Shown: positions 1 through 64,000 of the stretch, piece by piece
How the letters are laid out: every line of letters starts with the position of its first letter
Position numbering within the stretch: position 1 is the stretch's first letter
Source: Janthinobacterium sp. GW456P
GTDB taxonomy: Bacteria; Pseudomonadota; Gammaproteobacteria; Burkholderiales; Burkholderiaceae_D
Assembly: GCF_002127655.1 (NCBI RefSeq)
Contig: NZ_NEHB01000004.1
Location: 298-64,297 of the forward strand
Direction of reading: 5' to 3'
DNA: 64,000 nucleotides
Made by a program: the position numbers and the translations under genes
The notes under the pieces: model-generated
Databases searched by the model: none
The model's input: the letters and a program-made list of their open reading frames with translations, nothing else
Told to the model about the DNA's origin: nothing

Positions 1-1
1 A

Positions 2-163
2 CCGGCGAGCGAACTGGCCGCTGCACGCGCGCAGATAGCCCAGTTGCAACGCATGCTCGGCAAGAAAACGATGGAGGCGGAAATCTTGAAGGAGGCCGTC
101 GAGTTCGCTCGCGAAAAAAAGTGGATTGCGCGCTCGCCCTTGTCGGGCAAGGACGACCAGTGA
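2..163 (+). CDS. IS2-group transposase OrfA, C-terminal fragment
   Basis: This frame is open from the window edge to a TGA at 161-163. It encodes the tail of the small helix-turn-helix subunit of an IS3-family transposase. The visible part has the heptad-like coiled-coil segment ([19 protein letters not shown]) followed by the conserved [12 protein letters not shown] stretch typical of OrfA C-termini. OrfA binds the IS ends and, by frameshifting, supplies the N-terminus of the OrfAB transposase. It overlaps orfB by 43 bp in the +1 frame relative to it. The N-terminal half with the helix-turn-helix is outside the window. Confidence 0.85.
114..121 (+). promoter_or_regulatory. A7G slippery site for programmed -1 frameshift
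   Basis: Seven A residues followed by G lie just inside the orfA/orfB overlap. OrfA is read in the frame starting at base 2 and orfB in the frame starting at base 1, so a -1 slip here joins them. IS3-family elements, including IS2, use such A6G/A7G sites to make the OrfAB fusion transposase. The position and direction of slip fit; activity is inferred. Confidence 0.75.
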
Positions 164-1032
164 AGCCGGTCTGCTCTGCCCTTGGCGTAGCGCGCTCACA
201 CGTAGCCCAGCTGCTGGTTCGTCCCGCGGACTGGATCGACGGGCGCACCACTCAGACGTTCCACCAACCTGCCGACGCCATCCTGGTCGACGCCGTGCGC
301 GCCGAGATTACAGCGCTGCCGACCTATGGCTACCGCCGGGCTGGCGCTCTGGTCAACCGCACGCGAGCCTTGATGGGCCTGCCAGCAATCAATCACAAGC
401 GGTTTTATCGCGTGATGAAAGCGAACAGTCTGCTGCTACCCAAGGCGCCGAAACGCCCAGTGAGCAGCCGCGTGCACAATGGCGTGGTGGCGGTGGACGA
501 ACCCAATCAGCGCTGGTGCTCGGACGGCTTCGAGATCGCCTGCGACAACGGCGAAGTGGTGACCGGTGTGTTCATGAAGGATTGCTGTGACCGAGAAATC
601 ATTGCCTGGCGTGCGTGGGCCGAACGTGGCCTGCCTGGCGAGCCCGTGCGCGACATGCTGGTGGAAGCGGTCGAGACAAGATTCGGCCAGGCCAGCGTCG
701 GCTCGACCAGGCTGGAATTCTTGAGCGACAACGGCGGCGCCTATCGAGCGCATGAAACGCACGCGCTGGTGCGCGCACTTGGGATTGAACCGGTGCATAC
801 ACCGGTATGCAGCCCGCAGTCGAACGGCATGGCCGAGAGCTTCGTGAACACGTTTAAACGGGACTACGTGAACTTGATGGACCGCAGCAGCGCAGAAATC
901 GTTCTGGCTCAACTGCCAGACGCCTTTATGCACTTCAACGAGGTCCATCCGCATTCGTCGCTGAAATGGAAATCGCCTCGCATGTTCAGGAGAGAGCTGG
1001 CGCGCCGGGCTCAGGAAAGCGGCGCTAACTAG
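121..1032 (+). CDS. IS2-group transposase OrfB (DDE integrase core)
   Basis: This 303-residue protein is the catalytic part of an IS3-family transposase and acts on the IS ends as the OrfAB fusion. An HTH_21-like region ([14 protein letters not shown], about residues 62-80) precedes an rve integrase core. The three acidic residues of the DDE triad are visible in WCSDGFE (about 132-138), FLSDNGG (about 200-206) and NGMAESF (about 237-243), with K/R spacing typical of the group. The C-terminus has the usual [11 protein letters not shown] motif. The GTG at 121 is the first in-frame start, but the frame stays open upstream to the window edge and expression is probably by frameshift from orfA. The gene looks intact. 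Confidence 0.93.
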
Positions 1033-1069
1033 ACGATTGGCTGTGTCTGGTTATACGGGGGCAAGATCA
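921..1069 (+). repeat. 149-bp direct repeat, copy 1 (IS 3' end)
   Basis: Bases 921-1069 cover the last 37 codons and stop of orfB plus the right terminus of the IS. They are identical over their whole length to 1186-1334, offset by 265 bp. Identity stops exactly at the IS right end (next bases ATCC versus GCGG). Confidence 0.95.
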
Positions 1070-1185
1070 ATCCTGTGATTATTCCTTACTAATTTACAAT
1101 TCGACGAAGGACGGCTAGTGGACAAGTGCAGCGTCCGCTTGCGCCCCAAAGCCGACACTCGCCTAACTTATGTCGAGCCCTGAAC
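1070..1185. other. 116-bp non-IS spacer between the two IS ends
   Basis: This short stretch separates the complete IS right end from the partial second copy. I see no open frame of note, no terminator and no match to either flank. It may be the remains of host DNA trapped between two insertions of the same element. Confidence 0.4.
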
Positions 1186-1334
1186 CGCCTTTATGCACTT
1201 CAACGAGGTCCATCCGCATTCGTCGCTGAAATGGAAATCGCCTCGCATGTTCAGGAGAGAGCTGGCGCGCCGGGCTCAGGAAAGCGGCGCTAACTAGACG
1301 ATTGGCTGTGTCTGGTTATACGGGGGCAAGATCA
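1186..1334 (+). repeat. 149-bp direct repeat, copy 2 (IS 3' remnant)
   Basis: An exact second copy of the orfB C-terminus and IS right end without the rest of the element. Its outer edge at 1334 abuts the truncated DUF932 gene, so this copy marks the insertion that broke that gene. The inner edge at 1186 is not an IS terminus, pointing to a later deletion or recombination event. Confidence 0.93.
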
Positions 1335-1566
1335 GCGGGGAGTTCGTATCGGATCGAAACAAGACCTTGTTCTCAGGGAAAGATTCGATGGAATGGATAC
1401 CGCCTACATTTCCGACCAGAAATCGAACGGGAGCCTCTCTGATTTGCCAGTTCATACCAGCCTGCTTTGCCCAAAACTCAATGGGCTCATTTACACTAAG
1501 TTGATTACCCAAACCATGCCACGGCGTTGCGCCGACGTAGGCCATTTGCTCTAAAATATGTGCCAT
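1335..1566 (-). pseudogene. DUF932 family protein, N-terminal fragment cut by IS remnant
   Basis: Read from the ATG at 1566, about 77 codons encode the N-terminus of a DUF932 protein. The opening MAHILEQMAYVGATPWHGLG fits the family pattern of an MAH start followed by a PWHGLG motif. Full members are typically several hundred residues and occur on phages, plasmids and integrative elements; their role is not known to me. At 1334 the frame runs into the IS terminus and stops after about a dozen IS-encoded residues (at 1294). The remainder of the gene is not found in the window, so this is a broken gene. The A+T-rich composition agrees with an accessory origin. Confidence 0.8.
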
Positions 1567-1700
1567 TTTTTGTTCCTTGAAAGAAGATTAGTTATGGCTG
1601 TCATGACTGCAGTGAACCCGGCGGTGGATAGCTCACTATGTCGATATACGACGCAAAAATCGTCTTCGCGGTAACGATGAAGCCACCGCGAAAAACAGTG

Positions 1701-2075
1701 CTATCGGCTCTGCTCGCTAAATGGATACCCGCAAGCTAAGCAACGATAATTCTGGAGTACATTAGCGTCGACAACGTCCCCTAGTTGAGCACCTACCGCG
1801 CCCCCGGCAACACCACCAACCATGCCACCTAGAACCGCACCACATATGCCCCCGAATATGGCCCCGAGCGGGCCAGCAATTAGCCCCAGTGCAGCCCCAG
1901 CCTCTGCTCCTCCTATGGCTCCCGCCACGCCGCTGGCGGCGCCAGCAACGGTACCTACAGTGCCTCCGACTTTCCTGGCATAACCCAGCGCCAAAACGCG
2001 CGGCGACCGGCAATTTGGACAATTCAACGATACTTCATGATCGTTAAGTATTTGAACGGATTGATTATTTTTCAT
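1701..2075 (-). CDS. Small zinc-ribbon / glycine-zipper protein, unknown function
   Basis: This 124-residue protein has a CPNC pair near residues 21-24 and a CLAC pair near 112-115. Between them is a hydrophobic, Gly/Ala-rich stretch of about 75 residues with repeated GxxxG spacing (for example GTVGTVAGAASGVAGAIGG). The four cysteines could form one zinc ribbon brought together across a glycine-zipper membrane hairpin; that topology is inference. The start at 2075 is chosen because an AGAGGAA ribosome site lies 4 nt upstream; an ATG eight codons earlier lacks one. It lies 134 bp downstream of the truncated DUF932 gene on the same strand. I do not recognise a function. Confidence 0.7.
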   Translation of the reverse strand: MKNNQSVQILNDHEVSLNCPNCRSPRVLALGYARKVGGTVGTVAGAASGVAGAIGGAEAGAALGLIAGPLGAIFGGICGAVLGGMVGGVAGGAVGAQLGDVVDANVLQNYRCLACGYPFSEQSR

Positions 2076-2245
2076 GCGCTTCCTCTGTGTAAAGTTCACC
2101 GGTTGAAAGCCAAAATACTCTCAAAAACAGTGATCAATATTTAATTACACTCTAGGAATATAGGTCTGAAATTTTCTGCGATACGTAAGGATCACGTTAT
2201 CTTTTACCCAACACCATGTGTATCAAACTTTCATAAAAAATAAAG

Positions 2246-2275
2246 TTGACGCTGCGAAGTTGCGCGTTTTATAAG
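2246..2275 (+). promoter_or_regulatory. Sigma70-type promoter of the 600-residue gene
   Basis: TTGACG at 2246-2251 and TATAAG at 2270-2275 are separated by 18 bp, giving a predicted start near 2282 and a leader of about 30 nt before the ATG at 2313. It is one of the best vegetative promoter matches in the window and suggests constitutive expression. Confidence 0.55.
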
Positions 2276-2312
2276 ATAATTGTCAGAAATAATTAAATAG
2301 ATAGGGGGCGGA

Positions 2313-4115
2313 ATGCAACGACTTAATTTGGCAGATTTCAGCTTCACCCGAAGTTTTGTTTTTCTGCGTAGAAAACCCCCCCGTTTGAAATCAAGGGTCC
2401 TAAGGTCAGTGTTCAAGAAAATTTTGAAACTGAGCGAATTAGAAAATCCAGCCCCACCGATCGTTCGCTTCAAGTTACAGCTTCAAGTGGCCCCGCCGAA
2501 GTTCGGGAGCGTCTCAATGATTATTGGCGAAAGCGTCCTAGCCCCGCCATTCGCCAACGGCACTTTGCAAGAGCGTGTAATCGCTTATGTCTTACTTCTA
2601 GAGACGGAAAATTTTGCAGCACTTCAACTGCGGCACGTCAGCATGACTGACATCGAGCCTCTGTTGGAATACTACGAATGGGTCTCTCATGGGCAAATCA
2701 CGAGCGTACTTTCAGATAGCGCAAAAATCCTAAAAATTGCCGCAAAGATCATAAATCCGGCTCAGAGTGGACTAACGGGTCGCGGCTACGAAGGAAATTC
2801 TCTCCAAGACGAAATGCCACACTACGGGAGCGGGAAGACCATACCGCGCAGTCTCAAGGCAAGCGATTTAGGGGAAACGATATCTGTAACTGCTGGGGCA
2901 TCGCGAATCACCTCATATGGACAAGCCGTCAACATTGATAAAGTTGGGATCTGGTATGAACGGATATGTCAGCTTTTGCTGGCAAACAAGCAATCTATTT
3001 TTGTCTCGCGCTTTGCCGAACCCGTCGATTTCGCCGTGACTATTCCATCATTGACACCAAAATTAGTTGTGTTCGACACCCTTAGCTTTTTCACTCGCGT
3101 GAAGGATGAAGGGCTCCAGTTGAGAAGGAAATTTAAGAAAAAAGGAAGCAGGGACATCAAACGAGCGGCAGCATCTGACCAGATGTTCGAAGACGTCATC
3201 GCCGCATTGAAAACAAACGCACTTATAAAAAATAACTCTTTCCCCATCGGGTCGATCTCGGTGACAAAGAACGCGTTAAAAATTGACTTAAGTTCGTTGA
3301 AACACTTTACTTTATACAACGGAATCAAAGATATCTCTTTGTCAAGCTACATCAATAATAAAGACATGTTTTCCGTGTATTTCGACCTGCCGGACTATGT
3401 CTACATGGGGTCATCACTTTTCCGGGACCAAGGTTTACTGAGTGAAATCGACGCAGTAATCGCCAGTATTGAAGGGCACGCAGTCATGTCAACTGCGGAT
3501 CGTGAGAAAATAGACTTAAACAAGAAGACTCCTAATTTAGGGGCTAGTACGCTGACCTCTTTTCCGCCTACGTCCGTCTTCGCGATTGTTGAAAATCACT
3601 ACAACGCAGCTGACTACATCTTCTGTGATGATTTGGGCGATGAGTGGGCAGATCACATCTGTCTCGACGTCGCGACAAAAACACTGTCATTTGTTCACTC
3701 GAAGCATGGTTCTCCATCGACCAGTGCTTCCGCACTGCATGAGGTAGTTGGGCAAGCATTGAAAAACATGGGAAATCTTCTTTGCACCCCTTTAGTCTTG
3801 GGTAAAAAAGTGGATGGGTTCAATAAGATCTATATAGGCACGTTAATTCCTCGAATTCGCAAAGCACCTGCAGGCCAAGCCATACCTGCAATCAAAACCA
3901 GAGTAATGGATACGCTGAACGATAATGGCCTGCGTCGGGAAATGGTGTTAAGTTGTTCCTTCCTTTCCGAATCAGACGTTAAAGCTGAACTGCTGAAGCT
4001 ACGCGCCGGCATTAAAGTGCGACCACACATTCGGCAGCTGCTTTGGCTGCTCTCATACTTCGTCGCTGCGTCTAAAGAGCTAAGCGTTCGACCTCGCATT
4101 CTTTGCAGGCCTTGA
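2313..4115 (+). CDS. 600-residue protein with C-terminal module of defence-island helicases (nuclease-like)
   Basis: I do not recognise a named family for the whole protein. The N-terminal 150 residues are basic then mixed, without helicase Walker motifs. From about residue 185 the sequence follows a pattern I know from the C-terminal part of large helicase-like proteins of defence islands. It has SVTAGASRITSYG (191-203), then FCDDLGDEWADHI (437-449), LSFVHSKHG (458-466) and SALHEVVGQALKN (473-485), ending near VRPRILC. The E444/D447, H462-x-K464 and Q481 positions resemble a PD-(D/E)XK nuclease core, which is an inference. A GGGGGCGGA ribosome site precedes the ATG, and a strong promoter lies at 2246-2275. 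Base composition is A+T-richer than the core genome, indicating transfer. The HNH gene follows 97 bp downstream on the same strand. Confidence 0.7.
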   Translation: MQRLNLADFSFTRSFVFLRRKPPRLKSRVLRSVFKKILKLSELENPAPPIVRFKLQLQVAPPKFGSVSMIIGESVLAPPFANGTLQERVIAYVLLLETENFAALQLRHVSMTDIEPLLEYYEWVSHGQITSVLSDSAKILKIAAKIINPAQSGLTGRGYEGNSLQDEMPHYGSGKTIPRSLKASDLGETISVTAGASRITSYGQAVNIDKVGIWYERICQLLLANKQSIFVSRFAEPVDFAVTIPSLTPKLVVFDTLSFFTRVKDEGLQLRRKFKKKGSRDIKRAAASDQMFEDVIAALKTNALIKNNSFPIGSISVTKNALKIDLSSLKHFTLYNGIKDISLSSYINNKDMFSVYFDLPDYVYMGSSLFRDQGLLSEIDAVIASIEGHAVMSTADREKIDLNKKTPNLGASTLTSFPPTSVFAIVENHYNAADYIFCDDLGDEWADHICLDVATKTLSFVHSKHGSPSTSASALHEVVGQALKNMGNLLCTPLVLGKKVDGFNKIYIGTLIPRIRKAPAGQAIPAIKTRVMDTLNDNGLRREMVLSCSFLSESDVKAELLKLRAGIKVRPHIRQLLWLLSYFVAASKELSVRPRILCRP

Positions 4116-4212
4116 TCCATTCTCAACAATTCGAACCGAACACTTGCCGAGCGCTCCCTTCATTGTCTTCCAGCGGTGTATCCTCTGCACTACCTTCATC
4201 GGAGGAGCAAAA

Positions 4213-5076
4213 ATGGCGTTATACAACCTGCAAATTAAGTGGCTGAAGTCGACCGAAACAATCACTCTGGACACATTGGCGCTTCCTGAACAAGGATCGG
4301 TAATCAATACGTCAGAAGTTTGGCCGGGCAAAAATTCGCCGCTTTGCTACCAAGTCGAGGTATTGCGTGTAGCCCAGAAGGGCTCAATTTATACCTTCAT
4401 ACTTCGCTATGACGAATCCGCAAATGTCGACCTTGCTGGGGTCAACGTGGCTTGGGGGCAATCCACGGTTGTGCTTGATCTTTCGGAAGACACTCCGAGT
4501 GCGACCGCGACATGGAAGAACTGGCCAGCGGACGCTTACTACGACGGGGAGGCCGAAAGAGTGGGGGTGACCCAAGAGCCTAGCCTGCTTAGCGATCTAA
4601 TCAACATCGACTCTTCAGGGCTAACACCAACTGAAAAAGAGATCTTGGTAGCTGCACGTATAGGGCAAGGCAAATTCCGGTCGACCGTGATTTCGGCGTG
4701 GAAAATTGGAGAAGTGTGCTGCCTAACCGGCATTGACATACCTGAATTGCTGATCGCGTCACACATCAAACCTTGGTGCGAGTCCAACGATGACGAGCGC
4801 CGAGACCCTGCAAATGGACTGATACTGGCAACGCACGTTGACAAACTCTTTGACAAGCACTTGTTGAGTTTCAAGCCGAGGGAAGACGATTATGTAGTTG
4901 TGCTGAGCCCAAGAGTGCGAGCAGTAGCTGAGGAACTTGGGATAAATAACGCGAAAACAATCAACGCGAAAAGGCTAGGCTCAGCCGAAAGCCACTTCAG
5001 CGCTTACATGCAGGGACACCATAAGCGATTTCTGGAGAAGGTCATCAATGACGGTTTCCCTCAGCCCCCTCTATGA
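4213..5076 (+). CDS. HNH endonuclease (HNH_2 type)
   Basis: The 287-residue protein has an uncharacterised N-terminal domain of about 125 residues and a C-terminal HNH nuclease domain. The domain shows RIGQGKFR (149-156), CCLTG (169-173), ASHIKPW (182-188, H184), RRDPANGL (196-203, N201) and THVDKLFD (207-214). These match the HNH_2 pattern of restriction-type nucleases that cut DNA with one metal ion. The start at 4213 is preceded by GGAGGA at 4200-4205; frames upstream to 4144 lack a good ribosome site. It probably shares a transcript with the preceding 600-residue gene, since no clear promoter is visible in the 97-bp gap. Likely role: DNA-cutting effector of a defence or restriction unit (inference). 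Confidence 0.85.
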   Translation: MALYNLQIKWLKSTETITLDTLALPEQGSVINTSEVWPGKNSPLCYQVEVLRVAQKGSIYTFILRYDESANVDLAGVNVAWGQSTVVLDLSEDTPSATATWKNWPADAYYDGEAERVGVTQEPSLLSDLINIDSSGLTPTEKEILVAARIGQGKFRSTVISAWKIGEVCCLTGIDIPELLIASHIKPWCESNDDERRDPANGLILATHVDKLFDKHLLSFKPREDDYVVVLSPRVRAVAEELGINNAKTINAKRLGSAESHFSAYMQGHHKRFLEKVINDGFPQPPL

Positions 5077-5250
5077 AGGTTGAACGGTCAGTCTTCACCA
5101 TCTAAGGTGGACACCTAGCCAGGTGCCTCGAAGCCAACTTCGAGACTGTACCTTGGACAAAGCGAGGTTGAAAAGTATTCAGTTCTTGGTTCGCTGGCCG
5201 GGTAGATGCCAAGAACCGGCGATCGATGTTGATCACCGTTGCCTAAACCG

Positions 5251-5272
5251 GGGTACACAGAGGGTACACAGA
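5251..5272. repeat. Tandem 11-bp repeat beside tRNA-Arg
   Basis: GGGTACACAGA occurs twice back to back. Short tandem direct repeats of this kind next to a tRNA 3' end resemble arm-type binding sites of tyrosine recombinases in attachment regions. No integrase gene is visible, so the assignment to an attachment site is an inference. The rest of 5077-5336 shows no gene I can support. Confidence 0.45.
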
Positions 5273-5336
5273 CGAAATTCTTCAATAAAAAAGCAAAACT
5301 TTCTATTGTAATTTTAACTTAAGTCTTTGATTTCAT

Positions 5337-5412
5337 TGGTGCGGCTGGCGGGGATCGAACCCACGACCCTTGGCTTCGGAGGCCAATACTCTATCCACTG
5401 AGCTACAGCCGC
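5337..5412 (-). tRNA. tRNA-Arg (anticodon CCG)
   Basis: The reverse strand folds into a full cloverleaf. The acceptor stem is GCGGCTG/CAGCCGC, the anticodon stem TTGGC/GCCAA has the loop CTCCGAA (anticodon CCG), and the T arm has TTCGATC. The CCA end is encoded at 5339-5337. The 3' end faces the accessory region to the left, the usual arrangement when an island has integrated at a tRNA 3' end. Confidence 0.95.
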
Positions 5413-5497
5413 GTAGGGGGAATTTCTGAAGTGATGCGAAGGATACCGTTTTTCTTTACCTACGTCTACGGAAACTGTCGTATCGCTGGCAATTGCA

Positions 5498-5526
5498 TGT
5501 CACTGCTCAATTTTTGTGCCTATAAT
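5498..5526 (+). promoter_or_regulatory. Probable promoter of the cytochrome c gene
   Basis: A perfect TATAAT lies at 5521-5526; the best -35 at 17-bp spacing is the weak TGTCAC at 5498-5503. It is placed 86 bp upstream of the cytochrome start codon, in the gap divergent from tRNA-Arg. Confidence 0.4.
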
Positions 5527-5611
5527 TGTGGGTTTCATAAAGGTTTACATACAAGCATGTAAAAATGCTACCTTACACGGCCATCAGTTTCAAATCTGGA
5601 CTAAGGACATC

Positions 5612-6175
5612 ATGAGCGACGCACATAACGAACAACAATCAGCGATCAAAACGCCTAAGCAATTGCTTGCCGCCGTAGCGGGCTTCTTCCTCGTCACCGT
5701 CATCGGCATCATCCTGCTGGTGCAGTTCGTCACGGCGCAAAAACTGACGGGCGCCGGCACGGACAGCCAGTCGTCCGAAGCCATCGATGCCCGCTTGAGC
5801 CCGGTGGCCAATGAAGGCTTTACCTTCAAGGATGCCAGCGGCCCGAAAGTGCTGCAAGGCGGCGAAGCCGTCTACACGGCCACCTGCGTGGCGTGCCATG
5901 GCGCCGGTGTGGCCGGTGCGCCGAAGTTTGGCGACGCGGGCAGCTGGTCGGCACGCTTGGCCCAGGGCTACGATACGGTCCTGAAACACGCCATCGAAGG
6001 CTTGCGCGCGATGCCGGCCAAGGGCGGCAATCCCGACCTCGACGATGTGGAAGTGGCGCGCGCGGTGGTCTATATGGCCAATGCGTCGGGCGGCAAGTTC
6101 AAGGAACCCGAAGTGCCGGCACCGACCGCAGCCGCTGACGGCGCCGCCGCACCTGCTGCAGAGCCTGCCAAGTAA
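5612..6175 (+). CDS. Membrane-anchored c-type cytochrome (c5-like)
   Basis: The 187-residue protein carries one transmembrane helix (about 20-45, LLAAVAGFFLVTVIGIILLVQFV). It anchors a periplasmic cytochrome c domain with a CVACH haem-binding motif near residue 96. The distal methionine ligand is probably in LRAMPAKGG. The Ala/Pro-rich C-terminal tail of about 25 residues is low complexity. The family transfers electrons in the respiratory chain. The start at 5612 has AAGGA at 5603-5607; in-frame codons further upstream would add an unlikely extension. It is monocistronic, ending in a strong terminator. Confidence 0.85.
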   Translation: MSDAHNEQQSAIKTPKQLLAAVAGFFLVTVIGIILLVQFVTAQKLTGAGTDSQSSEAIDARLSPVANEGFTFKDASGPKVLQGGEAVYTATCVACHGAGVAGAPKFGDAGSWSARLAQGYDTVLKHAIEGLRAMPAKGGNPDLDDVEVARAVVYMANASGGKFKEPEVPAPTAAADGAAAPAAEPAK

Positions 6176-6194
6176 GCATTTGCGCTGCATCAAG

Positions 6195-6222
6195 AAACCG
6201 CCCGGATGGGCGGTTTTTTTTT
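6195..6222 (+). terminator. Rho-independent terminator of the cytochrome gene
   Basis: An AACCGCCC/GGGCGGTT stem with a four-base loop is followed by nine T residues, 20 bp after the cytochrome stop codon. Confidence 0.9.
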
Positions 6223-6252
6223 ACCCGCGATTTGTGCCAGATCACACGGCGT

Positions 6253-6283
6253 AAAAAAGCCGCCCGGCATGCGCGGGGCGGCT
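6253..6283 (-). terminator. Rho-independent terminator of the first M13 peptidase gene
   Basis: On the minus strand an AGCCGCCCC/GGGCGGCT stem is followed by six T residues, 27 bp beyond the stop of the peptidase gene that ends at 6310. It lies back to back with the cytochrome terminator. Confidence 0.85.
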
Positions 6284-6309
6284 GGCAACTTATGCCTGGG
6301 ACAACCGTC

Positions 6310-8385
6310 TTACCACATGATGACGCGGTCTTTTGGCGGCAGATACATCTTGTCGCCCGGTTTCACGTCGAAGGCTTGATAGAAGCCTGGCTGGTTGCGC
6401 ATGGTGCCGTTGGCGCGGAACTGGCCTGGCGAGTGCGGGTCCGTTTTCAGCAAGACCAGTTGCTGCGCTTCGCGCATCTTCATGCGCCATACCTGGGCAA
6501 AGCCCGCATAGAAGCGCTGCTCGCCCGTGAAACCGTCGATGACGGGGGCTTGCTTGCCGTTCAGCGACAATTTGTACGCTTTGTACGCAATCGCCACACC
6601 GGAATTGTCGGCGATGTTCTCGCCCAGGGTCAGTTCGCCGTTGACGAAGTGGCCTTTGACGGGGCTGAAGCTGTTGTACTGCGCCACCAGCTGCTTGGTT
6701 TTCTTGGCGAAGTTCTTATGGTCAGCCTTGGTCCACCAGTCGCGCAAGTTGCCGTCGCCGTCGTACTGGGCGCCCTGGTCGTCGAAGCCGTGGCTGATTT
6801 CATGCCCTATCACGCCGCCGATGGCGCCGTAGTTCACGGCGTCGTCCGCCTTGGCATCGAAGAACGGCGCTTGCAGGATGGCGGCCGGGAAGACGATTTC
6901 ATTCAGTTCCGGGTTGTAATAGGCGTTCACGGTCTGTGGCGTCATGCCCCACTCATCGCGGTCGATGGGCTGGCCCAGCTTGTTCAATTCGCGGTTGTAA
7001 TTGAGCAGGTGCGAACGCTGGATGTTGCCGATCAAATCATCGGGTGCCACCGTCAGGCCCGAGTAATCGCGCCATTTGTTCGGATAGCCGATCTTGGTGG
7101 TGAACTTGGCCAGCTTGATTTGTGCCTGTTTCTTGGTGACGGGACTCATCCAGTCGAGCTTGTCGATACTTTGCTTGTACGCCGTCATCAGGTTTTTCAC
7201 CAGCGCTTCCATGCGCACCTTGCGCTCGGCCGGGAAATATTGCTCGACGTACAGCTGGCCCACGGCTTCGCCCAGCGCGCCTTCGACGGCGCCCACGCCG
7301 CGTTTCCAGCGTGGACGCATTTCCGTCACGCCCGTCAGGGTGGTGCCATAGAACGCGAAGTTTTCATCGACATACGCTTTCGGCAGGTAGCCGGCGTTGG
7401 CGTGCAACAAGTGCCATTGGAAATAGGCTTTCCACGTTTCCAGCGGCGTCTTGTTGGCGATCTCGGCAAATCCCTTCAGGTAGCTGGGCTGGCTGACGAT
7501 CACGTAATTGACCTTGCCGGCGATGCCCGTATCCTTCAGGTAACGGGCCCAGTCGTAACCTGGCGCCACGGCGGCCAGTTTTGCCAGTTCCACCTTGTTG
7601 TAGGTCTTGACGGGATCGCGGTTCTGCACGTTGCTCCATTGCGCCTTGGCCAGTTCCGTTTCCAGCGCCAGGATGGCCTTGGCATTCGCGGCCGCGTTCG
7701 CATCACCGGCCAGGCTCAGCATTTTTTCCACGTGGGCCAGGTATTTGGCGCGGGTGTCAGCCTTGCCTTCTTCCAGGTAGTAATCGCGGTCAGGCAGACC
7801 CAGGCCGCTTTGCACGATGTCGGCCACGTATTTGGTGGAATCCTTGGCGTCCTGGTGGATGCCGAAATCGTAAGGCGAAGTCACGCCCAGCTTGCTGAAA
7901 TGGGCGATCACGGCAGGCAACTCCGCCTTGTCCTGCAGCGCGGCGATCTTCGCCAGTTCCGCGTTCAGGGGCGTCAGGCCCAGGCTTTCCAGCTTGGCTT
8001 CGTCCATGAAGCTGTTATAGAAATCGCCGATTTTCTGCGCATTCGAACCGGCCGCACGGGCCTTGTCGGCGGCAGCGCCTTCGACGATGCCGCGCAGCTG
8101 CGTTTGCGTATCGTCGGCCAGCTTGGCAAAACTGCCCCAGCTCGACTTGTCGGCAGGAATCACGGTTTCCGCCAGCCATTTGCCATTCAGGTGCTGGAAC
8201 AAATCGTCCTGCGCGCGCACGGCAGGGTCGACGTATTCGACGGCGATGCCGGACGTCAGGGCGGCGGCCGCGACGGCCGTGGCGGGAGCGGCGGCGGCTT
8301 TCTTGGCAGAATCAGCGGCGCCAGCCATGCCGGACACGCCGGCCAGCAAACTCAGGGTCAATGCACTTAACAAATAACGATTCAC
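6310..8385 (-). CDS. M13-family zinc metallopeptidase (neprilysin/PepO-like)
   Basis: The 691-residue protein has a Sec signal peptide (about 1-23, ending GMAGA). An M13 N-terminal helical domain is followed by a thermolysin-like catalytic domain. The HExxH zinc site is in VIGHEISHGFDD near residue 530, the third ligand in ENIADNSG near 595, and a conserved C-terminal PGDKMYLPPKDRVIMW ends in the family's aromatic residue. M13 enzymes are secreted or periplasmic oligopeptidases. Length agrees with bacterial members. A close paralogue lies immediately upstream on the same strand, indicating tandem duplication. Each copy has its own terminator, so they are probably separate transcripts. Confidence 0.93.
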   Translation of the reverse strand: MNRYLLSALTLSLLAGVSGMAGAADSAKKAAAAPATAVAAAALTSGIAVEYVDPAVRAQDDLFQHLNGKWLAETVIPADKSSWGSFAKLADDTQTQLRGIVEGAAADKARAAGSNAQKIGDFYNSFMDEAKLESLGLTPLNAELAKIAALQDKAELPAVIAHFSKLGVTSPYDFGIHQDAKDSTKYVADIVQSGLGLPDRDYYLEEGKADTRAKYLAHVEKMLSLAGDANAAANAKAILALETELAKAQWSNVQNRDPVKTYNKVELAKLAAVAPGYDWARYLKDTGIAGKVNYVIVSQPSYLKGFAEIANKTPLETWKAYFQWHLLHANAGYLPKAYVDENFAFYGTTLTGVTEMRPRWKRGVGAVEGALGEAVGQLYVEQYFPAERKVRMEALVKNLMTAYKQSIDKLDWMSPVTKKQAQIKLAKFTTKIGYPNKWRDYSGLTVAPDDLIGNIQRSHLLNYNRELNKLGQPIDRDEWGMTPQTVNAYYNPELNEIVFPAAILQAPFFDAKADDAVNYGAIGGVIGHEISHGFDDQGAQYDGDGNLRDWWTKADHKNFAKKTKQLVAQYNSFSPVKGHFVNGELTLGENIADNSGVAIAYKAYKLSLNGKQAPVIDGFTGEQRFYAGFAQVWRMKMREAQQLVLLKTDPHSPGQFRANGTMRNQPGFYQAFDVKPGDKMYLPPKDRVIMW

Positions 8386-8502
8386 GGTTGTCCTCTATAT
8401 TGTATTGTGTGGAATATAAGGGTCAGAAGGCCCAGGGCTTCTGGCCCGGTTTTTGACTGTAGCATACCGGCCGAAATGACAGAAAGAACTTTGGCCGGAA
8501 TG

Positions 8503-8528
8503 CAAAAAAGACCACGCGAAGTGGTCTT
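8503..8528 (-). terminator. Rho-independent terminator of the second M13 peptidase gene
   Basis: An AAGACCAC/GTGGTCTT stem with a five-base loop is followed on the minus strand by a T run (A run at 8503-8508). It lies 40 bp past the stop at 8568. The plus-strand side also has TTTT, so it may act in both directions. Confidence 0.85.
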
Positions 8529-8567
8529 TTCTGTTGTTACAGGATTACGTTTTCATCAAGACCGCGC

Positions 8568-10631
8568 TTACCAGATGATCACGCGGTTTTCCGGGGCGAC
8601 ATACATCTTGTCGCCCGGTTTCACGCCAAACGCTTCGTAGAAGCCCGGCTGGTTGACCATGGTGCCATTCGCGCGGTACTGGCCCGGCGAATGCGGGTCG
8701 GTCTTGATCTGCACGATCTGCTGCGCTTCGCGCATCTTGCTGCGCCACACCTGGCCAAAGCCCATGTAGAAGCGCTGGTCGCCCGTCAAGCCATCGAGCA
8801 CGGGCGCCGGCTTGCCGCCCAGCGAGATTTTATACGCCTTGTACGCGATCGCCACGCCCGAGTTGTCGGCGATGTTTTCGCCCAGGGTCAGCGCGCCGTT
8901 GACGTGGTAGCCCGGCAATGGGCTGTAGCCGTCGTACTGCTTGGTCAGCGCATCGGCCTTGGCAGCGAAGTTCTTGCGGTCGGCCGGGGTCCACCAGTCG
9001 CGCAGGTTGCCGTCGCCATCGGACTGGCTGCCCTTGTCATCGAAGCCATGGCTGATTTCATGGCCGATGACGGCGCCGATGGCGCCATAGTTGACGGCAT
9101 CGTCCGCGTTGGCATCAAAAAACGGCGGCTGCAGGATGGAGGCCGGGAAGACGATTTCATTCATCGTCGAGCTGTAATAAGCGTTCACCGTTTGCGGCGT
9201 CATGCCCCACTCTTCGCGGTCGATCGGTTTACCGAGCTTGGCCACCTGGCGCGCGGAACCGAAATTGGCGGCGCGCATCATGTTGCCCACCAGGTCGCCC
9301 TGCACGATTTGCAGCTTCGTGTAATCGCGCCATTTGTTCGGATACGCGATTTTCGGCGTGAACTTGGCCAGCTTGGCTTGCGCTTCCTTCTTGGTTTCCG
9401 GGCTCATCCAGTCCAAGGTATCGATGCTGTCCTTGTAGGCGGCCAGCACGTTTTTCACCAGTTCCTGCATGTGCGCCTTGCGCTCCGCCGGGAAATATTG
9501 TGCGACATACAGCTTACCGACGGCTTCGCCCAGCACGCCTTCGACGGCGCCCACGCCACGCTTCCAGCGCGGCTGGTTTTCCGTCACGCCGCTCAATACC
9601 GTGCCGTAGAAAGCAAAGCTCTCGTCGACGAAGTTTTTCGACAGGTAGCTGGCGTAGCTGCGCAGCAACTGCCATTCGAAATACGCTTTCAAGGTGTCCA
9701 GGTCGGCGGCGGCCAGCACCTTGTTGTAGCCGGCCAGGTAGCTCGGCTGGTTGACGATGACGTAATCGACCTTGTTGGCGATGCCCAGCGCGGCCAGGCC
9801 CGACTTCAGGTCGTAGCCCGGGGTCAGGTCGTTCAGTTTATTGATGTCGGTCTTGTTGTAGCGTTTGACGGGGTCGCGGTTCTCGACCTTGGTCCATTGC
9901 ACTTCGGCCAGCGAAGTTTCCAGGGCAACCACGGCCTTGGCGCGCGCGGCGGCGTTCTTGTCGCCCGCCATGGCCAGCATCTTTTCCACGTGCGCCTGGT
10001 ATTTTTCCTTCACGCCAGCCTGCTTGGCTTCCAGGTAGTAGTCGCGGTCGGGCATGCCCAGGCCGCTTTGGCTCACATACGCCGCATATTTGGTCGAGGC
10101 ACGCGCATCCTGGCCCACGTAGACGGCGTACGGGGTCGACACGCCCGTCTGACTCAGGTGGGCGATCAGGGCGGGCACGCCCTTCTTGTCGCGCAGCGAG
10201 CGGATGCGGTTCAGTTCGCCTGCCAGCGGCTTCGTGCCCAGCGCTTCGAGCTTGGCTTCATCCATGTAGCTGGCGTACAGGTCGCTGATTCTCTGCGCTT
10301 CGGAACCGGCCTTCTTGTGCTTGTCCTGTTGCGTGGCTTCGATGATGCCGCGCAATTGCGGCGTCGTGTCGTCGCGCAGCTTGGCGAACGAACCCCAGCT
10401 CGATTTGTCGGCAGGAATCTCGGCCGTGGCCAGCCATTTGCCGTTCAAATGGGTAAAGAAATCGTCCTGCACGCGCACGGCGGGGTCGATGTACTGCACA
10501 TCGATGCCGGAAACGACGCCGGCGGCGGCAGGCGCCACGGTCGGGGCGGCCACGGCGGCGGCGGGTTCGGCGGCGTGGGCAAATGCAGCCAACAGGGTCA
10601 GGGTCAGGCTGCTCAAGAGATATCGGTTCAC
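8568..10631 (-). CDS. M13-family zinc metallopeptidase, tandem paralogue
   Basis: The 687-residue protein begins with a signal peptide (about 1-20, ending AFAHA) and an Ala/Pro-rich linker. The M13 N-terminal domain and catalytic domain follow. GHEISHGFDDKG near residue 524 supplies the zinc site, and ENIADNSG near 587 the third ligand. Most of the length aligns with the neighbour at 6310-8385 at high identity, including the closing PGDKMYVAPENRVIIW. The N-terminal domains differ more than the catalytic ones, suggesting different peptide preference (inference). All catalytic residues are kept in both copies. Confidence 0.93.
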   Translation of the reverse strand: MNRYLLSSLTLTLLAAFAHAAEPAAAVAAPTVAPAAAGVVSGIDVQYIDPAVRVQDDFFTHLNGKWLATAEIPADKSSWGSFAKLRDDTTPQLRGIIEATQQDKHKKAGSEAQRISDLYASYMDEAKLEALGTKPLAGELNRIRSLRDKKGVPALIAHLSQTGVSTPYAVYVGQDARASTKYAAYVSQSGLGMPDRDYYLEAKQAGVKEKYQAHVEKMLAMAGDKNAAARAKAVVALETSLAEVQWTKVENRDPVKRYNKTDINKLNDLTPGYDLKSGLAALGIANKVDYVIVNQPSYLAGYNKVLAAADLDTLKAYFEWQLLRSYASYLSKNFVDESFAFYGTVLSGVTENQPRWKRGVGAVEGVLGEAVGKLYVAQYFPAERKAHMQELVKNVLAAYKDSIDTLDWMSPETKKEAQAKLAKFTPKIAYPNKWRDYTKLQIVQGDLVGNMMRAANFGSARQVAKLGKPIDREEWGMTPQTVNAYYSSTMNEIVFPASILQPPFFDANADDAVNYGAIGAVIGHEISHGFDDKGSQSDGDGNLRDWWTPADRKNFAAKADALTKQYDGYSPLPGYHVNGALTLGENIADNSGVAIAYKAYKISLGGKPAPVLDGLTGDQRFYMGFGQVWRSKMREAQQIVQIKTDPHSPGQYRANGTMVNQPGFYEAFGVKPGDKMYVAPENRVIIW

Positions 10632-10849
10632 GGATTGTCCTTATGGGGCATGTCAAAAAGACCGGGCAGATAGTTGCGGGCGGATAGCCCGCCGCGCCGG
10701 GCGCTGCAGGAATGTAGCACGCGACGATGCCATTTGACCATCCTTGCCCCCGGACTGCCCGGGAATCGCCGCTCAGTTCGGCCAGGCGCAAGGGCGTTCA
10801 TTGTCCAGTCCGGCAAGCATGGCGTGGATTGGGAAAACGCATGGCGCAT

Positions 10850-11071
10850 CTATCCGTACAGATACAGCAGGTCGTCGATCAGCGCCAGCTCCTGTGGCGT
10901 GAACTGCGTGTGCTTGCACCGCCCGATATCTTCGAGCACGCCTCGAATCGGCACTGGCCGTGACGGATCTTGAACGAGGTCGATCAGCAGGCCGGCATCA
11001 GGATCCCGCCCTCGCAGGTACTTTTCAATCAGCGCTGTGAGCGCGGCACGTGCCTGTACATCAGTTAACAT
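10850..11071 (-). CDS. Small hypothetical protein, 73 residues
   Basis: A short acidic, mostly helical protein (ALIEKYLRGRDPDAGLLIDLVQD... ending LALIDDLLYLYG) with one cysteine and no membrane segment. The ATG at 11071 is chosen; the TTG six codons earlier has no better ribosome site. No convincing Shine-Dalgarno sequence is visible before either. I do not recognise a family. Codon use is like the core genome, which supports a real gene. Confidence 0.5.
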   Translation of the reverse strand: MLTDVQARAALTALIEKYLRGRDPDAGLLIDLVQDPSRPVPIRGVLEDIGRCKHTQFTPQELALIDDLLYLYG

Positions 11072-11439
11072 TTTTTTATCTGCTGCCAAGGAAGAAGCGC
11101 CAGTCTAAATGAGACTGCGCCCGCGGATAAAAAAAAGCCTGCGTCCGCGGACGCAGGCAAAACCACTTCGGGTCGAGAATGCGAGTCCACTATAGGGCCG
11201 CCGCACACGCTTTTTTTCGACTCTTACAAATGCTTACTCCCCTCAAGACTCCCTATACATCGCATACAAAAGCGCAACATATGGCAAGCTGGCGGCGCCG
11301 TTTTCGCGCGTAGACTGGCTCATGGCACGCTTTTTCCACGGCCGGCCCACGCCGGCAGAGATTCAGGTCTATACTTTCAACAAAGCGCCGCTCCACGGGG
11401 ACTGGCGCTTGTGCAAGACACGCTAGCTGCAAAGGTGCA
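11072..11439. other. Gene-free interval with an orphan hairpin
   Basis: No open frame with a convincing start is seen in this 368-bp gap between the small hypothetical gene and ctpA. It contains the strong minus-strand terminator at 11129-11158, a TATAGT hexamer on the minus strand at 11194-11189, and a TATACT near 11372 on the plus strand that could belong to the ctpA promoter. Confidence 0.5.
11129..11158 (-). terminator. Strong orphan rho-independent terminator
   Basis: A perfect 22-bp palindrome (GCCTGCGTCC/GGACGCAGGC, 11137-11158) is followed on the minus strand by eight T residues. No minus-strand gene ends just upstream of it, so it may end a small RNA beginning near 11182, or insulate the gene at 10850-11071. 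Confidence 0.75.
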
Positions 11440-11442
11440 ATG

Positions 11443-12882
11443 ATGGGCAAACTCAAAAATACCGGCTTGATCGGCCTCGGCGTGGTGGCCGGCGTCGCCG
11501 TGTCGCTGCAATTTTCCGCCATGGCGCAAAAAAACGTCGAGCCGCCCCTGCCGCTGGAAGAGTTGCGCCAGCTGGCCGATGTGTTTGGCCTGATCAAGTC
11601 CGATTACGTCGAGCCGGTGGAAGACAAGAAACTGCTGGAAGACGCCATTGCCGGCATGGTCGCCTCGCTCGACCCCCATTCCGCCTACCTGGACAAGAAA
11701 GCCTACGCCGAGCTGCGCGAAGGCTCCGAAGGCAAGTTCGTCGGCCTTGGCATTGAAATCGGCCTGAGCGAAGATGGCTACATCAGGATCGTCTCGCCCA
11801 TCGAGGATTCGCCCGCCTACCGCGCCGGCATCAAGGCCGGCGATTTGATCACCCGCCTCGATGGCCAGCCCGTGAAGGGCGTCAGCCTGGACGATAACGT
11901 CAAGCGCATGCGCGGCGAACCGGGCACCAAGGTGTCGCTGACCATTGCGCGCAAGGACGAAGCGCAGCCGCTGGCCTTTACCATCACGCGCGAGGAAATC
12001 CACCAGAAAAGCGTGAAGGCGAAGATGGTCGAGCCCGGCTACGCCTGGCTGCGCGTGTCGCAATTCCAGGAACCGACCGTCGACGACATGGCCGCGCAGA
12101 TCACGGCACTGTACCAGCAAGACCCGCACATCAAGGGCATGGTGCTGGACCTGCGCAACGATCCGGGCGGCGTGCTGCAGGGCGCCATCGGCGTCTCGGC
12201 CGCCTTCCTGCCGAAGGACGCGGCCATCGTCTCGACCAACGGCCAGTTGCCGGACTCGAAACAGGTGTTTTACGGCCGCGCCGAATACTATGCGTTCCGC
12301 TCGGAAGGCGACGCCCTGGCGAAATTGCCGGCCGCCATCAAGAAAGTACCGCTGGTGGTGCTCGTCAACACGGGTTCGGCCTCAGCCTCGGAAATCGTCG
12401 CCGGCGCCCTGCAGGATTACAAGCGCGCCACCATCATCGGCACGCAAACCTTCGGCAAGGGTTCCGTGCAAACCATCCGCCAGCTGACGGCCGACACGGC
12501 CGTCAAGCTGACGACGGCCCGCTACTACACGCCGAACGGCCGCTCGATCCAGGCCAAGGGCATCGTGCCCGACTTGCTGGTCGATGAAAATGCGGACGGC
12601 GACGGCCTCAACGGCTTGCGCATCCGCGAAGCGGACCTGACCAAGCACCTGAGCAACGACCGCGACCAAGAAAGTGCCAAAACCGCCCCCGTCAACGACG
12701 AGATGGAAGAGCAATTGCGCATCATTGCCCTGGAAAAGACCCGCAAGCCGCTGGAATTTGGCAGCAAGGACGATTTTCAATTGCACCAGGCGCTGAACCA
12801 CCTGAAGGGCTTGCCGGTCCAGCTGGCCAAGGCCGAACCGGTGGTGGTGCAGGCCGACGTCAAGAAAGAACAGCAGAAATAA
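11443..12882 (+). CDS. ctpA: S41-family C-terminal processing peptidase (CtpA-type)
   Basis: The roughly 480-residue protein has an N-terminal signal or anchor segment (about 8-28, ending SAMAQ). A PDZ domain (about 100-175, with SPAYRAGIKAGDLI) and an S41 protease domain follow. GSASASEI (about 312-319) supplies the nucleophilic serine and GKGSVQT the general-base lysine (about residue 340). It cleaves periplasmic substrates at their C-termini, often cell-wall hydrolases. The second of two adjacent ATGs (11443) is chosen because AAAGGTG at 11431-11437 is well spaced for it. The Lys/Glu-rich C-terminal tail is typical. Confidence 0.93.
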   Translation: MGKLKNTGLIGLGVVAGVAVSLQFSAMAQKNVEPPLPLEELRQLADVFGLIKSDYVEPVEDKKLLEDAIAGMVASLDPHSAYLDKKAYAELREGSEGKFVGLGIEIGLSEDGYIRIVSPIEDSPAYRAGIKAGDLITRLDGQPVKGVSLDDNVKRMRGEPGTKVSLTIARKDEAQPLAFTITREEIHQKSVKAKMVEPGYAWLRVSQFQEPTVDDMAAQITALYQQDPHIKGMVLDLRNDPGGVLQGAIGVSAAFLPKDAAIVSTNGQLPDSKQVFYGRAEYYAFRSEGDALAKLPAAIKKVPLVVLVNTGSASASEIVAGALQDYKRATIIGTQTFGKGSVQTIRQLTADTAVKLTTARYYTPNGRSIQAKGIVPDLLVDENADGDGLNGLRIREADLTKHLSNDRDQESAKTAPVNDEMEEQLRIIALEKTRKPLEFGSKDDFQLHQALNHLKGLPVQLAKAEPVVVQADVKKEQQK

Positions 12883-12891
12883 GCAGTAACG

Positions 12892-12912
12892 CGGGGGGCG
12901 CCATGCCCCCCG
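12892..12912 (+). terminator. GC hairpin after ctpA
   Basis: A CGGGGGGC/GCCCCCCG stem with a five-base loop lies 9 bp past the ctpA stop. There is no T run, so termination would be non-canonical. Confidence 0.4.
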
Positions 12913-13057
12913 ATCAGCCGTCCACGCGACAAAAATCAATCTTCCGCCACCCATCCCCCTGCCCCGCAACACGAAACTCTCTACAGTCGAGTCCGTTTGT
13001 GTAAAATTTGCTTCACTTATCGGCGCCGCGCCGATTGCCAAATTTGAAAGTTTAACC

Positions 13058-14179
13058 ATGAAACAAGTCGTCATCAGCGGTACCGGACTGTATACGCCGC
13101 CCTTTTCGATCTCCAACGAGGAGCTGGTCAACTGCTTCAATGCCTACGCGGAAAAGTTCAATGCCGACAACGCCGGCGCGATCGCCACGGGCGAGGTGAC
13201 GGCGCTGGAGCTTTCGAGCGTGGCTTTTATTGAAAAGGCGTCCGGCATCAAGTCGCGCTACGTGATGGAAAAGGAAGGCATCCTCGATCCGGCGCGCATG
13301 GTCTCGCGCATCGCGGAACGGGGCGATGAGGAATTGTCCTTGCAGGCGGAAATGGCCGTTGCCGCCGCGCGCGATGCGCTGGCGCGCGCCGGCCGCACGC
13401 CGGCCGACATCGACATGGTACTGGTGGCGTGCAGCAACATGCAGCGCGCCTACCCGGCCATGGCCGTGGAAGTGCAGGATGCGCTGGGCATCGACGGTTA
13501 TGGTTTTGATATGAACGTGGCGTGCTCGTCCGCCACCTTCGGCATCCAGCAAGCCGTGGCCGCCGTGCAAAGCGGCCAGGCGCGCGCCGTGCTGGTCCTC
13601 AATCCCGAAATCACCAGCGGCCACCTGAACTGGCGCGACCGCGACAGCCATTTCATTTTCGGCGACGCCTGCACCGCCATCATCGTCGAAGCGAAAGACA
13701 CGGCCGTCTCGCAGCACCAGTTCGAGATCATCGGCACGGAACTGAAAACGCGCTTCTCTAACGCCATCCGCAACAATTTCGGCTTTCTCAACCGTTTTGA
13801 CGAGTCCGGCGTGGGCCAGGCCGACAAATTATTCCGCCAGCAAGGCCGCAAGGTCTTCAAGGAAGTGTGCCCGATGGCGGCCGAGATGATCAAGGCGACC
13901 CTGGCCAAGGCCGGCGTGGAAGTGGCGCAAGTCTCCCGCTACTGGCTGCACCAGGCCAACCTGAACATGAACCTGCTGATCGCGCGCCTGATCCTGGGCC
14001 GCGACGCGCAGGCCAATGAGGCGCCCGTGATCCTCGACACCTACGCGAATACCTCGTCGGCCGGTTCCATCATCGCCTTCCATACATATCAGGATGACAT
14101 GGCGGCGGGCAGCACCGGCGTCATCTGCTCGTTCGGCGCCGGCTATTCCATCGGCTGCGTGGTCGTGCGCAAGCTCTGA
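13058..14179 (+). CDS. Beta-ketoacyl-ACP synthase III (FabH-like)
   Basis: A 373-residue thiolase-fold condensing enzyme. The catalytic triad of the FabH family is visible: C156 in NVACSSATFG, H298 in WLHQANLNMN and N331 in TYANTSSAG. FabH enzymes condense an acyl-CoA starter with malonyl-ACP. It is longer than E. coli FabH (317 residues), mainly through an N-terminal insertion around 25-55 (NAYAEKFNADNAG...). That places it among the FabH-like variants that often take longer acyl starters; this is inference. The gene stands alone, not in a fab cluster. Confidence 0.85.
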   Translation: MKQVVISGTGLYTPPFSISNEELVNCFNAYAEKFNADNAGAIATGEVTALELSSVAFIEKASGIKSRYVMEKEGILDPARMVSRIAERGDEELSLQAEMAVAAARDALARAGRTPADIDMVLVACSNMQRAYPAMAVEVQDALGIDGYGFDMNVACSSATFGIQQAVAAVQSGQARAVLVLNPEITSGHLNWRDRDSHFIFGDACTAIIVEAKDTAVSQHQFEIIGTELKTRFSNAIRNNFGFLNRFDESGVGQADKLFRQQGRKVFKEVCPMAAEMIKATLAKAGVEVAQVSRYWLHQANLNMNLLIARLILGRDAQANEAPVILDTYANTSSAGSIIAFHTYQDDMAAGSTGVICSFGAGYSIGCVVVRKL

Positions 14180-14388
14180 GCGCATGGGTGTAACATCGTT
14201 TGATTCCTGAATTAGGCGATGTTCGTGACGGATAGGCATGCGTTCGTGGCCACCTGGACGAAGATATAGCACAGGTTTTTTGCAATAAAGCCGCAGGAAC
14301 ATTCCGGCAAGGGCTTTGATGCGTTTATACTTGGTCGCTGAGCAACATCTTTTTCTACCCGCACGTCCCCATAAGGAACCCCACACGC

Positions 14389-16101
14389 ATGCCCCATGAC
14401 ATCAGCCTGATCACCACCATCGCCGCCGCCCTCGGGTTCGGCCTCATCTTCGGCTTCATCGCCGCGCGCCTGAAACTGCCGGCACTGGTCGGCTATCTGG
14501 CCGCCGGCATTATCATCGGACCGGCCACGCCCGGTTTTGTGGCGGATGCGGAAATAGCGGGACAATTGGCGGAAATCGGGGTGATGCTGATGATGTTCGG
14601 TGTCGGCCTGCACTTTTCCATCGAAGATTTGTGGGACGTGCGCAAGATCGCGCTGCCTGGCGCCATCCTGCAGATCGGCGTCGCCACGGCAATGGGCATG
14701 GGCCTGGCCCACTGGTGGGGCTGGACCCTCGGCGGCGGGCTGATCTTCGGACTGGCCCTGTCCGTGGCCAGTACCGTGGTGCTGCTGCGCGCGCTGGAAG
14801 AACGGGGCATCCTCGACTCGCTCAACGGCCGCATCGCCGTCGGCTGGCTGGTGGTGGAAGACCTCGTCACCGTATTGGTCCTCGTGCTGCTGCCGGCGTT
14901 CGCCAGTGTGCTGGGCGGCAAGGTCGCGCCCGATGCCGAAGCCGTCAGCCTGTGGCAAACCCTGGCCGTGACCCTGGGCCAAGTGGCCGGCTTCATCATC
15001 TTCATGCTGGTCGTCGGCCGCAAGCTGTTCCCGTGGATTCTGTGGCAGGTGGCGCGCACCGGCTCGCGCGAACTGTTTACCCTGTGCGTGATCGCCGCCG
15101 CCGTCGGCATCGCCTACGCCTCGACCAAGCTGTTCGGCGTGTCGTTCGCGCTGGGCGCCTTCTTCGCCGGCATGGTGCTGCGCGAATCGGAACTCAGTCA
15201 CCGCGCCGCGGAAGAATCGCTGCCTTTGCGCGACGCGTTCGCCGTGCTGTTCTTCGTGTCCGTCGGCATGCTGTTCGAGCCGACCATCCTCATCGACAAA
15301 CCGCTGCAAGTGCTGGCCGTGTGCGCCATCATCATCTTCGGCAAGTCGATCGCCGCCTTCCTGCTGGTGATGGCCCTGCGCTATCCGCCGAAAACGGCCA
15401 TCATCGTCTCGGCCAGCCTGGCGCAGATCGGCGAATTCTCGTTCATCCTGGCCGCGCTGGGCCTGTCCCTGGGCCTGATGCCGCAGGAAGGGCAAAGCCT
15501 GATCCTGGCCGGCGCCATCCTGTCCATCGCCCTCAACCCGCTCGTCTTCAGCATGGCCAAGCCGCTGCTGCGCGTGATCGGCAACAGCGATTTCGCGCGC
15601 AAGTTCGAACGCACCGCGGACCCGCTGGCCGAGCTGCCGATGACGGTGCCGCAGGAAAAGCTGTCGGGCCAGATCGTGCTGGTCGGCTACGGCCGCGTGG
15701 GCCGGCGCATCGCCGCCGCCCTGATGGAGCGGGGCATCCACTTTGTCGTGGCCGAGGAAAACCGCGACATCGTCGACCAGTTGCGCAAGCAGGGCATCCC
15801 GGCCGTGGCCGGCAATGCGGGCGAACCGGCCGTGCTGATCCAGGCGCACATCACGCACGCCACCATGCTCGTCATCGCCACGCCGGACACCTTCCACGTG
15901 CGCGCCATGATCGAGACGGCGCGCGCGCTGAACCCGCACATCCTGACGGTGGTGCGCACGCATAGCGAGGAAGAGGCGGAATTGCTGCGCGCGGAAAACG
16001 CGGGCAAGGTGTTTATTGGCGAACACGAACTGGCCAATGGCATGGCCGAGCACGTGCTGCAGAGTTTTGAGACGGCGAAGAAGGGGCATGGCGGGCATTA
16101 A
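14389..16101 (+). CDS. ybaL: CPA2-family cation:proton antiporter, YbaL type
   Basis: The 570-residue inner-membrane protein has about 12 hydrophobic helices (residues 5-395) of a sodium/proton exchanger. A cytoplasmic Rossmann RCK-N domain from about 420 shows the nucleotide motif GYGRVGRRIAAAL. The N-terminus (LITTIAAALGFGLIFGFIAARLKLPALVGYLAAG) is close to E. coli YbaL, as is the overall length. The family moves potassium or sodium against protons under nucleotide control. The gene is solitary, with fadH convergent downstream. Confidence 0.9.
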   Translation: MPHDISLITTIAAALGFGLIFGFIAARLKLPALVGYLAAGIIIGPATPGFVADAEIAGQLAEIGVMLMMFGVGLHFSIEDLWDVRKIALPGAILQIGVATAMGMGLAHWWGWTLGGGLIFGLALSVASTVVLLRALEERGILDSLNGRIAVGWLVVEDLVTVLVLVLLPAFASVLGGKVAPDAEAVSLWQTLAVTLGQVAGFIIFMLVVGRKLFPWILWQVARTGSRELFTLCVIAAAVGIAYASTKLFGVSFALGAFFAGMVLRESELSHRAAEESLPLRDAFAVLFFVSVGMLFEPTILIDKPLQVLAVCAIIIFGKSIAAFLLVMALRYPPKTAIIVSASLAQIGEFSFILAALGLSLGLMPQEGQSLILAGAILSIALNPLVFSMAKPLLRVIGNSDFARKFERTADPLAELPMTVPQEKLSGQIVLVGYGRVGRRIAAALMERGIHFVVAEENRDIVDQLRKQGIPAVAGNAGEPAVLIQAHITHATMLVIATPDTFHVRAMIETARALNPHILTVVRTHSEEEAELLRAENAGKVFIGEHELANGMAEHVLQSFETAKKGHGGH

Positions 16102-16158
16102 GCCGGCCCCCTTTCCATCCAACAAGCCTACCCGCTACCCAGCCGGCAGGCTTTCTTT

Positions 16159-18354
<2,196 letters not shown>

Positions 18355-18363
18355 CTAGGTGGC

Positions 18364-18945
18364 ATGAAGCGACTCTTCCTCTGCCTGCTGATGCTGTGCG
18401 CCCTCCCCGCTACCGCGCTGGCACAGGCGATACGCCTGGACAAGCTGAAGGTCGAGGTCAAGCGCATCGAGGTCGACGGGCAGCGCATGTATGAAGTCGA
18501 TGCCAGCGGCAGCGTGCAGGCGCCGCCGGCGTCCGTATGGAAAACCCTGACCACCTACGAGCGCATGAGTGAATTCGTGCCCGACCTCAGTTCCTGCCGC
18601 GTGCTGTCGCGCAACGGCAATGAAGTCATCATCGAGCAGCAGGGCATGGCACGCTTTTTGTTCATGAACCACCCCATCCATCTGGTGGTGCGGGCCACGG
18701 AAACGCCGTTGACGGCCATCGACATCGCCCTGATCTCGGGCGACATGCGGCATTACGAATCGCGCTGGAACCTGTATCCCGTGCCCGAGACAGGGGGCAC
18801 GCGCATCGTCTTTTCCAGCCGGCTGATGCCGGGCTTCTATGTGCCCGGCATGCTGGGCACGACCATGATACGCGGCGATATCGAGCGCATGATGGCGGCC
18901 GTACTCACCCGCATCGACAGCCAGTACGCCGATAAATCCGGCTAA
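18364..18945 (+). CDS. Secreted SRPBCC (START/polyketide cyclase-like) protein
   Basis: The 193-residue protein has a signal peptide (1-22, ending ALAQA) and a hotdog-like SRPBCC domain. The domain includes the typical stretch VWKTLTTYERMSEFVPDLSSCRVL near residues 58-82. The family binds hydrophobic ligands; this subgroup is periplasmic and uncharacterised. ATG 18364 is preceded by AGGTGGC. The gene runs head-on into the next with only 2 bp between stops. Confidence 0.8.
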   Translation: MKRLFLCLLMLCALPATALAQAIRLDKLKVEVKRIEVDGQRMYEVDASGSVQAPPASVWKTLTTYERMSEFVPDLSSCRVLSRNGNEVIIEQQGMARFLFMNHPIHLVVRATETPLTAIDIALISGDMRHYESRWNLYPVPETGGTRIVFSSRLMPGFYVPGMLGTTMIRGDIERMMAAVLTRIDSQYADKSG

Positions 18946-18947
18946 GA

Positions 18948-19403
18948 TTACGCCAGATAGGTGTCGCGGTCGCGGATTTCCGCGAAGTTTTCCAGGCTGC
19001 CCAGTTTCACGGTGACGGGGTTCAGGCTCGCTTGCGGCTGCATCGAGCGCCAGGCGAACAGCCATTCCTGCTCGGGCGCCTCGGTGCGCGTCTTGGTGAA
19101 GGCGGCGCCCAGAGCCGCGCGCTGGCCGTATTCGACCAGGCCATCGATGCCGGCCCAGCTGGGCAAGGTGCGCTGCACGGCGCGGTGCAGGCGTTCGCCG
19201 AATTCTTCCGTATTGTGGATGATCAAACAAGCGTCGGCCGGGGCGAACAGGTCGAACAGTTGCTTGTCCCACACTTGCGAAAAACTCAGGGTCAAACAAT
19301 TGCCCGCCGGTACCAGGCGGAACTGGCCCAGGCTCAGCGCCAGCTCGAGTTCGCTGCGCTGGCCGTAGCGGTGCAGGGTGGGGGGACGTTTGTAATCGTG
19401 CAT
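18948..19403 (-). CDS. Conserved hypothetical protein, 151 residues
   Basis: A cytoplasmic protein without signal or membrane segments, opening MHDYKRPPTLHRYGQRSELELALSLGQFRLVPAG and containing a W-rich central part. The ATG at 19403 is chosen over a TTG six codons upstream, because GAAGAACGAG precedes it and no ATG lies further out. It shows core-genome codon use. I do not recognise a family or function. Confidence 0.65.
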   Translation of the reverse strand: MHDYKRPPTLHRYGQRSELELALSLGQFRLVPAGNCLTLSFSQVWDKQLFDLFAPADACLIIHNTEEFGERLHRAVQRTLPSWAGIDGLVEYGQRAALGAAFTKTRTEAPEQEWLFAWRSMQPQASLNPVTVKLGSLENFAEIRDRDTYLA

Positions 19404-19445
19404 GCTGGACTCGTTCTTCAATAGTAGGGTAGACCGGCGCGCCGC

Positions 19446-19886
19446 CTAGCGGGGCGGGCGGATATGACGCCGGATGCGCTGGGCCCTGGCGGCCAGGTAA
19501 ATTTCGCGCAATAAATAAATAAAACAGCCGATCAGGCAAATCACCGCCAGCACAAAGAAGGCCGCGATGTATTTGTCCAGGGTCAGGTTCAGAATATCGC
19601 CCAAAAACAGCATGGCGATGATGACGCAGACGAAGAAACCGCACGCCGTGCTCAGCGAAATCGAGTAATTGATCAGATGGGTACGCCGATACAGGGTATC
19701 TAGCTCATCCATATAGAAATCGTTGTAGCCGATGTCGAGCCGGTCTTCCAGCACGCGCGTACGGTCGATGATGCGGCCCAGGCGGTTGGTCAGTACCACC
19801 AGCATGGTGCCGATACCGGTCAACAGGAAAACCGGCGCAATCGCCAGCTGGATAATATGGCCGATGTCGCCGATCTGTATGTTCAT
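19446..19886 (-). CDS. DUF2721 membrane protein
   Basis: The 146-residue protein has three predicted transmembrane helices: about 10-32, 72-95 and 105-128. A charged cytoplasmic segment with RLGRIIDRTRVLEDRL lies between the first two, matching DUF2721. Function is unknown. The C-terminus is strongly basic (RAQRIRRHIRPPR). Confidence 0.8.
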   Translation of the reverse strand: MNIQIGDIGHIIQLAIAPVFLLTGIGTMLVVLTNRLGRIIDRTRVLEDRLDIGYNDFYMDELDTLYRRTHLINYSISLSTACGFFVCVIIAMLFLGDILNLTLDKYIAAFFVLAVICLIGCFIYLLREIYLAARAQRIRRHIRPPR

Positions 19887-19980
19887 GGATAAAAAGTCGT
19901 GGGTTCACACCGGCGCCCGACCCTGGCACCAGCACAGGCCATAGTGTAGCAGGTGGCGCACGCCGGCTGGCCGCGCAGGG

Positions 19981-20937
19981 TCATGCGAAGCCGCGCCCCG
20001 GCACGAAGCGCTCGGTGGCGCGCACCAGCGCCGAAGCGATGCCGTGCTCGAGCGCGCCATGACCCGCGTCCGGGATCATTTCCAGCTGGGAACCAGGCCA
20101 GGCTTGCTGCAAACGGTAGGCCGACAGCGGGGGGCAGATGGCGTCGTAGCGGCCCTGCACGATGACGGCCGGCAAATGCGCGATGCGGCCCATGTTGCGG
20201 ATCAGCTGGTCTTCCTCGAAGAAACCGAGATTGGCCATGTAATGCGATTCGAGCCGGCCCACGCCCAGATCCAGCGCATCGTTCGGCGCGTCTTCCGGCT
20301 GCGGCATCAGGTACACGCGGCGGCCTTCGAAGCGGCTCCAGGCGCGCGCGGCGGGCCAGTACACGTCCGGGTCGCTGCTGAGGATGCGTTTCACGTAAGC
20401 CGCCAGCAAGTCGCCCCGCTCCTCGAGCGGAATGGGGGCGGCGAATTCCTCGTACAGTTCCGGATAGAACCAGCGCACGCCGTCGATGAACCAGTCGATT
20501 TCCGCCTGCGTGCACAGGAAAATGCCGCGCAGCACGAAACCGAGGCAGGCTGCCGGATGCGCCTGGCCATACGCCAGCGCCAGGGTCGAACCCCAGGAGC
20601 CGCCAAACACCAGCCATTGGGCGATGCCGAACTGGGCGCGCAAGCGTTCGATGTCCTCGATCAGCAGCTGCGTCGTGTTGTTGCGCCATTCGCCCAGCGG
20701 CGTGGACTTGCCGGCGCCGCGCTGGTCGAACAGGATCACGCGGTAGCGCTGCGGGTCAAAAAAGCGGCGGTGCTGCGGCGACAGGCCCGCGCCCGGGCCG
20801 CCATGCAGGAACAGCACGGGAATGCCGTCGGGGTTACCGCACTCTTCCCAATAAATGGTGTGGAGGTCATCGACCCCCAGCATGCCGTGCCGATTCGGCG
20901 TCAGGGCGGGAAACAGGGGGGACAAAGAATCGGGCAT
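19981..20937 (-). CDS. pip: Proline iminopeptidase
   Basis: The 318-residue alpha/beta-hydrolase (family S33) removes N-terminal proline from peptides in the cytoplasm. Visible motifs are the oxyanion-hole HGGPGAG (about 46-52), the GGSWGSTLAL nucleophile elbow (about 112-121) and the catalytic histidine in DAGHGA near 293. The start at 20937 is chosen because CAAGGACC lies just upstream; the open frame continues 19 codons further without a better site. Confidence 0.92.
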   Translation of the reverse strand: MPDSLSPLFPALTPNRHGMLGVDDLHTIYWEECGNPDGIPVLFLHGGPGAGLSPQHRRFFDPQRYRVILFDQRGAGKSTPLGEWRNNTTQLLIEDIERLRAQFGIAQWLVFGGSWGSTLALAYGQAHPAACLGFVLRGIFLCTQAEIDWFIDGVRWFYPELYEEFAAPIPLEERGDLLAAYVKRILSSDPDVYWPAARAWSRFEGRRVYLMPQPEDAPNDALDLGVGRLESHYMANLGFFEEDQLIRNMGRIAHLPAVIVQGRYDAICPPLSAYRLQQAWPGSQLEMIPDAGHGALEHGIASALVRATERFVPGRGFA

Positions 20938-21015
20938 GGCGGTCCTTGGAATGGCGGTCAGGGCACCAGGCACGATTCCTGGCAACTGTTCCAATTATAG
21001 TGCGCCGCCGCCGGC

Positions 21016-21498
21016 TCAGGCCAGCAGCAAGGGCAGGCGGTTCGACGACTTGATTTCGCGCATCGACAGGCTGGACTGGATTTCCGCCACGCCAGGCAGG
21101 CGGCGCAGCACGGTCGAAACGAATTCGCCATACGCTTCCAGGTCGCGCGCCACCACTTGCAGGAAATAATCGGCTTCGCCCGCCACATTGTGGCACGACA
21201 GAATTTCGGGAATCGTCGCGATCGCTTGCTCGAACTGCGACGGCTGCTCGCCGCCATGGTTGGCAAACACGACGCGCACGAACGCCACCAGGCCGATGCC
21301 CAGCTTCTTGCGGTTGAGCAAAGCCTGGTAGCCGGTAATAAACCCTTCCTCTTCCAGGCGGCGCAAGCGGCGCCAGACGGGGGTTTCGCTCAGTTTCAAG
21401 CGCTCGGCCAGGCGCGCATTCGACAGCCTGCCTTCGTCCTGCAACAGCCTGAGTATCTGCAAATCGGTGGCGTCGAGGCTAACTTCTGAAATCTTCAT
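21016..21498 (-). CDS. Lrp/AsnC-family transcriptional regulator
   Basis: The 160-residue protein has an N-terminal winged helix-turn-helix (about 8-60, DLQILRLLQDEGRLSNARLAERL) and a C-terminal RAM ligand-binding domain (about 75-150). Such regulators sense amino acids. It is divergent from a LysE-type exporter 153 bp away, a common pairing in which the regulator controls export of an amino acid. Confidence 0.9.
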   Translation of the reverse strand: MKISEVSLDATDLQILRLLQDEGRLSNARLAERLKLSETPVWRRLRRLEEEGFITGYQALLNRKKLGIGLVAFVRVVFANHGGEQPSQFEQAIATIPEILSCHNVAGEADYFLQVVARDLEAYGEFVSTVLRRLPGVAEIQSSLSMREIKSSNRLPLLLA

Positions 21499-21651
21499 CT
21501 AATTTTTGTTTTGATACGAGTGGAATCTACCCGAATACTAGGGCATGCAGGGCAGGAAAAGCAAGCACATTTCATCGCGTCAAGAACATAATGAGGCCCG
21601 GAGAGCAGGCTGCGGCGTGCGCATGCTCCCGCTTTTCTTTTCGACCGAGCC

Positions 21652-22272
21652 ATGTCCGATTCTACCTTCCTGATGTACCTGCTGGCACTGGCCGGCGCCT
21701 TTTTATTGCCCGGCCCCGACATGGCGCTGGTGCTGGCGACGGGCGCCGCGCGCGGCGTGGCCACGGCGCTGGTGACGGCACTGGGTATCGCCGGCGCGCG
21801 CGCCGTCCATGTGGCGCTGTCGGGCGCGGGCCTGGCGGCATTGATGGTCACGCATCCGCAAGCCTTGCAGTGGGTCAAATGGGCGGGCGCCGCGTATCTG
21901 CTGTACCTGGCGCTGCGCCTGCTGCAAACGGCCCTGTCCGCCAAAACGGCCCAGGAAACCGCCGCCCCCGCCACGGCGCACAGCGCCCGTGCCAGCTTGG
22001 TGCGCGGCTTCCTGACGAATCTGCTCAATCCGAAGGCGCTGCTGTTTTGCAGCATGTTCCTGCCGCAGTTCGTCATGGGCAGCGACAGTGTCGGCATGCA
22101 ATACCTGCGCCTGGGCGCCATCCTGGTGCTGACGGGCTTGCTGTTCGATGCCATCTACGCCGTGCTGGCCGCGCGTCTGGCGCGCCGCCTGCGCGGCAAA
22201 CCTTCGCCTTACGGCAAGTTCGTGCTGCCCACCGTCTTCGTCTTGCTGGCGGGACGGCTGGTGCTGGGCTGA
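21652..22272 (+). CDS. LysE/RhtB-family amino-acid exporter
   Basis: The 206-residue inner-membrane protein has five to six hydrophobic helices and the LysE motif FLLPGPDMALVLATGAARG near residues 17-35. NLLNPKALLF near 120-129 is also typical. It probably exports an amino acid; the substrate is not readable from sequence. It pairs with the divergent Lrp-type regulator. Its last 64 bp overlap the converging gene at 22209-23645. Confidence 0.9.
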   Translation: MSDSTFLMYLLALAGAFLLPGPDMALVLATGAARGVATALVTALGIAGARAVHVALSGAGLAALMVTHPQALQWVKWAGAAYLLYLALRLLQTALSAKTAQETAAPATAHSARASLVRGFLTNLLNPKALLFCSMFLPQFVMGSDSVGMQYLRLGAILVLTGLLFDAIYAVLAARLARRLRGKPSPYGKFVLPTVFVLLAGRLVLG

Positions 22273-23645
22273 ACTGTCAGCGGCAGCGGCGCGCCGCCGT
22301 CAAAAAAGGCGGGGTAGTCCCGCAGCAAGCCCCGCTCCAGATCGTTGACCTTGCGAAATTGCCGCAGGGCCGGCGCCATGGCCCGCCCCGCATCCCAGCT
22401 GCGCCAGGCATTCGGCGCATCGAATTGTGCCAGCAAGGCGTCGCCCAAGTCCTGGTACACGGCCGCCATCTGCGGTTTTGCCTGCAGCACTTGCAGATAC
22501 AAGGCCGTCGCTTGCGGCCATTGCCCCAGCTTGGCGCGCAGATTTCCTTCGAACAGGGCCAGCACCGGCTGTTCCAGCCCCATTTGCTTCCTGGATGCCT
22601 GCACGCCGGCCAGCGCGTCCTCGATGCCTTCCTTGTCCTTGGCCATCAATCCCCGCGTCAAATCGTGGATGGGCTGGCATGCCTGCATCGCCAGCTGCTG
22701 CTGGGGCGTGAGCTTTTCCACCAGCGCGCCCGTGGAAAAATGGTCTTCCAGCATGGTCAAAAAAGCCTCGAAGGGCTGGTCGGCGGCAAACAGCTTTTCC
22801 GCTTCGTCCCGCAGCGCAGGGTGGGCCTGGGGTCCCGGCGGCGGTAACAGCGCCGCCTGCGCCAGCACGCGCTCGAGCGGGGGCGCATCGGCCGCCAGCG
22901 GACGGGGCCGGTAGGCGGCCAGGGAATACGTGGCGGGCGCGCCCGCCGTCATGGCACTGATGCGGAACTGCCGCGTCACCGTGCCGCCCACCTCCTGGTA
23001 GTGCAAGGTGAAGTCGGCGGGAATGCGCTTGCCATCGGCCAGCATCTTCAGCAGCAGCGGATGGCCGCCCCAGGTGTAGCGCAGGTACTGGGCAAAGGCC
23101 GTGGCGTCGTCGCCGCTGACGGGGCTGCCGGTAATTCCCAGGCGCAGCAAGGGCTGCCCGTCGAGCGACCACAGCACGGCGCCGTCGAGCACTTGCGGCT
23201 GCAGAGCGCCGCGCCGCCTTGCCGCCGGCACGGACAGCGATTGCTCCTCGTACACGGGCGGCGTGACGTGGCCCTGCTGGCCACCCGCCTGGAGCGCGCC
23301 AGCCACGATTTGGCGGTGCGCGATCTCGATATGGCGGAAGCCCGCCACGTCGAACAGCGAATACGTGTCGTAGGTGGACGCCGCCATATCGACCGCGTGG
23401 CGGCGGCGCGTGGCAAAGTCGAGCACGGACAAGCGCTTGCCATCGCGTACGCTCAGGTAATGGGGGCCCAGAACGACATCGCTTTCCTGCGTATCGCGCG
23501 GGGGCAGGCTGGTTTTCACGCCGGGCTGGTTGACGCGCTCGGTAGTCACCGTGACGTGGAACGCGACGCTGGCCTGGGCTGCACTGGCGCCCAGGAAAAG
23601 GATGGCGGCCACGCTGGCGCGGCGCAAGGCAGGATCAAGGGGCAT
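22209..23645 (-). CDS. Secreted protein of unknown function with TPR-like C-terminus
   Basis: The 478-residue protein starts with a signal peptide (about 5-25, ending AAQAS). The N-terminal half is beta-rich. From about 380, ALFEGNLRAKLGQWPQATALYLQVLQAKPQMAAVYQDLGDALL reads as a tetratricopeptide pair. The end is a Ser/Thr-rich tail. I do not recognise the family. The 3' end overlaps lysE on the other strand by 64 bp; core-type codon use through most of the length supports it as real. Confidence 0.7.
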   Translation of the reverse strand: MPLDPALRRASVAAILFLGASAAQASVAFHVTVTTERVNQPGVKTSLPPRDTQESDVVLGPHYLSVRDGKRLSVLDFATRRRHAVDMAASTYDTYSLFDVAGFRHIEIAHRQIVAGALQAGGQQGHVTPPVYEEQSLSVPAARRRGALQPQVLDGAVLWSLDGQPLLRLGITGSPVSGDDATAFAQYLRYTWGGHPLLLKMLADGKRIPADFTLHYQEVGGTVTRQFRISAMTAGAPATYSLAAYRPRPLAADAPPLERVLAQAALLPPPGPQAHPALRDEAEKLFAADQPFEAFLTMLEDHFSTGALVEKLTPQQQLAMQACQPIHDLTRGLMAKDKEGIEDALAGVQASRKQMGLEQPVLALFEGNLRAKLGQWPQATALYLQVLQAKPQMAAVYQDLGDALLAQFDAPNAWRSWDAGRAMAPALRQFRKVNDLERGLLRDYPAFFDGGAPLPLTVQPSTSRPASKTKTVGSTNLP

Positions 23646-23716
23646 GGGGAATGATGCGGTGAAGAAATACTGATTCTAAGGCAAAGCACGCGTTTGTCCC
23701 GTTTGACTGGCAGCAT

Positions 23717-23745
23717 AAAAAAAGACAGCCGCAGCTGTCTTTTTG
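23717..23745 (-). terminator. Rho-independent terminator of phaB
   Basis: An AAAGACAGC/GCTGTCTTT stem with a CGCA loop is flanked by A and T runs, 18 bp past the phaB stop. Confidence 0.9.
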
Positions 23746-23762
23746 TTTTACCTCAACAACGA

Positions 23763-24509
23763 TTACGACATGTGCTGGCCGCCGTTGATCGAGATGTTGG
23801 CGCCCGTGACGAATGCTGCCTCGTCGGAAGCCAGGTAGGCCACCAGGCCGGCCACTTCTTCCGGCTTGCCCAGGCGCGCCATCGGAATTTGCGGGATGAT
23901 TTTGCTGTCGAGCACTTCCTGCGGAATCGCCATGACCATCTTGGTGCCGATATAGCCTGGCGAGATGGTGTTGACGGTGACGTTCTTGCGCGCCACTTCC
24001 AGCGCCAGCGACTTGGTGAAACCATGCATGCCGGCTTTCGCGGCCGCATAGTTGGTCTGGCCGAAAGCGCCCTTCTGGCCGTTCACGGACGAAATATTGA
24101 TGATGCGGCCCCAGCCGCGCTCCACCATGCCGTCGCAGACGGGCTTGGTCATGTTGAAGACGGAATCGAGGTTGGTGCTCATCACGGCATCCCAGTTCGT
24201 CTTGTCCATCTTCTTGAACGTCATGTCGCGCGTGATGCCGGCGTTATTCACCAGCACGTCGACGGGACCGATTTCCGCTTCCACGGCCGCCACGCAGGCC
24301 GCGGCCGAATCGTAGTCAGCCACGTCGCACGGATACGCCTTGAAGTCGTAGCCCATGTCCTTGGTTGTCGCCAGCCATTCCGCGACCTTCGGATTGCCCG
24401 GGGAATAGGTCGTCACCACGCGATAGCCGAGCGCCGCCAGCTTGAAACACACCGCTTCGCCCAGACCACCCATGCCACCAGTTACCAATGCAACTCTTGC
24501 CATTTTCAT
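23763..24509 (-). CDS. phaB: Acetoacetyl-CoA reductase (NADPH)
   Basis: A 248-residue short-chain dehydrogenase that reduces acetoacetyl-CoA to (R)-3-hydroxybutyryl-CoA, the second step of polyhydroxybutyrate synthesis. It shows the NADP loop TGGMGGLGEAV (about 11-21), NNAG near 88, and the catalytic SSVN...YAAAK (Ser about 140, Tyr about 153, Lys about 157). It follows phaA on the same strand with a 130-bp gap and ends in a terminator, so the two may form one operon. The polymer synthase phaC is not in the window. Confidence 0.93.
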   Translation of the reverse strand: MKMARVALVTGGMGGLGEAVCFKLAALGYRVVTTYSPGNPKVAEWLATTKDMGYDFKAYPCDVADYDSAAACVAAVEAEIGPVDVLVNNAGITRDMTFKKMDKTNWDAVMSTNLDSVFNMTKPVCDGMVERGWGRIINISSVNGQKGAFGQTNYAAAKAGMHGFTKSLALEVARKNVTVNTISPGYIGTKMVMAIPQEVLDSKIIPQIPMARLGKPEEVAGLVAYLASDEAAFVTGANISINGGQHMS

Positions 24510-24639
24510 CCCCTCAGTGTCGTTCTATTGCTAAAAAGTTAATAATTTAAATACACTAGCCCGAAAGCGCCGCGTGACGTCGGCGTACCGCACCCAGTCG
24601 TCACGCACTGCGCGCGACGCCTGGGTTCGGCGCTAGCAA

Positions 24640-25818
24640 TTAATCCCGTTCGATCGCGAGGGCAACACCCATGCCGCCGCCGATGCACAATGCGGCCAGG
24701 CCTTTCTTGGCGTCGCGGCGTATCATTTCGTGGATCAGGGTGACCAGGATGCGCGCACCGGACGCGCCGATCGGGTGGCCGATGGCGATCGCGCCGCCGT
24801 TCACGTTGATCTTGCTGGTATCCCAGCCCATTTCCTTGTTGACGGCAATCGCTTGCGCGGCAAACGCTTCGTTGATTTCCATCAGGTCCAGCTCTTCATG
24901 CGTCCAGCCGGCTTTTTTCAGGCACAAGCGCGAGGCGGAGACGGGGCCCATGCCCATGACGGCCGGATCCAGGCCCGACGACGCGTAAGCCTTGATGCGC
25001 GCCAGCGGCTTCAAGCCCAGTTCTTTCGCTTGCGAAGCGGACATCATGATGACGGCGGCGGCGCCATCGTTCAGGCCCGAGGCATTGCCGGCAGTAACCG
25101 TGCCATCCTTGGCGAACGCGGGGCGCAGGCCGGCCAGCGAATCCAGGGTCGAGCCGGGCTTGATGTATTCATCGCTGTCGAAAACGACGGTGCCTTTTTT
25201 ATTCGCGATTTCCAGCGGCAGAATTTCATCCTTGAACTTGCCCGCTTTTTGCGCCGCTTCCGCCTTCAGCTGCGACTGCAGCGCGAATTCATCCTGCTCG
25301 GCGCGCGTCACTTCGTATTTCTTGGCGACGTTTTCCGCCGTGATGCCCATGTGGTACTGGTTGTACACGTCCCACAGGCCATCGACGATCATGGTGTCGA
25401 TCATCTTGAAGTCGCCCATGCGGAAACCGTCGCGCGAGCCGTTCATCGCGTGCGGCGACGCGCTCATGTTTTCCTGGCCGCCGGCAATGATGATATTGGC
25501 GTCGCCGCACTTGATCGCTTGCGCCGCCAGGTGCGTGGCCTTCAGGCCGCTGCCGCACACCTTGTTGATGGTGAATGCCGGGATGGCGCTGGGCAAGCCA
25601 GCCTTGATCACGGCCTGGCGCGCGGCGTTCTGGCCGACAGCGGCCGTCAGCACCTGGCCCAGGATCGCTTCGCCGATCAGGTTAGGGTCGATGCCGGTTT
25701 GTGCCAGCAAGCCCTTGATTACATGCGCGCCCAGTTCGGACGCAGGAATCTTGGCCAGGCTGCCACCGAATTTGCCGACTGCGGTACGGCCGGCGGCCAC
25801 GATTACGACATCATCCAT
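24640..25818 (-). CDS. phaA: Acetyl-CoA C-acetyltransferase (beta-ketothiolase)
   Basis: This 392-residue thiolase condenses two acetyl-CoA to acetoacetyl-CoA, the first step of polyhydroxybutyrate synthesis. The active residues are visible as C89 in [10 protein letters not shown], the histidine in [11 protein letters not shown] near 348 and the second cysteine in ALCIGGGMG near 378. Length matches the biosynthetic thiolase family. Lies directly upstream of phaB. Confidence 0.95.
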
Positions 25819-26029
25819 TTATTTCTCCGATATGCAGGCCACGAGGGCCAGGGTCAAGGTATTAATACAATCCAGTGTATCCGGGAAGACGCAGCACGCT
25901 GCGTTTCATTCTAGCGCGGCATGCGCCGCAGTTCCAGCGCCTCACCGCAGGCGGCGGCGATGACAGCCTGCTTGCGGTGGCGGCGGGCAACCTGGCGCGG
26001 CGGATAGCCGCTGCCGGGCCGCAAAACGC

Positions 26030-26515
26030 TCAGGCCTGGCGAGCAGGACGCGTGTTTTTATTTTTATCATACCCTTCATCGGCGCCGCCGAAAGTGGTTT
26101 TTAGAAAATTATTGAAGGGAATAATCAGGGGTACGGGGGTTTGCTTTACCACCTGCAACAACTCGCCAAATTTTTGACGCGACGCAGCAAACTCACCCTT
26201 TGTCACAGTGTCGAATTTCTCCTGGGTTTCTTGAGCAACATCCTTTGCCTGGCGGCCATATGCACCGATGCGTTCGATGGCCAGCTGCGACTGCGTGCGC
26301 GACAGTTGCAGCAGCGCTTGCGGGTCCTTCACGGACAGCAGCTGATTACCCGCTACCGTAGCGGCCGCCAGCGCCGCGCGGGCCGCATCGATCTGCAAGT
26401 CCAGCACGCTGGCACCGCTGTCGACGGCGGCCTGGGCATACGCTTGCGCAGCGATCAATTGTGCTTCCGCCACGGCCTTGCCGGCCAGTGCCCATTGTTC
26501 GGAAAATGAAAACAT
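26030..26515 (-). CDS. phaP: Phasin (polyhydroxyalkanoate granule protein)
   Basis: The 161-residue, almost wholly helical Ala-rich protein has the Phasin_2 pattern (FSFSEQWALAGKAVAEAQLIAAQAYAQ at the start, then QLLSVKDPQALLQLSRTQSQLA). Phasins coat polyhydroxybutyrate granules and set their number and size. The start at 26515 has the strong site GGGGAGGAA; an ATG five codons upstream lacks one. It lies 211 bp upstream of phaA on the same strand. A perfect FNR-type box sits 81 bp upstream of the start. Confidence 0.88.
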   Translation of the reverse strand: MFSFSEQWALAGKAVAEAQLIAAQAYAQAAVDSGASVLDLQIDAARAALAAATVAGNQLLSVKDPQALLQLSRTQSQLAIERIGAYGRQAKDVAQETQEKFDTVTKGEFAASRQKFGELLQVVKQTPVPLIIPFNNFLKTTFGGADEGYDKNKNTRPARQA

Positions 26516-26595
26516 GTCGTTCCTCCCCAAAGAGTAGGCGGCGCCATGTTGCGCCGCACAGTACTCAACTGTAAGCGGTGGTTCATTGCTGAACC

Positions 26596-26609
26596 TTGAT
26601 ATTTATCAA
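26596..26609 (-). promoter_or_regulatory. FNR/ANR-type box in the phasin promoter
   Basis: TTGATAAATATCAA matches the FNR consensus TTGATNNNNATCAA without mismatch. On the minus strand a TACAGT hexamer (26573-26568) is centred 32 bp downstream of the box centre, the spacing of a class II FNR-activated promoter. The presumed transcript starts near 26561 and leads into the phasin gene. Confidence 0.65.
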
Positions 26610-26644
26610 ACTTTCCTGTTGGTTTGTTTCCAACTCAACGTTGA

Positions 26645-27553
26645 TCAGGACAACAACTTGATACCATCGAGCGTAGCCGCGCACTGCTCGCGTATCACGC
26701 TGACGAAATCGCGCACATAGGCCTTGTCCTGCAACGGCTCCGGCACGGACACATACAAATCGCTCCACAAACCGTGCTCGCCCACCGGGCGCGCCACCAC
26801 ATAATCGTAATCGACGTAATTCTTGATGGCCCAGTTCGGCAAGGCGGCGATGCCGCGCCGGCTCGCCACCAATTGCAGCACGGCCACCGTCAATTCGGCC
26901 GTGCGGCGTTCAAACGCGATGCCGGCGGGCTTCAGCACTTCACGGATCAGGTCGATGCGCTCTTCCGGCACCGGATAGGTAATCAACGTCTCGCCTGTAA
27001 AGTCGGCCGCCGCGAGCCGGCGCTGCGCCTGCAGCCGGTGCTTCTGCGCCATCACCACCAGCATTTCAAAGCGGAACAGGGGAAACACGGTGAAATCGGG
27101 GCCGTACGGCGAGCCGATCACGAGATCCGCCTCGCCCGAGCGCAGCAAGTCGGCCGGCTCGCCGTGAAAGCCCGACACCAGATCGATTTCCACTTCCGGC
27201 CAGCGCTGACGGAACGCATCCATCACGGGCATGAGCCAGTCGAAACAGGTATGGCATTCGAGCGCCACCCTCAACTGCCCCTTGTCGCCCTGAGACAAAC
27301 GCGCCACGTCGCGCTCGGCCAGCTCGATCTCGGGCAAGAGCTTGTCGGCCAGGGCCAAGAGCCGGCTGCCCGTGGCCGTAAACGCGATCGGCACCGACTT
27401 GCGTTCGAACAAGGGCGCGTTATAGCGCTCTTCCAGCAAACGGATCTGGTGCGACAGCGCCGATTGGGTCAGATTCAGCAATTGCGCGGCGCGCACCAGG
27501 CTGCCGGAGGAACGCAGGGCACTCAGGGTGCGCAGGTGGCGGATTTCTAGCAT
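26645..27553 (-). CDS. metR: LysR-family regulator of methionine biosynthesis, MetR
   Basis: The 302-residue protein has an N-terminal helix-turn-helix (MLEIRHLRTLSALRSSGSLV at 1-20, then LNLTQSALSHQI) and a LysR substrate domain. Overall sequence is close to E. coli MetR, including ALECHTCFDWLMPVMD and the IAALPNWAIKNYV region. MetR uses homocysteine as co-inducer to activate metE and metH. A perfect MetR box lies in the divergent intergenic region, but the target metE is a remnant. Confidence 0.9.
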   Translation of the reverse strand: MLEIRHLRTLSALRSSGSLVRAAQLLNLTQSALSHQIRLLEERYNAPLFERKSVPIAFTATGSRLLALADKLLPEIELAERDVARLSQGDKGQLRVALECHTCFDWLMPVMDAFRQRWPEVEIDLVSGFHGEPADLLRSGEADLVIGSPYGPDFTVFPLFRFEMLVVMAQKHRLQAQRRLAAADFTGETLITYPVPEERIDLIREVLKPAGIAFERRTAELTVAVLQLVASRRGIAALPNWAIKNYVDYDYVVARPVGEHGLWSDLYVSVPEPLQDKAYVRDFVSVIREQCAATLDGIKLLS

Positions 27554-27574
27554 TGGAAAAGTGAGATCTGTACG

Positions 27575-27587
27575 TGAATGATTTTCA
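27575..27587. promoter_or_regulatory. MetR operator
   Basis: TGAATGATTTTCA matches the MetR consensus TGAA-N5-TTCA exactly. It lies 21 bp upstream of the metR start and 85 bp upstream of the metE remnant. Confidence 0.7.
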
Positions 27588-27671
27588 TGTTATTCAGAAA
27601 AATGTTTCGTTTTTATTATAGATCAAGTTGCCGCACACTCTAGCGCATTCACATTAAATCTCGATGACATC

Positions 27672-28015
27672 ATGCCCATTCGTCCCCGCAGCCTTGGCTT
27701 TCCCCGTATCGGCGCCGCGCGCGAAATGCAACTGGCGCTGGAAAGCCACTGGCGCGGCGAGATGTCCGAGGCGGCCCTGGAAGCGACGGCTCAGCAATTG
27801 CGCGCGCGCCACCGGGCGCAGCAAAGCGATACCGGCCTGGCCTACGTCACCGTGGGCGACTTCGCCTTTTATGATCAGGTGGCCAGCCATATTCAGCTGT
27901 CGGGCTGTGGATTACCGCGAACGTCGACATGATGCGCTTGCTGCAAAAAACCCGCGCCGTGATGCCGCCAGTCCATTTATGGGGCAACCCGGACTGCGGC
28001 TTGAAGACGCGCGGC
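27672..28015 (+). pseudogene. metE: metE remnant (N- and C-terminal pieces fused by internal deletion)
   Basis: The first 80 or so codons encode the N-terminus of cobalamin-independent methionine synthase ([22 protein letters not shown], and [10 protein letters not shown] for the family's VGDFAWYDHV). After about 27905 the frame shifts by one and continues with MRLLQKTRAVMPP and LWGNPDCGLKTRG, matching the last part of MetE, where the PDCGLKTR motif is highly conserved. The roughly 630 residues in between, including the zinc ligands, are gone. It reads as a large deletion plus frame loss; no function is expected. It retains its place divergent from metR. Confidence 0.85.
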
Positions 28016-28248
28016 ATGATCCAGAACAGCGCCGCCAGGGCGCATGCACGGCGGCTTGCAAAGCGGCGCAGCGGTTTTTCGAGGCGCCGCCCGTTTTTTT
28101 TGACATGAAGTAGGTATTGCTCTGCGGAATAGCATGCACCAGGCCCCTGACGCTGATTTTTTTGCAGTAGAATGCAAGAAATTTACTGCTCCCATTGTTG
28201 CCGTACGGAACATCTGGCCTGCCGCAGTTTCACCTTGATTAAATGTTT

Positions 28249-28998
28249 ATGTCCAAAAGCCCGTCGCAGAAGCCTATCGAAATCAAGATTTCCACCGTCG
28301 TTGCTGTCTCCGCCATTATGCATAGCGCCGATACGCAGGCACTCGATGCCGCCTTGCGCGACATGACGGGAGGCGTGGCGGACTTTTTCGAGGACGACCT
28401 GGCCGTGCTGGACGTGGCGGCCTTGCCGCCCGGCAGCGTGCCCATCGACTGGGCCGCCCTGGTGGCCCTGCTGAAAAAATACCGTTTGAATGCCGTGGCC
28501 GTGCGCAATGCGCCGGCCGACATGCATGACGCCATCCTGGCGCAAGGCTTGAGCCTCGACAGCGGCAAGACGCGCGACGATGCCCCGCCCAAGGATGGCC
28601 CCAAGGATACGCCCACGGCGGCGGCCCAGTCGGGCGCCGACGCCCAGGTGATGGTGATCGACACGCCCGTGCGGGCAGGCCAGCGCATTTATGCGCGCGG
28701 CTGCGACCTGATCATCACCGCCGTCGTCAACAATGGCGCCGAAATCATCGCCGACGGCAGTATCCACGTGTATTCCTCGCTGTACGGCCGCGCGCTGGCC
28801 GGCGCCTCGGGCAATCCTCAGGCGCGCATCTTCGCGCTGGCCATGGAACCGGAACTGGTCTCGATCGCGGGCGTGTACCGCACGTTCGAGGATGGTTTCC
28901 CTGCGGAAATGGCGCGCGGACCCGCGCAAATTCGTTTGGCTGGAGACAGAATCGATATACACTCTGTCAATCCGGTCACTCCCGTGAACCGCTCTTAA
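28249..28998 (+). CDS. minC: Septum site-determining protein MinC
   Basis: The roughly 249-residue inhibitor of FtsZ ring assembly has an N-terminal domain (IEIKISTVVAVSAIMHS..., about 10-115) and a Pro/Asp-rich linker. The C-terminal beta-helix domain has VIDTPVRAGQRIYARGCDLIITAVVNNGAEIIADGSIHVY (about 145-185) and the R-G rich face that binds MinD. First gene of minCDE. Two ATGs six bases apart compete as start (28243 or 28249); neither has a clear ribosome site. Confidence 0.95.
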   Translation: MSKSPSQKPIEIKISTVVAVSAIMHSADTQALDAALRDMTGGVADFFEDDLAVLDVAALPPGSVPIDWAALVALLKKYRLNAVAVRNAPADMHDAILAQGLSLDSGKTRDDAPPKDGPKDTPTAAAQSGADAQVMVIDTPVRAGQRIYARGCDLIITAVVNNGAEIIADGSIHVYSSLYGRALAGASGNPQARIFALAMEPELVSIAGVYRTFEDGFPAEMARGPAQIRLAGDRIDIHSVNPVTPVNRS

Positions 28999-29035
28999 GC
29001 TGCACAATTCAAGAGATATCTGAAAAGGATTATTT

Positions 29036-29851
29036 GTGGCAAGAATTATTGTTGTGACGTCCGGCAAGGGCGGTGTCGGCAAGACGACCTCTAGCGCCAG
29101 TTTTTCCACTGGCCTGGCCATGCGCGGCCACAAGACAGCCGTGCTCGACTTCGACGTGGGCCTGCGCAACCTCGACCTGATCATGGGTTGCGAGCGCCGC
29201 GTGGTCTACGACCTGATCAATGTGATCAACAAGGAAGCGACCCTGAACCAGGCCCTGATCAAGGACAAGCACTGCGACAACCTGTTCATCCTGCCCGCGT
29301 CGCAGACGCGCGACAAGGATGCCTTGTCGGAAGAAGGCGTGGAACGCGTGTTGAACGACCTGATCAACATGGGTTTCGAGTTCATCATCTGCGATTCGCC
29401 GGCCGGCATCGAGCATGGCGCGCTGATGGCGCTGACGTTCGCCGACGAAGCCATCATCGTCACCAACCCGGAAGTGTCGTCGGTGCGCGATTCGGACCGC
29501 ATCCTCGGCATCCTGCAAGCCAAGTCGCGCCGCGCGCAGACGGGCGGCGAACCGGTCAAGGAACATTTGCTGATCACCCGCTACTCGCCGAAACGCGTGG
29601 AATCGGATGAAATGCTGTCCTACCAGGACGTGCAGGAAATCCTGCGCATCCCGCTGGTGGGCATCATTCCGGAATCGGAGCAAGTGCTGGCCGCCTCGAA
29701 CCAGGGCAATCCGGCCATCCATTTCACGGGCACGGACGTGGCGCAAGCCTATGAAGACGTGGTCTCGCGTTTCCTCGGCGAAGAAGTCGAGTTGCGCTTT
29801 ACCAACTATGAAAAGCCTGGATTACTCCAGCGCATTTTTGGGGCGAAGTGA
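29036..29851 (+). CDS. minD: Septum site-determining ATPase MinD
   Basis: The 271-residue P-loop ATPase recruits MinC to the membrane. It starts with GTG at 29036, preceded by AAAAGGA. The deviant Walker A motif is KGGVGKTT (about 11-18), and the switch regions include [14 protein letters not shown]. The C-terminal amphipathic helix ([12 protein letters not shown]) is the membrane-targeting sequence. minE follows after one base. Confidence 0.97.
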
Positions 29852-29852
29852 T

Positions 29853-30104
29853 ATGGCCTTGCTTTCTTTCCTCTTCCCCCCCAAGCCGAAGACGGCCACC
29901 GCGGCCAAGGAACGCCTGCAGATCATCATCGCCCGCGAACGCAGCGGACGCGATGGTCCCGACTTCCTGCCCGCCCTGCACAAGGAATTGATCGCCGTCA
30001 TTTCCAAGTACACCAAGGTGAATGCCGACGACATCAAGATCTCGCTGGACCGCCAGGGCAACCTGGAAGTGCTCGACGTCAACGTGGTGCTGCCGGACGC
30101 GTAA
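29853..30104 (+). CDS. minE: Cell division topological specificity factor MinE
   Basis: The 83-residue protein opens with a membrane-binding segment ([10 protein letters not shown]). The MinD-interacting helix ([14 protein letters not shown]) and the dimerisation domain with VISKYTKV and DIKISLD follow. It releases MinD from the membrane to drive pole-to-pole oscillation. Start codon follows the minD stop by 1 bp, implying coupled translation. Confidence 0.96.
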
Positions 30105-30117
30105 GCCCTGATCCAGC

Positions 30118-30621
30118 CTACTCCGGCCTGACCGTGAGCAATTCCTGCGCCACCGCGGCGCAGGCGTTCACGTGCTGGTTGCCGATCTGGCGGAACACGG
30201 CGTAGCCGATGGCTGCCGCCACCGCCTGGCCGGCAAACGGCACGAAGCGCGCCACCTGCTTGGTGGCAATCTTGACGCCACTGCGCTTGAGCAGATGGAG
30301 GATCAGTTCGCGCGATACCAACTTTCCCACCAGCATGCCCCCCATGCCCACCGCCGCGCGGTAGGCCATCATCTTGAACTGCGGGTTCAGGCGCTCGATC
30401 TGCTCGGGCGTCAGGCCGAATTCGTGGTTGATATCGTTGATCAGCATGGAAAACAGGCCCACGTCGGACATCAGGTCGACGCCGGGAATGGGAATGGCCG
30501 AGGCGCCGGCCGACATCATGGCGCGCCGCTGCACCAGGCGCCGGCAACGCTCGCGCACTTGCTCGATTTCGGCACGGCTGGCCGGTATCAGGGTCCAATC
30601 GGTAGTGCTCTTGTCTGGCAT
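30118..30621 (-). CDS. DUF697-like membrane-associated protein
   Basis: The 167-residue protein contains SAIPIPGVDLMSDVGLFSMLINDI (about 40-63) and a C-terminal ARFVPFAGQAVAAAIGYAVFRQIG (about 125-148). This is the arrangement of the DUF697 region that follows the GTPase domain in YcjF-like proteins. No GTPase domain is present. Function unknown. It converges on minE with 13 bp between stops. Confidence 0.65.
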   Translation of the reverse strand: MPDKSTTDWTLIPASRAEIEQVRERCRRLVQRRAMMSAGASAIPIPGVDLMSDVGLFSMLINDINHEFGLTPEQIERLNPQFKMMAYRAAVGMGGMLVGKLVSRELILHLLKRSGVKIATKQVARFVPFAGQAVAAAIGYAVFRQIGNQHVNACAAVAQELLTVRPE

Positions 30622-30719
30622 GGCCGTTTCTCCGCAGTAGGGGGTCGATGACCAAGTGTAACGTAAAGGGTCTGCCCTCCGATTTCACTGGACACAGTTG
30701 CAATCTCTGTTATATTTCA

Positions 30720-30736
30720 CTTGAGCATTCCTTAAC
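30720..30736 (+). promoter_or_regulatory. Degenerate PmrA/QseB-type box before the orphan regulator
   Basis: CTTGAG-N5-CTTAAC resembles the direct-repeat consensus (C/T)TTAA(G/T)-N5-(C/T)TTAA(G/T) with one mismatch per half site. It lies 53 bp upstream of the response regulator start, so autoregulation is possible. Confidence 0.35.
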
Positions 30737-30789
30737 ATTACGATAAGCAGAGCAGACCGTCTGTTTGTTGCTACACACTCCAGCCAATT

Positions 30790-31479
30790 ATGCGAATTGC
30801 CGTACTCGATAGCGACCATAGCCAGGCAGAACTGATCTGCCAGGTGCTCACCGCCGCCGGCCACGCTTGCCACGAGTTTCAGAGTGGCAAGGAAATGCTG
30901 GGGCAGCTGCGCAAGGACAGTTGCGACATGCTCATCCTCGACTGGCATGTAAGCGATCTGGACGGTGCGGAAGTCTTGCGCCGCGCCCGGGAAAAACTGG
31001 CGCCGAAGGCGCCCGTGTTGTTTATGACCAACAGTTCCGGCGAAGACGACGTGGTGGCGGGCATGACGGCCGGCGCCGACGACTACATGATCAAGCCCTT
31101 GCGGCGCAGCGAACTGACCTTGCGCACCCAGGCGCTGCTGCGCGTGGCCTACCCGGCCCAGAACGGCGCCGAGTACTTGCAATTCGGTCATTACCTGTTT
31201 GAAACCCGCCCCGGCCGCCTGCTGCGCGATGGCGAAGTGCTCGACGTGACGCACAAGGAATTCGCCCTGGCGCTGCTGTTTTTCCGCAACCTGGGCCGTC
31301 CCCTGTCGCGCGCCTACATCCACGAAGCCGTCTGGCAGCGCGACACGGCCCTGCCCTCGCGCACCATGGATACCCACGTCTCGCGCGTGCGCAACAAGCT
31401 GCAGCTGAAACCGGAACACGGCTACAGGCTGGTGCCCGTCTACAGCTACGGTTATCGCCTGGAAAAACTGGGCGGCTGA
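30790..31479 (+). CDS. OmpR-family response regulator (orphan)
   Basis: The 229-residue protein has a receiver domain (1-120) with the phospho-acceptor D51 in LILDWHVSD and the KP lysine near 102. A winged-helix DNA-binding domain (about 135-225) shows THKEFALALLFFRNLGRPLSRAYI and the recognition part SRTMDTHVSRVRNKL. No histidine kinase adjoins it. Target genes are unknown; see the box at 50564-50580 for a possible site. Confidence 0.9.
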   Translation: MRIAVLDSDHSQAELICQVLTAAGHACHEFQSGKEMLGQLRKDSCDMLILDWHVSDLDGAEVLRRAREKLAPKAPVLFMTNSSGEDDVVAGMTAGADDYMIKPLRRSELTLRTQALLRVAYPAQNGAEYLQFGHYLFETRPGRLLRDGEVLDVTHKEFALALLFFRNLGRPLSRAYIHEAVWQRDTALPSRTMDTHVSRVRNKLQLKPEHGYRLVPVYSYGYRLEKLGG

Positions 31480-31559
31480 ACGGCGGCAAACGGCTGACCT
31501 GCTCAAAGCGCGGGCACAAAGCGTTATAATGTCGCCATAAGTCATCCAACAGCCCTGAA

Positions 31560-32834
31560 ATGCAACTGCTCGCCGTCGGCCTCAACCATACCACCGCCCC
31601 AGTGTCGCTCCGCGAACAGCTGGCGTTTGCGCCTGAGCACCTGGGCCAGGCGGTGATGGCGGCGCGCACCTGGTTCCAGCGCATCGACTTGCGCGACAAC
31701 GACGAAGCGGCCATCCTCTCGACCTGCAACCGCACCGAACTGTATGCGGCCAGCCACGTGCCCAATCCGCTCGACGCGGGCGCGCATTTCCTGGCCGACT
31801 ACCACCAGCTCAATTACAGCGAGCTGCGCCCCCATCTGTATATGCTGCCGCAGCACGATGCCGTGCGCCACACCTTCCGCGTCGCCTCCGGGCTCGACTC
31901 GATGGTGCTGGGCGAAACGCAGATCCTCGGGCAGATCAAGGATGCCATCCGCACGGCCGACGAGGCGGGCGGCCTGGGCACGTATCTGCACCAGCTGTTC
32001 CAGCGCAGCTTTTCGGTGGCCAAGGAAGTGCGCAGCAGCACGGAAATCGGCGCCCACAGCGTGTCCATGGCGGCCGCCGCCGTGCGCCTGTCGCAACGCA
32101 TCTTCGACAAGGTCGCCGAGCAGAACGTGCTGTTCATCGGCGCCGGCGAAATGATCGAATTGTGCGCCACGCACTTTGCGGCGCAAAACCCGAAAAGCAT
32201 CACCATTGCCAACCGCACCATGGAGCGGGGCGAGGAGCTGGCGCACCGCTTCAACGGCAAGGCCATCCGCCTGGCGGACCTGCCGGAGCAGCTGCACCAG
32301 TTCGACATCGTCATCTCGTGCACGGCGTCATCGTTGCCGCTGCTGGGCCTGGGCTTGGTCGAGCGCGCCATCAAGGCACGCCGCCACAAGCCCATGTTCA
32401 TGGTCGACCTGGCCGTGCCGCGCGACATCGAAGCCGAAGTGGGCCGTTTGAACGACGTCTTCCTGTACACGGTCGACGACCTGGGCAAGGTCGTGCAAAC
32501 GGGCCTGGAAAGCCGGCAGGCGGCCGTGGCGCAAGCCGAGTCCATCATCGAGACGCGTGTGCAATCCTTCATGAGCTGGGTCGACGACCGCGCCATGGTG
32601 CCCGTCATCCAGCATCTGCATGAAAACAGCGAATCCTTGCGCCTGATGGAAGTGGAGCGGGCGCGCAAGATGCTGGCCAAGGGCGCCGACATCGACGCCG
32701 TCCTCGAAGCGCTGTCGAAAGGCTTGACGGCCAAGTTCCTGCACGGTCCGCAGCAGGCGCTGCACCATGCGCAGGGCGACGAGCGCAAGCAGCTCGTCAC
32801 CCTCCTGCCAAAACTGTTCCGCCCGCGCCGTTAG
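31560..32834 (+). CDS. hemA: Glutamyl-tRNA reductase
   Basis: The 424-residue enzyme reduces glutamyl-tRNA to glutamate-1-semialdehyde, the first committed step of C5-pathway haem synthesis. The nucleophilic cysteine C56 lies in [24 protein letters not shown] (about 117-130) is the family signature, and the Rossmann motif [11 protein letters not shown] follows near 190. The C-terminal dimerisation helices complete the domain set. A TATAAT at 31525-31530 is a plausible -10. First gene of hemA-prfA-dsbB-prmC. Confidence 0.96.
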
Positions 32835-32928
32835 CGCAGCCCCGCTGGCCGCCCGCGCGGCTACCCTTGCCCGCCTGCCGTAGCTGCAGGACCTGCATTA
32901 CCCCATCACTCTTTTACCGCGAATCGCT

Positions 32929-34005
32929 ATGAAACCATCCATGCTGGCCAAACTCGATCAACTGGCGAACCGCCTGGTCGAACTCGACGAACTGCTGATG
33001 CATCCGGACGCCACGTCGAACATGGACAGCTACCGCAAGATGACGCGCGAGCATGCCGAACTGGGCCCGCTGGTGGCCCTGTACCGTTCCTACCAGGAAG
33101 CGGGCAACGATATCGCCACCGCACAAGAGATGCTGGGCGATCCGGACATGAAGGAATTCGCCCAGGAAGAGATCGAGGCGGCCAAAGCCACCATGGCGCA
33201 GCTCGAGCGCGAATTGCAGACCATGCTGCTGCCGAAGGACGTCAATGACGAGCGCAATATCTTCCTGGAAATCCGCGCCGGCACGGGCGGCGATGAATCG
33301 GCCCTGTTCGCCGGCGATTTATTGCGCATGTACACGCGCTTTGCCGAGCGCAACCGCTGGCAGGTGGAACTGGTGTCCTCGTCCGACTCCGACCTGGGCG
33401 GCTACCGCGAAGTGATCGTGCGCGTGGTCGGCAATGGCGCGTATTCGAAGCTGAAATTCGAGTCGGGCGGCCACCGCGTGCAGCGCGTGCCGGCCACGGA
33501 AACGCAGGGCCGCATCCATACCTCGGCCTGCACGGTGGCGGTGATGCCGGAAGCGGACGAAGTGGAAGACGTCAACATCAACCCGGCCGACCTGCGCATC
33601 GACACCTACCGCGCCTCGGGCGCCGGTGGCCAGCACATCAACAAGACGGATTCGGCCGTGCGCATTACCCACTTGCCGACCGGCATCGTGGTCGAGTGCC
33701 AGGACGACCGCAGCCAGCACAAGAACAAGGCGCAAGCGATGAAAGTGCTGGCCGCGCGCATCAAGGACGTGCAATTGCGCGAGCAGCAGTCGAAGGAAGC
33801 GGCCACGCGCAAGAGCCTGATCGGCTCGGGCGACCGCAGCGAACGCATCCGCACCTATAACTTCCCGCAAGGCCGCCTGACGGACCACCGCATCAACCTG
33901 ACCTTGTACAAGCTCGACTTCATCATGGATGGGGATTTGACGGAATTGACGAATGCGCTGGCGGCAGAACACCAGGCGGAGCTGCTGGCGGCGCTGGGAG
34001 ACTAA
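32929..34005 (+). CDS. prfA: Peptide chain release factor 1
   Basis: The 358-residue factor recognises UAA and UAG. The GGQ motif is in [10 protein letters not shown] (about residues 232-234). The decoding segment around residue 190, with the PAT-type tripeptide (here in [13 protein letters not shown]), is present. PrmC, which methylates the GGQ glutamine, is encoded two genes downstream. Located 94 bp after hemA. Confidence 0.96.
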
Positions 34006-34020
34006 ATGCTGGCGCCGTTG

Positions 34021-34052
34021 TGTCGGCTTACGCTGCGCTAAGCCGACCTACA
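34021..34052. repeat. REP-like palindrome, copy 1
   Basis: TGTCGGCTTACGC and GCTAAGCCGACCTACA form an imperfect palindrome in the prfA-dsbB gap. Copy 2 lies 31 bp away in inverted order; copy 3 is at 38402. Confidence 0.75.
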
Positions 34053-34083
34053 CTCCTTTTTAAAGCGCCCAGCCAGATCCAGT

Positions 34084-34119
34084 TGTAGGTCGGCTTAGCG
34101 CACGGCGCGTAAGCCGACA
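34084..34119. repeat. REP-like palindrome, copy 2 (inverted)
   Basis: TGTAGGTCGGCTTAGCGC followed by GCGTAAGCCGACA is the reverse complement arrangement of copy 1. Together the two can fold into a large hairpin between prfA and dsbB. Confidence 0.75.
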
Positions 34120-34202
34120 GCTTTAAGTAGCGGCTAAGCAATAAAAATCCGGCCTTGTGCGAAAATGACCAGCTCGATTCCATCCACCTCACCGTATCGC
34201 CC

Positions 34203-34673
34203 ATGAAAAATTCACGCACCGTCCTCCTGCTGACCGCCGCCCTGTGTTTCCTGATGCTGGGCGTGGCCATGTATTTGCAGCATGCCATGAACATGGCGCC
34301 GTGCCCGCTGTGCGTGATCCAGCGCTACCTGTTCCTCGCCATCGGCATCGCCTGCCTGGCGGGCGCCGCCGCCAACCGTCCGAAAATCGGCGCGGGCGTG
34401 GGCTTGCTGGCGGCCCTGGGCGGCCTGGGCGTGGGCGCCAAGCATTTGTACGTGCTGGCCAACCCGGGCTTTTCGTGCGGCATCGACCCGGTGGAAACGG
34501 CGCTGAACAAGATCTTCACGGCCGAACTCATGCCCTTCATGTTTGAATCCTATGGCGCTTGCGAAAACGCCGGCGAGCCGTTTTTTGGCCTGTCGATCCC
34601 GCAGTGGGCCTTCGCCTGGTTCGCCATCTTCGCCATCGCCATGCTGTGGACTTTGCTGCGCCGCAAACAATAA
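34203..34673 (+). CDS. dsbB: Disulfide bond formation protein B
   Basis: The 156-residue inner-membrane protein has four helices. It re-oxidises DsbA with quinone as acceptor. The first redox pair is CPLC (about 34-37) after the first helix. The second pair is provided by SCGID near 91 and YGAC near 117 in the large periplasmic loop. ATG 34203 is the first good start and matches the family N-terminus. It is inserted between prfA and prmC, which are usually adjacent, and is preceded by the inverted REP-like pair. Confidence 0.92.
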   Translation: MKNSRTVLLLTAALCFLMLGVAMYLQHAMNMAPCPLCVIQRYLFLAIGIACLAGAAANRPKIGAGVGLLAALGGLGVGAKHLYVLANPGFSCGIDPVETALNKIFTAELMPFMFESYGACENAGEPFFGLSIPQWAFAWFAIFAIAMLWTLLRRKQ

Positions 34674-34683
34674 TCAATTATCT

Positions 34684-35514
34684 ATGCCAGAAACACTGAT
34701 CCCCGCCGGCAGCACTGTCGGCGCCCTGCAAATCCGTCCGCTGCTCGATCCGCTCGACAACCGCATCCTGCTGGGGCACGCGCTGGGCCTGTCGCGCGTA
34801 AGCCTGATCACGCAATCGGAGCGTGTGCTCACTGCCGCTGAAACCGAACGCCTGTCGGGCTTGCTGGCGCGCCGCCTGCAAGGCGAGCCGGTCGCCTACA
34901 TCGTCGGCCAGCGCGAATTTTTCGGCCTGCCCTTCGAAGTCAACGACGCCGTGCTGATCCCCCGCCCCGACACGGAAGTGCTGGTGGAACTGGCCCTCGA
35001 GCGCCTGCCACCGGGCGGACGGGTGCTCGACATGGGCACGGGCAGCGGCGCCATCGCCGTCGCGCTGGCGCACACGCGGCCCGACGCCGTCGTCACGGCG
35101 CTGGACGTCAGCAGCACGGCGCTGGCCGTGGCGCGCCGCAACGCCAGCGCCAACGGCGTCAACATCACCTTCATGGCCAGCGACTGGTTCGAAGCGCTGG
35201 GCACGGAAAAGTTCGACCTGATCGTCTCGAATCCCCCGTACATTGCCAGCGGCGACCGCCACCTGGCCGAAGGCGATTTGCGCTTCGAGCCGGCGGGCGC
35301 GCTGACCGACCATGCCGATGGCCTGTCGGCCCTGCGCACCATCGTTGCCGGCGCCGCCCGCCACCTGGCGTCCGGCGCCTGGCTGCTGATGGAACACGGC
35401 TACGACCAGGCGGCCCAGGTGCGCGAACTGCTGGCCGCTGCCGGCTACAACAAGGTGCAAAGCTGGCGCGACCTGGCCGGCATCGAACGAGTCAGCGGCG
35501 CCCGCCTGGGCTGA
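34684..35514 (+). CDS. prmC: Release factor glutamine methyltransferase
   Basis: The 276-residue enzyme uses S-adenosylmethionine to methylate the GGQ glutamine of release factors. An N-terminal helical domain (about 1-85) precedes the Rossmann methyltransferase. LDMGTGSGAIAVAL (about 117-130) binds the cofactor and NPPYIAS (about 183-189) binds the substrate glutamine. It follows dsbB by 10 bp. Confidence 0.95.
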   Translation: MPETLIPAGSTVGALQIRPLLDPLDNRILLGHALGLSRVSLITQSERVLTAAETERLSGLLARRLQGEPVAYIVGQREFFGLPFEVNDAVLIPRPDTEVLVELALERLPPGGRVLDMGTGSGAIAVALAHTRPDAVVTALDVSSTALAVARRNASANGVNITFMASDWFEALGTEKFDLIVSNPPYIASGDRHLAEGDLRFEPAGALTDHADGLSALRTIVAGAARHLASGAWLLMEHGYDQAAQVRELLAAAGYNKVQSWRDLAGIERVSGARLG

Positions 35515-35595
35515 CCGCCACCTGCGCAATGCTTGACCCAGCGGCGCGCCAGATCCCCCGCAGTTTGTTAAAATATCAAGCGAATTCCTGACCGA

Positions 35596-35644
35596 AGCGC
35601 CGTCCCCGTTCCCCGGGGCGGACGCTGGCGACGCGGCGTTTTTT
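35596..35644 (+). terminator. Probable terminator after prmC
   Basis: An outer CGCCG/CGGCG stem (35598-35602 with 35634-35638) encloses a second GC-rich hairpin (35601-35624 region) and is followed by six T residues. It lies between prmC and gshA and would separate the two transcripts. Confidence 0.5.
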
Positions 35645-35726
35645 GGGCCGGCGCCGACGCATTTGCCAAAATTCGGTTAATCTCAGCACAAATTATTTAT
35701 ATGCTGCACAAGAAAGGAAGCTCAAA

Positions 35727-37328
35727 TTGCCCAACCTGTTGACTCGCCGCCTGGCATTGCTGACCGAAGATGCCAACCGCGCGCTGCTGGGCGGCTTGCG
35801 CGGCATCGAGCGTGAAACCCTGCGCGTCGACCACGCCGGCCATCTGGCTTCCACGCCCCATCCCGCCGCCCTGGGCTCGGCGCTGACGCACCCTGAAATC
35901 ACCACCGACTACGCCGAAGCGCTGCTCGAATTCATCACGCCGGCCGAAGCCGACATCGCCGTCACGCTCGACAAGCTCGATACCGTGCACCGCCATGCCT
36001 ACAGCCGCCTCGGCGACGAATTGCTGTGGAGCCAGTCGATGCCGTGCCGGCTGCCGCCCGAGGAGGATATCGAGATCGCCAACTACGGCAGCTCGAACAT
36101 GGGCATGCTCAAGCACGTCTACCGGCGCGGCCTGGCTTTGCGCTACGGCAAAGCCATGCAATGCATCGCCGGCATCCATTACAACTATTCGCTCGACGAA
36201 CAGCTGTGGCAAGTGCTGGCCAGCCACCCGGACACCCGCGCCAGCGCGGCGCACGCAGCCGCCACGCCGAAAGACGTGCAGTCGGAAAGCTACCTGGCGA
36301 CGATCCGCAACTTCCGCCGCTACAGCTGGCTGCTGATGTACCTGTTCGGCGCCTCGCCGGCCCTGTCCGCCGGTTTCCTGCGTGGCCGCGCGCACAAGCT
36401 CGACACCTTGTCCGACGACACCCTGTTCCTGCCCTACGCGACCAGCCTGCGCATGAGCGACCTCGGCTACCAGAACGACGCCCAGTCCGGCCTGCGCCCG
36501 CACGAAAACAGCCTTGATGATTACGTCAACGCGCTCACGCACGCCGTCAACGACCCGTATCCGCCGTACGCGGCGCTGGGCACAAAGCAGGATGGCGAGT
36601 GGATACAATTGTCCACCAACGTGCTGCAGATCGAAAATGAATACTATTCGACCATCCGCCCGAAGCGCGTGATCCGCACGGGCGAGCGCCCGATCCAGGC
36701 CCTGTGCCTGCGCGGCGTGCAATACATCGAAGTGCGCTGCATGGATGTCGACCCGTTCGAACCGGTCGGCATCAGCCTGGAAACGGGCCGCTTCCTCGAC
36801 GCGTTTTTGCTGTTCTGCGCGCTCGACGACAGCGCGCCGATTTCTGCCGAGCAAAGCGCCTGCTACACGAACAATTTCGCCCGCACCGTCAAGGAAGGCC
36901 GCAAGCCGGGCCTGACCCTGCGCCGCGATGGCGAAGACATTCCCCTGCAAGCCTGGGGCGAGGAATTGCTGGCGCGTATCGCGCCCGTGGCGGCCTTGCT
37001 CGACGCGCGCCAGGGTGGCACGGCGCATGCGGACAGCCTGGGGGCGCAGGCCCGTAAACTGGCCGACGCGGACACGACGCCATCAGCCAAGGTGCTGGCC
37101 GAGCTGCGCGCCAACGGCGGCTCGTTTGCCGCCTTCGGCCTGCGCCAGAGCGAACGCCACGCCGCCTACTTCCGCGCGCATCCGCCCACACCCGAACAAA
37201 GCGCGTATTTCGACCAGCTGGCGGAAAGCTCGCTGGCCGAGCAGCGCGCCATGGAAGCGGCGCCCGCCGGCAGCTTCGACGACTTCGTCGCCGCCTACCG
37301 CGCCAGCACCCTGTGTTCGCACACCTGA
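35727..37328 (+). CDS. gshA: Glutamate-cysteine ligase (gammaproteobacterial type)
   Basis: The roughly 533-residue enzyme makes gamma-glutamylcysteine in the first step of glutathione synthesis. The sequence follows the E. coli GshA class: [66 protein letters not shown] and [14 protein letters not shown]. The start is probably the TTG at 35727, with AAAGGAAG at 35713-35720 six bases upstream; no in-frame ATG fits. Length agrees with E. coli (518). The polyamine deacetylase gene follows after 18 bp. Confidence 0.93.
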
Positions 37329-37346
37329 CCTTGCGCAAAACGCCCG

Positions 37347-38390
37347 ATGCTGACCTTCTACAATGAATTGCACGGCCAGCACCGGGGCCGCTTCGAGATG
37401 TTTCGCGGCACCATGGTGCCCTGCTTCGAGACGCCCGAGCGGGCCGACATGGTGGTGGCCGAGCTGGGACGGCGCAACCTGGGCCGCATCGTCACGCCGC
37501 ACGGCGTGCCGCTGACCTCGCTCGAGCGCATCCACACGCCCCGCTACCTGCATTTTTTGCGCCATGCCTGGCACGACTGGCTGGCACTCGACCCGGATAA
37601 CGCCAACAAGGACGCCTTGCCGTCCGTGTGGCCCGTGCGCACCCTGCGCAGCGACATCGAACCGGACGACTTCACGGCCAAGCTGGGCCTGTACTCGATG
37701 GACAACGGCACGCCGCTGACGGCCGGCACGTGGACGGCGGCCAAGACGGGCGCCGACTGCGCCGTCAACGCGGCGCACGCGCTGCGCCTGGGCGAGCGGG
37801 CCACGTTTGCCCTGACGCGCCCGCCCGGCCACCATGCGGGCAGCGATTTCTTTGGCGGCTACTGCTTTCTGAACAACGCGGCCCTGGCCGCGCAGCATCT
37901 GCTCGACGACGGTGCCCGCAAGGTCGCCATCCTCGATATCGACTACCACCACGGCAACGGCACGCAAAGCATCTTTTACGCACGCGACGACGTGCTGTTC
38001 GCCTCGATCCACGCCGACCCGCGCGGCGAATATCCGTTTTACCTCGGTCACGCCGACGAGACGGGCAGCGGCGCGGGACTCGGCTACAACGTCAATCTGC
38101 CGCTGCCGGCCGGCACGTCCACAGCCAGCTGGTTCGCCGCGCTGGAAACGGCTTGCCTGCGCATCAATATGTATGCGCCCGACGCGCTGGTGGTCTCGCT
38201 CGGCGTCGACACCTTCGCGGGCGATCCGCTGTCGCACTTCGCCCTGCAAAGCGGCGACTACCTGCGCGTGGGCGAACGCCTCGCGCATCTGAACCTGCCC
38301 ACCGCCTTCATCCTCGAAGGCGGTTATGCGGTCAAGGAAATCGGCATCAATGTCGTCAATGTGCTCGAAGGTTTTGAAACCGCGGAGTAG
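37347..38390 (+). CDS. Acetylpolyamine amidohydrolase (histone-deacetylase superfamily)
   Basis: The 347-residue zinc hydrolase has the deacetylase core. RPPGHHAGSDFFGGYCFLNN (about 157-176) holds the paired histidines, and ILDIDYHHGNGTQ (about 194-206) the zinc-binding Asp and His. SLGVDTFAGDP (near 285) holds the second zinc Asp, and LEGGYAVKEIG follows near 318. Sequence and length resemble Mycoplana acetylpolyamine aminohydrolase (341) more than class II deacetylases, so a polyamine substrate is likely. Adjacent to gshA, 18 bp apart, probably co-transcribed. Confidence 0.85.
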   Translation: MLTFYNELHGQHRGRFEMFRGTMVPCFETPERADMVVAELGRRNLGRIVTPHGVPLTSLERIHTPRYLHFLRHAWHDWLALDPDNANKDALPSVWPVRTLRSDIEPDDFTAKLGLYSMDNGTPLTAGTWTAAKTGADCAVNAAHALRLGERATFALTRPPGHHAGSDFFGGYCFLNNAALAAQHLLDDGARKVAILDIDYHHGNGTQSIFYARDDVLFASIHADPRGEYPFYLGHADETGSGAGLGYNVNLPLPAGTSTASWFAALETACLRINMYAPDALVVSLGVDTFAGDPLSHFALQSGDYLRVGERLAHLNLPTAFILEGGYAVKEIGINVVNVLEGFETAE

Positions 38391-38401
38391 GCCGGTGGTG
38401 A

Positions 38402-38452
38402 TGTCGGCTTACGCCCTGGCGGGCCTCGGCGGCTCCGCTAAGCCGACCTACA
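38402..38452. repeat. REP-like palindrome, copy 3
   Basis: TGTCGGCTTACGC and GCTAAGCCGACCTACA, the same arms as copies 1 and 2, here with a longer loop. The stop codon of the minus-strand LytTR regulator (38450-38448) lies inside the right arm. Confidence 0.75.
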
Positions 38453-39230
38453 TATTCCGAAACAAGGCCATGAACGGCTGGCTCACGGCCAGGGTTTCCG
38501 GCCGCGTTTTCAGACGCAGGGTGCCGCGCCCCACCTCGTCGCGCGTCACCGACGCCACCATCTTCATGTTGACGATGGTGGAGCGGTGGATCTGCTTGAA
38601 GATGGCCGGGTCGAGCACGTCGAGCAGTTCGCGGATCGGCTTGCGCAGCAGCGCCTCGCCATCGGCCGTCATGACGGCCGTATACTTGGTGTCGGACTGA
38701 AAATAGGCGATGTCTTCCACCATGATCAGGCGCGTATCCTTGCCGCTGCTGGCCGTCAGCCACACCAGCGGCGGCGACTTGGCGGCCGCCGGCAAGGCGC
38801 TGCGCAATTGCTGCAGCAGCCCGGCCAGGGCGCCATCGCCCGCCTGGACCTTGCCGGCCCGCGCCCGCACGCGCTGCAAGGTCGCCTGCAGGCGCTCGCG
38901 CGAAATTGGTTTCAACAGATAATCGACCGCGCCCTTGTCGAAGGCATCGATCGCGTACTGGTCGTAGGCCGTGACGAACACCACCTGCGTGGTGGGACTC
39001 GCCTCGAGCGCGCCGGCCGCCACTTCCAGCCCCGTCAGGCCCGGCATGCGGATGTCGAGGAAGGCCACGTCGGGCTTGCGCGTGGCGATGGCCTCGAGCG
39101 CCGTGCCGCCGTCGTCGCAGGCGGCGACGATGCGCAGTGCCGGCCACTCTTCGGCCAGCAGGGCCACGAGTGCCTCGCGCAGCAGGGTTTCATCCTCGGC
39201 GATGACGCAGCTCATCTCAGGCAGATGCAT
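38448..39230 (-). CDS. LytTR-family response regulator
   Basis: The 260-residue protein has a receiver domain with D59 in VAFLDIRMPG and the KP motif in DYLLKPI near 109. A C-terminal LytTR DNA-binding domain (about 150-255, ending QIHRSTIVN... TLAVSQPFMALF) follows. It overlaps the preceding kinase gene by 14 bp, so the two form one translationally coupled system. Genes controlled are unknown. Confidence 0.92.
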   Translation of the reverse strand: MHLPEMSCVIAEDETLLREALVALLAEEWPALRIVAACDDGGTALEAIATRKPDVAFLDIRMPGLTGLEVAAGALEASPTTQVVFVTAYDQYAIDAFDKGAVDYLLKPISRERLQATLQRVRARAGKVQAGDGALAGLLQQLRSALPAAAKSPPLVWLTASSGKDTRLIMVEDIAYFQSDTKYTAVMTADGEALLRKPIRELLDVLDPAIFKQIHRSTIVNMKMVASVTRDEVGRGTLRLKTRPETLAVSQPFMALFRNM

Positions 39231-40482
39231 ACGATACTCCTTGCGCCGTGCTGTCGGGTACTGTGATGGTGGCCGTCACGCCATCGGGGAAATTGGCGAC
39301 GATGGCAAACGCAGCCGCATTGCCGTAGGTCAGCCGCAGGCGCTCGCGCACATTGCGCAGACCAATGCCCGTGCCGGCGCCGTCGTCGCTGAAACCCTTG
39401 CCGTCGTCGGCCACCGTGACGATCACCGTGCCATTGCCGCTGCGCGCCATGATCCAGATGGTGCCGCCGCCGCTTTTCGGCTCCAGGCCATGCTTGATGG
39501 CGTTTTCCACCAGTGTCTGCAGCATCATCGGCGGCAGTTCCACCTGGCGCAGGTAGTGCGGCACCTCGATCTGCAGGTTCAGGCGCTCGCCCATGCGGAT
39601 TTTCAGGATGTCGAGGTAGGCGCGCGCCCGTTCCAGCTCCGTGCCCAGGGTCGACATGGCTTGCTCCGTGCGCGGCAGCGAGTGGCGCAGATATAAAATC
39701 AGATTGCCCAGCATCGCGTCGGCGCGCACGGGGTCGCTGCGCGTGAGCAGCTGCGCACTGGCCAAGGTGTTGTACAGGAAGTGCGGCTCGACCTGTGCAT
39801 GCAGCAGGCTCAGTTTGGCCACCGTGAGTTCCTTTTCCGTCACCGTCTGGCGCGCCTCGGCCTGCTCGCCGCGGCGGCGCTGCGCCACCCGGCGCGTCAT
39901 CGCCCGCGTCACCGCTTCCGCATTTTCCAGGTTGCTGCCATGGTCGACGAGGAACCAGTCGGTCCAGGCATTGCGCGCCGGCTCGCAGATCAGGGTCACG
40001 CTGCCCGCCTCGCCATTCGGCGTGACGGTGGCGAGGATCTGGTTCGGCCGCGGCTCGAGGAAACCCAGCACGCGCATGCGGGGCAAGCCCGTGTGCGTAT
40101 AGGGCGCCGCGCGGCGCACCCTGGCCTGCACCTGCAGGCTGTCGCGCGCGCTTTCGACCACTTCGCTGCCCGGCAGTTCGCGGATGGCCGCGTCGATCAT
40201 GTCGAACGCCTCGCCCGCCTCGAACGGAATCTCGATCTGGCGCCGCTGGCGGCTCGACAGGGTGGCGGCATTGACGGCGCCGGCGATCAGGCGCACGCGC
40301 CGCACATGCGAAAACGCATTCGTGACGACGGCGCAGGCCAGCAGTGCACCGACGATGACAAAGAAGTCTTCCGTGTGTCCAAAAATATGGCGCAGGAAGT
40401 TCTCGACCAGGATCGCCATGGCGATGATGTAGGTGAGCATCGTGGCCAAGGTGAGGCGAAGGATAAAGAAGAGGCTGGTCAT
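39217..40482 (-). CDS. LytS/AlgZ-type sensor histidine kinase
   Basis: The 421-residue kinase has two N-terminal membrane helices (about 5-28 and 38-58) and a region with coiled-coil features. A His_kinase (PF06580-type) phosphoacceptor, HAQVEPHFLYNTLAS with H234, and a HATPase domain with ENAIKHGLEP and DDGKGFSDDGAGTGIGLRNVRERL complete it. No extracytoplasmic sensor domain is seen. The start at 40482 is chosen for CCAGGGAAA upstream and because the first helix begins there. Confidence 0.88.
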   Translation of the reverse strand: MTSLFFILRLTLATMLTYIIAMAILVENFLRHIFGHTEDFFVIVGALLACAVVTNAFSHVRRVRLIAGAVNAATLSSRQRRQIEIPFEAGEAFDMIDAAIRELPGSEVVESARDSLQVQARVRRAAPYTHTGLPRMRVLGFLEPRPNQILATVTPNGEAGSVTLICEPARNAWTDWFLVDHGSNLENAEAVTRAMTRRVAQRRRGEQAEARQTVTEKELTVAKLSLLHAQVEPHFLYNTLASAQLLTRSDPVRADAMLGNLILYLRHSLPRTEQAMSTLGTELERARAYLDILKIRMGERLNLQIEVPHYLRQVELPPMMLQTLVENAIKHGLEPKSGGGTIWIMARSGNGTVIVTVADDGKGFSDDGAGTGIGLRNVRERLRLTYGNAAAFAIVANFPDGVTATITVPDSTAQGVSYASA

Positions 40483-40618
40483 GGTTTTTCCCTGGAACGT
40501 AGAAGTGGGCCAAGAATAGCAATCGGCGCCAACGGCGGTGGCCATTATGCGATGGAAGCCCGGTAGTGGCGACAAAGGCAAGAAAATAAAGCATAAATAT
40601 GCGCCGCCCCGAAATAAA

Positions 40619-40645
40619 ATCGCTTGCAATTAAATAGCGCACGAT
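40619..40645. promoter_or_regulatory. Imperfect dyad upstream of ohr, candidate OhrR operator
   Basis: ATCGCTTGCAATT and AAATAGCGCACGAT face each other as an imperfect inverted repeat in the ohr promoter region. OhrR-type regulators bind A+T-rich dyads of this kind. No ohrR gene is nearby. Confidence 0.35.
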
Positions 40646-40766
40646 ATATATTGAGCACATGGACGCCGGAATTGCTTTTTCAGACGGACATCCTGGGGTC
40701 ACGGCCCACGAAACAAGTAGCACACTATTTAGTAGCCACCTATTTATCTACCTAAAGGAAACCATC

Positions 40767-41192
40767 ATGTCGATCAAACAAGTCCTGTACCGCGCTCAAG
40801 CCACCGCCACCGGAGGCCGCGAAGGCCGTGCCGTCTCGTCCGACAATGTGCTCGACGTCAAGCTGACCACGCCCAAAGAACTGGGTGGCAATGGCGCCGT
40901 CGGCACCAATCCGGAACAGCTGTTCGCCGCCGGCTACTCGGCCTGCTTCATCGGCGCCATGAAATTCGTCGGCGGCCGCGACAAGATCGCCGTGCCGGCG
41001 GACCTGTCGATCGAAGGCAACGTCGGCATCGGCGCCATCGAGACGGGCTTCGGCATCGAAGTGGAGCTGAAAATCTCGCTGCCAGGCATGGAACGCGCCG
41101 CCGCCGAAGCGCTGGTCGCCGCCGCCCACATCGTGTGCCCCTACTCGAACGCCACGCGCGGCAATATCGACGTCACCCTGACGATCGTGTAA
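40767..41192 (+). CDS. ohr: Organic hydroperoxide resistance protein
   Basis: The 141-residue OsmC-fold peroxidase reduces organic hydroperoxides with two cysteines: C60 in [12 protein letters not shown] and C124 in [14 protein letters not shown]. Both are in the expected family positions. ATG 40767 has AAAGGAA upstream. The gene ends in its own terminator and is monocistronic. Confidence 0.94.
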
Positions 41193-41214
41193 TCCACGCT
41201 GCACGCACTGCAAT

Positions 41215-41250
41215 ATCCCCGGCCGAGCCTTGGCGCCGCCGGGGATTTTT
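41215..41250 (+). terminator. Rho-independent terminator of ohr
   Basis: An ATCCCCGGC/GCCGGGGAT stem (41215-41223 with 41238-41246) is followed by a T run; it sits between the convergent stops of ohr and the DJ-1/PfpI gene. Confidence 0.85.
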
Positions 41251-41253
41251 GCT

Positions 41254-42087
41254 TTAGCGCAGCGCCTGCAGCAGCTGATCTGCCAGGGCCGGCGCCGAGG
41301 CGGGATTCTGTCCCGTGATCAATTCGCGGTCGACCACCACGTTGCTGCTCCACGGCGCCTGGTTCTGCACATACTGCGCGCCGGCCGCCTGCAAGCCCGA
41401 CTGCGGATAGAACTTCATCGTCCCGCCCTTCAGCGCGCCCTGCGCCGCCGCCTCTTCCTGGTTGCTGATCACCGTCATGCGGTAGCCGTTGTAGATCCAG
41501 TCGGCCGGCTTGGCGGGCGTCCGGCCCGCTTCCAGCGCGGCCGTAAACTGTGCCGCCTGCGGCAGGGCCGACAGCAGGGCGATGGGACCATGGCACAGCA
41601 GCGCCGTCGGCTTGCCGTCCGCGTGGAACTGGCGCAGCAGCGCGCCCAGGCTGGCGTCCTTCAACAGGTCTTGCATGGGCGCGTGGCCGCCCGGCACCAG
41701 CACGGCTGCATAATGACCATAACCGATCTGCTCCACCCGTTTCAGGCTGATCACGGGCGAACGGCCCGGCACCGTCAGCGCCAGCTGCTCCAGCAAGGCC
41801 TTGTGCGCCGCATGGGCGGCCGCGTCGCCGCCAAAATAGGCGTCCGTATCCGAGCTGGCGTCCAGGGTCGGCGCCTGGCCTTGCGGCGTGGCGAACGTCA
41901 CCGTGTGGCCCGCGTCGAGCAGCTTTTTCACGGGCTGCATCAGTTCATTGAGGTAAAAGCCCGTCTGGAAAACCTTGCCGTCGCGCAAGTCGAGGTGATT
42001 CGCATCCGACAGCACGACAAGGACCTCGGCCGCCTGGGCGCTGGAAAAGGCGGCGAGCAACAGGCTGCTGATCAGTAATTTTTTCAT
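41254..42087 (-). CDS. Exported DJ-1/PfpI-family protein
   Basis: The 277-residue protein has a signal peptide (1-19, ending SSAQA) and a class I glutamine-amidotransferase-like domain. The family nucleophile is in ALLCHGPIALL near 166, preceded by VLVPGGHAPM near 129. Members are glyoxalase-like hydrolases or chaperones; export is unusual for the family. It is divergent from a LysR regulator, 107 bp apart, that may control it. Confidence 0.83.
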   Translation of the reverse strand: MKKLLISSLLLAAFSSAQAAEVLVVLSDANHLDLRDGKVFQTGFYLNELMQPVKKLLDAGHTVTFATPQGQAPTLDASSDTDAYFGGDAAAHAAHKALLEQLALTVPGRSPVISLKRVEQIGYGHYAAVLVPGGHAPMQDLLKDASLGALLRQFHADGKPTALLCHGPIALLSALPQAAQFTAALEAGRTPAKPADWIYNGYRMTVISNQEEAAAQGALKGGTMKFYPQSGLQAAGAQYVQNQAPWSSNVVVDRELITGQNPASAPALADQLLQALR

Positions 42088-42121
42088 GGTGTGGCCTTTC
42101 TGTGGAGAGGACAGCAGCATA

Positions 42122-42141
42122 TTCCGAATCAAAATACGGAA
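42122..42141. promoter_or_regulatory. Candidate LysR-type operator
   Basis: TTCCG-N10-CGGAA is an exact inverted repeat in the gap between the divergent DJ-1/PfpI and LysR genes. Its position and spacing suit a LysR regulator controlling both directions. Confidence 0.4.
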
Positions 42142-42194
42142 AAATGATGAATAATGCACAGCACTGATGCGGAATACGACCGAATGGAGCTGAG

Positions 42195-43103
42195 ATGGAT
42201 AAATTGCAGGCGATGCAGCTGTTTCGCCGCGTGGCCGAGCTGGGCAGCTTTCGCCGCGCGGCCGACGAACTGGACTTGTCGGCCTCGTACGTGAGCCGGC
42301 GCATCGGCCAGCTGGAGCAGGAACTGGGCGGGCGCCTGATGACGCGCACCACACGCCAGCTGGCGCTGACGGAAACGGGCGCCGCCTATCTCGAGCACTG
42401 CCGCAAGCTGCTCGACGAGCTGGCGCAGGCCGAAGACATGGTGGCCCATTCGACAGCGCACGTAACGGGCCGCCTGCGCATCAACGCGCCGCTGACCTTG
42501 GGCGTGGGCGAGCTGGCCGAAGGCCTGGCCGATTTCATGGCCGACTGGCCCGCGCTGCGCCTGGACGTCGACCTGAAGGATGAATATGTGGACCTGGCGG
42601 CGGCCAACTACGACCTGGGTTTCCGCGTCACCACCGCCCTCACCGATTCGAGCTATGTGGCGCGCCATATCCACGACTACCGCCTGCACATCTGCTGCGC
42701 GCCCGCCTACCTGGAGCGCCACGGCCCGTTGGCCGAACCCACGGACCTGACGCGCCAGCGCTGCTTCATCTACAGCCACGCCCTGTTCGGCAACCGCTGG
42801 CCGCTGCGCCATGCGGGGCCGCACAGCGACATCGAAGTGCCGAACTGGGTCCGCACGAACAACACGCTGTTCATGCGCAGCCTGATCCTGCGCGGCCTGG
42901 GCATCGGTATCCTGCCCACCTTTGTCTGCCGCGAGGAACTGGCCAGCGGCGCCCTGGTCGAGCTGTTCCCCGACGTCGAGCGCCCCAGCCTGGCGCTGTT
43001 CGCCATTTACCCGTCGCGCCAGCTGGTGGCGCCCCGCGTGACGCGCTGCATCGAACACCTGAAGCAGTGGTATGCGCAGCGCTATCCCACGCCGGCGCCG
43101 TGA
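42195..43103 (+). CDS. LysR-family transcriptional regulator
   Basis: The 302-residue protein has an N-terminal helix-turn-helix (FRRVAELGSFRRAADELDLSASYVSRRI, about 10-37) and a LysR co-inducer domain. The sequence falls in the common CrgA/DmlR-like subgroup. It is divergent from the DJ-1/PfpI gene and probably regulates it. The inducer is unknown. Confidence 0.88.
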   Translation: MDKLQAMQLFRRVAELGSFRRAADELDLSASYVSRRIGQLEQELGGRLMTRTTRQLALTETGAAYLEHCRKLLDELAQAEDMVAHSTAHVTGRLRINAPLTLGVGELAEGLADFMADWPALRLDVDLKDEYVDLAAANYDLGFRVTTALTDSSYVARHIHDYRLHICCAPAYLERHGPLAEPTDLTRQRCFIYSHALFGNRWPLRHAGPHSDIEVPNWVRTNNTLFMRSLILRGLGIGILPTFVCREELASGALVELFPDVERPSLALFAIYPSRQLVAPRVTRCIEHLKQWYAQRYPTPAP

Positions 43104-43143
43104 AGCCGGTAAAATCACGGCCACTCTCACGCAAGGATGACCC

Positions 43144-43611
43144 ATGATCAGCTGGCAATGGAACACGTTCGACGAACTCGGCCCCCACGATTTGTACCAG
43201 GTGCTGGCCTTGCGCCAGCGCGTGTTCGTCATCGAACAGCAGTGCATTTATCCGGATCTCGATGGCCATGACCAGCAGGCGATGCACTTGCTGGGCTGGC
43301 AAACGGTCGATGGCCAGCGCCGGCTGGGCGCCTACCTGCGCGTGCTGGCACCGGGCGCCAAGTATGTGGAGATGTCGCTGGGCCGTGTGCTGACGGCGCC
43401 CGAGGCGCGCACCACGGGCGCCGGCAAGCAGTTATTGCTTGAGGGCATAGCACGGGCCGAGCGCCAGCATCCGGGCCACGCCATCCGCATCGGCGCGCAG
43501 CACTACCTGGAACGCTTTTATCAATCCTTCGGCTTTGTCACCGTCAGCGCGCCGTATGACGAAGACGGCATACAGCACGTCGACATGCTGCGCGCGGAGC
43601 AAGCGGCATGA
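43144..43611 (+). CDS. elaA: GNAT acetyltransferase, ElaA family
   Basis: The 155-residue protein matches ElaA: WNTFDELGPHDLYQVLALRQRVFVIEQQC near the start, the acetyl-CoA loop in ARTTGAGKQLL (about 83-93), and ERFYQSFGFVTVS near 120-132. The substrate is unknown. It overlaps the next gene by 4 bp (ATGA), implying coupling. Confidence 0.88.
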   Translation: MISWQWNTFDELGPHDLYQVLALRQRVFVIEQQCIYPDLDGHDQQAMHLLGWQTVDGQRRLGAYLRVLAPGAKYVEMSLGRVLTAPEARTTGAGKQLLLEGIARAERQHPGHAIRIGAQHYLERFYQSFGFVTVSAPYDEDGIQHVDMLRAEQAA

Positions 43612-44285
43612 CGACGGCCCTCATTTCCTGGAGCGGCGGCAAGGATTCCTGCCTGGCCCTGTGGCGCGCCCGCAACGCCGGCATGGACGTGCCGCTCTTG
43701 ATCACGGCCATGGATGAAGATGGCCGCAAGTCGCGCTCGCACGGCGTGCCGCCCGAGCTGCTGGCGGCGCAGGCGGCCAGCCTGGGCGCGCGCCTGCAGC
43801 GCTATCACGCCAGCTGGGCCAGCTATGAAGAACAGTTCATCGCCATGCTGCGCGCGGCCAAGGCCGAGGGCATAGAGCACGCCATCTTCGGCGACATCGA
43901 TTTGCAGCCGCACCGCGACTGGGAAGAAAAAGTCTGCGCGGTCGCCGGTCTGGCGGCGCACCTGCCCCTGTGGGGCGAAGCGCGGCGCGCGCTGGTCGAC
44001 GAGTTCCTCGCCGCCGGCTTCAAGGCCATCGTCGTGTGCATCAATGGCCGGCATCTGCCGCGTGAATTTTGCGGGCGCGAGTTCGATGCCGCCTTCCTGG
44101 CCGACCTGCCGCCCGGCGTCGACGCCTGCGGCGAAAACGGTGAATTCCACACCTTCGTCTACGACGGCCCCGCCTTCAGCGCCCCGGTGGCGCTGCGCCG
44201 CACGCAAGTGCTGCAATATGATGCGCCGGCCAAGCTGGGCGGCGCCACGTATTACTTTCAGGAACTGGCCCCGCCTGAAGCGTAA
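43608..44285 (+). CDS. Diphthine-ammonia-ligase-like ATPase (DUF71)
   Basis: The 225-residue adenine nucleotide alpha-hydrolase has the PP-loop SGGKDSCLALWRARN (about 9-23), RSHGVPPELL and EFDAAFLADLPPGVDACGENGEFHTFV (about 152-178), the signature of the DUF71/DPH6 group. In archaea and eukaryotes the family amidates diphthine; bacteria lack that target, so the bacterial role is open. Co-transcribed with elaA. Confidence 0.85.
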   Translation: MTTALISWSGGKDSCLALWRARNAGMDVPLLITAMDEDGRKSRSHGVPPELLAAQAASLGARLQRYHASWASYEEQFIAMLRAAKAEGIEHAIFGDIDLQPHRDWEEKVCAVAGLAAHLPLWGEARRALVDEFLAAGFKAIVVCINGRHLPREFCGREFDAAFLADLPPGVDACGENGEFHTFVYDGPAFSAPVALRRTQVLQYDAPAKLGGATYYFQELAPPEA

Positions 44286-44301
44286 AGGGGCCGCCAAAGC
44301 A

Positions 44302-44332
44302 AAAAGGGCGATTCCGTGGAATCGCCCTTTTC
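44302..44332. terminator. Bidirectional terminator
   Basis: An AAAGGGCGATT/AATCGCCCTTT stem flanked by A and T runs lies between the convergent stops at 44285 and 44350. Confidence 0.9.
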
Positions 44333-44349
44333 ATGTGCGCTGCGCGTGC

Positions 44350-44811
44350 TTACTTTTTCGTCACGCTCACCAGCTTGATCTCGAACAGCAAGCCGGCGTA
44401 GCCGGGAATCTTCGGCGGGCTGCCCGCCTTGCCATAACCGAGGTCATACGGAATGGCCAGGGTGCGCGTGCCGCCGACCTGCATACCGACCAGGCCGCGG
44501 TCCCAGCCCAGGATGACCCGGCCGACACCCAGAGTGAAAGTAAAACCGCTGCCTGCCTGGCTCGCATCGAACTGCACGCCCTTGTTGCCCGGCTTGCTGG
44601 CGTCATACAGCCAGCCCGTGTAGGTCACCAGCAAGGTGTCGCCCGCCGCCGCCGCCGTGCCGGTGCCGGCGACCGTATCGGTAATGGTCAGTTCTTTCAC
44701 TTGCGTATTCGGGTCGAGCACGACCGGTTTCTCGGTGTTGGCAGCGGCACCGCAAGCGGTCAGGGCCACGGCGCAAGCGAGGGTGGCGATCATTTGAAAT
44801 ACCGATTTCAT
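44350..44811 (-). CDS. FKBP-type peptidyl-prolyl isomerase lipoprotein
   Basis: The 153-residue protein has a lipoprotein signal (LTAC at about 17-20) and a single FKBP domain. The domain shows TYTGWLYDASKPGNKG..FDAS, VILGWDRGLVGM and YAGLLFEIKLVSV. It catalyses proline isomerisation in the periplasm, attached to the membrane. Terminated by the shared hairpin. Confidence 0.9.
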   Translation of the reverse strand: MKSVFQMIATLACAVALTACGAAANTEKPVVLDPNTQVKELTITDTVAGTGTAAAAGDTLLVTYTGWLYDASKPGNKGVQFDASQAGSGFTFTLGVGRVILGWDRGLVGMQVGGTRTLAIPYDLGYGKAGSPPKIPGYAGLLFEIKLVSVTKK

Positions 44812-44979
44812 GGTTTCCCTTTAAATATTGATGTGTGGCTCAGCCCGTACGGTGCGGACCAGTGCGAGCAGCAGTTTAACAGGAGTCGCGCAGCCAATTT
44901 GTAAGCAGACGTAAGCACGGCGGAAGATTGCGCAACAATACAACATTGTCACAACAACCATTCCGCCGCATTGTCACGT

Positions 44980-46857
44980 CTAGATTTCCACCTGCGTGCC
45001 CAGTTCGATTACCCGGTTGCTCGGGATCTGATAGTAGTCGGCCGCCGTGCGCGCATTGCGCGACATGGTGACGAACAGGTGCTCGCGCCACGGCATCATG
45101 CCGGCGCCCGGCGTCGAAATGATGGTCTGGCGCGCGATAAAGAACGACGTTTCCATCATCTCGAAGTCCAGTCCCTGCTGCGCGCACTGCGCCAGCGCGG
45201 ACGGAATGTCCGGTTCATCCTTGAAGCCGTAATGCACGTTGACCTGGTAGCACTGGTGGCCCAGTTCCACCACGCGCACGCGCTCCGATGGCGCCACCCA
45301 CGGCTCTTCATGCATGAAGACGGTAAGGAAAATGACGCGCTCATGCAACACCTTGTTGTGCAGCAAGTTATGCAGCAACGCATGCGGCACCCCATCCGTT
45401 TCGCCGCGCAGGAAGATGGCCGTGCCGGGCACGCGCATCGGCGGCGCGATGAACAGCGACGAGAGGAATTCGTTGAGCGGAATCGCATGCTTTTCCAGAT
45501 TCTGGAATACCAGCTGGCGGCCCCGTTTCCAGGTCAGCATGATGATGAACAGGATGGCGCCCAGCAGCAGCGGGAACCAGCCGCCGTGGAACAGTTTCAG
45601 GGAACTGGCGGCGAACAAGTTCACATCGATGATCAGGAAGAAGCCCGTGGCAGCCCAGCACAGCAGCAAATTCATCTTCCAGCGGTAGCGGATGACGAAG
45701 AAGGTCAGGATCGTGGTCGCCAGCATGGTGGCCGTCACCGCGATGCCGTAGGCGGCGGCCAGCTTTTCAGACGAACCGAAACCGACGACGGCCATCAGCA
45801 CCACGGCCAGCTGCAGCCAGTTGACGGCGGGGATGTAGATCTGCCCGATTTCGCTTTCCGACGTGTGGCGCACGCGCATGCGCGGCAAAAAGCCCAGCGC
45901 GATGGCTTGCTTGGTCATCGAGAAGGTGCCGGAAATGGTGGCCTGCGAAGCGATGACGGTGGCCATGGTCGACAGGATCACCAGCGGATACACGCTCCAG
46001 GCACCCAGCTGCTGGTAGAACGGATTGGAAATGGCTTCCGGGTGCGCCAGCAGCAGCCCGCCCTGGCCCAGGTAATTGAGCGCCAGCGCGGGGAAGGCGA
46101 TCAGAAACCAGGCCATGCGGATCGGCTTCTTGCCGAAGTGGCCCATGTCGGCGTACAGCGCCTCGGCGCCCGTCAGCGCCAGCACCACGGCGCCCAGCGA
46201 CAGGAAGGCGATGCGGCCATTGTCCAGCAGGAAGGCCACCGCATGCAGCGGATTGATGGCGGCCAGGATGCCCGGCGACTTGATGATGTTGACCACGCCC
46301 ATGCAGGCCAGCGCGACAAACCAGATCAGCATGATAGGAGCGAAGAAGCGGCCGATACCGGCCGTGCCGTGCGACTGCACCGAGTACAGGGCCACCAGCA
46401 CCACGATCGTCAGCCACACCACATAAGGACTGAAGGCGGGCGTGGCCACTTCCAGGCCCTCGATGGCCGACAGCACGGAAATGGCCGGCGTGATCACGCT
46501 GTCGCCATAGAACAGGGTGGCGCCGAAGACGCCGATCACCATCAGCGGCACATGCCAGCGCGAGGACTTGCTGACGGACGACAGCACCAGCGCCATCAGG
46601 GCCATGATGCCGCCCTCGCCGCGGTTGTCGGCGCGCAGCACCAGGGTCACGTACTTGAGCGAGACGATCAGGGTCAGGCCCCAAAAGATCAGCGAGACGA
46701 TACCCAACAGGTTGTTATGGGTGACCGCCAGGCCGTGGGCCGGGTCGAAGACCGTCTTCAGGGTGTACAGCGGACTGGTGCCGATATCGCCGTAGACGAT
46801 GCCGACGGCCGCCAGGGTCAAGCCGACCAGGCCGCTTTTTTTGTGTTCCGACGTCAA
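44980..46857 (-). CDS. kup: Low-affinity potassium uptake protein Kup
   Basis: The roughly 625-residue inner-membrane transporter has about 12 helices and a C-terminal cytoplasmic domain. LAAVGIVYGDIGTSPLYTLKTVF near the N-terminus and EGLEVATPAFSPYVVWLTI are family signatures. The start is taken as TTG at 46857 with GGGTG nearby; this gives a length near E. coli Kup (622), while the longer frame would add an unlikely charged extension. Divergent from rarD. Confidence 0.92.
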   Translation of the reverse strand: MTSEHKKSGLVGLTLAAVGIVYGDIGTSPLYTLKTVFDPAHGLAVTHNNLLGIVSLIFWGLTLIVSLKYVTLVLRADNRGEGGIMALMALVLSSVSKSSRWHVPLMVIGVFGATLFYGDSVITPAISVLSAIEGLEVATPAFSPYVVWLTIVVLVALYSVQSHGTAGIGRFFAPIMLIWFVALACMGVVNIIKSPGILAAINPLHAVAFLLDNGRIAFLSLGAVVLALTGAEALYADMGHFGKKPIRMAWFLIAFPALALNYLGQGGLLLAHPEAISNPFYQQLGAWSVYPLVILSTMATVIASQATISGTFSMTKQAIALGFLPRMRVRHTSESEIGQIYIPAVNWLQLAVVLMAVVGFGSSEKLAAAYGIAVTATMLATTILTFFVIRYRWKMNLLLCWAATGFFLIIDVNLFAASSLKLFHGGWFPLLLGAILFIIMLTWKRGRQLVFQNLEKHAIPLNEFLSSLFIAPPMRVPGTAIFLRGETDGVPHALLHNLLHNKVLHERVIFLTVFMHEEPWVAPSERVRVVELGHQCYQVNVHYGFKDEPDIPSALAQCAQQGLDFEMMETSFFIARQTIISTPGAGMMPWREHLFVTMSRNARTAADYYQIPSNRVIELGTQVEI

Positions 46858-47096
46858 GATTGCACCCGTTTTTGTTTTGTTGCGTCGCACAATATGATAG
46901 GTATTAGCAAATAGCAAGAGTATTTTTGCATGGTTCCGCAGCTGCCCCAAAGTCGTGGTTTTTGTGCCGCTCCGCCTTGCTGCGCGGGCTTGCGGCCATT
47001 GATTTGTTGCCATTCTACGCCTCGCCAGCGGCGCCGGGCAGCCCCCGATGTTTTCAGCCATAATGACAGACTGTCTACTCTCCAGCGAAGCCCATC

Positions 47097-47981
47097 ATGA
47101 ATCCAGGCATGCTTTACGCCTCCCTCGCCTTCCTGTGCTGGGGCCTGTTTCCCCTGTATTTCCATGCCATTGGCGAGATCGCGCCGCAGGAAATCCTGGC
47201 GCACCGCATGGTCTGGTCGCTGTTGTTCCTGGGCATCGTGCTGACCGTGCGCCGCCAGTGGAGCTGGCTGGGCGCCCTGAAAGGCCAGCCGCAGGTGGTG
47301 GCCAGCTTCGTCGCCAGTGCTTTCTTGCTGTCCGCCAACTGGTTCATCTATATCTGGGCCGTCAACAACGGCCACGTGGTCGACGCCAGCCTCGGCTACT
47401 TCATTACGCCCCTGATCAATGTCATGCTGGGCTTTTTGCTGCTGCACGAGCGCCTGCGCCGCCTGCAGTGGCTGGCCATCGGCCTGGCCGCCTGCGGCGT
47501 GGCCTGGCTCACTTGGCAGGCGGGGCAGGTACCGTGGATCGCCCTGCTGCTGGCGGCCACCTTCGGCGGCTATGGCTTGCTGCGCAAGACGGCCGCGCTG
47601 GGCGCGCTGGAAGGCTTGTCGTTTGAAACCTTGATTTTATTTCCCCTGGCCCTTGCCTACATGCTGTGGCTGGCCTGGCATGGCCAAAGCGGCTTCGTCA
47701 ATACAGATTCCACCGCCACGCGCGCGCTGCTGCTGGCGTCCGGCCCCATCACGGCCATTCCGCTGCTGCTGTTCGCCGCCGGCGCGCGCCGCCTGCCGCT
47801 GGCCGTGCTGGGGCTATTGCAATACATCGCCCCCACGGGCCAGCTGCTGATCGGCGTGTGGGTCTTCCACGAATCGTTCACGCCCGAACGCATGCTGGGT
47901 TTCCTCGTCATCTGGACGGCGCTGGGCCTGTATGCGGCCGAAGGCCTGTGGAGCAGCCGCCGCGCCCGCCTGGCCGCCTGA
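47097..47981 (+). CDS. rarD: RarD-type EamA-family transporter
   Basis: The 294-residue inner-membrane protein has ten hydrophobic helices in two EamA repeats. The N-terminal YASLAFLCWGLFPLYFHAIGEIAPQEILAHR and the later VDASLGYFITPLINVMLG match RarD. The transported substrate is not established. Located between the divergent kup and downstream ettA. Confidence 0.9.
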   Translation: MNPGMLYASLAFLCWGLFPLYFHAIGEIAPQEILAHRMVWSLLFLGIVLTVRRQWSWLGALKGQPQVVASFVASAFLLSANWFIYIWAVNNGHVVDASLGYFITPLINVMLGFLLLHERLRRLQWLAIGLAACGVAWLTWQAGQVPWIALLLAATFGGYGLLRKTAALGALEGLSFETLILFPLALAYMLWLAWHGQSGFVNTDSTATRALLLASGPITAIPLLLFAAGARRLPLAVLGLLQYIAPTGQLLIGVWVFHESFTPERMLGFLVIWTALGLYAAEGLWSSRRARLAA

Positions 47982-48068
47982 TCGGCCCGTTCCGGCAGCG
48001 CACAGCGCTGGCCGGAAGCGGGCGTTTACCGTATCCTGTCCGTCTTTGTATATCACCCGAGATTTCTA

Positions 48069-49736
<1,668 letters not shown>

Positions 49737-49753
49737 ATTCGGTCCGGCCATGT

Positions 49754-49789
49754 AAAAAGGCAGTTACCTCGCGGTAACTGCCTTTTTTT
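49754..49789. terminator. Bidirectional terminator after ettA
   Basis: An AAAGGCAGTTACC/GGTAACTGCCTTT stem with a TCGC loop, flanked by A and T runs, separates ettA from the convergent barrel gene. Confidence 0.92.
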
Positions 49790-49807
49790 CAGCACATTTC
49801 CAAGTGA

Positions 49808-50389
49808 TTAGAAATTATAGCGTGCGCCCAAAGCCAGGCCGGTAGCCTTGCGGCCCTGGTCGGCGCTCTTGCCGAAGTGTTCCACTTCCGCCGTCAGCGA
49901 GACTTTCTCGTTGATCGCGTACTGCGCGCCGACGGAAGCGTACACACCCGTCTTGTCGTTGCCGCTGATGCCGGTCGACAGACCCGTACCGCTCAAGCTG
50001 TTCTTGACCTTGGCCACGCCAAGCTTGCCGAACACGCCGACTTTGTCGCTCACGGGCATGGTGGCCTTGCCGGCCAGGTAGTAGCCGTGCGAATCGCTCT
50101 TCACGGAACCGTTGCCGGCGCCGGTGACATAGCGGTAATCCTTGCTGCCGAAATCGGCATAGCCGCCCTCAATCGCCCAGGTTTTATCGAAATCGTAACC
50201 GGCGAAGATCTTGGCGCCAGCCTTGTAGCCGCTGTGATTATCGGCGCTGGTGGCGCCAGGAATGTCGAAATTATAACGGTTGCCCGTGATACCGGCGCCC
50301 ACATAGGCGCCTTCGGCGTGCGCGGCGCTCATGCCGGTCAGTGCAGTAACGGAAGCGATCATTGCAAACAGGATTTTCTTCTTCATCAT
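49808..50389 (-). CDS. OmpA-like outer-membrane beta-barrel protein
   Basis: The roughly 193-residue protein has a signal peptide (1-24, ending AAHAEG). It then shows eight amphipathic beta-strands in the OmpA/OmpW style, closing in ALGARYNF with the terminal Phe used for outer-membrane insertion. No periplasmic OmpA domain follows. Start at the first of two ATGs, 50389. Divergent from the gene at 50615. Confidence 0.85.
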   Translation of the reverse strand: MMKKKILFAMIASVTALTGMSAAHAEGAYVGAGITGNRYNFDIPGATSADNHSGYKAGAKIFAGYDFDKTWAIEGGYADFGSKDYRYVTGAGNGSVKSDSHGYYLAGKATMPVSDKVGVFGKLGVAKVKNSLSGTGLSTGISGNDKTGVYASVGAQYAINEKVSLTAEVEHFGKSADQGRKATGLALGARYNF

Positions 50390-50563
50390 GTTCTCTCTCT
50401 CAATTAGTGAATGGTGCCTGGATTCGCAGTTCAGCGAAGTGCGATGACTACACAATAACAGCCGAAAAAAGCGACGTCTTTCTCCATTCCGTAAGAACTG
50501 TGACAAGATGTAAGCGGACATTCCAAACTGACAATAACAGTAAAATGCACACCGTTGAACGAA

Positions 50564-50580
50564 CTTAAGATAGACTTAAG
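50564..50580 (+). promoter_or_regulatory. Perfect PmrA/QseB-type box
   Basis: CTTAAG-ATAGA-CTTAAG matches the direct-repeat consensus (C/T)TTAA(G/T)-N5-(C/T)TTAA(G/T) exactly. It ends 34 bp before the start of the 50615 gene, in the gap shared with the divergent barrel gene. Confidence 0.6.
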
Positions 50581-50614
50581 AACATTAGCGATTTTCAGTC
50601 CAGAGGAGCAGTGC

Positions 50615-51196
50615 ATGCACAAACGCGAGTTTCTCGCCGCCGCCGTGGCGGCGGCCACCTTGCCGGCCATCGGCCGGGCGGCGCCCGCCGGTCTGCGCGG
50701 TCCTGCCCTGCTGACCGTCACGGGCAGCGTCGACAAGCCGAACCGGGGCCCGTTCGACGCCGTGCGCGACCAGATGATGCACAAGCAAAAAATCAGTTTT
50801 GAGCGGGCGCGGGCATTCGACTTTGCGGCGCTGACGAACTTGCCGGCACACACGATTCGCCCTACCCTCGAATACGATGGCAAGGCGCATGCGCTGCGCG
50901 GGCCGCTGCTGGTCGATGTCTTGAAGGCGGCGGGCGCGCCGCAGGAAGGCGAGGTCCGCCTGCTGCTGCGCGCCGTGGATGGCTATGCGGCGGCGCTGAC
51001 CATGGCGCAGGCGCGCGCACAGCGTTTTATCGTCGCCACCCACCTCGATGGGCAGGCGATGGCGCTGGGCGGCCTGGGGCCGCTATGGGCGATCCACGAC
51101 GCGGACCGCATCGCTGCCGTGGCGGCACTGCCCCTGGCCGAACGCTACGCCAGCTGCCCGTGGGCGCTGTATCACATCGGCGTGGAAGCTGGTTAA
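50615..51196 (+). CDS. Secreted protein of the molybdopterin-oxidoreductase (sulfite-oxidase) fold
   Basis: The 193-residue protein has an N-terminal signal (MHKREFLAAAVAAATLPAIGRA, Tat/Sec-like). A domain following the sulfite-oxidase-like pattern comes next: LTVTGSVDKPNRGPFD, LPAHTIRPTLEYDGKAHALRGPLLVDVLKAAGA and LGGLGPLWAIHDADR. The cysteine that binds molybdenum in YedY/MsrP is not evident; the only late cysteine is in YASCPWALYH. A cofactor-free role is therefore likely. AGAGGAGC precedes the start. A perfect PmrA-type box lies in its promoter. Confidence 0.72.
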   Translation: MHKREFLAAAVAAATLPAIGRAAPAGLRGPALLTVTGSVDKPNRGPFDAVRDQMMHKQKISFERARAFDFAALTNLPAHTIRPTLEYDGKAHALRGPLLVDVLKAAGAPQEGEVRLLLRAVDGYAAALTMAQARAQRFIVATHLDGQAMALGGLGPLWAIHDADRIAAVAALPLAERYASCPWALYHIGVEAG

Positions 51197-51339
51197 GCTG
51201 GCTTGCAACGCCAGACAAAACCGTCGCGAGCGGCAGCGATTTGAGGCCGGGAAGCGCAAGCGTGTTTGAGCACGGGGGCGCCGAGCCGGTGAGCATCGCC
51301 GGCCGCAAAGCGCGACGCGCAGCAGGTTTTGACAGGCGT

Positions 51340-51702
51340 TTAGGCGTAGGCTTCGGCCATCGACATAACCCGTGGCGCAATGGTAATGCCGTGCTCCTCG
51401 AACAGGGCCGTGATGGCCGCCACGTTGTGCGTGCACTCCTCGGTTTTCCAGCCCTTGAAGATATCCGTGCCATCCTTCTGGAAATGCAGGTCCAGCACTT
51501 TGCCGCCATCCTTGTGCAGGTAGGGCGAACTATAGGTGTTCTCGAAACCGAGCGCCTTCAATTGCTCCAGCAAGGCCAACGGCGGATGGTCTGGATCGGT
51601 GGCAAGAAAAATGCCGAAGGTCTTGCCTGGCGGCTTGGCGGCGATGTCGACCTCGTAGATGCCAGGGGCCTTGCTAACGGACGTACTCTTTAAAAATAAC
51701 AT
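51340..51702 (-). CDS. Conserved hypothetical protein, 120 residues
   Basis: A soluble protein with no signal or known motif. It opens MLFLKSTSVSKAPGIYEVDIAAKPPGKTFGIFL and contains HLHFQKDGT-like beta-strand segments. The start at 51702 has AGGGAG upstream; the open frame continues further without a ribosome site. I do not recognise a family. Confidence 0.6.
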   Translation of the reverse strand: MLFLKSTSVSKAPGIYEVDIAAKPPGKTFGIFLATDPDHPPLALLEQLKALGFENTYSSPYLHKDGGKVLDLHFQKDGTDIFKGWKTEECTHNVAAITALFEEHGITIAPRVMSMAEAYA

Positions 51703-51968
51703 GCAACACTCCCTGCGCGGAATGTCCCGCGCCTGAAACGGGCGGCAAGACAGGGGCGATGCGCAATGATTCCCCTCATCAAATCTTATTGCTAATTTGC
51801 ATCTTTGTCGACAAATCGGCACTTTTATTTGGTAAGTCGTGGTTATCTTGTCGCGTTCGCCAGCATAAATTGTCAATAAAACCAGTTATCATTGCGCCAA
51901 TATCCGCCCTGCTGCATACTTTTAGCTTGCCTCACCATGGCCTTCCCGCCTGCCACTACCTCGTCTCC

Positions 51969-53423
51969 ATGCGTCTTCTGTCGATCAAATACCGCCTGCT
52001 TATCCTCCTGACCCTGATCCTGGGGGCGGGCTTCATGGCCACCAGCCTGGCCAGCTACCTGGCTTCGCGCCAGGCCATCGAGCACGGCATCGCCGACCAG
52101 ACCCTGCCGCTGACAGGCGACAATATTTACTCGGAAATCCAAAAGGACATGCTGCGCCCCGTCTTCATCTCCTCGCTGATGGCGCACGACACCTTCGTGC
52201 GCGACTGGATACTGGCCGGCGAAAACAAGCCGGAACAGATCGTGCGCTACCTGGCCGAAGTCAAGAAGAAGTACGGCGCCATCACCAGCTTTCTCGTCTC
52301 GGACAAGAGCAGCAAATATTATTACGCGGAAGGCACCTTGAAATCCGTCAGTCCGGAGGCGACGCGCGACATCTGGTACTACCGCGTGCGCGCCATGGAC
52401 AAGACCGACTATGAAACGAATGTCGACGTGGACATGGCCAACCGCGACAGCATGACCATCTTCATCAACCACCGCGTGGTCGACTACGATGGCCATTTCA
52501 TCGGCGCCACCGGCATCGGCCTGACCCTCGCCACCATGAGCCACATCATCGACCGCTACCAGGCACGCTTCTACCGCAACATCTATTTTGTCGATGCCGC
52601 CGGCTCCCTGGTGCTGGCGGGCAAGACCATGCGCAACGGGCACGGCAATATCCACAGCCTGCCCGGCGTGAACGCCATTGCCGAGCAGATCATCAACCAC
52701 CGCAGCGAGCCGACGCATCTGTCGTACCAGCTGGGCCGCGCGCAAATCCTCGTCAACTCGCGTTTCATTCCCGAACTGGGCTGGTACCTGGTGGTCGAGC
52801 AAAACGTCAGCGACGAAGTCCAGTCGCTGCAGCGCGTGTTCATCTTCAACCTGGCCATCAGCTTTGGCGTCACCCTGCTGGTACTGCTGCTGACCTTGCT
52901 GACGGTGAACCGCTACCAGCGCCGCATCGAGCGCATCGCCTCGACGGATGCCCTGACCGGGCTATTGAACCGCCAATCGCTGGAATTGCTGTTCCAGCGC
53001 GCGATGTTATTGTCCAAACGCAATGAGCAGCCGATGTCGGCCATCCTCTTCGACATCGATTTCTTCAAGCGCGTCAACGATACCCACGGCCACCTGTGGG
53101 GCGACAAGGTCATCCGTGGCGTGGCGGACGTGGCGCGCGCCACCGTGCGCGAAAGCGATGTCATCACGCGCTGGGGCGGCGAGGAATACCTGGTGCTGCT
53201 GAATGACTGCAGCCTGGCCAAAGCGGCGGAAGTGGCGGAAAGCCTGCGCGCCGCCATCGAGCGGCACGATTTCGGCCTGCCCGAACCGCGCGTCCCCGTG
53301 ACGATCAGCCTGGGCGTGACCGAGTACCGGCCAGAGGAAAGCGAATCGGCCTTCTTTTCGCGTGCCGACAGTGCCTTGTACCAGGCCAAGGAACAGGGCC
53401 GCAACCGCCTGCACGCCGCCTAA
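51969..53423 (+). CDS. Diguanylate cyclase with extracytoplasmic sensor
   Basis: The roughly 484-residue protein has an N-terminal membrane helix (about 9-28), a dCache-like extracytoplasmic domain and a second helix near 295-318. The GGDEF domain shows the active site WGGEEYLVLLND and an RESD product-inhibition site five residues before it. It makes cyclic di-GMP in response to an unknown outside signal. Its stop overlaps the convergent DUF2520 gene by 4 bp. Confidence 0.9.
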   Translation: MRLLSIKYRLLILLTLILGAGFMATSLASYLASRQAIEHGIADQTLPLTGDNIYSEIQKDMLRPVFISSLMAHDTFVRDWILAGENKPEQIVRYLAEVKKKYGAITSFLVSDKSSKYYYAEGTLKSVSPEATRDIWYYRVRAMDKTDYETNVDVDMANRDSMTIFINHRVVDYDGHFIGATGIGLTLATMSHIIDRYQARFYRNIYFVDAAGSLVLAGKTMRNGHGNIHSLPGVNAIAEQIINHRSEPTHLSYQLGRAQILVNSRFIPELGWYLVVEQNVSDEVQSLQRVFIFNLAISFGVTLLVLLLTLLTVNRYQRRIERIASTDALTGLLNRQSLELLFQRAMLLSKRNEQPMSAILFDIDFFKRVNDTHGHLWGDKVIRGVADVARATVRESDVITRWGGEEYLVLLNDCSLAKAAEVAESLRAAIERHDFGLPEPRVPVTISLGVTEYRPEESESAFFSRADSALYQAKEQGRNRLHAA

Positions 53424-54247
53424 AGCGCGCACTTGCGCCGGGCAAGGTCCTGCGTGGGCGCCACCAGCGCCCGGTACAACTCGCCCGTGGCGGCATCCCA
53501 GCTTTGCACGGCCAGCTGCTGGCGTTGCACGGTAGCCGAATCGCCGCGCGCGATGGGACCGGACAGCGCCGGCGCGGCGCCCAGGCGGAACACGTTCGCC
53601 ACCGCTTCCGTCACCAGCGGCTGCGCCAGTTCGCGCGCCACCGGTTCGGGAATGCCGGCCGCCTGGTAGGCGCGCAAGGCCGCGTCGAGCACCGTCACCA
53701 AGTAATTGCTGGCGAAGACGGCAGCGGCGTGATACAGGGTCTTGGCGGCCGGATCGATGGGCACGGGGCGCGCGCCAATAGCGATCAAGGCCGGCGTGAG
53801 GAAAACCAGCGCCAGCGGGTCGCCTTCGACGCCGCAAAACGTGCCGTCGAAGGTGGCGGCCACCTGCCGCGGGTCGGCAAAGCTGCGGATCGGGTGGGCG
53901 CTGGCGACAAAAGCGCCGGCCTGCGTGGCCGCCAGCAGCACGTTCGAGGCCAGCGCGCCGCTGCAGTGGAACACGATGGCGCCCGCCTGGCGCCCCTCGG
54001 CCACCAGCGCCGCGCAGGCCGGGCCGATCTGGTCGTCCGACACGGCCAGCATGGTGACGTCGGCGTGGCGCAAGGCCGCATAGCTGTCGACGGGGGTGCC
54101 GGCGCCGATGAAGTCCACGGCCGCCTGCGCCGACGCCATCGAGCGCGTCAGCACGTCCTGCACAGCAATCCCGTCCACCTCGGCGAACAGACGGCCCAGC
54201 ACCGTGCCCACGTGGCCGGCGCCGATGATATTCAATGTCACGTTCAT
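53420..54247 (-). CDS. Rossmann-fold DUF2520 protein
   Basis: The 275-residue protein begins with a dinucleotide-binding fold (LNIIGAGHVGTVLGRLFAEV). FHCSGALASNVLL and AHPIRSFADPRQ follow, and a C-terminal helical DUF2520 domain shows YHAAAVFASNYLVTVLDAAL. It resembles NADP-dependent dehydrogenases of the pyrroline-5-carboxylate-reductase type; substrate unknown. Last gene of the leftward run from 60451. Confidence 0.83.
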   Translation of the reverse strand: MNVTLNIIGAGHVGTVLGRLFAEVDGIAVQDVLTRSMASAQAAVDFIGAGTPVDSYAALRHADVTMLAVSDDQIGPACAALVAEGRQAGAIVFHCSGALASNVLLAATQAGAFVASAHPIRSFADPRQVAATFDGTFCGVEGDPLALVFLTPALIAIGARPVPIDPAAKTLYHAAAVFASNYLVTVLDAALRAYQAAGIPEPVARELAQPLVTEAVANVFRLGAAPALSGPIARGDSATVQRQQLAVQSWDAATGELYRALVAPTQDLARRKCAL

Positions 54248-54256
54248 GATGATGGT

Positions 54257-54838
54257 CTAAAAGCTCGATCCCGGCTGGCGCAAAAATTCCACTTCTTCGG
54301 ACGTGGAAGCGCGGCCCAGAATGGTGTTGCGGTGCGGGAAGCGGCCGAAGCGGGCGATCACTTCCTGGTGGCGCTCGGCGTAGTCGAGCATGCTCTCAAA
54401 ACCGGGCTGCGTCTGCGACAAGCGCTGGAACAGCTCGACCGCGCGCGCCTGCATGGCCAGGTCTTCCGCATGTTCGAACGGTAAATACACGAAGGCGCGC
54501 AGCATCGGCGGCAGCTGCTGGTCGAGTCCCTGCTGCGTCATGGCGACGGCCAGCGCCAGCGCCCAGGCGTCGCCGGCAAAGGCGCGCGGCGTGCCGCGGT
54601 ACACATTGCGCGTAAACTGATCGAGCACGATGAGGCGCGCCAGCGCGCCGTGCGGCGTCGCATCCCATTCACCCAAGTCGCCGGCTATGGCGGCATCGAT
54701 CAGCGCGCCGAAATACGCGCGTATCTGCGCATCGAAACCGTCGTCCTTGCGGAACCATTCCATGCGCGCCTGGCCGTGGCCGGGGTGATCCGGCGGCAGG
54801 AACCAGAAGTCGAGTATTTTTTGAGCCTGGCGGTCCAT
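54257..54838 (-). CDS. DUF924 family protein
   Basis: The 193-residue helical protein has the DUF924 features ILDFWFLPP, the WFRKDDGFD segment, LIVLDQFTRNVYRGTPRAFA and YLPFEHAEDLAMQ. The family is TPR-like in structure and of unknown role. The start at 54838 is preceded by AAAAGGA; an ATG two codons earlier is possible. Lies 11 bp after mgtC. Confidence 0.85.
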   Translation of the reverse strand: MDRQAQKILDFWFLPPDHPGHGQARMEWFRKDDGFDAQIRAYFGALIDAAIAGDLGEWDATPHGALARLIVLDQFTRNVYRGTPRAFAGDAWALALAVAMTQQGLDQQLPPMLRAFVYLPFEHAEDLAMQARAVELFQRLSQTQPGFESMLDYAERHQEVIARFGRFPHRNTILGRASTSEEVEFLRQPGSSF

Positions 54839-54849
54839 GTCCATCCTTT

Positions 54850-55590
54850 TCAGTTGCGTGCATGCGACAGCTGGAAGCCGGCGATGCCTTCGAAGGCGGC
54901 CAGTTCGGCCGACATGGCCGACAGGCTGGCGCCCGTGTTCTTGCCATGCGCGATGGCGACAAAGCGCCATTCCTGCATGCCGTCCGTGCTGCCGATGGTC
55001 AGCGAGCCGCCCGCGATGTCGTAGCCGCGCTTGGCGGCCATGCGCCGCAGCGCATCCTCGCGCGGAATGAATCCCTGCTTGAAGCGCATGGTGATGGCCA
55101 CCGCGTGGCGCGACGGCAGCCAGTTCTCCAATTTTGACAGAAAAATCATCGCCATCGCGCACAAAAAGGCCAGGCCCATGGCCGACAGATAAAAACCGAT
55201 GCCGACCATGATACCGATCACGGACGAAGCCCAGATCGAGGCGGCCGTCGTCAAGCCGCTGATATTGAAACCCTCGCGCATGATGACGCCGGCGCCGAGG
55301 AAACCCACGCCCGTGACGATGCCCTGGATGACGCGCGTGGGATCGCTGCCAACGATGGCGCCATGGCCGCCGTACCAGAACTCGGGATAGCCGCCCAGCA
55401 CGGTCAGCGCGGCCGAGGCCATGCACACGAGGCTGTAGGTGCGCATGCCCGCCGCGCGCCCGTGATACGAACGCTCGTAGCCCACCAGCAAGCCCAGCAG
55501 CAGCGCACCGAGCAGGTTCAGCAGGATCACGCCATTCGTCGCCAGCTCGGCCGGCGACCAGTAGGCGCGCAGGAAGTCGATGGTCGGCAT
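54850..55590 (-). CDS. MgtC/SapB-family membrane protein
   Basis: The 246-residue protein has four to five N-terminal membrane helices with the MgtC signature LLGLLVGYERSYHGRAAGMRTYSLV. GVGFLGAGVIMREGFNISGLTTAASIW follows, and the C-terminal domain is soluble. Related proteins affect magnesium response and virulence in pathogens. Start codon directly follows the stop of the small upstream gene. Confidence 0.88.
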   Translation of the reverse strand: MPTIDFLRAYWSPAELATNGVILLNLLGALLLGLLVGYERSYHGRAAGMRTYSLVCMASAALTVLGGYPEFWYGGHGAIVGSDPTRVIQGIVTGVGFLGAGVIMREGFNISGLTTAASIWASSVIGIMVGIGFYLSAMGLAFLCAMAMIFLSKLENWLPSRHAVAITMRFKQGFIPREDALRRMAAKRGYDIAGGSLTIGSTDGMQEWRFVAIAHGKNTGASLSAMSAELAAFEGIAGFQLSHARN

Positions 55591-55839
55591 CTAGGGCTTT
55601 TTCGTCAGCTGCTTTTCAAACGCCACGTCGAGCTTGCTGACGCGGCGCGCCTTTTGCGGTCCCAGGCCATTCACAAAGGCGACAAAGGCGTCGAGTTCGA
55701 GCGGCGGGCACAGAGGCGGCAAGCCGGGGCCTTCCGTGAGGAAGAACAGCTCATCGCCCGTGCGCGCCATCGTGTAGAGGCGGTTGCCGCTGCGTTCCTT
55801 GAGCCGCTCGATGGCGGACGTGGCGCGGGTCGAGCGCAT
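55591..55839 (-). CDS. Small hypothetical protein, 82 residues
   Basis: A basic, soluble protein (MRSTRATSAIERLKERSGNRLYTM...) with LPPLCPPLELDAFVAFVNGLGP in the middle. The start ATG overlaps the TGA of the aminopeptidase P gene by one base and its stop adjoins the mgtC start, so it is probably translated as part of this operon. No family recognised. Confidence 0.65.
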   Translation of the reverse strand: MRSTRATSAIERLKERSGNRLYTMARTGDELFFLTEGPGLPPLCPPLELDAFVAFVNGLGPQKARRVSKLDVAFEKQLTKKP

Positions 55840-57656
55840 CAGATGGCTCCCGTGCGCTGTTCCAGCCACGCCAGCGCAGGCGCATTGGCCGCCAGGTGCG
55901 GCGCCAGGCGCGCGCGGACGGTCGCGTGATAGTCGTTGAGCCAGGCCGCCTCGTCGTCGCGCAGCAGCGAGCGTTCCACGCAGCGCGTGTCGATCGGGCA
56001 CAAAGTGAGCGTTTCAAATTTCAGGAAGTCGCCAAACTGCGACGACTGCGCCGGTACATTCAGCACCAGGTTCTCGATGCGGATGCCCCACTGGCCGGGT
56101 CGGTAGATGCCCGGCTCGATGGAGGTGATCATGCCTGGCTCCATCGCCGTCTGCGGCTCCGGCATGGCGGACTGCGAAATCGATTGCGGCCCTTCGTGCA
56201 CGTTGAGGAAGAAACCCACGCCATGGCCCGTGCCGTGGCCAAAGTCGATGCCTTCGGCCCACAGGGGCGCGCGGGCAATCGCGTCGAGCATGGGCGACTT
56301 CACGCCGCGCGGGAACTGCGCGCGCGACAGGGCGATCATGCTGCGCAAGACCAGGGTGAAATCGCGCCGGTGCTCTGCCGTGAGCGTGCCGACGGGGACC
56401 ACGCGCGTGATGTCCGTGGTACCGCCCCAGTACTGGCCGCCCGAGTCGATCAGCAACAAGCCGTCGCCTTCGATGGTGGCCTCACTGCCCGCATGGGCGT
56501 GGTAATGCATGATGGCGCCATGCGCATTGAAGCCGGCGATGGTGCCGAAACTGGGGCTGACAAAACCGGCGCGGCGCGCGCGGGCGGCCGTCAAGTGTTC
56601 ATCGACGCCGATTTCCGTCAACGGCGCGCGCTGCGGGTCGGCCAGGGTGCTATCTAACCAGCTGAAAAATTCGCACAGGGCGGCGCCGTCCTGCTCCATG
56701 GCGGCGCGCACGTGCGCCGCTTCAGCATCCGTCTTGCGCGACTTGGCCAGGGTGGTCGGGTTGATGGCTTCGACCACGCGCACGCCGTCGGGCACGGCCT
56801 GGCGCGTGCCGAACGTGATGCGGCGCGGATCGAGCAGCAAGGTGGCGCCGGACGGCAGGGCCGCCAGCGTGGCCGCCGCGCGGTCATACGCGGCCACGTC
56901 CACGCCTTCGCTCTCCAGCGTGGCGCGCAGGGCGGCGGGCAGCTTGCCGTCGGTGACGAACAGGGTGGCGCGCTCGGGGCCCACCAGCGCATGGGCGAGG
57001 AAGACGGGGTTGTAATTGACGTCGGCGCCGCGCAAGTTGAACAGATACGCGATATCGTCGAGCGTGGAAATGACGTGGTGGCTGGCGCCGTGCGCCGCCA
57101 TATTGGCGCGCAGCGTCGCCAGTTTTTCCATGCGCGACAGCGATGGATACGCGGCCGCATGCTCGTACACCGGCGCGGCGGGCATGGCCGGGCGGTCCGG
57201 CCAGACGGCATGCAGCACGTCCGTATCCGTGCGCAGGGTCACTTGCGCGCCCAGCGCCTGCTGCAGCAGGCGCGCATTGGCCAGGCCCAGCACGGCGCCG
57301 TCGACGGCCACCGTCTGCCCCGGCTGCATGGTCTCGCCCAGCCAGTCGATATACAGCACGCTGGCGCCGGACGGGATTTTCTTCAGGACGATGCCGCTGC
57401 CGGCCAGTTCGTCTTCCGCCTGCTCCCAGTAGCGGCCATCGGTCCACACGCCGGCGAAATCCTGCGTCACGACCAGGGTGCCGACGGACCCCGTAAAGCC
57501 CGACAGCCACTCGCGGCCCTGCCAGCGGGCCGGCAGGTACTCGGACAAATGCGGGTCGGCCGAGGGCACGATGCAGGCGTCGATATGCTGCGCGCGCATG
57601 GCGCCGCGCAGCTGCGACAAACGGGAGGCGGGAGTGGATTGGTCTGGTGTCTGCAT
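55839..57656 (-). CDS. Xaa-Pro aminopeptidase (family M24B)
   Basis: The 605-residue enzyme has two N-terminal creatinase-like domains followed by a pita-bread catalytic domain. Metal ligands are visible in LLLIDSGGQYWGGTTDITR, FGHGTGHGVGFFLNVHEGP and SIEPGIY, with a final glutamate in IRIENLVL. It removes residues preceding proline. Size agrees with the three-domain eukaryotic-like form rather than E. coli PepP. Confidence 0.9.
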   Translation of the reverse strand: MQTPDQSTPASRLSQLRGAMRAQHIDACIVPSADPHLSEYLPARWQGREWLSGFTGSVGTLVVTQDFAGVWTDGRYWEQAEDELAGSGIVLKKIPSGASVLYIDWLGETMQPGQTVAVDGAVLGLANARLLQQALGAQVTLRTDTDVLHAVWPDRPAMPAAPVYEHAAAYPSLSRMEKLATLRANMAAHGASHHVISTLDDIAYLFNLRGADVNYNPVFLAHALVGPERATLFVTDGKLPAALRATLESEGVDVAAYDRAAATLAALPSGATLLLDPRRITFGTRQAVPDGVRVVEAINPTTLAKSRKTDAEAAHVRAAMEQDGAALCEFFSWLDSTLADPQRAPLTEIGVDEHLTAARARRAGFVSPSFGTIAGFNAHGAIMHYHAHAGSEATIEGDGLLLIDSGGQYWGGTTDITRVVPVGTLTAEHRRDFTLVLRSMIALSRAQFPRGVKSPMLDAIARAPLWAEGIDFGHGTGHGVGFFLNVHEGPQSISQSAMPEPQTAMEPGMITSIEPGIYRPGQWGIRIENLVLNVPAQSSQFGDFLKFETLTLCPIDTRCVERSLLRDDEAAWLNDYHATVRARLAPHLAANAPALAWLEQRTGAI

Positions 57657-57702
57657 GGGAGCGAAAATGGCGCGGTGCTGGGAAGCGTCTATGATACCGC
57701 GA

Positions 57703-59766
57703 TTAGCGGCCGGGCTGCACTCGCTGCAGCGCCAGAAGCGCCCCGGCGGCGGCGGCGATTTTTTCCAGCAGCGCTTCGTCGTAGGGCAGCCACGGCACGG
57801 CGCCCAGCTTGCTCCCCTGCGCTACCGCCTCGATCACCGCCTCGGCGCCATCCTTCGTGACCCTGCCGGTGCTCAGGTGGATCGCATGCCCGCCCACCAT
57901 CAGGTGGCGCGCTTCGAGCGCCATCCGGCCATCCCCGATCTGGTCCGCGAATACCTGTTCCAGCACGGCGCGCCGCATGCCCGCCATCGGCCCCGGTGCC
58001 AGGTCGGCCAGGTAAAACAGGCGCTGTTCGCGCTCCACGCTTTGCTCTTCCTCCACCAGCGCCAAGGCGCTGGCGCTGACCAGCAGGTCCACCGCGCGGC
58101 ACGCTTCCGAATACGCCACCGGCGCCATCGGCATCATCTGCGCGGGCGCCAGCCCGTTTGACGTGCAAGCGCCGCCCGCCCCCGGATACACGCGTCCCTC
58201 GATGCGCAGCGACACGCGCCAGGCGCCGAACTGGCGCGACAGGCCTTCATCGTGGTCCAGGCTCCAGCCTTCGCGGCGCGCCAGTCCCAGCAAGGTGCGC
58301 AGCGACAGCTGGTAGCCGGCAAATGGGGCGCTGCCGTCGCCGGGCGGTGCATATATTTCACGATAAACCTGGCGCAGCGGCTGGCGCAGGCGCCGCTGCG
58401 CGACCAGCGCTTGCCAGGCGGCGCGCTCTTCCCCGCTGCCATGCAAAGGGTGCCACAGGCCGATCTCGCCTTGCTCAGGCAAATCCACCGGCTGCCCCTG
58501 CGCATCGATGGCCCCCGTCCCGTCGGGCATAAAGGCCATCCCATCGCCCGTGCGCCAGACCAGCGCGCGCGCCACCGCGTCGATATCGGCATCGTCGCGC
58601 AGGGCACGCCATTGGTCCATGTCAAACCACACCTCGCTGGCGTAGCCCGCTTCCAGGCGGCGCGCCAGCATGGCCTGGCGCCGCTTGCCCATGGGGCCCG
58701 GCATGCCGACCCTCCAGGCGATATCGGGCCGTTCGGCCAGCGCCCGTTCGGCCGGTTTCAGATTGCGTTCCAGTTTCTTGCGGATGCCCGCATGGCGTAC
58801 CTGGGCCAGCGCCGCGCGCAGGGCCTGCAGGCTTTCGGGCGTGGGAGTGGTTTCCACCGCATGGCCCAGCGCCATCGCCAACGACTGCGACGGCGCGCTC
58901 TTGGCCGCGCCTGGCGCCACGCATGCCAACGGCAGCAAGACGATAATCACGGGCCTGAACCAGGCATCATCGCGATAGGACGCCACCCGCGCGGCGCGCG
59001 CCAGCACCGGCGAGTCTGCCGTGGCAAAGGCGGCATCGGCCGCATACGGCACGCTGCCGTCATGGATGGCGGCGATATGGCGCGCCGCCTGCTCCAGTAT
59101 CGTGCGCGCAAAATCGACATACGCCGCATCGTCGGCCAGCACGTCGGCGGGATCGGCCTCGCCGATGCTGTCGCGGTTCCAGTGGCCGCTGTAGCGCGAG
59201 CCGGCCAGCGCCAGCAGCGACGGTTTCGCCAGCTGCGGCAGCACGGTGAGTTCCTGCAAGGTCAGGGGCATCGGGTAGTGCGCATGGCGCTCGTCCATCA
59301 TCTGCCCGAACCGGGCCGGGGCGTCGCCGCCAGCGAGCTGCGCCAGCAGCCAGGCGGCAAAATGCTGCTCGTCCCAGCGCTTCGGTTTATCCAGGATACG
59401 CAGCGCCAGCTGCGCGCTGCCATCCGGTGGCGCGCCATGCAGGCAAGCCAGGCAGCCGATTGCGTAGGCCCAGTCGTGCACGCGGGCCGCGTCCAGCGCG
59501 TCGAGGAACATGTCGCCTGCCAGCGCCGGTGCCAGGTTCATGCTGCTCGCCTGCGCCAATAGCGCCATCGCCAGTTCGCGCCGCGCGGGATCGTCATGGC
59601 CGAAGCCTGCCGCGCGATGCAGCGCACCCCAGACAGCGCCCAGTTCCTCGGGGATCCAGTCGCTGAAATCGACCGGCGGCCCCGTGAAACGCGCATGCTC
59701 GACAAAGCCGCCATCGAGGCGCGCGCGCAGCGCCGCGGCGCGCACGGAAATCTCACTCGCCATCAT
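57703..59766 (-). CDS. DUF4132 domain protein
   Basis: The 687-residue protein has a helical, Ala-rich N-terminal part. The C-terminal half shows the DUF4132 pattern: KRRQAMLARRLEAGYASEVWFDMDQWRAL, ALVWRT, LWHPLHGSGEERAAWQALVAQRRLRQPLRQVYREIY. DUF4132 occurs with WGR domains in MolR-type proteins; function is unknown. It overlaps the preceding regulator gene by 14 bp, so the two are translationally coupled. Overall GC and codon use are like the core genome. Confidence 0.75.
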   Translation of the reverse strand: MMASEISVRAAALRARLDGGFVEHARFTGPPVDFSDWIPEELGAVWGALHRAAGFGHDDPARRELAMALLAQASSMNLAPALAGDMFLDALDAARVHDWAYAIGCLACLHGAPPDGSAQLALRILDKPKRWDEQHFAAWLLAQLAGGDAPARFGQMMDERHAHYPMPLTLQELTVLPQLAKPSLLALAGSRYSGHWNRDSIGEADPADVLADDAAYVDFARTILEQAARHIAAIHDGSVPYAADAAFATADSPVLARAARVASYRDDAWFRPVIIVLLPLACVAPGAAKSAPSQSLAMALGHAVETTPTPESLQALRAALAQVRHAGIRKKLERNLKPAERALAERPDIAWRVGMPGPMGKRRQAMLARRLEAGYASEVWFDMDQWRALRDDADIDAVARALVWRTGDGMAFMPDGTGAIDAQGQPVDLPEQGEIGLWHPLHGSGEERAAWQALVAQRRLRQPLRQVYREIYAPPGDGSAPFAGYQLSLRTLLGLARREGWSLDHDEGLSRQFGAWRVSLRIEGRVYPGAGGACTSNGLAPAQMMPMAPVAYSEACRAVDLLVSASALALVEEEQSVEREQRLFYLADLAPGPMAGMRRAVLEQVFADQIGDGRMALEARHLMVGGHAIHLSTGRVTKDGAEAVIEAVAQGSKLGAVPWLPYDEALLEKIAAAAGALLALQRVQPGR

Positions 59767-60451
59767 CGGCCTCGTAGCGGCGCAAGCCTTCCAGGTCCAG
59801 CACGCGGATGCCGCCGTAGTCGAGGCGCAATAAACCCTTTTTTTCCAGCACCTGCAAGGCCTGGTTGGCGCGCTGGCGCGAGGAGCCCGACAGCAGGCCG
59901 ATTTCCTCCTGCGACAGCTGCACCAAGGTGTCCACGCTCGGGTACAGGTGCGAATGGAACATCGACGCCAGGCAGCGCGCCACGCGCGTGTTCAGGTCCA
60001 GCAGGCGCTCGTTTTCCACCATGCCGATGAACTGGCCCAGGCGCTCATTGAGCTGCATCAGCAGGAAACGCGTAAATGGCAGGCTGGTCTCCAGCAGCCA
60101 GTGGAAGGTGCTGGCAGGCAAGCGCGCCACGCGCGTGTCGCGCACGGCGATGGTGTCGTACTTGCGCATCTCGCGCTTGAGCAGCGAGCCTTCGCCAAAC
60201 CAGCTGCCCGGTGACAAGCCCGTAAACGTCATGGCCTTGCCGGAAGCGGAAAAATTATTCATCTTGACCATGCCGCTGATGACGCCGATCCAGTTGTCCA
60301 CCGGTTCGCCCTTGCGGCAGACAAAGCCGCCTTTCGGCACGAAAGTCTCGAACACATCCGCCTCGACCCGGGCCATTTGCACGGGGTCGAGCAGCTGCGC
60401 CCAGTTGGCCGCGCGCACGGCATCCTTGAGGCTGATATCAGGGTTGGTCAT
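59753..60451 (-). CDS. Crp/Fnr-family transcriptional regulator
   Basis: The roughly 232-residue protein has an N-terminal cyclic-nucleotide-binding-type beta-barrel (about 20-140) and a C-terminal winged helix. The recognition helix region reads SQEEIGLLSGSSRQRANQALQVLEKKGLL. The Fnr iron-sulfur cysteines are absent. It is the first gene of the leftward run and divergent from the acyl-CoA ligase. Start taken at MTNPDISL (60451). Confidence 0.87.
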   Translation of the reverse strand: MTNPDISLKDAVRAANWAQLLDPVQMARVEADVFETFVPKGGFVCRKGEPVDNWIGVISGMVKMNNFSASGKAMTFTGLSPGSWFGEGSLLKREMRKYDTIAVRDTRVARLPASTFHWLLETSLPFTRFLLMQLNERLGQFIGMVENERLLDLNTRVARCLASMFHSHLYPSVDTLVQLSQEEIGLLSGSSRQRANQALQVLEKKGLLRLDYGGIRVLDLEGLRRYEADDGE

Positions 60452-60607
60452 TGTGCGATGCACCATCGAAAAGTGGGTAAATGTCCCCGAAAAGACAACT
60501 CGGCAAACTAACGCAAGCTACTATCATTGCACAAACGCCTTACACATAAAAAACACAGAGCGCCATCCAACGAGGTGGAGCCTGAGACAAGCAACAGGGA
60601 GACACTG

Positions 60608-62563
60608 GTGCAAACGCATACCACAGCAACAATGCCGACTTTTCCGCGGCGCTTATTGCAACACGGGACAGTACGATCCGACAAGCCCGCCTTTCGCGAA
60701 AAACACCTGGGCATCTGGCAAACCTGGACCTGGGCCGAGGTCAACGAGGAGGTGCGCGCGCTGGCCTGCGGCTTGGCCGCCATCGGTTTCCAGCGCGGCA
60801 TGAACCTGGCCATCATCGGCGACAACCGTCCCCGCCTGTACTGGGCCATGCTGGCCGCGCAAAGCCTGGGCGGCGTGCCGGTGCCGCTGTACCAGGACGC
60901 GCCGGCCGCCGACATGGCCTACGTGCTGCAGGATGCGGAAATCCGCTACGCCATCGTCGAAGACCAGGAACAGGTCGACAAGCTGCTCGAACTCAAGGCC
61001 CTGTATCCGCACGTCGCCCACATCGCCTATGACGATGAACGGGGCATGCGCCATTACCGCCAGCCGGAGCTAACGTCCTTTGCCGCCCTGCAGGTGCTGG
61101 GCCGCGCCTACGACCGCGAACACCCGGGCTTTTTCGACGCCGCGGTGGCAGCGGGCCAGGGCAGCGATTCGGCCGTGATCCTCTACACCTCGGGCACCAC
61201 GGGCAAGCCGAAGGGCGTGTGCCAGAGCCATACGGCGCTGCTGGCAGCAGGCGTTGGCGGCGTCGCCTTCGACCAGCTCACCGACAATGAGGACATTCTG
61301 TCCTACCTGCCCATGGCGTGGGTAGGCGACTGCCTGTTTTCGCTGGCGCAGGCCATGGTGGCCGGCTTTACCGTCAACTGCCCCGAATCGGGCGACACGG
61401 TGATGATCGACATGCGCGAAATCGGCCCCACCTGCTACTTTGCGCCGCCGCGCGTGTTCGAGAACATGCTCACCAGCGTGATGATACGCATGGAGGACGC
61501 GAGCAGCATCAAGCGCCGCATGTTCAGCCATTTCATGGACGTGGCCAAGCGCTGCGGCGCGCAGATTTTGGATGGCAAGCCCGTCTCGCTGGCGGACCGC
61601 CTCAGCTACAAGCTGGGCGAACTGCTCGTCTACGGCCCCTTGAAAAACGTGCTGGGACTGTCGCGCGTGCGCGTCGCCTACACGGCCGGCGCCGCCATCG
61701 GCCCCGACCTGTTCCGCTTCTACCGCTCCATCGGCGTCAACCTCAAGCAGCTGTACGGCTCCACCGAAACCTGCGCCTACGTGTGTCTGCAACCGGACGG
61801 CAATATCAAGTTCGACAGCGTCGGCTTGCCGGCGCCCGGCGTGGAAGTCAGGCTGGCGGCGAATGGCGAAGTGCTGGTCAAGTCGCCCGCCACCATGAGC
61901 GGCTACTTCAAGCGCCCTGACGCCACCGCCGAAGTGATCGACAACGACGGCTACTTCCATACGGGCGACGCGGGCGTGTTCGACAGCGAAGGGCATCTGA
62001 AAATCATCGACCGCGCGGCCGACGTGGGGAAGATGAATTGCGGCGCCATGTTTGCGCCCAACTACATCGAAAACAAGCTCAAGTTCTTCCCCTTCATCAA
62101 GGAAGTGGTGGCCTTCGGCCATGCGCGCGACCAGGTCTGCGCCTTCATCAACATCGACATCGAAGCGGTGGGCAACTGGTCCGAGCGGCGCGGCATCGCC
62201 TACTCCGGCTACACGGACCTGGCGGCGCGCGCCGAAACCTATGGCCTGATCCGCGACTGCATCGAACAGGTCAACGCGGAACTGGCGGCCGACCCGCTGA
62301 TGGACCGCACGCAGGTGCACCGCTTCCTGGTGCTGCACAAGGAACTCGATCCCGATGACGACGAGCTGACGCGCACGCGCAAGGTGCGGCGCAAATTCAT
62401 CGCCGAAAAATACGCGGTGCTGATCTCCGCCCTGTATGAGGGTAAGGCAACGCAATACATCGAGACCCAGGTGAAATTCGAGGATGGCCGCCTTGGCTCG
62501 ACCAGCGCCAACCTGCAGATCTGGGACAGCAAAACATACCGGCCCCAGGGCCTGGCCGCATGA
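60608..62563 (+). CDS. Long-chain acyl-CoA synthetase (AMP-forming)
   Basis: The 651-residue ligase activates a carboxylic acid with ATP and CoA. The AMP-binding signature VILYTSGTTGKPKGV lies near 195-209, and later motifs include GLPAPGVEVRL, DGYFHTGDAGVFDSEGHLKIIDR and TRTRKVRRKFI. The start is probably GTG at 60608 with GGGAG upstream. It overlaps livG by 4 bp, so ligase and branched-chain-type ABC transporter form one operon, suggesting uptake and activation of the same acid. Substrate unknown. Confidence 0.88.
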   Translation: MQTHTTATMPTFPRRLLQHGTVRSDKPAFREKHLGIWQTWTWAEVNEEVRALACGLAAIGFQRGMNLAIIGDNRPRLYWAMLAAQSLGGVPVPLYQDAPAADMAYVLQDAEIRYAIVEDQEQVDKLLELKALYPHVAHIAYDDERGMRHYRQPELTSFAALQVLGRAYDREHPGFFDAAVAAGQGSDSAVILYTSGTTGKPKGVCQSHTALLAAGVGGVAFDQLTDNEDILSYLPMAWVGDCLFSLAQAMVAGFTVNCPESGDTVMIDMREIGPTCYFAPPRVFENMLTSVMIRMEDASSIKRRMFSHFMDVAKRCGAQILDGKPVSLADRLSYKLGELLVYGPLKNVLGLSRVRVAYTAGAAIGPDLFRFYRSIGVNLKQLYGSTETCAYVCLQPDGNIKFDSVGLPAPGVEVRLAANGEVLVKSPATMSGYFKRPDATAEVIDNDGYFHTGDAGVFDSEGHLKIIDRAADVGKMNCGAMFAPNYIENKLKFFPFIKEVVAFGHARDQVCAFINIDIEAVGNWSERRGIAYSGYTDLAARAETYGLIRDCIEQVNAELAADPLMDRTQVHRFLVLHKELDPDDDELTRTRKVRRKFIAEKYAVLISALYEGKATQYIETQVKFEDGRLGSTSANLQIWDSKTYRPQGLAA

Positions 62564-63438
62564 TGGAGCACCGCACGATGCAAATGAACGAACCCGACGC
62601 CCATTTCGGCACGGCCCGCAAGACCGGCCCCGTGATCCTCGATCTGAAGAACATCTCGCTGTCGTTCGGCGGCGTCAAGGCGCTGACCGACATCTCGTTC
62701 GACGTCAAGCAGCATGAAATCCGCGCCATCATCGGCCCGAACGGCGCCGGAAAAAGCTCGATGCTCAACGTGATCAACGGCGTGTACCGCCCGCAGCAGG
62801 GCGAGATCATCTACCGGGGCGAACACCGGCGCGGCATGGACTGCTACGCGGCGGCCAAGTCCGGCATCGCGCGCACCTTCCAGAACATCGCCCTGTTCAA
62901 GGGCATGACGGTGCTGGACAACATCATGACGGGGCGCAACCTCAAAATGAAGTCGAATTTCCTGCTGCAGGCCCTGTACTGGGGCCCGGCGCGGCGCGAG
63001 GAAATCGAGCACCGCAAGAAGGCCGAGGAGATCATCGACTTCCTGGAAATCCAGGCCATCCGCAAGACCCCCGTGGGACGCCTGCCGTACGGCCTGCAAA
63101 AGCGCGTGGAACTGGGCCGCGCCCTCGTGGCCGAACCGGAAATTTTGCTGCTGGACGAACCGATGGCCGGCATGAACGTGGAAGAAAAGCAGGACATGTG
63201 CCGCTTCATCCTCGACGTCAACGACCAGCTGGGCACGACCATCGTGCTGATCGAGCACGACATGGGCGTGGTGATGGATATCTCCGACCGCGTGGTGGTG
63301 CTCGATTACGGCAAGAAGATCGGCGACGGCACGCCCGACGAGGTGCGCAGCAACCAGGATGTCATCAACGCCTACCTTGGCAGTGCAGCCGGGAATGCAG
63401 GCAGCACGCTGCCGGCCGGCGAAACGACCTGCCCGTGA
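62560..63438 (+). CDS. LivG-type ABC transporter ATP-binding protein
   Basis: The 292-residue ATPase has Walker A GPNGAGKSS (about 66-74) and a Q-loop FQNIALFKGMTVLDNIMTGR. The ABC signature is degenerate (LPYGLQKRVELG), the Walker B segment is LLLDEPMAGMNVEEK, and the tail carries a Liv-specific DEVRSNQDVINAYLG. It energises a branched-chain amino-acid-type importer. The ATG at 62560 overlaps the ligase stop; 62578 is an alternative start with GGAG upstream. Confidence 0.9.
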   Translation: MMEHRTMQMNEPDAHFGTARKTGPVILDLKNISLSFGGVKALTDISFDVKQHEIRAIIGPNGAGKSSMLNVINGVYRPQQGEIIYRGEHRRGMDCYAAAKSGIARTFQNIALFKGMTVLDNIMTGRNLKMKSNFLLQALYWGPARREEIEHRKKAEEIIDFLEIQAIRKTPVGRLPYGLQKRVELGRALVAEPEILLLDEPMAGMNVEEKQDMCRFILDVNDQLGTTIVLIEHDMGVVMDISDRVVVLDYGKKIGDGTPDEVRSNQDVINAYLGSAAGNAGSTLPAGETTCP

Positions 63439-63474
63439 TCGGGCAGGGCTAAGCACAACCCATTGGAAAACCTC

Positions 63475-64000
63475 ATGAATATCAATTTCTTCTTTGAAGT
63501 GCTGATCGGCGGCCTGCTGTCGGGCGTCATGTACGCGCTGGTGGCCATCGGTTTCGTCCTGATCTACAAGGCTTCGGGCGTATTCAATTTTGCGCAGGGA
63601 GCGATGGTGTTTTTCGCCGCCCTCACCTGCGTCGGCATCATGGACAAGTTCGGCCTGTCCTTGTGGCTGGCCATTCCGCTGACGATGGTGACGATGATAG
63701 CCCTGGGCATGGCGATTGAAAGAGTGGTCTTGCGCCCCCTCGTCAACCAGCCCGAAATCACGCTGTTCATGGCCACCATCGGCCTGACTTTTTTCATCGA
63801 AGGCCTGGCGCAGCTGATGTGGGGCTCGCAAGTGCACAAGCTGGACCTGCCCATCGAAGACGTGCCGATGCCCTTCCTGATGGACCATTTCAACATCATC
63901 GTTTCGCAGTTCGACGTGGTGGCGGCCGGCATCTGCGCGCTGCTGGTGGTCTGTCTGGCCTTGCTGTTCTCGAAAACCAAGGTGGGCCGCGCCCTGCGCG
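63475..64000 (+). CDS. LivH-type ABC transporter permease, partial
   Basis: The first 175 codons of an inner-membrane permease run off the window edge. MNINFFFEVLIGGLLSGVMYALVAIGFVLIYKASGVFNFAQGAM is the LivH opening with the FNFAQG motif, followed by helices near 55-80, 95-115 and 145-165. It belongs to the ligase-livG operon, where livM, livF and a binding protein would be expected next. Confidence 0.92.
   Translation, partial: MNINFFFEVLIGGLLSGVMYALVAIGFVLIYKASGVFNFAQGAMVFFAALTCVGIMDKFGLSLWLAIPLTMVTMIALGMAIERVVLRPLVNQPEITLFMATIGLTFFIEGLAQLMWGSQVHKLDLPIEDVPMPFLMDHFNIIVSQFDVVAAGICALLVVCLALLFSKTKVGRALR

Follow-up and report, generated by a model that had tools for sequence, protein, structure and literature searches.

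A PDC-S71 family gene and an HNH endonuclease gene as putative, independent anti-phage cargo of a tRNA-Arg island in Janthinobacterium sp. GW456P

VcaM4I is a modification-dependent endonuclease of the EVE-HNH type. According to its published description (PMC7897488), a reader occupying residues 1-147 is connected by a linker helix (148-178) to an HNH domain (179-309), with active-site positions H224, N241, D250 and D254, N241 having a structural role. Hachiman is a helicase-restrained nuclease (PMC12278908). A third relevant entity is PDC-S71, which PADLOC lists as an uncharacterised single-gene phage defence candidate; our literature searches on PDC families and on RdgC-type or stand-alone nuclease defence found no paper naming it.

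We analyzed a stretch of 64,000 nucleotides (the window; positions 298-64297 of contig C34 of the strain's own genome). Close to its start are two neighbouring genes, gene 1 and gene 2, whose positions and those of the surrounding features are listed in Table 1. The longest open reading frame of gene 2 extends over 4144-5076 of the + strand and encodes 310 aa from a TTG; the most likely start is the internal ATG preceded by GGAGGA, and with this placement the gap between the two genes is 97 bp.

Table 1. Features at the start of the window (window coordinates)
Feature	Position	Strand	Remarks
IS transposase ORF	121..1032	+	Pfam rve, rve_3, weak HTH_21; presumably IS3-type, the family name being taken from its domain set
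Putative 5′ part of IS-interrupted DUF932 gene	1294..1566	-	No Pfam match for the piece alone
Small protein, 132 aa	1701..2099	-	Sub-threshold glycine-zipper and zinc-ribbon matches
Gene 1, PDC-S71, 600 aa	2313..4115	+	ATG start
Invariant core codons of gene 1, residues 440-482	3630..3758	+	D440-x3-E444-x2-D447 ... H462-x-K464 ... Q481
Gene 2, HNH endonuclease, 287 aa	4213..5076	+	GGAGGA-N5-ATG start
tRNA-Arg(CCG)	5337..5412	-	Island's intact attachment-site end

The original prediction described this locus as a probably undescribed two-gene defence unit, encoded on one strand with a 97-bp gap, in A+T-richer DNA between an IS and a tRNA-Arg. The arrangement was confirmed by the list of open reading frames and the GGAGGA-led ATG, and gene 1 has a GC content of 0.47, compared with 0.62 over the whole window. 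Three further elements of that description also held: two different nuclease-type proteins are predicted (a PD-(D/E)XK-like core in gene 1, an HNH_2 domain in gene 2), the C-terminal ~170 residues of gene 1 are shared with helicases of about 1000 aa, and the context is of a defence type.

The protein encoded by gene 1 matched the PADLOC model of PDC-S71 (PDLC05077) with an E-value of 1.6e-103 over residues 65-600 and model positions 58-589 of 589; judged by its sequence, it is a member of this candidate family. The word "undescribed" therefore held only as far as publications are concerned, since PADLOC already lists the family. Pfam and NCBIfam contained no family for this protein. We found 13 relatives besides the window protein, 584-626 aa in length and 21-30% identical to it in alignments; the length class and the core are common to all of them and to the window protein. 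Twelve cover essentially the whole model, and one (L015) covers positions 1-525 of 594 and diverges afterwards. The first 57 positions of the PADLOC model were unmatched in the window protein, though its N-terminus is aligned in A2, our profile of 12 members (window protein included). Internal stops were absent from the genome matches, and the neighbours differ at the 13 other loci, as expected for a single gene with no fixed partner.

Carriage of the gene is sparse. Of 398 genomes sampled across the phylum, 5 (own included) had a match covering the greater part of the model; such matches were also present in 3 of 369 genomes of the class (own and G339 again, with G710 additional) and in 3/150 and 3/149 genomes of two other families, one genome in each of these being already known. 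Single records from Acinetobacter and Thioclava, one Erysipelotrichaceae contig and one viral contig also carry it. In its own family the profile matched 6 of 294 genomes, at near-full length only in the own genome; the remaining five matches are partial and comprise mainly the C-terminal module. No match to gene 1 was found in phage records or in 14 control genomes, and E. coli genomes gave no match at the DNA level.

Gene 2 encodes a protein with a Pfam HNH_2 domain (E 7.2e-13). The nearest solved protein is VcaM4I (PDB 6yex), which was found by sequence with an E-value of 1.6e-19 and was also the first Foldseek match (E 1.1e-7). About 118 N-terminal residues predicted to be all-beta are followed by helices 123-133 and 139-163 and then by the HNH domain. 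Counting along the alignment, H184, N201, D210 and D214 align with H224, N241, D250 and D254 of VcaM4I, and all four are invariant in 13 aligned sequences (gene 2 and 12 relatives picked from 24 fetched). The shared helical linker, HNH domain and H/N/D/D positions place gene 2, as far as sequence comparison goes, as a VcaM4I-type modular endonuclease. VcaM4I has an EVE reader, whereas the N-terminal domain of gene 2 matched neither EVE nor any other family, Pfam included; its model has block-mean pLDDT values of 28-52 across residues 1-120, and residues 1-116 were found only in the own genome among 398 genomes, with no match in plasmid records. The HNH subfamily itself is common, being present in 35 of 145 genomes of the family (own included). 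Every match to gene 2 among its relatives starts at about residue 105 or later, and their N-terminal parts are highly varied. Gene 2 extends the range of such modular endonucleases by an unmatched N-terminal domain. In a by-eye reading, the N-terminal part of one HNH relative (L049) resembles a cytosine methylase.

Based on the data presented here and below, we favour, at a probability of roughly 60%, the reading that genes 1 and 2 belong, as independent putative anti-phage cargo, to a single integrative island in tRNA-Arg, PDC-S71 being a single-gene nuclease and the HNH protein a type IV-like enzyme. The two-gene unit of the original prediction was not supported by the search for the same neighbours elsewhere, which was run in both directions. 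With a profile of the HNH subfamily, no relative of gene 2 was detected among open reading frames near any of the 13 PDC-S71 relatives (best E-values 0.77 and 0.81) within up to 8 kb around each gene, less where the locus was short (L002, L063). Conversely, PDC-S71 was found in none of 25 HNH-relative loci (24 genome loci with flanks of about 1.5 kb and the viral contig L062), open reading frames of at least 200 aa being searched. As the pairing was never met again in the loci examined, the two-gene unit was dropped as the leading reading.

That the two genes form a genuine system confined to this lineage, in which PDC-S71 would sense or hold DNA and the HNH protein would be the second effector, or the reverse, is in our view improbable. 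It would account for the common strand, the short gap and the lack of a terminator-like pattern between the genes, and unrelated HNH proteins were detected near 2 of the 13 relatives by a motif scan, a rough one that other HNH kinds can escape. At L018 the protein is the SAVED-HNH effector of CBASS, and the scan missed another HNH-type protein that PADLOC reports at this locus; at L061 it is a 78-aa piece (PADLOC mREase_IV) lying after a degraded stretch, on the same strand and about 780 bp downstream. Against this reading stand the two zero counts given above and the occurrence of the HNH subfamily on its own, with varied N-terminal parts, in the 35 genomes. A consensus scan found neither promoter-like nor terminator-like sites on the + strand between the genes, and none directly upstream of gene 1 either. 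Its totals were at chance level (promoter-like 6 against 4.5 expected, terminator-like 2 against 4.4), so the scan decides nothing on co-transcription; the two genes could be co-transcribed.

The gene 1 protein consists of an N-terminal beta-rich region of about 390 residues, a putative PD-(D/E)XK-like core and, behind it, an extension at the C-terminus. An AlphaFold2 model was obtained with a mean pLDDT of 80.7 and a pTM of 0.62. The core columns in Table 1 are invariant in the 12 sequences of A2, and the pattern D-x3-E-x2-D-[FHY] ... H-x-K ... Q is present in all 23 proteins listed, the window protein and helicase-fused forms included; since the pattern was derived from those very sequences, this is conservation and not an independent test. 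Among 811 distinct open reading frames of at least 200 aa in the fetched loci it matched 30, among which are the relatives as well as truncated copies of them from overlapping loci. Three more proteins of about 600 aa (L023, L024, L069) and one of 250 aa (L025) have only the core region in common with PDC-S71. In the model, the conserved residues fall within a succession of a helix (422-429), strands 434-437, 448-452 and 457-464 and a helix (472-489); by our own assignment, the order of these predicted elements, together with D440, E444, D447, H462 and K464, fits a PD-(D/E)XK-like nuclease core, with HxK where D/ExK is usual.

The Foldseek search proposed with the original prediction returned for the gene 1 model nothing with E≤0.001 among the best 50 of 520 PDB matches. 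Second among these 50 was the CdiA-CT 4g6u (probability 0.72, E 0.19, matched part unreported), a toxin nuclease of PD-(D/E)XK-like type. Argonaute matches had probabilities of 0.01-0.02 and were disregarded. Sequence searches of the PDB gave nothing up to an E-value of 10 with the A1 and A2 profiles and one chance-level match (E 0.53) with the single gene 1 sequence. The CdiA-CT match and the HxK motif could be explained if PDC-S71 acted on RNA, in the manner of a tRNase, or used its fold otherwise, leading to abortive infection instead of DNA cutting. We regard this as improbable: the 4g6u match is weak, and the helicase-fused relatives resemble DNA-acting SF2 enzymes.

These fused relatives are five large proteins (L020, L021, L022, L067 and L068) whose N-terminal part contains SF2 helicase domains. 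All five contain the nuclease core, and in three of them the preceding region is partly matched as well: A2 matched L020 (1182 aa) at model positions 143-593, L067 (1112 aa) at 59-547 and L068 (1004 aa) at 56-260 and 392-591, with domain E-values of about 4e-7 to 8e-17. In L021 and L022 the significant match is limited to positions ~420-591, traces upstream being insignificant. As the match extends well beyond the nuclease module in three of the five helicases, PDC-S71 seems to correspond to the C-terminal half of a defence helicase-nuclease, the helicase part being the portion that the window protein lacks. The proposed architecture is the new element here, and the pair of genes itself is ordinary. 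The placement, the named core residues and the 13 helicase-less relatives make the function of an uncharacterised candidate directly testable. That PDC-S71 is a remnant left after loss of the helicase, non-functional alone, seems improbable, for although it aligns to the helicases' C-terminal half and its carriage is patchy, with the near-full-length match in the own genome only among 294 family genomes, the 13 relatives retain a common length and architecture (L015 diverging after 525), they keep the core at 21-30% identity, and stops are absent from the genome matches.

RdgC is a recombination-associated protein and a ring-shaped DNA binder. When the gene 1 model was compared with viral models (BFVD), a phage RdgC was the first Foldseek match (E 3.2e-4, probability 1.00); superposition of the two models gave TM scores of 0.24/0.31 and an rmsd of 15.5. 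Homology was not supported by hhalign against 11 RdgC sequences, the probability being 0.5% for the full alignment and at most 1.1% for sub-regions. Solved RdgC structures (2owl, 2owy) were absent from the best 50 of 520 PDB matches, the RdgC family PF04381 was not matched by Pfam in the gene 1 protein or in 12 members scanned, and the strain possesses an RdgC encoded elsewhere, at C6:133833-134717. An RdgC-like fold in gene 1 is thus a possible, unconfirmed lead from a weak model match. We consider it unlikely, yet worth stating, that PDC-S71 is a stand-alone clamp-nuclease, in which some 390 N-terminal RdgC-like residues would hold DNA and the HxK PD-(D/E)XK-like domain would cut it, free of ATP. 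If true, one polypeptide would do the job of a helicase-nuclease without ATP, and the helicase-fused relatives would be clamp-nucleases with an added motor.

Hachiman HamA (DUF1837) is similar to PDC-S71 in having a metal-type nuclease core and an association with a helicase, and one PDC-S71 relative (L064) adjoins HamA-HamB. The differences are that HamA has E138-x-K140 (PMC12278908) where PDC-S71 has H-x-K, and that the partner of HamA is a separate helicase. No helicase-sized open reading frame lies beside gene 1 within the window. Homology to HamA was not supported, hhalign giving a probability of 0.2% against one HamA sequence and PF08878 being absent from the 12 members scanned. A search of 56 genomes for PF08878 found none, but the controls gave none either, so it is uninformative on absence.

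Returning to the reading of two independent cargo genes, we infer nuclease activity and phage defence for both proteins, together with their triggers and the target of the HNH N-terminal domain, along the following lines. In gene 1, the beta-rich region of about 390 residues would hold or sense DNA and restrain the PD-(D/E)XK-like HxK nuclease until infection, upon which the released nuclease would cut DNA. In gene 2, the unusual N-terminal domain would act as a reader of a DNA modification or feature, and a helical linker with an inhibitory role and an HNH domain that forms dimers, by analogy with VcaM4I, would provide modification-dependent (type IV-like) DNA cutting. Such a reader should ignore the 5mC pattern produced by the C-5 methylase of the island, which would otherwise damage its own host.

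Genes named by PADLOC were found adjacent to or within a few kb of the PDC-S71 gene at 6 of the 13 loci, counting open reading frames chosen for testing and with no baseline from random loci. They comprise PbeA/PbeC (Pbe/Dnd-like) with a methylase (L028), CBASS (L018), LmuA, LmuC and LmuB of Lamassu upstream (L015), HamA and HamB of Hachiman upstream (L064), AbiD upstream (L063), and, at L065, PDC-S06 to one side and a MukB-like gene plus a weakly JetD-like one to the other. Among the open reading frames tested, the other seven relatives had no intact PADLOC-named neighbour: zero neighbours were tested at L014 and L016, the single one tested at L019 gave only a weak LeoBC match (E 9.6e-7), and the single ones at L002, L017 and L066 had no PADLOC match. 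L066 is near an integrase, L061 lies between phage sheath and tail-fibre genes, and L014, L016 and L019 look by eye like lone insertions. This defence context is partly circular, as PADLOC may have named PDC-S71 from its neighbourhood.

The island was recognised by its integrase and by a repeat of the tRNA 3′ end at the opposite border: 58 bases of the tRNA-Arg end recur with 94.8% identity on contig C13 at positions 94454-94511, beside the integrase (L089:10108-11568). Next come genes for a YagK/YfjJ-like protein, a resolvase, a NotI-family restriction enzyme and a C-5 cytosine methylase, and at the contig end lies the 3′ portion of a DUF932 gene (Pfam DUF932, E 7.2e-20). The last part of C13 and the first part of C34 have 255 identical bp in common, and by our reading the minus-strand piece behind the IS in the window is the 5′ portion of the DUF932 gene of C13, interrupted by the IS. 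On the strength of the shared 255 bp and the split gene C13 was joined to C34, and with this link we infer an island of about 16 kb that begins at C13:94454 and ends with the tRNA at C34:5709. The PDC-S71 and HNH genes are its distal cargo, next to the tRNA-Arg. The absence of a methylase, another element of the original prediction, is true inside the window only, because the methylase and the restriction enzyme of the island, a NotI-type restriction-modification system, are located outside it.

Second copies of the tRNA end on the same contig, some 5-20 kb away, were present in 6 of 21 genomes of the genus (G136, G1320, G244, G250, G1315 and G190). Open reading frames were tested in four of these six, and at the tRNA-Arg they included an NsnA/GmrSD-like gene with a HEPN neighbour (G136), PDC-M59A (G1320), PDC-M31A/B (G244) and a type III methylase with an SNF2-type helicase (G250). 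In this genus the tRNA-Arg appears to serve as a minor hot spot for defence cargo. In two congeners the distance from the tRNA-Arg to the next gene is only ~430 bp (G256) and ~330 bp (G1318), and with such short gaps the site was taken to be empty; in three others (G267, G221 and G048) it is 1.4-4 kb. By our own reading, the gene next to the tRNA-Arg in congeners is TonB-receptor-like.

Within the genus Janthinobacterium, the tRNA-Arg(CCG) gene appears to be a hot spot for integration: an extra copy of its end was found close by in six congeners, and defence genes were present at the site in four congeners examined. We infer that the genes of a NotI-family restriction enzyme and a C-5 cytosine methylase on another contig of the same genome belong to one island with the PDC-S71 (PADLOC single-gene phage defence candidate) and HNH endonuclease genes.

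Other PDC-S71 genes were observed in different settings. On a viral contig the gene has contractile-tail genes on both sides and is followed by a degraded stretch and then a 78-aa HNH piece. A Hachiman locus adjoins PDC-S71 at L064, and on a Thioclava plasmid the gene follows a Lamassu system; the C-terminus of this last copy is divergent and adjoins an IS3 transposase.

Two similar, adjoining genes in the window, which we take to be of the M13-type metallopeptidase family, are apparently tandem duplicates. The IS right end is present twice, as an exact direct repeat of 70 nt, with a small insert separating the copies.

Coordinates of the features
Feature	Location	Arrangement
tRNA-Arg(CCG)	window 5337-5412; congener loci L083-L088	
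Restriction enzyme, methylase	L089:16728-19232 (contig C13)	convergent
PDC-S71, viral contig	L061:4984-7811	
PDC-S71, Hachiman	L064:9126-14289	HamA, HamB, PDC-S71, one strand
PDC-S71, Lamassu	L015:5921-11182	LmuA-LmuC-LmuB, PDC-S71
Metallopeptidase pair	window 6310-10631	minus strand
IS end repeat	window 1000-1069, 1265-1334	direct
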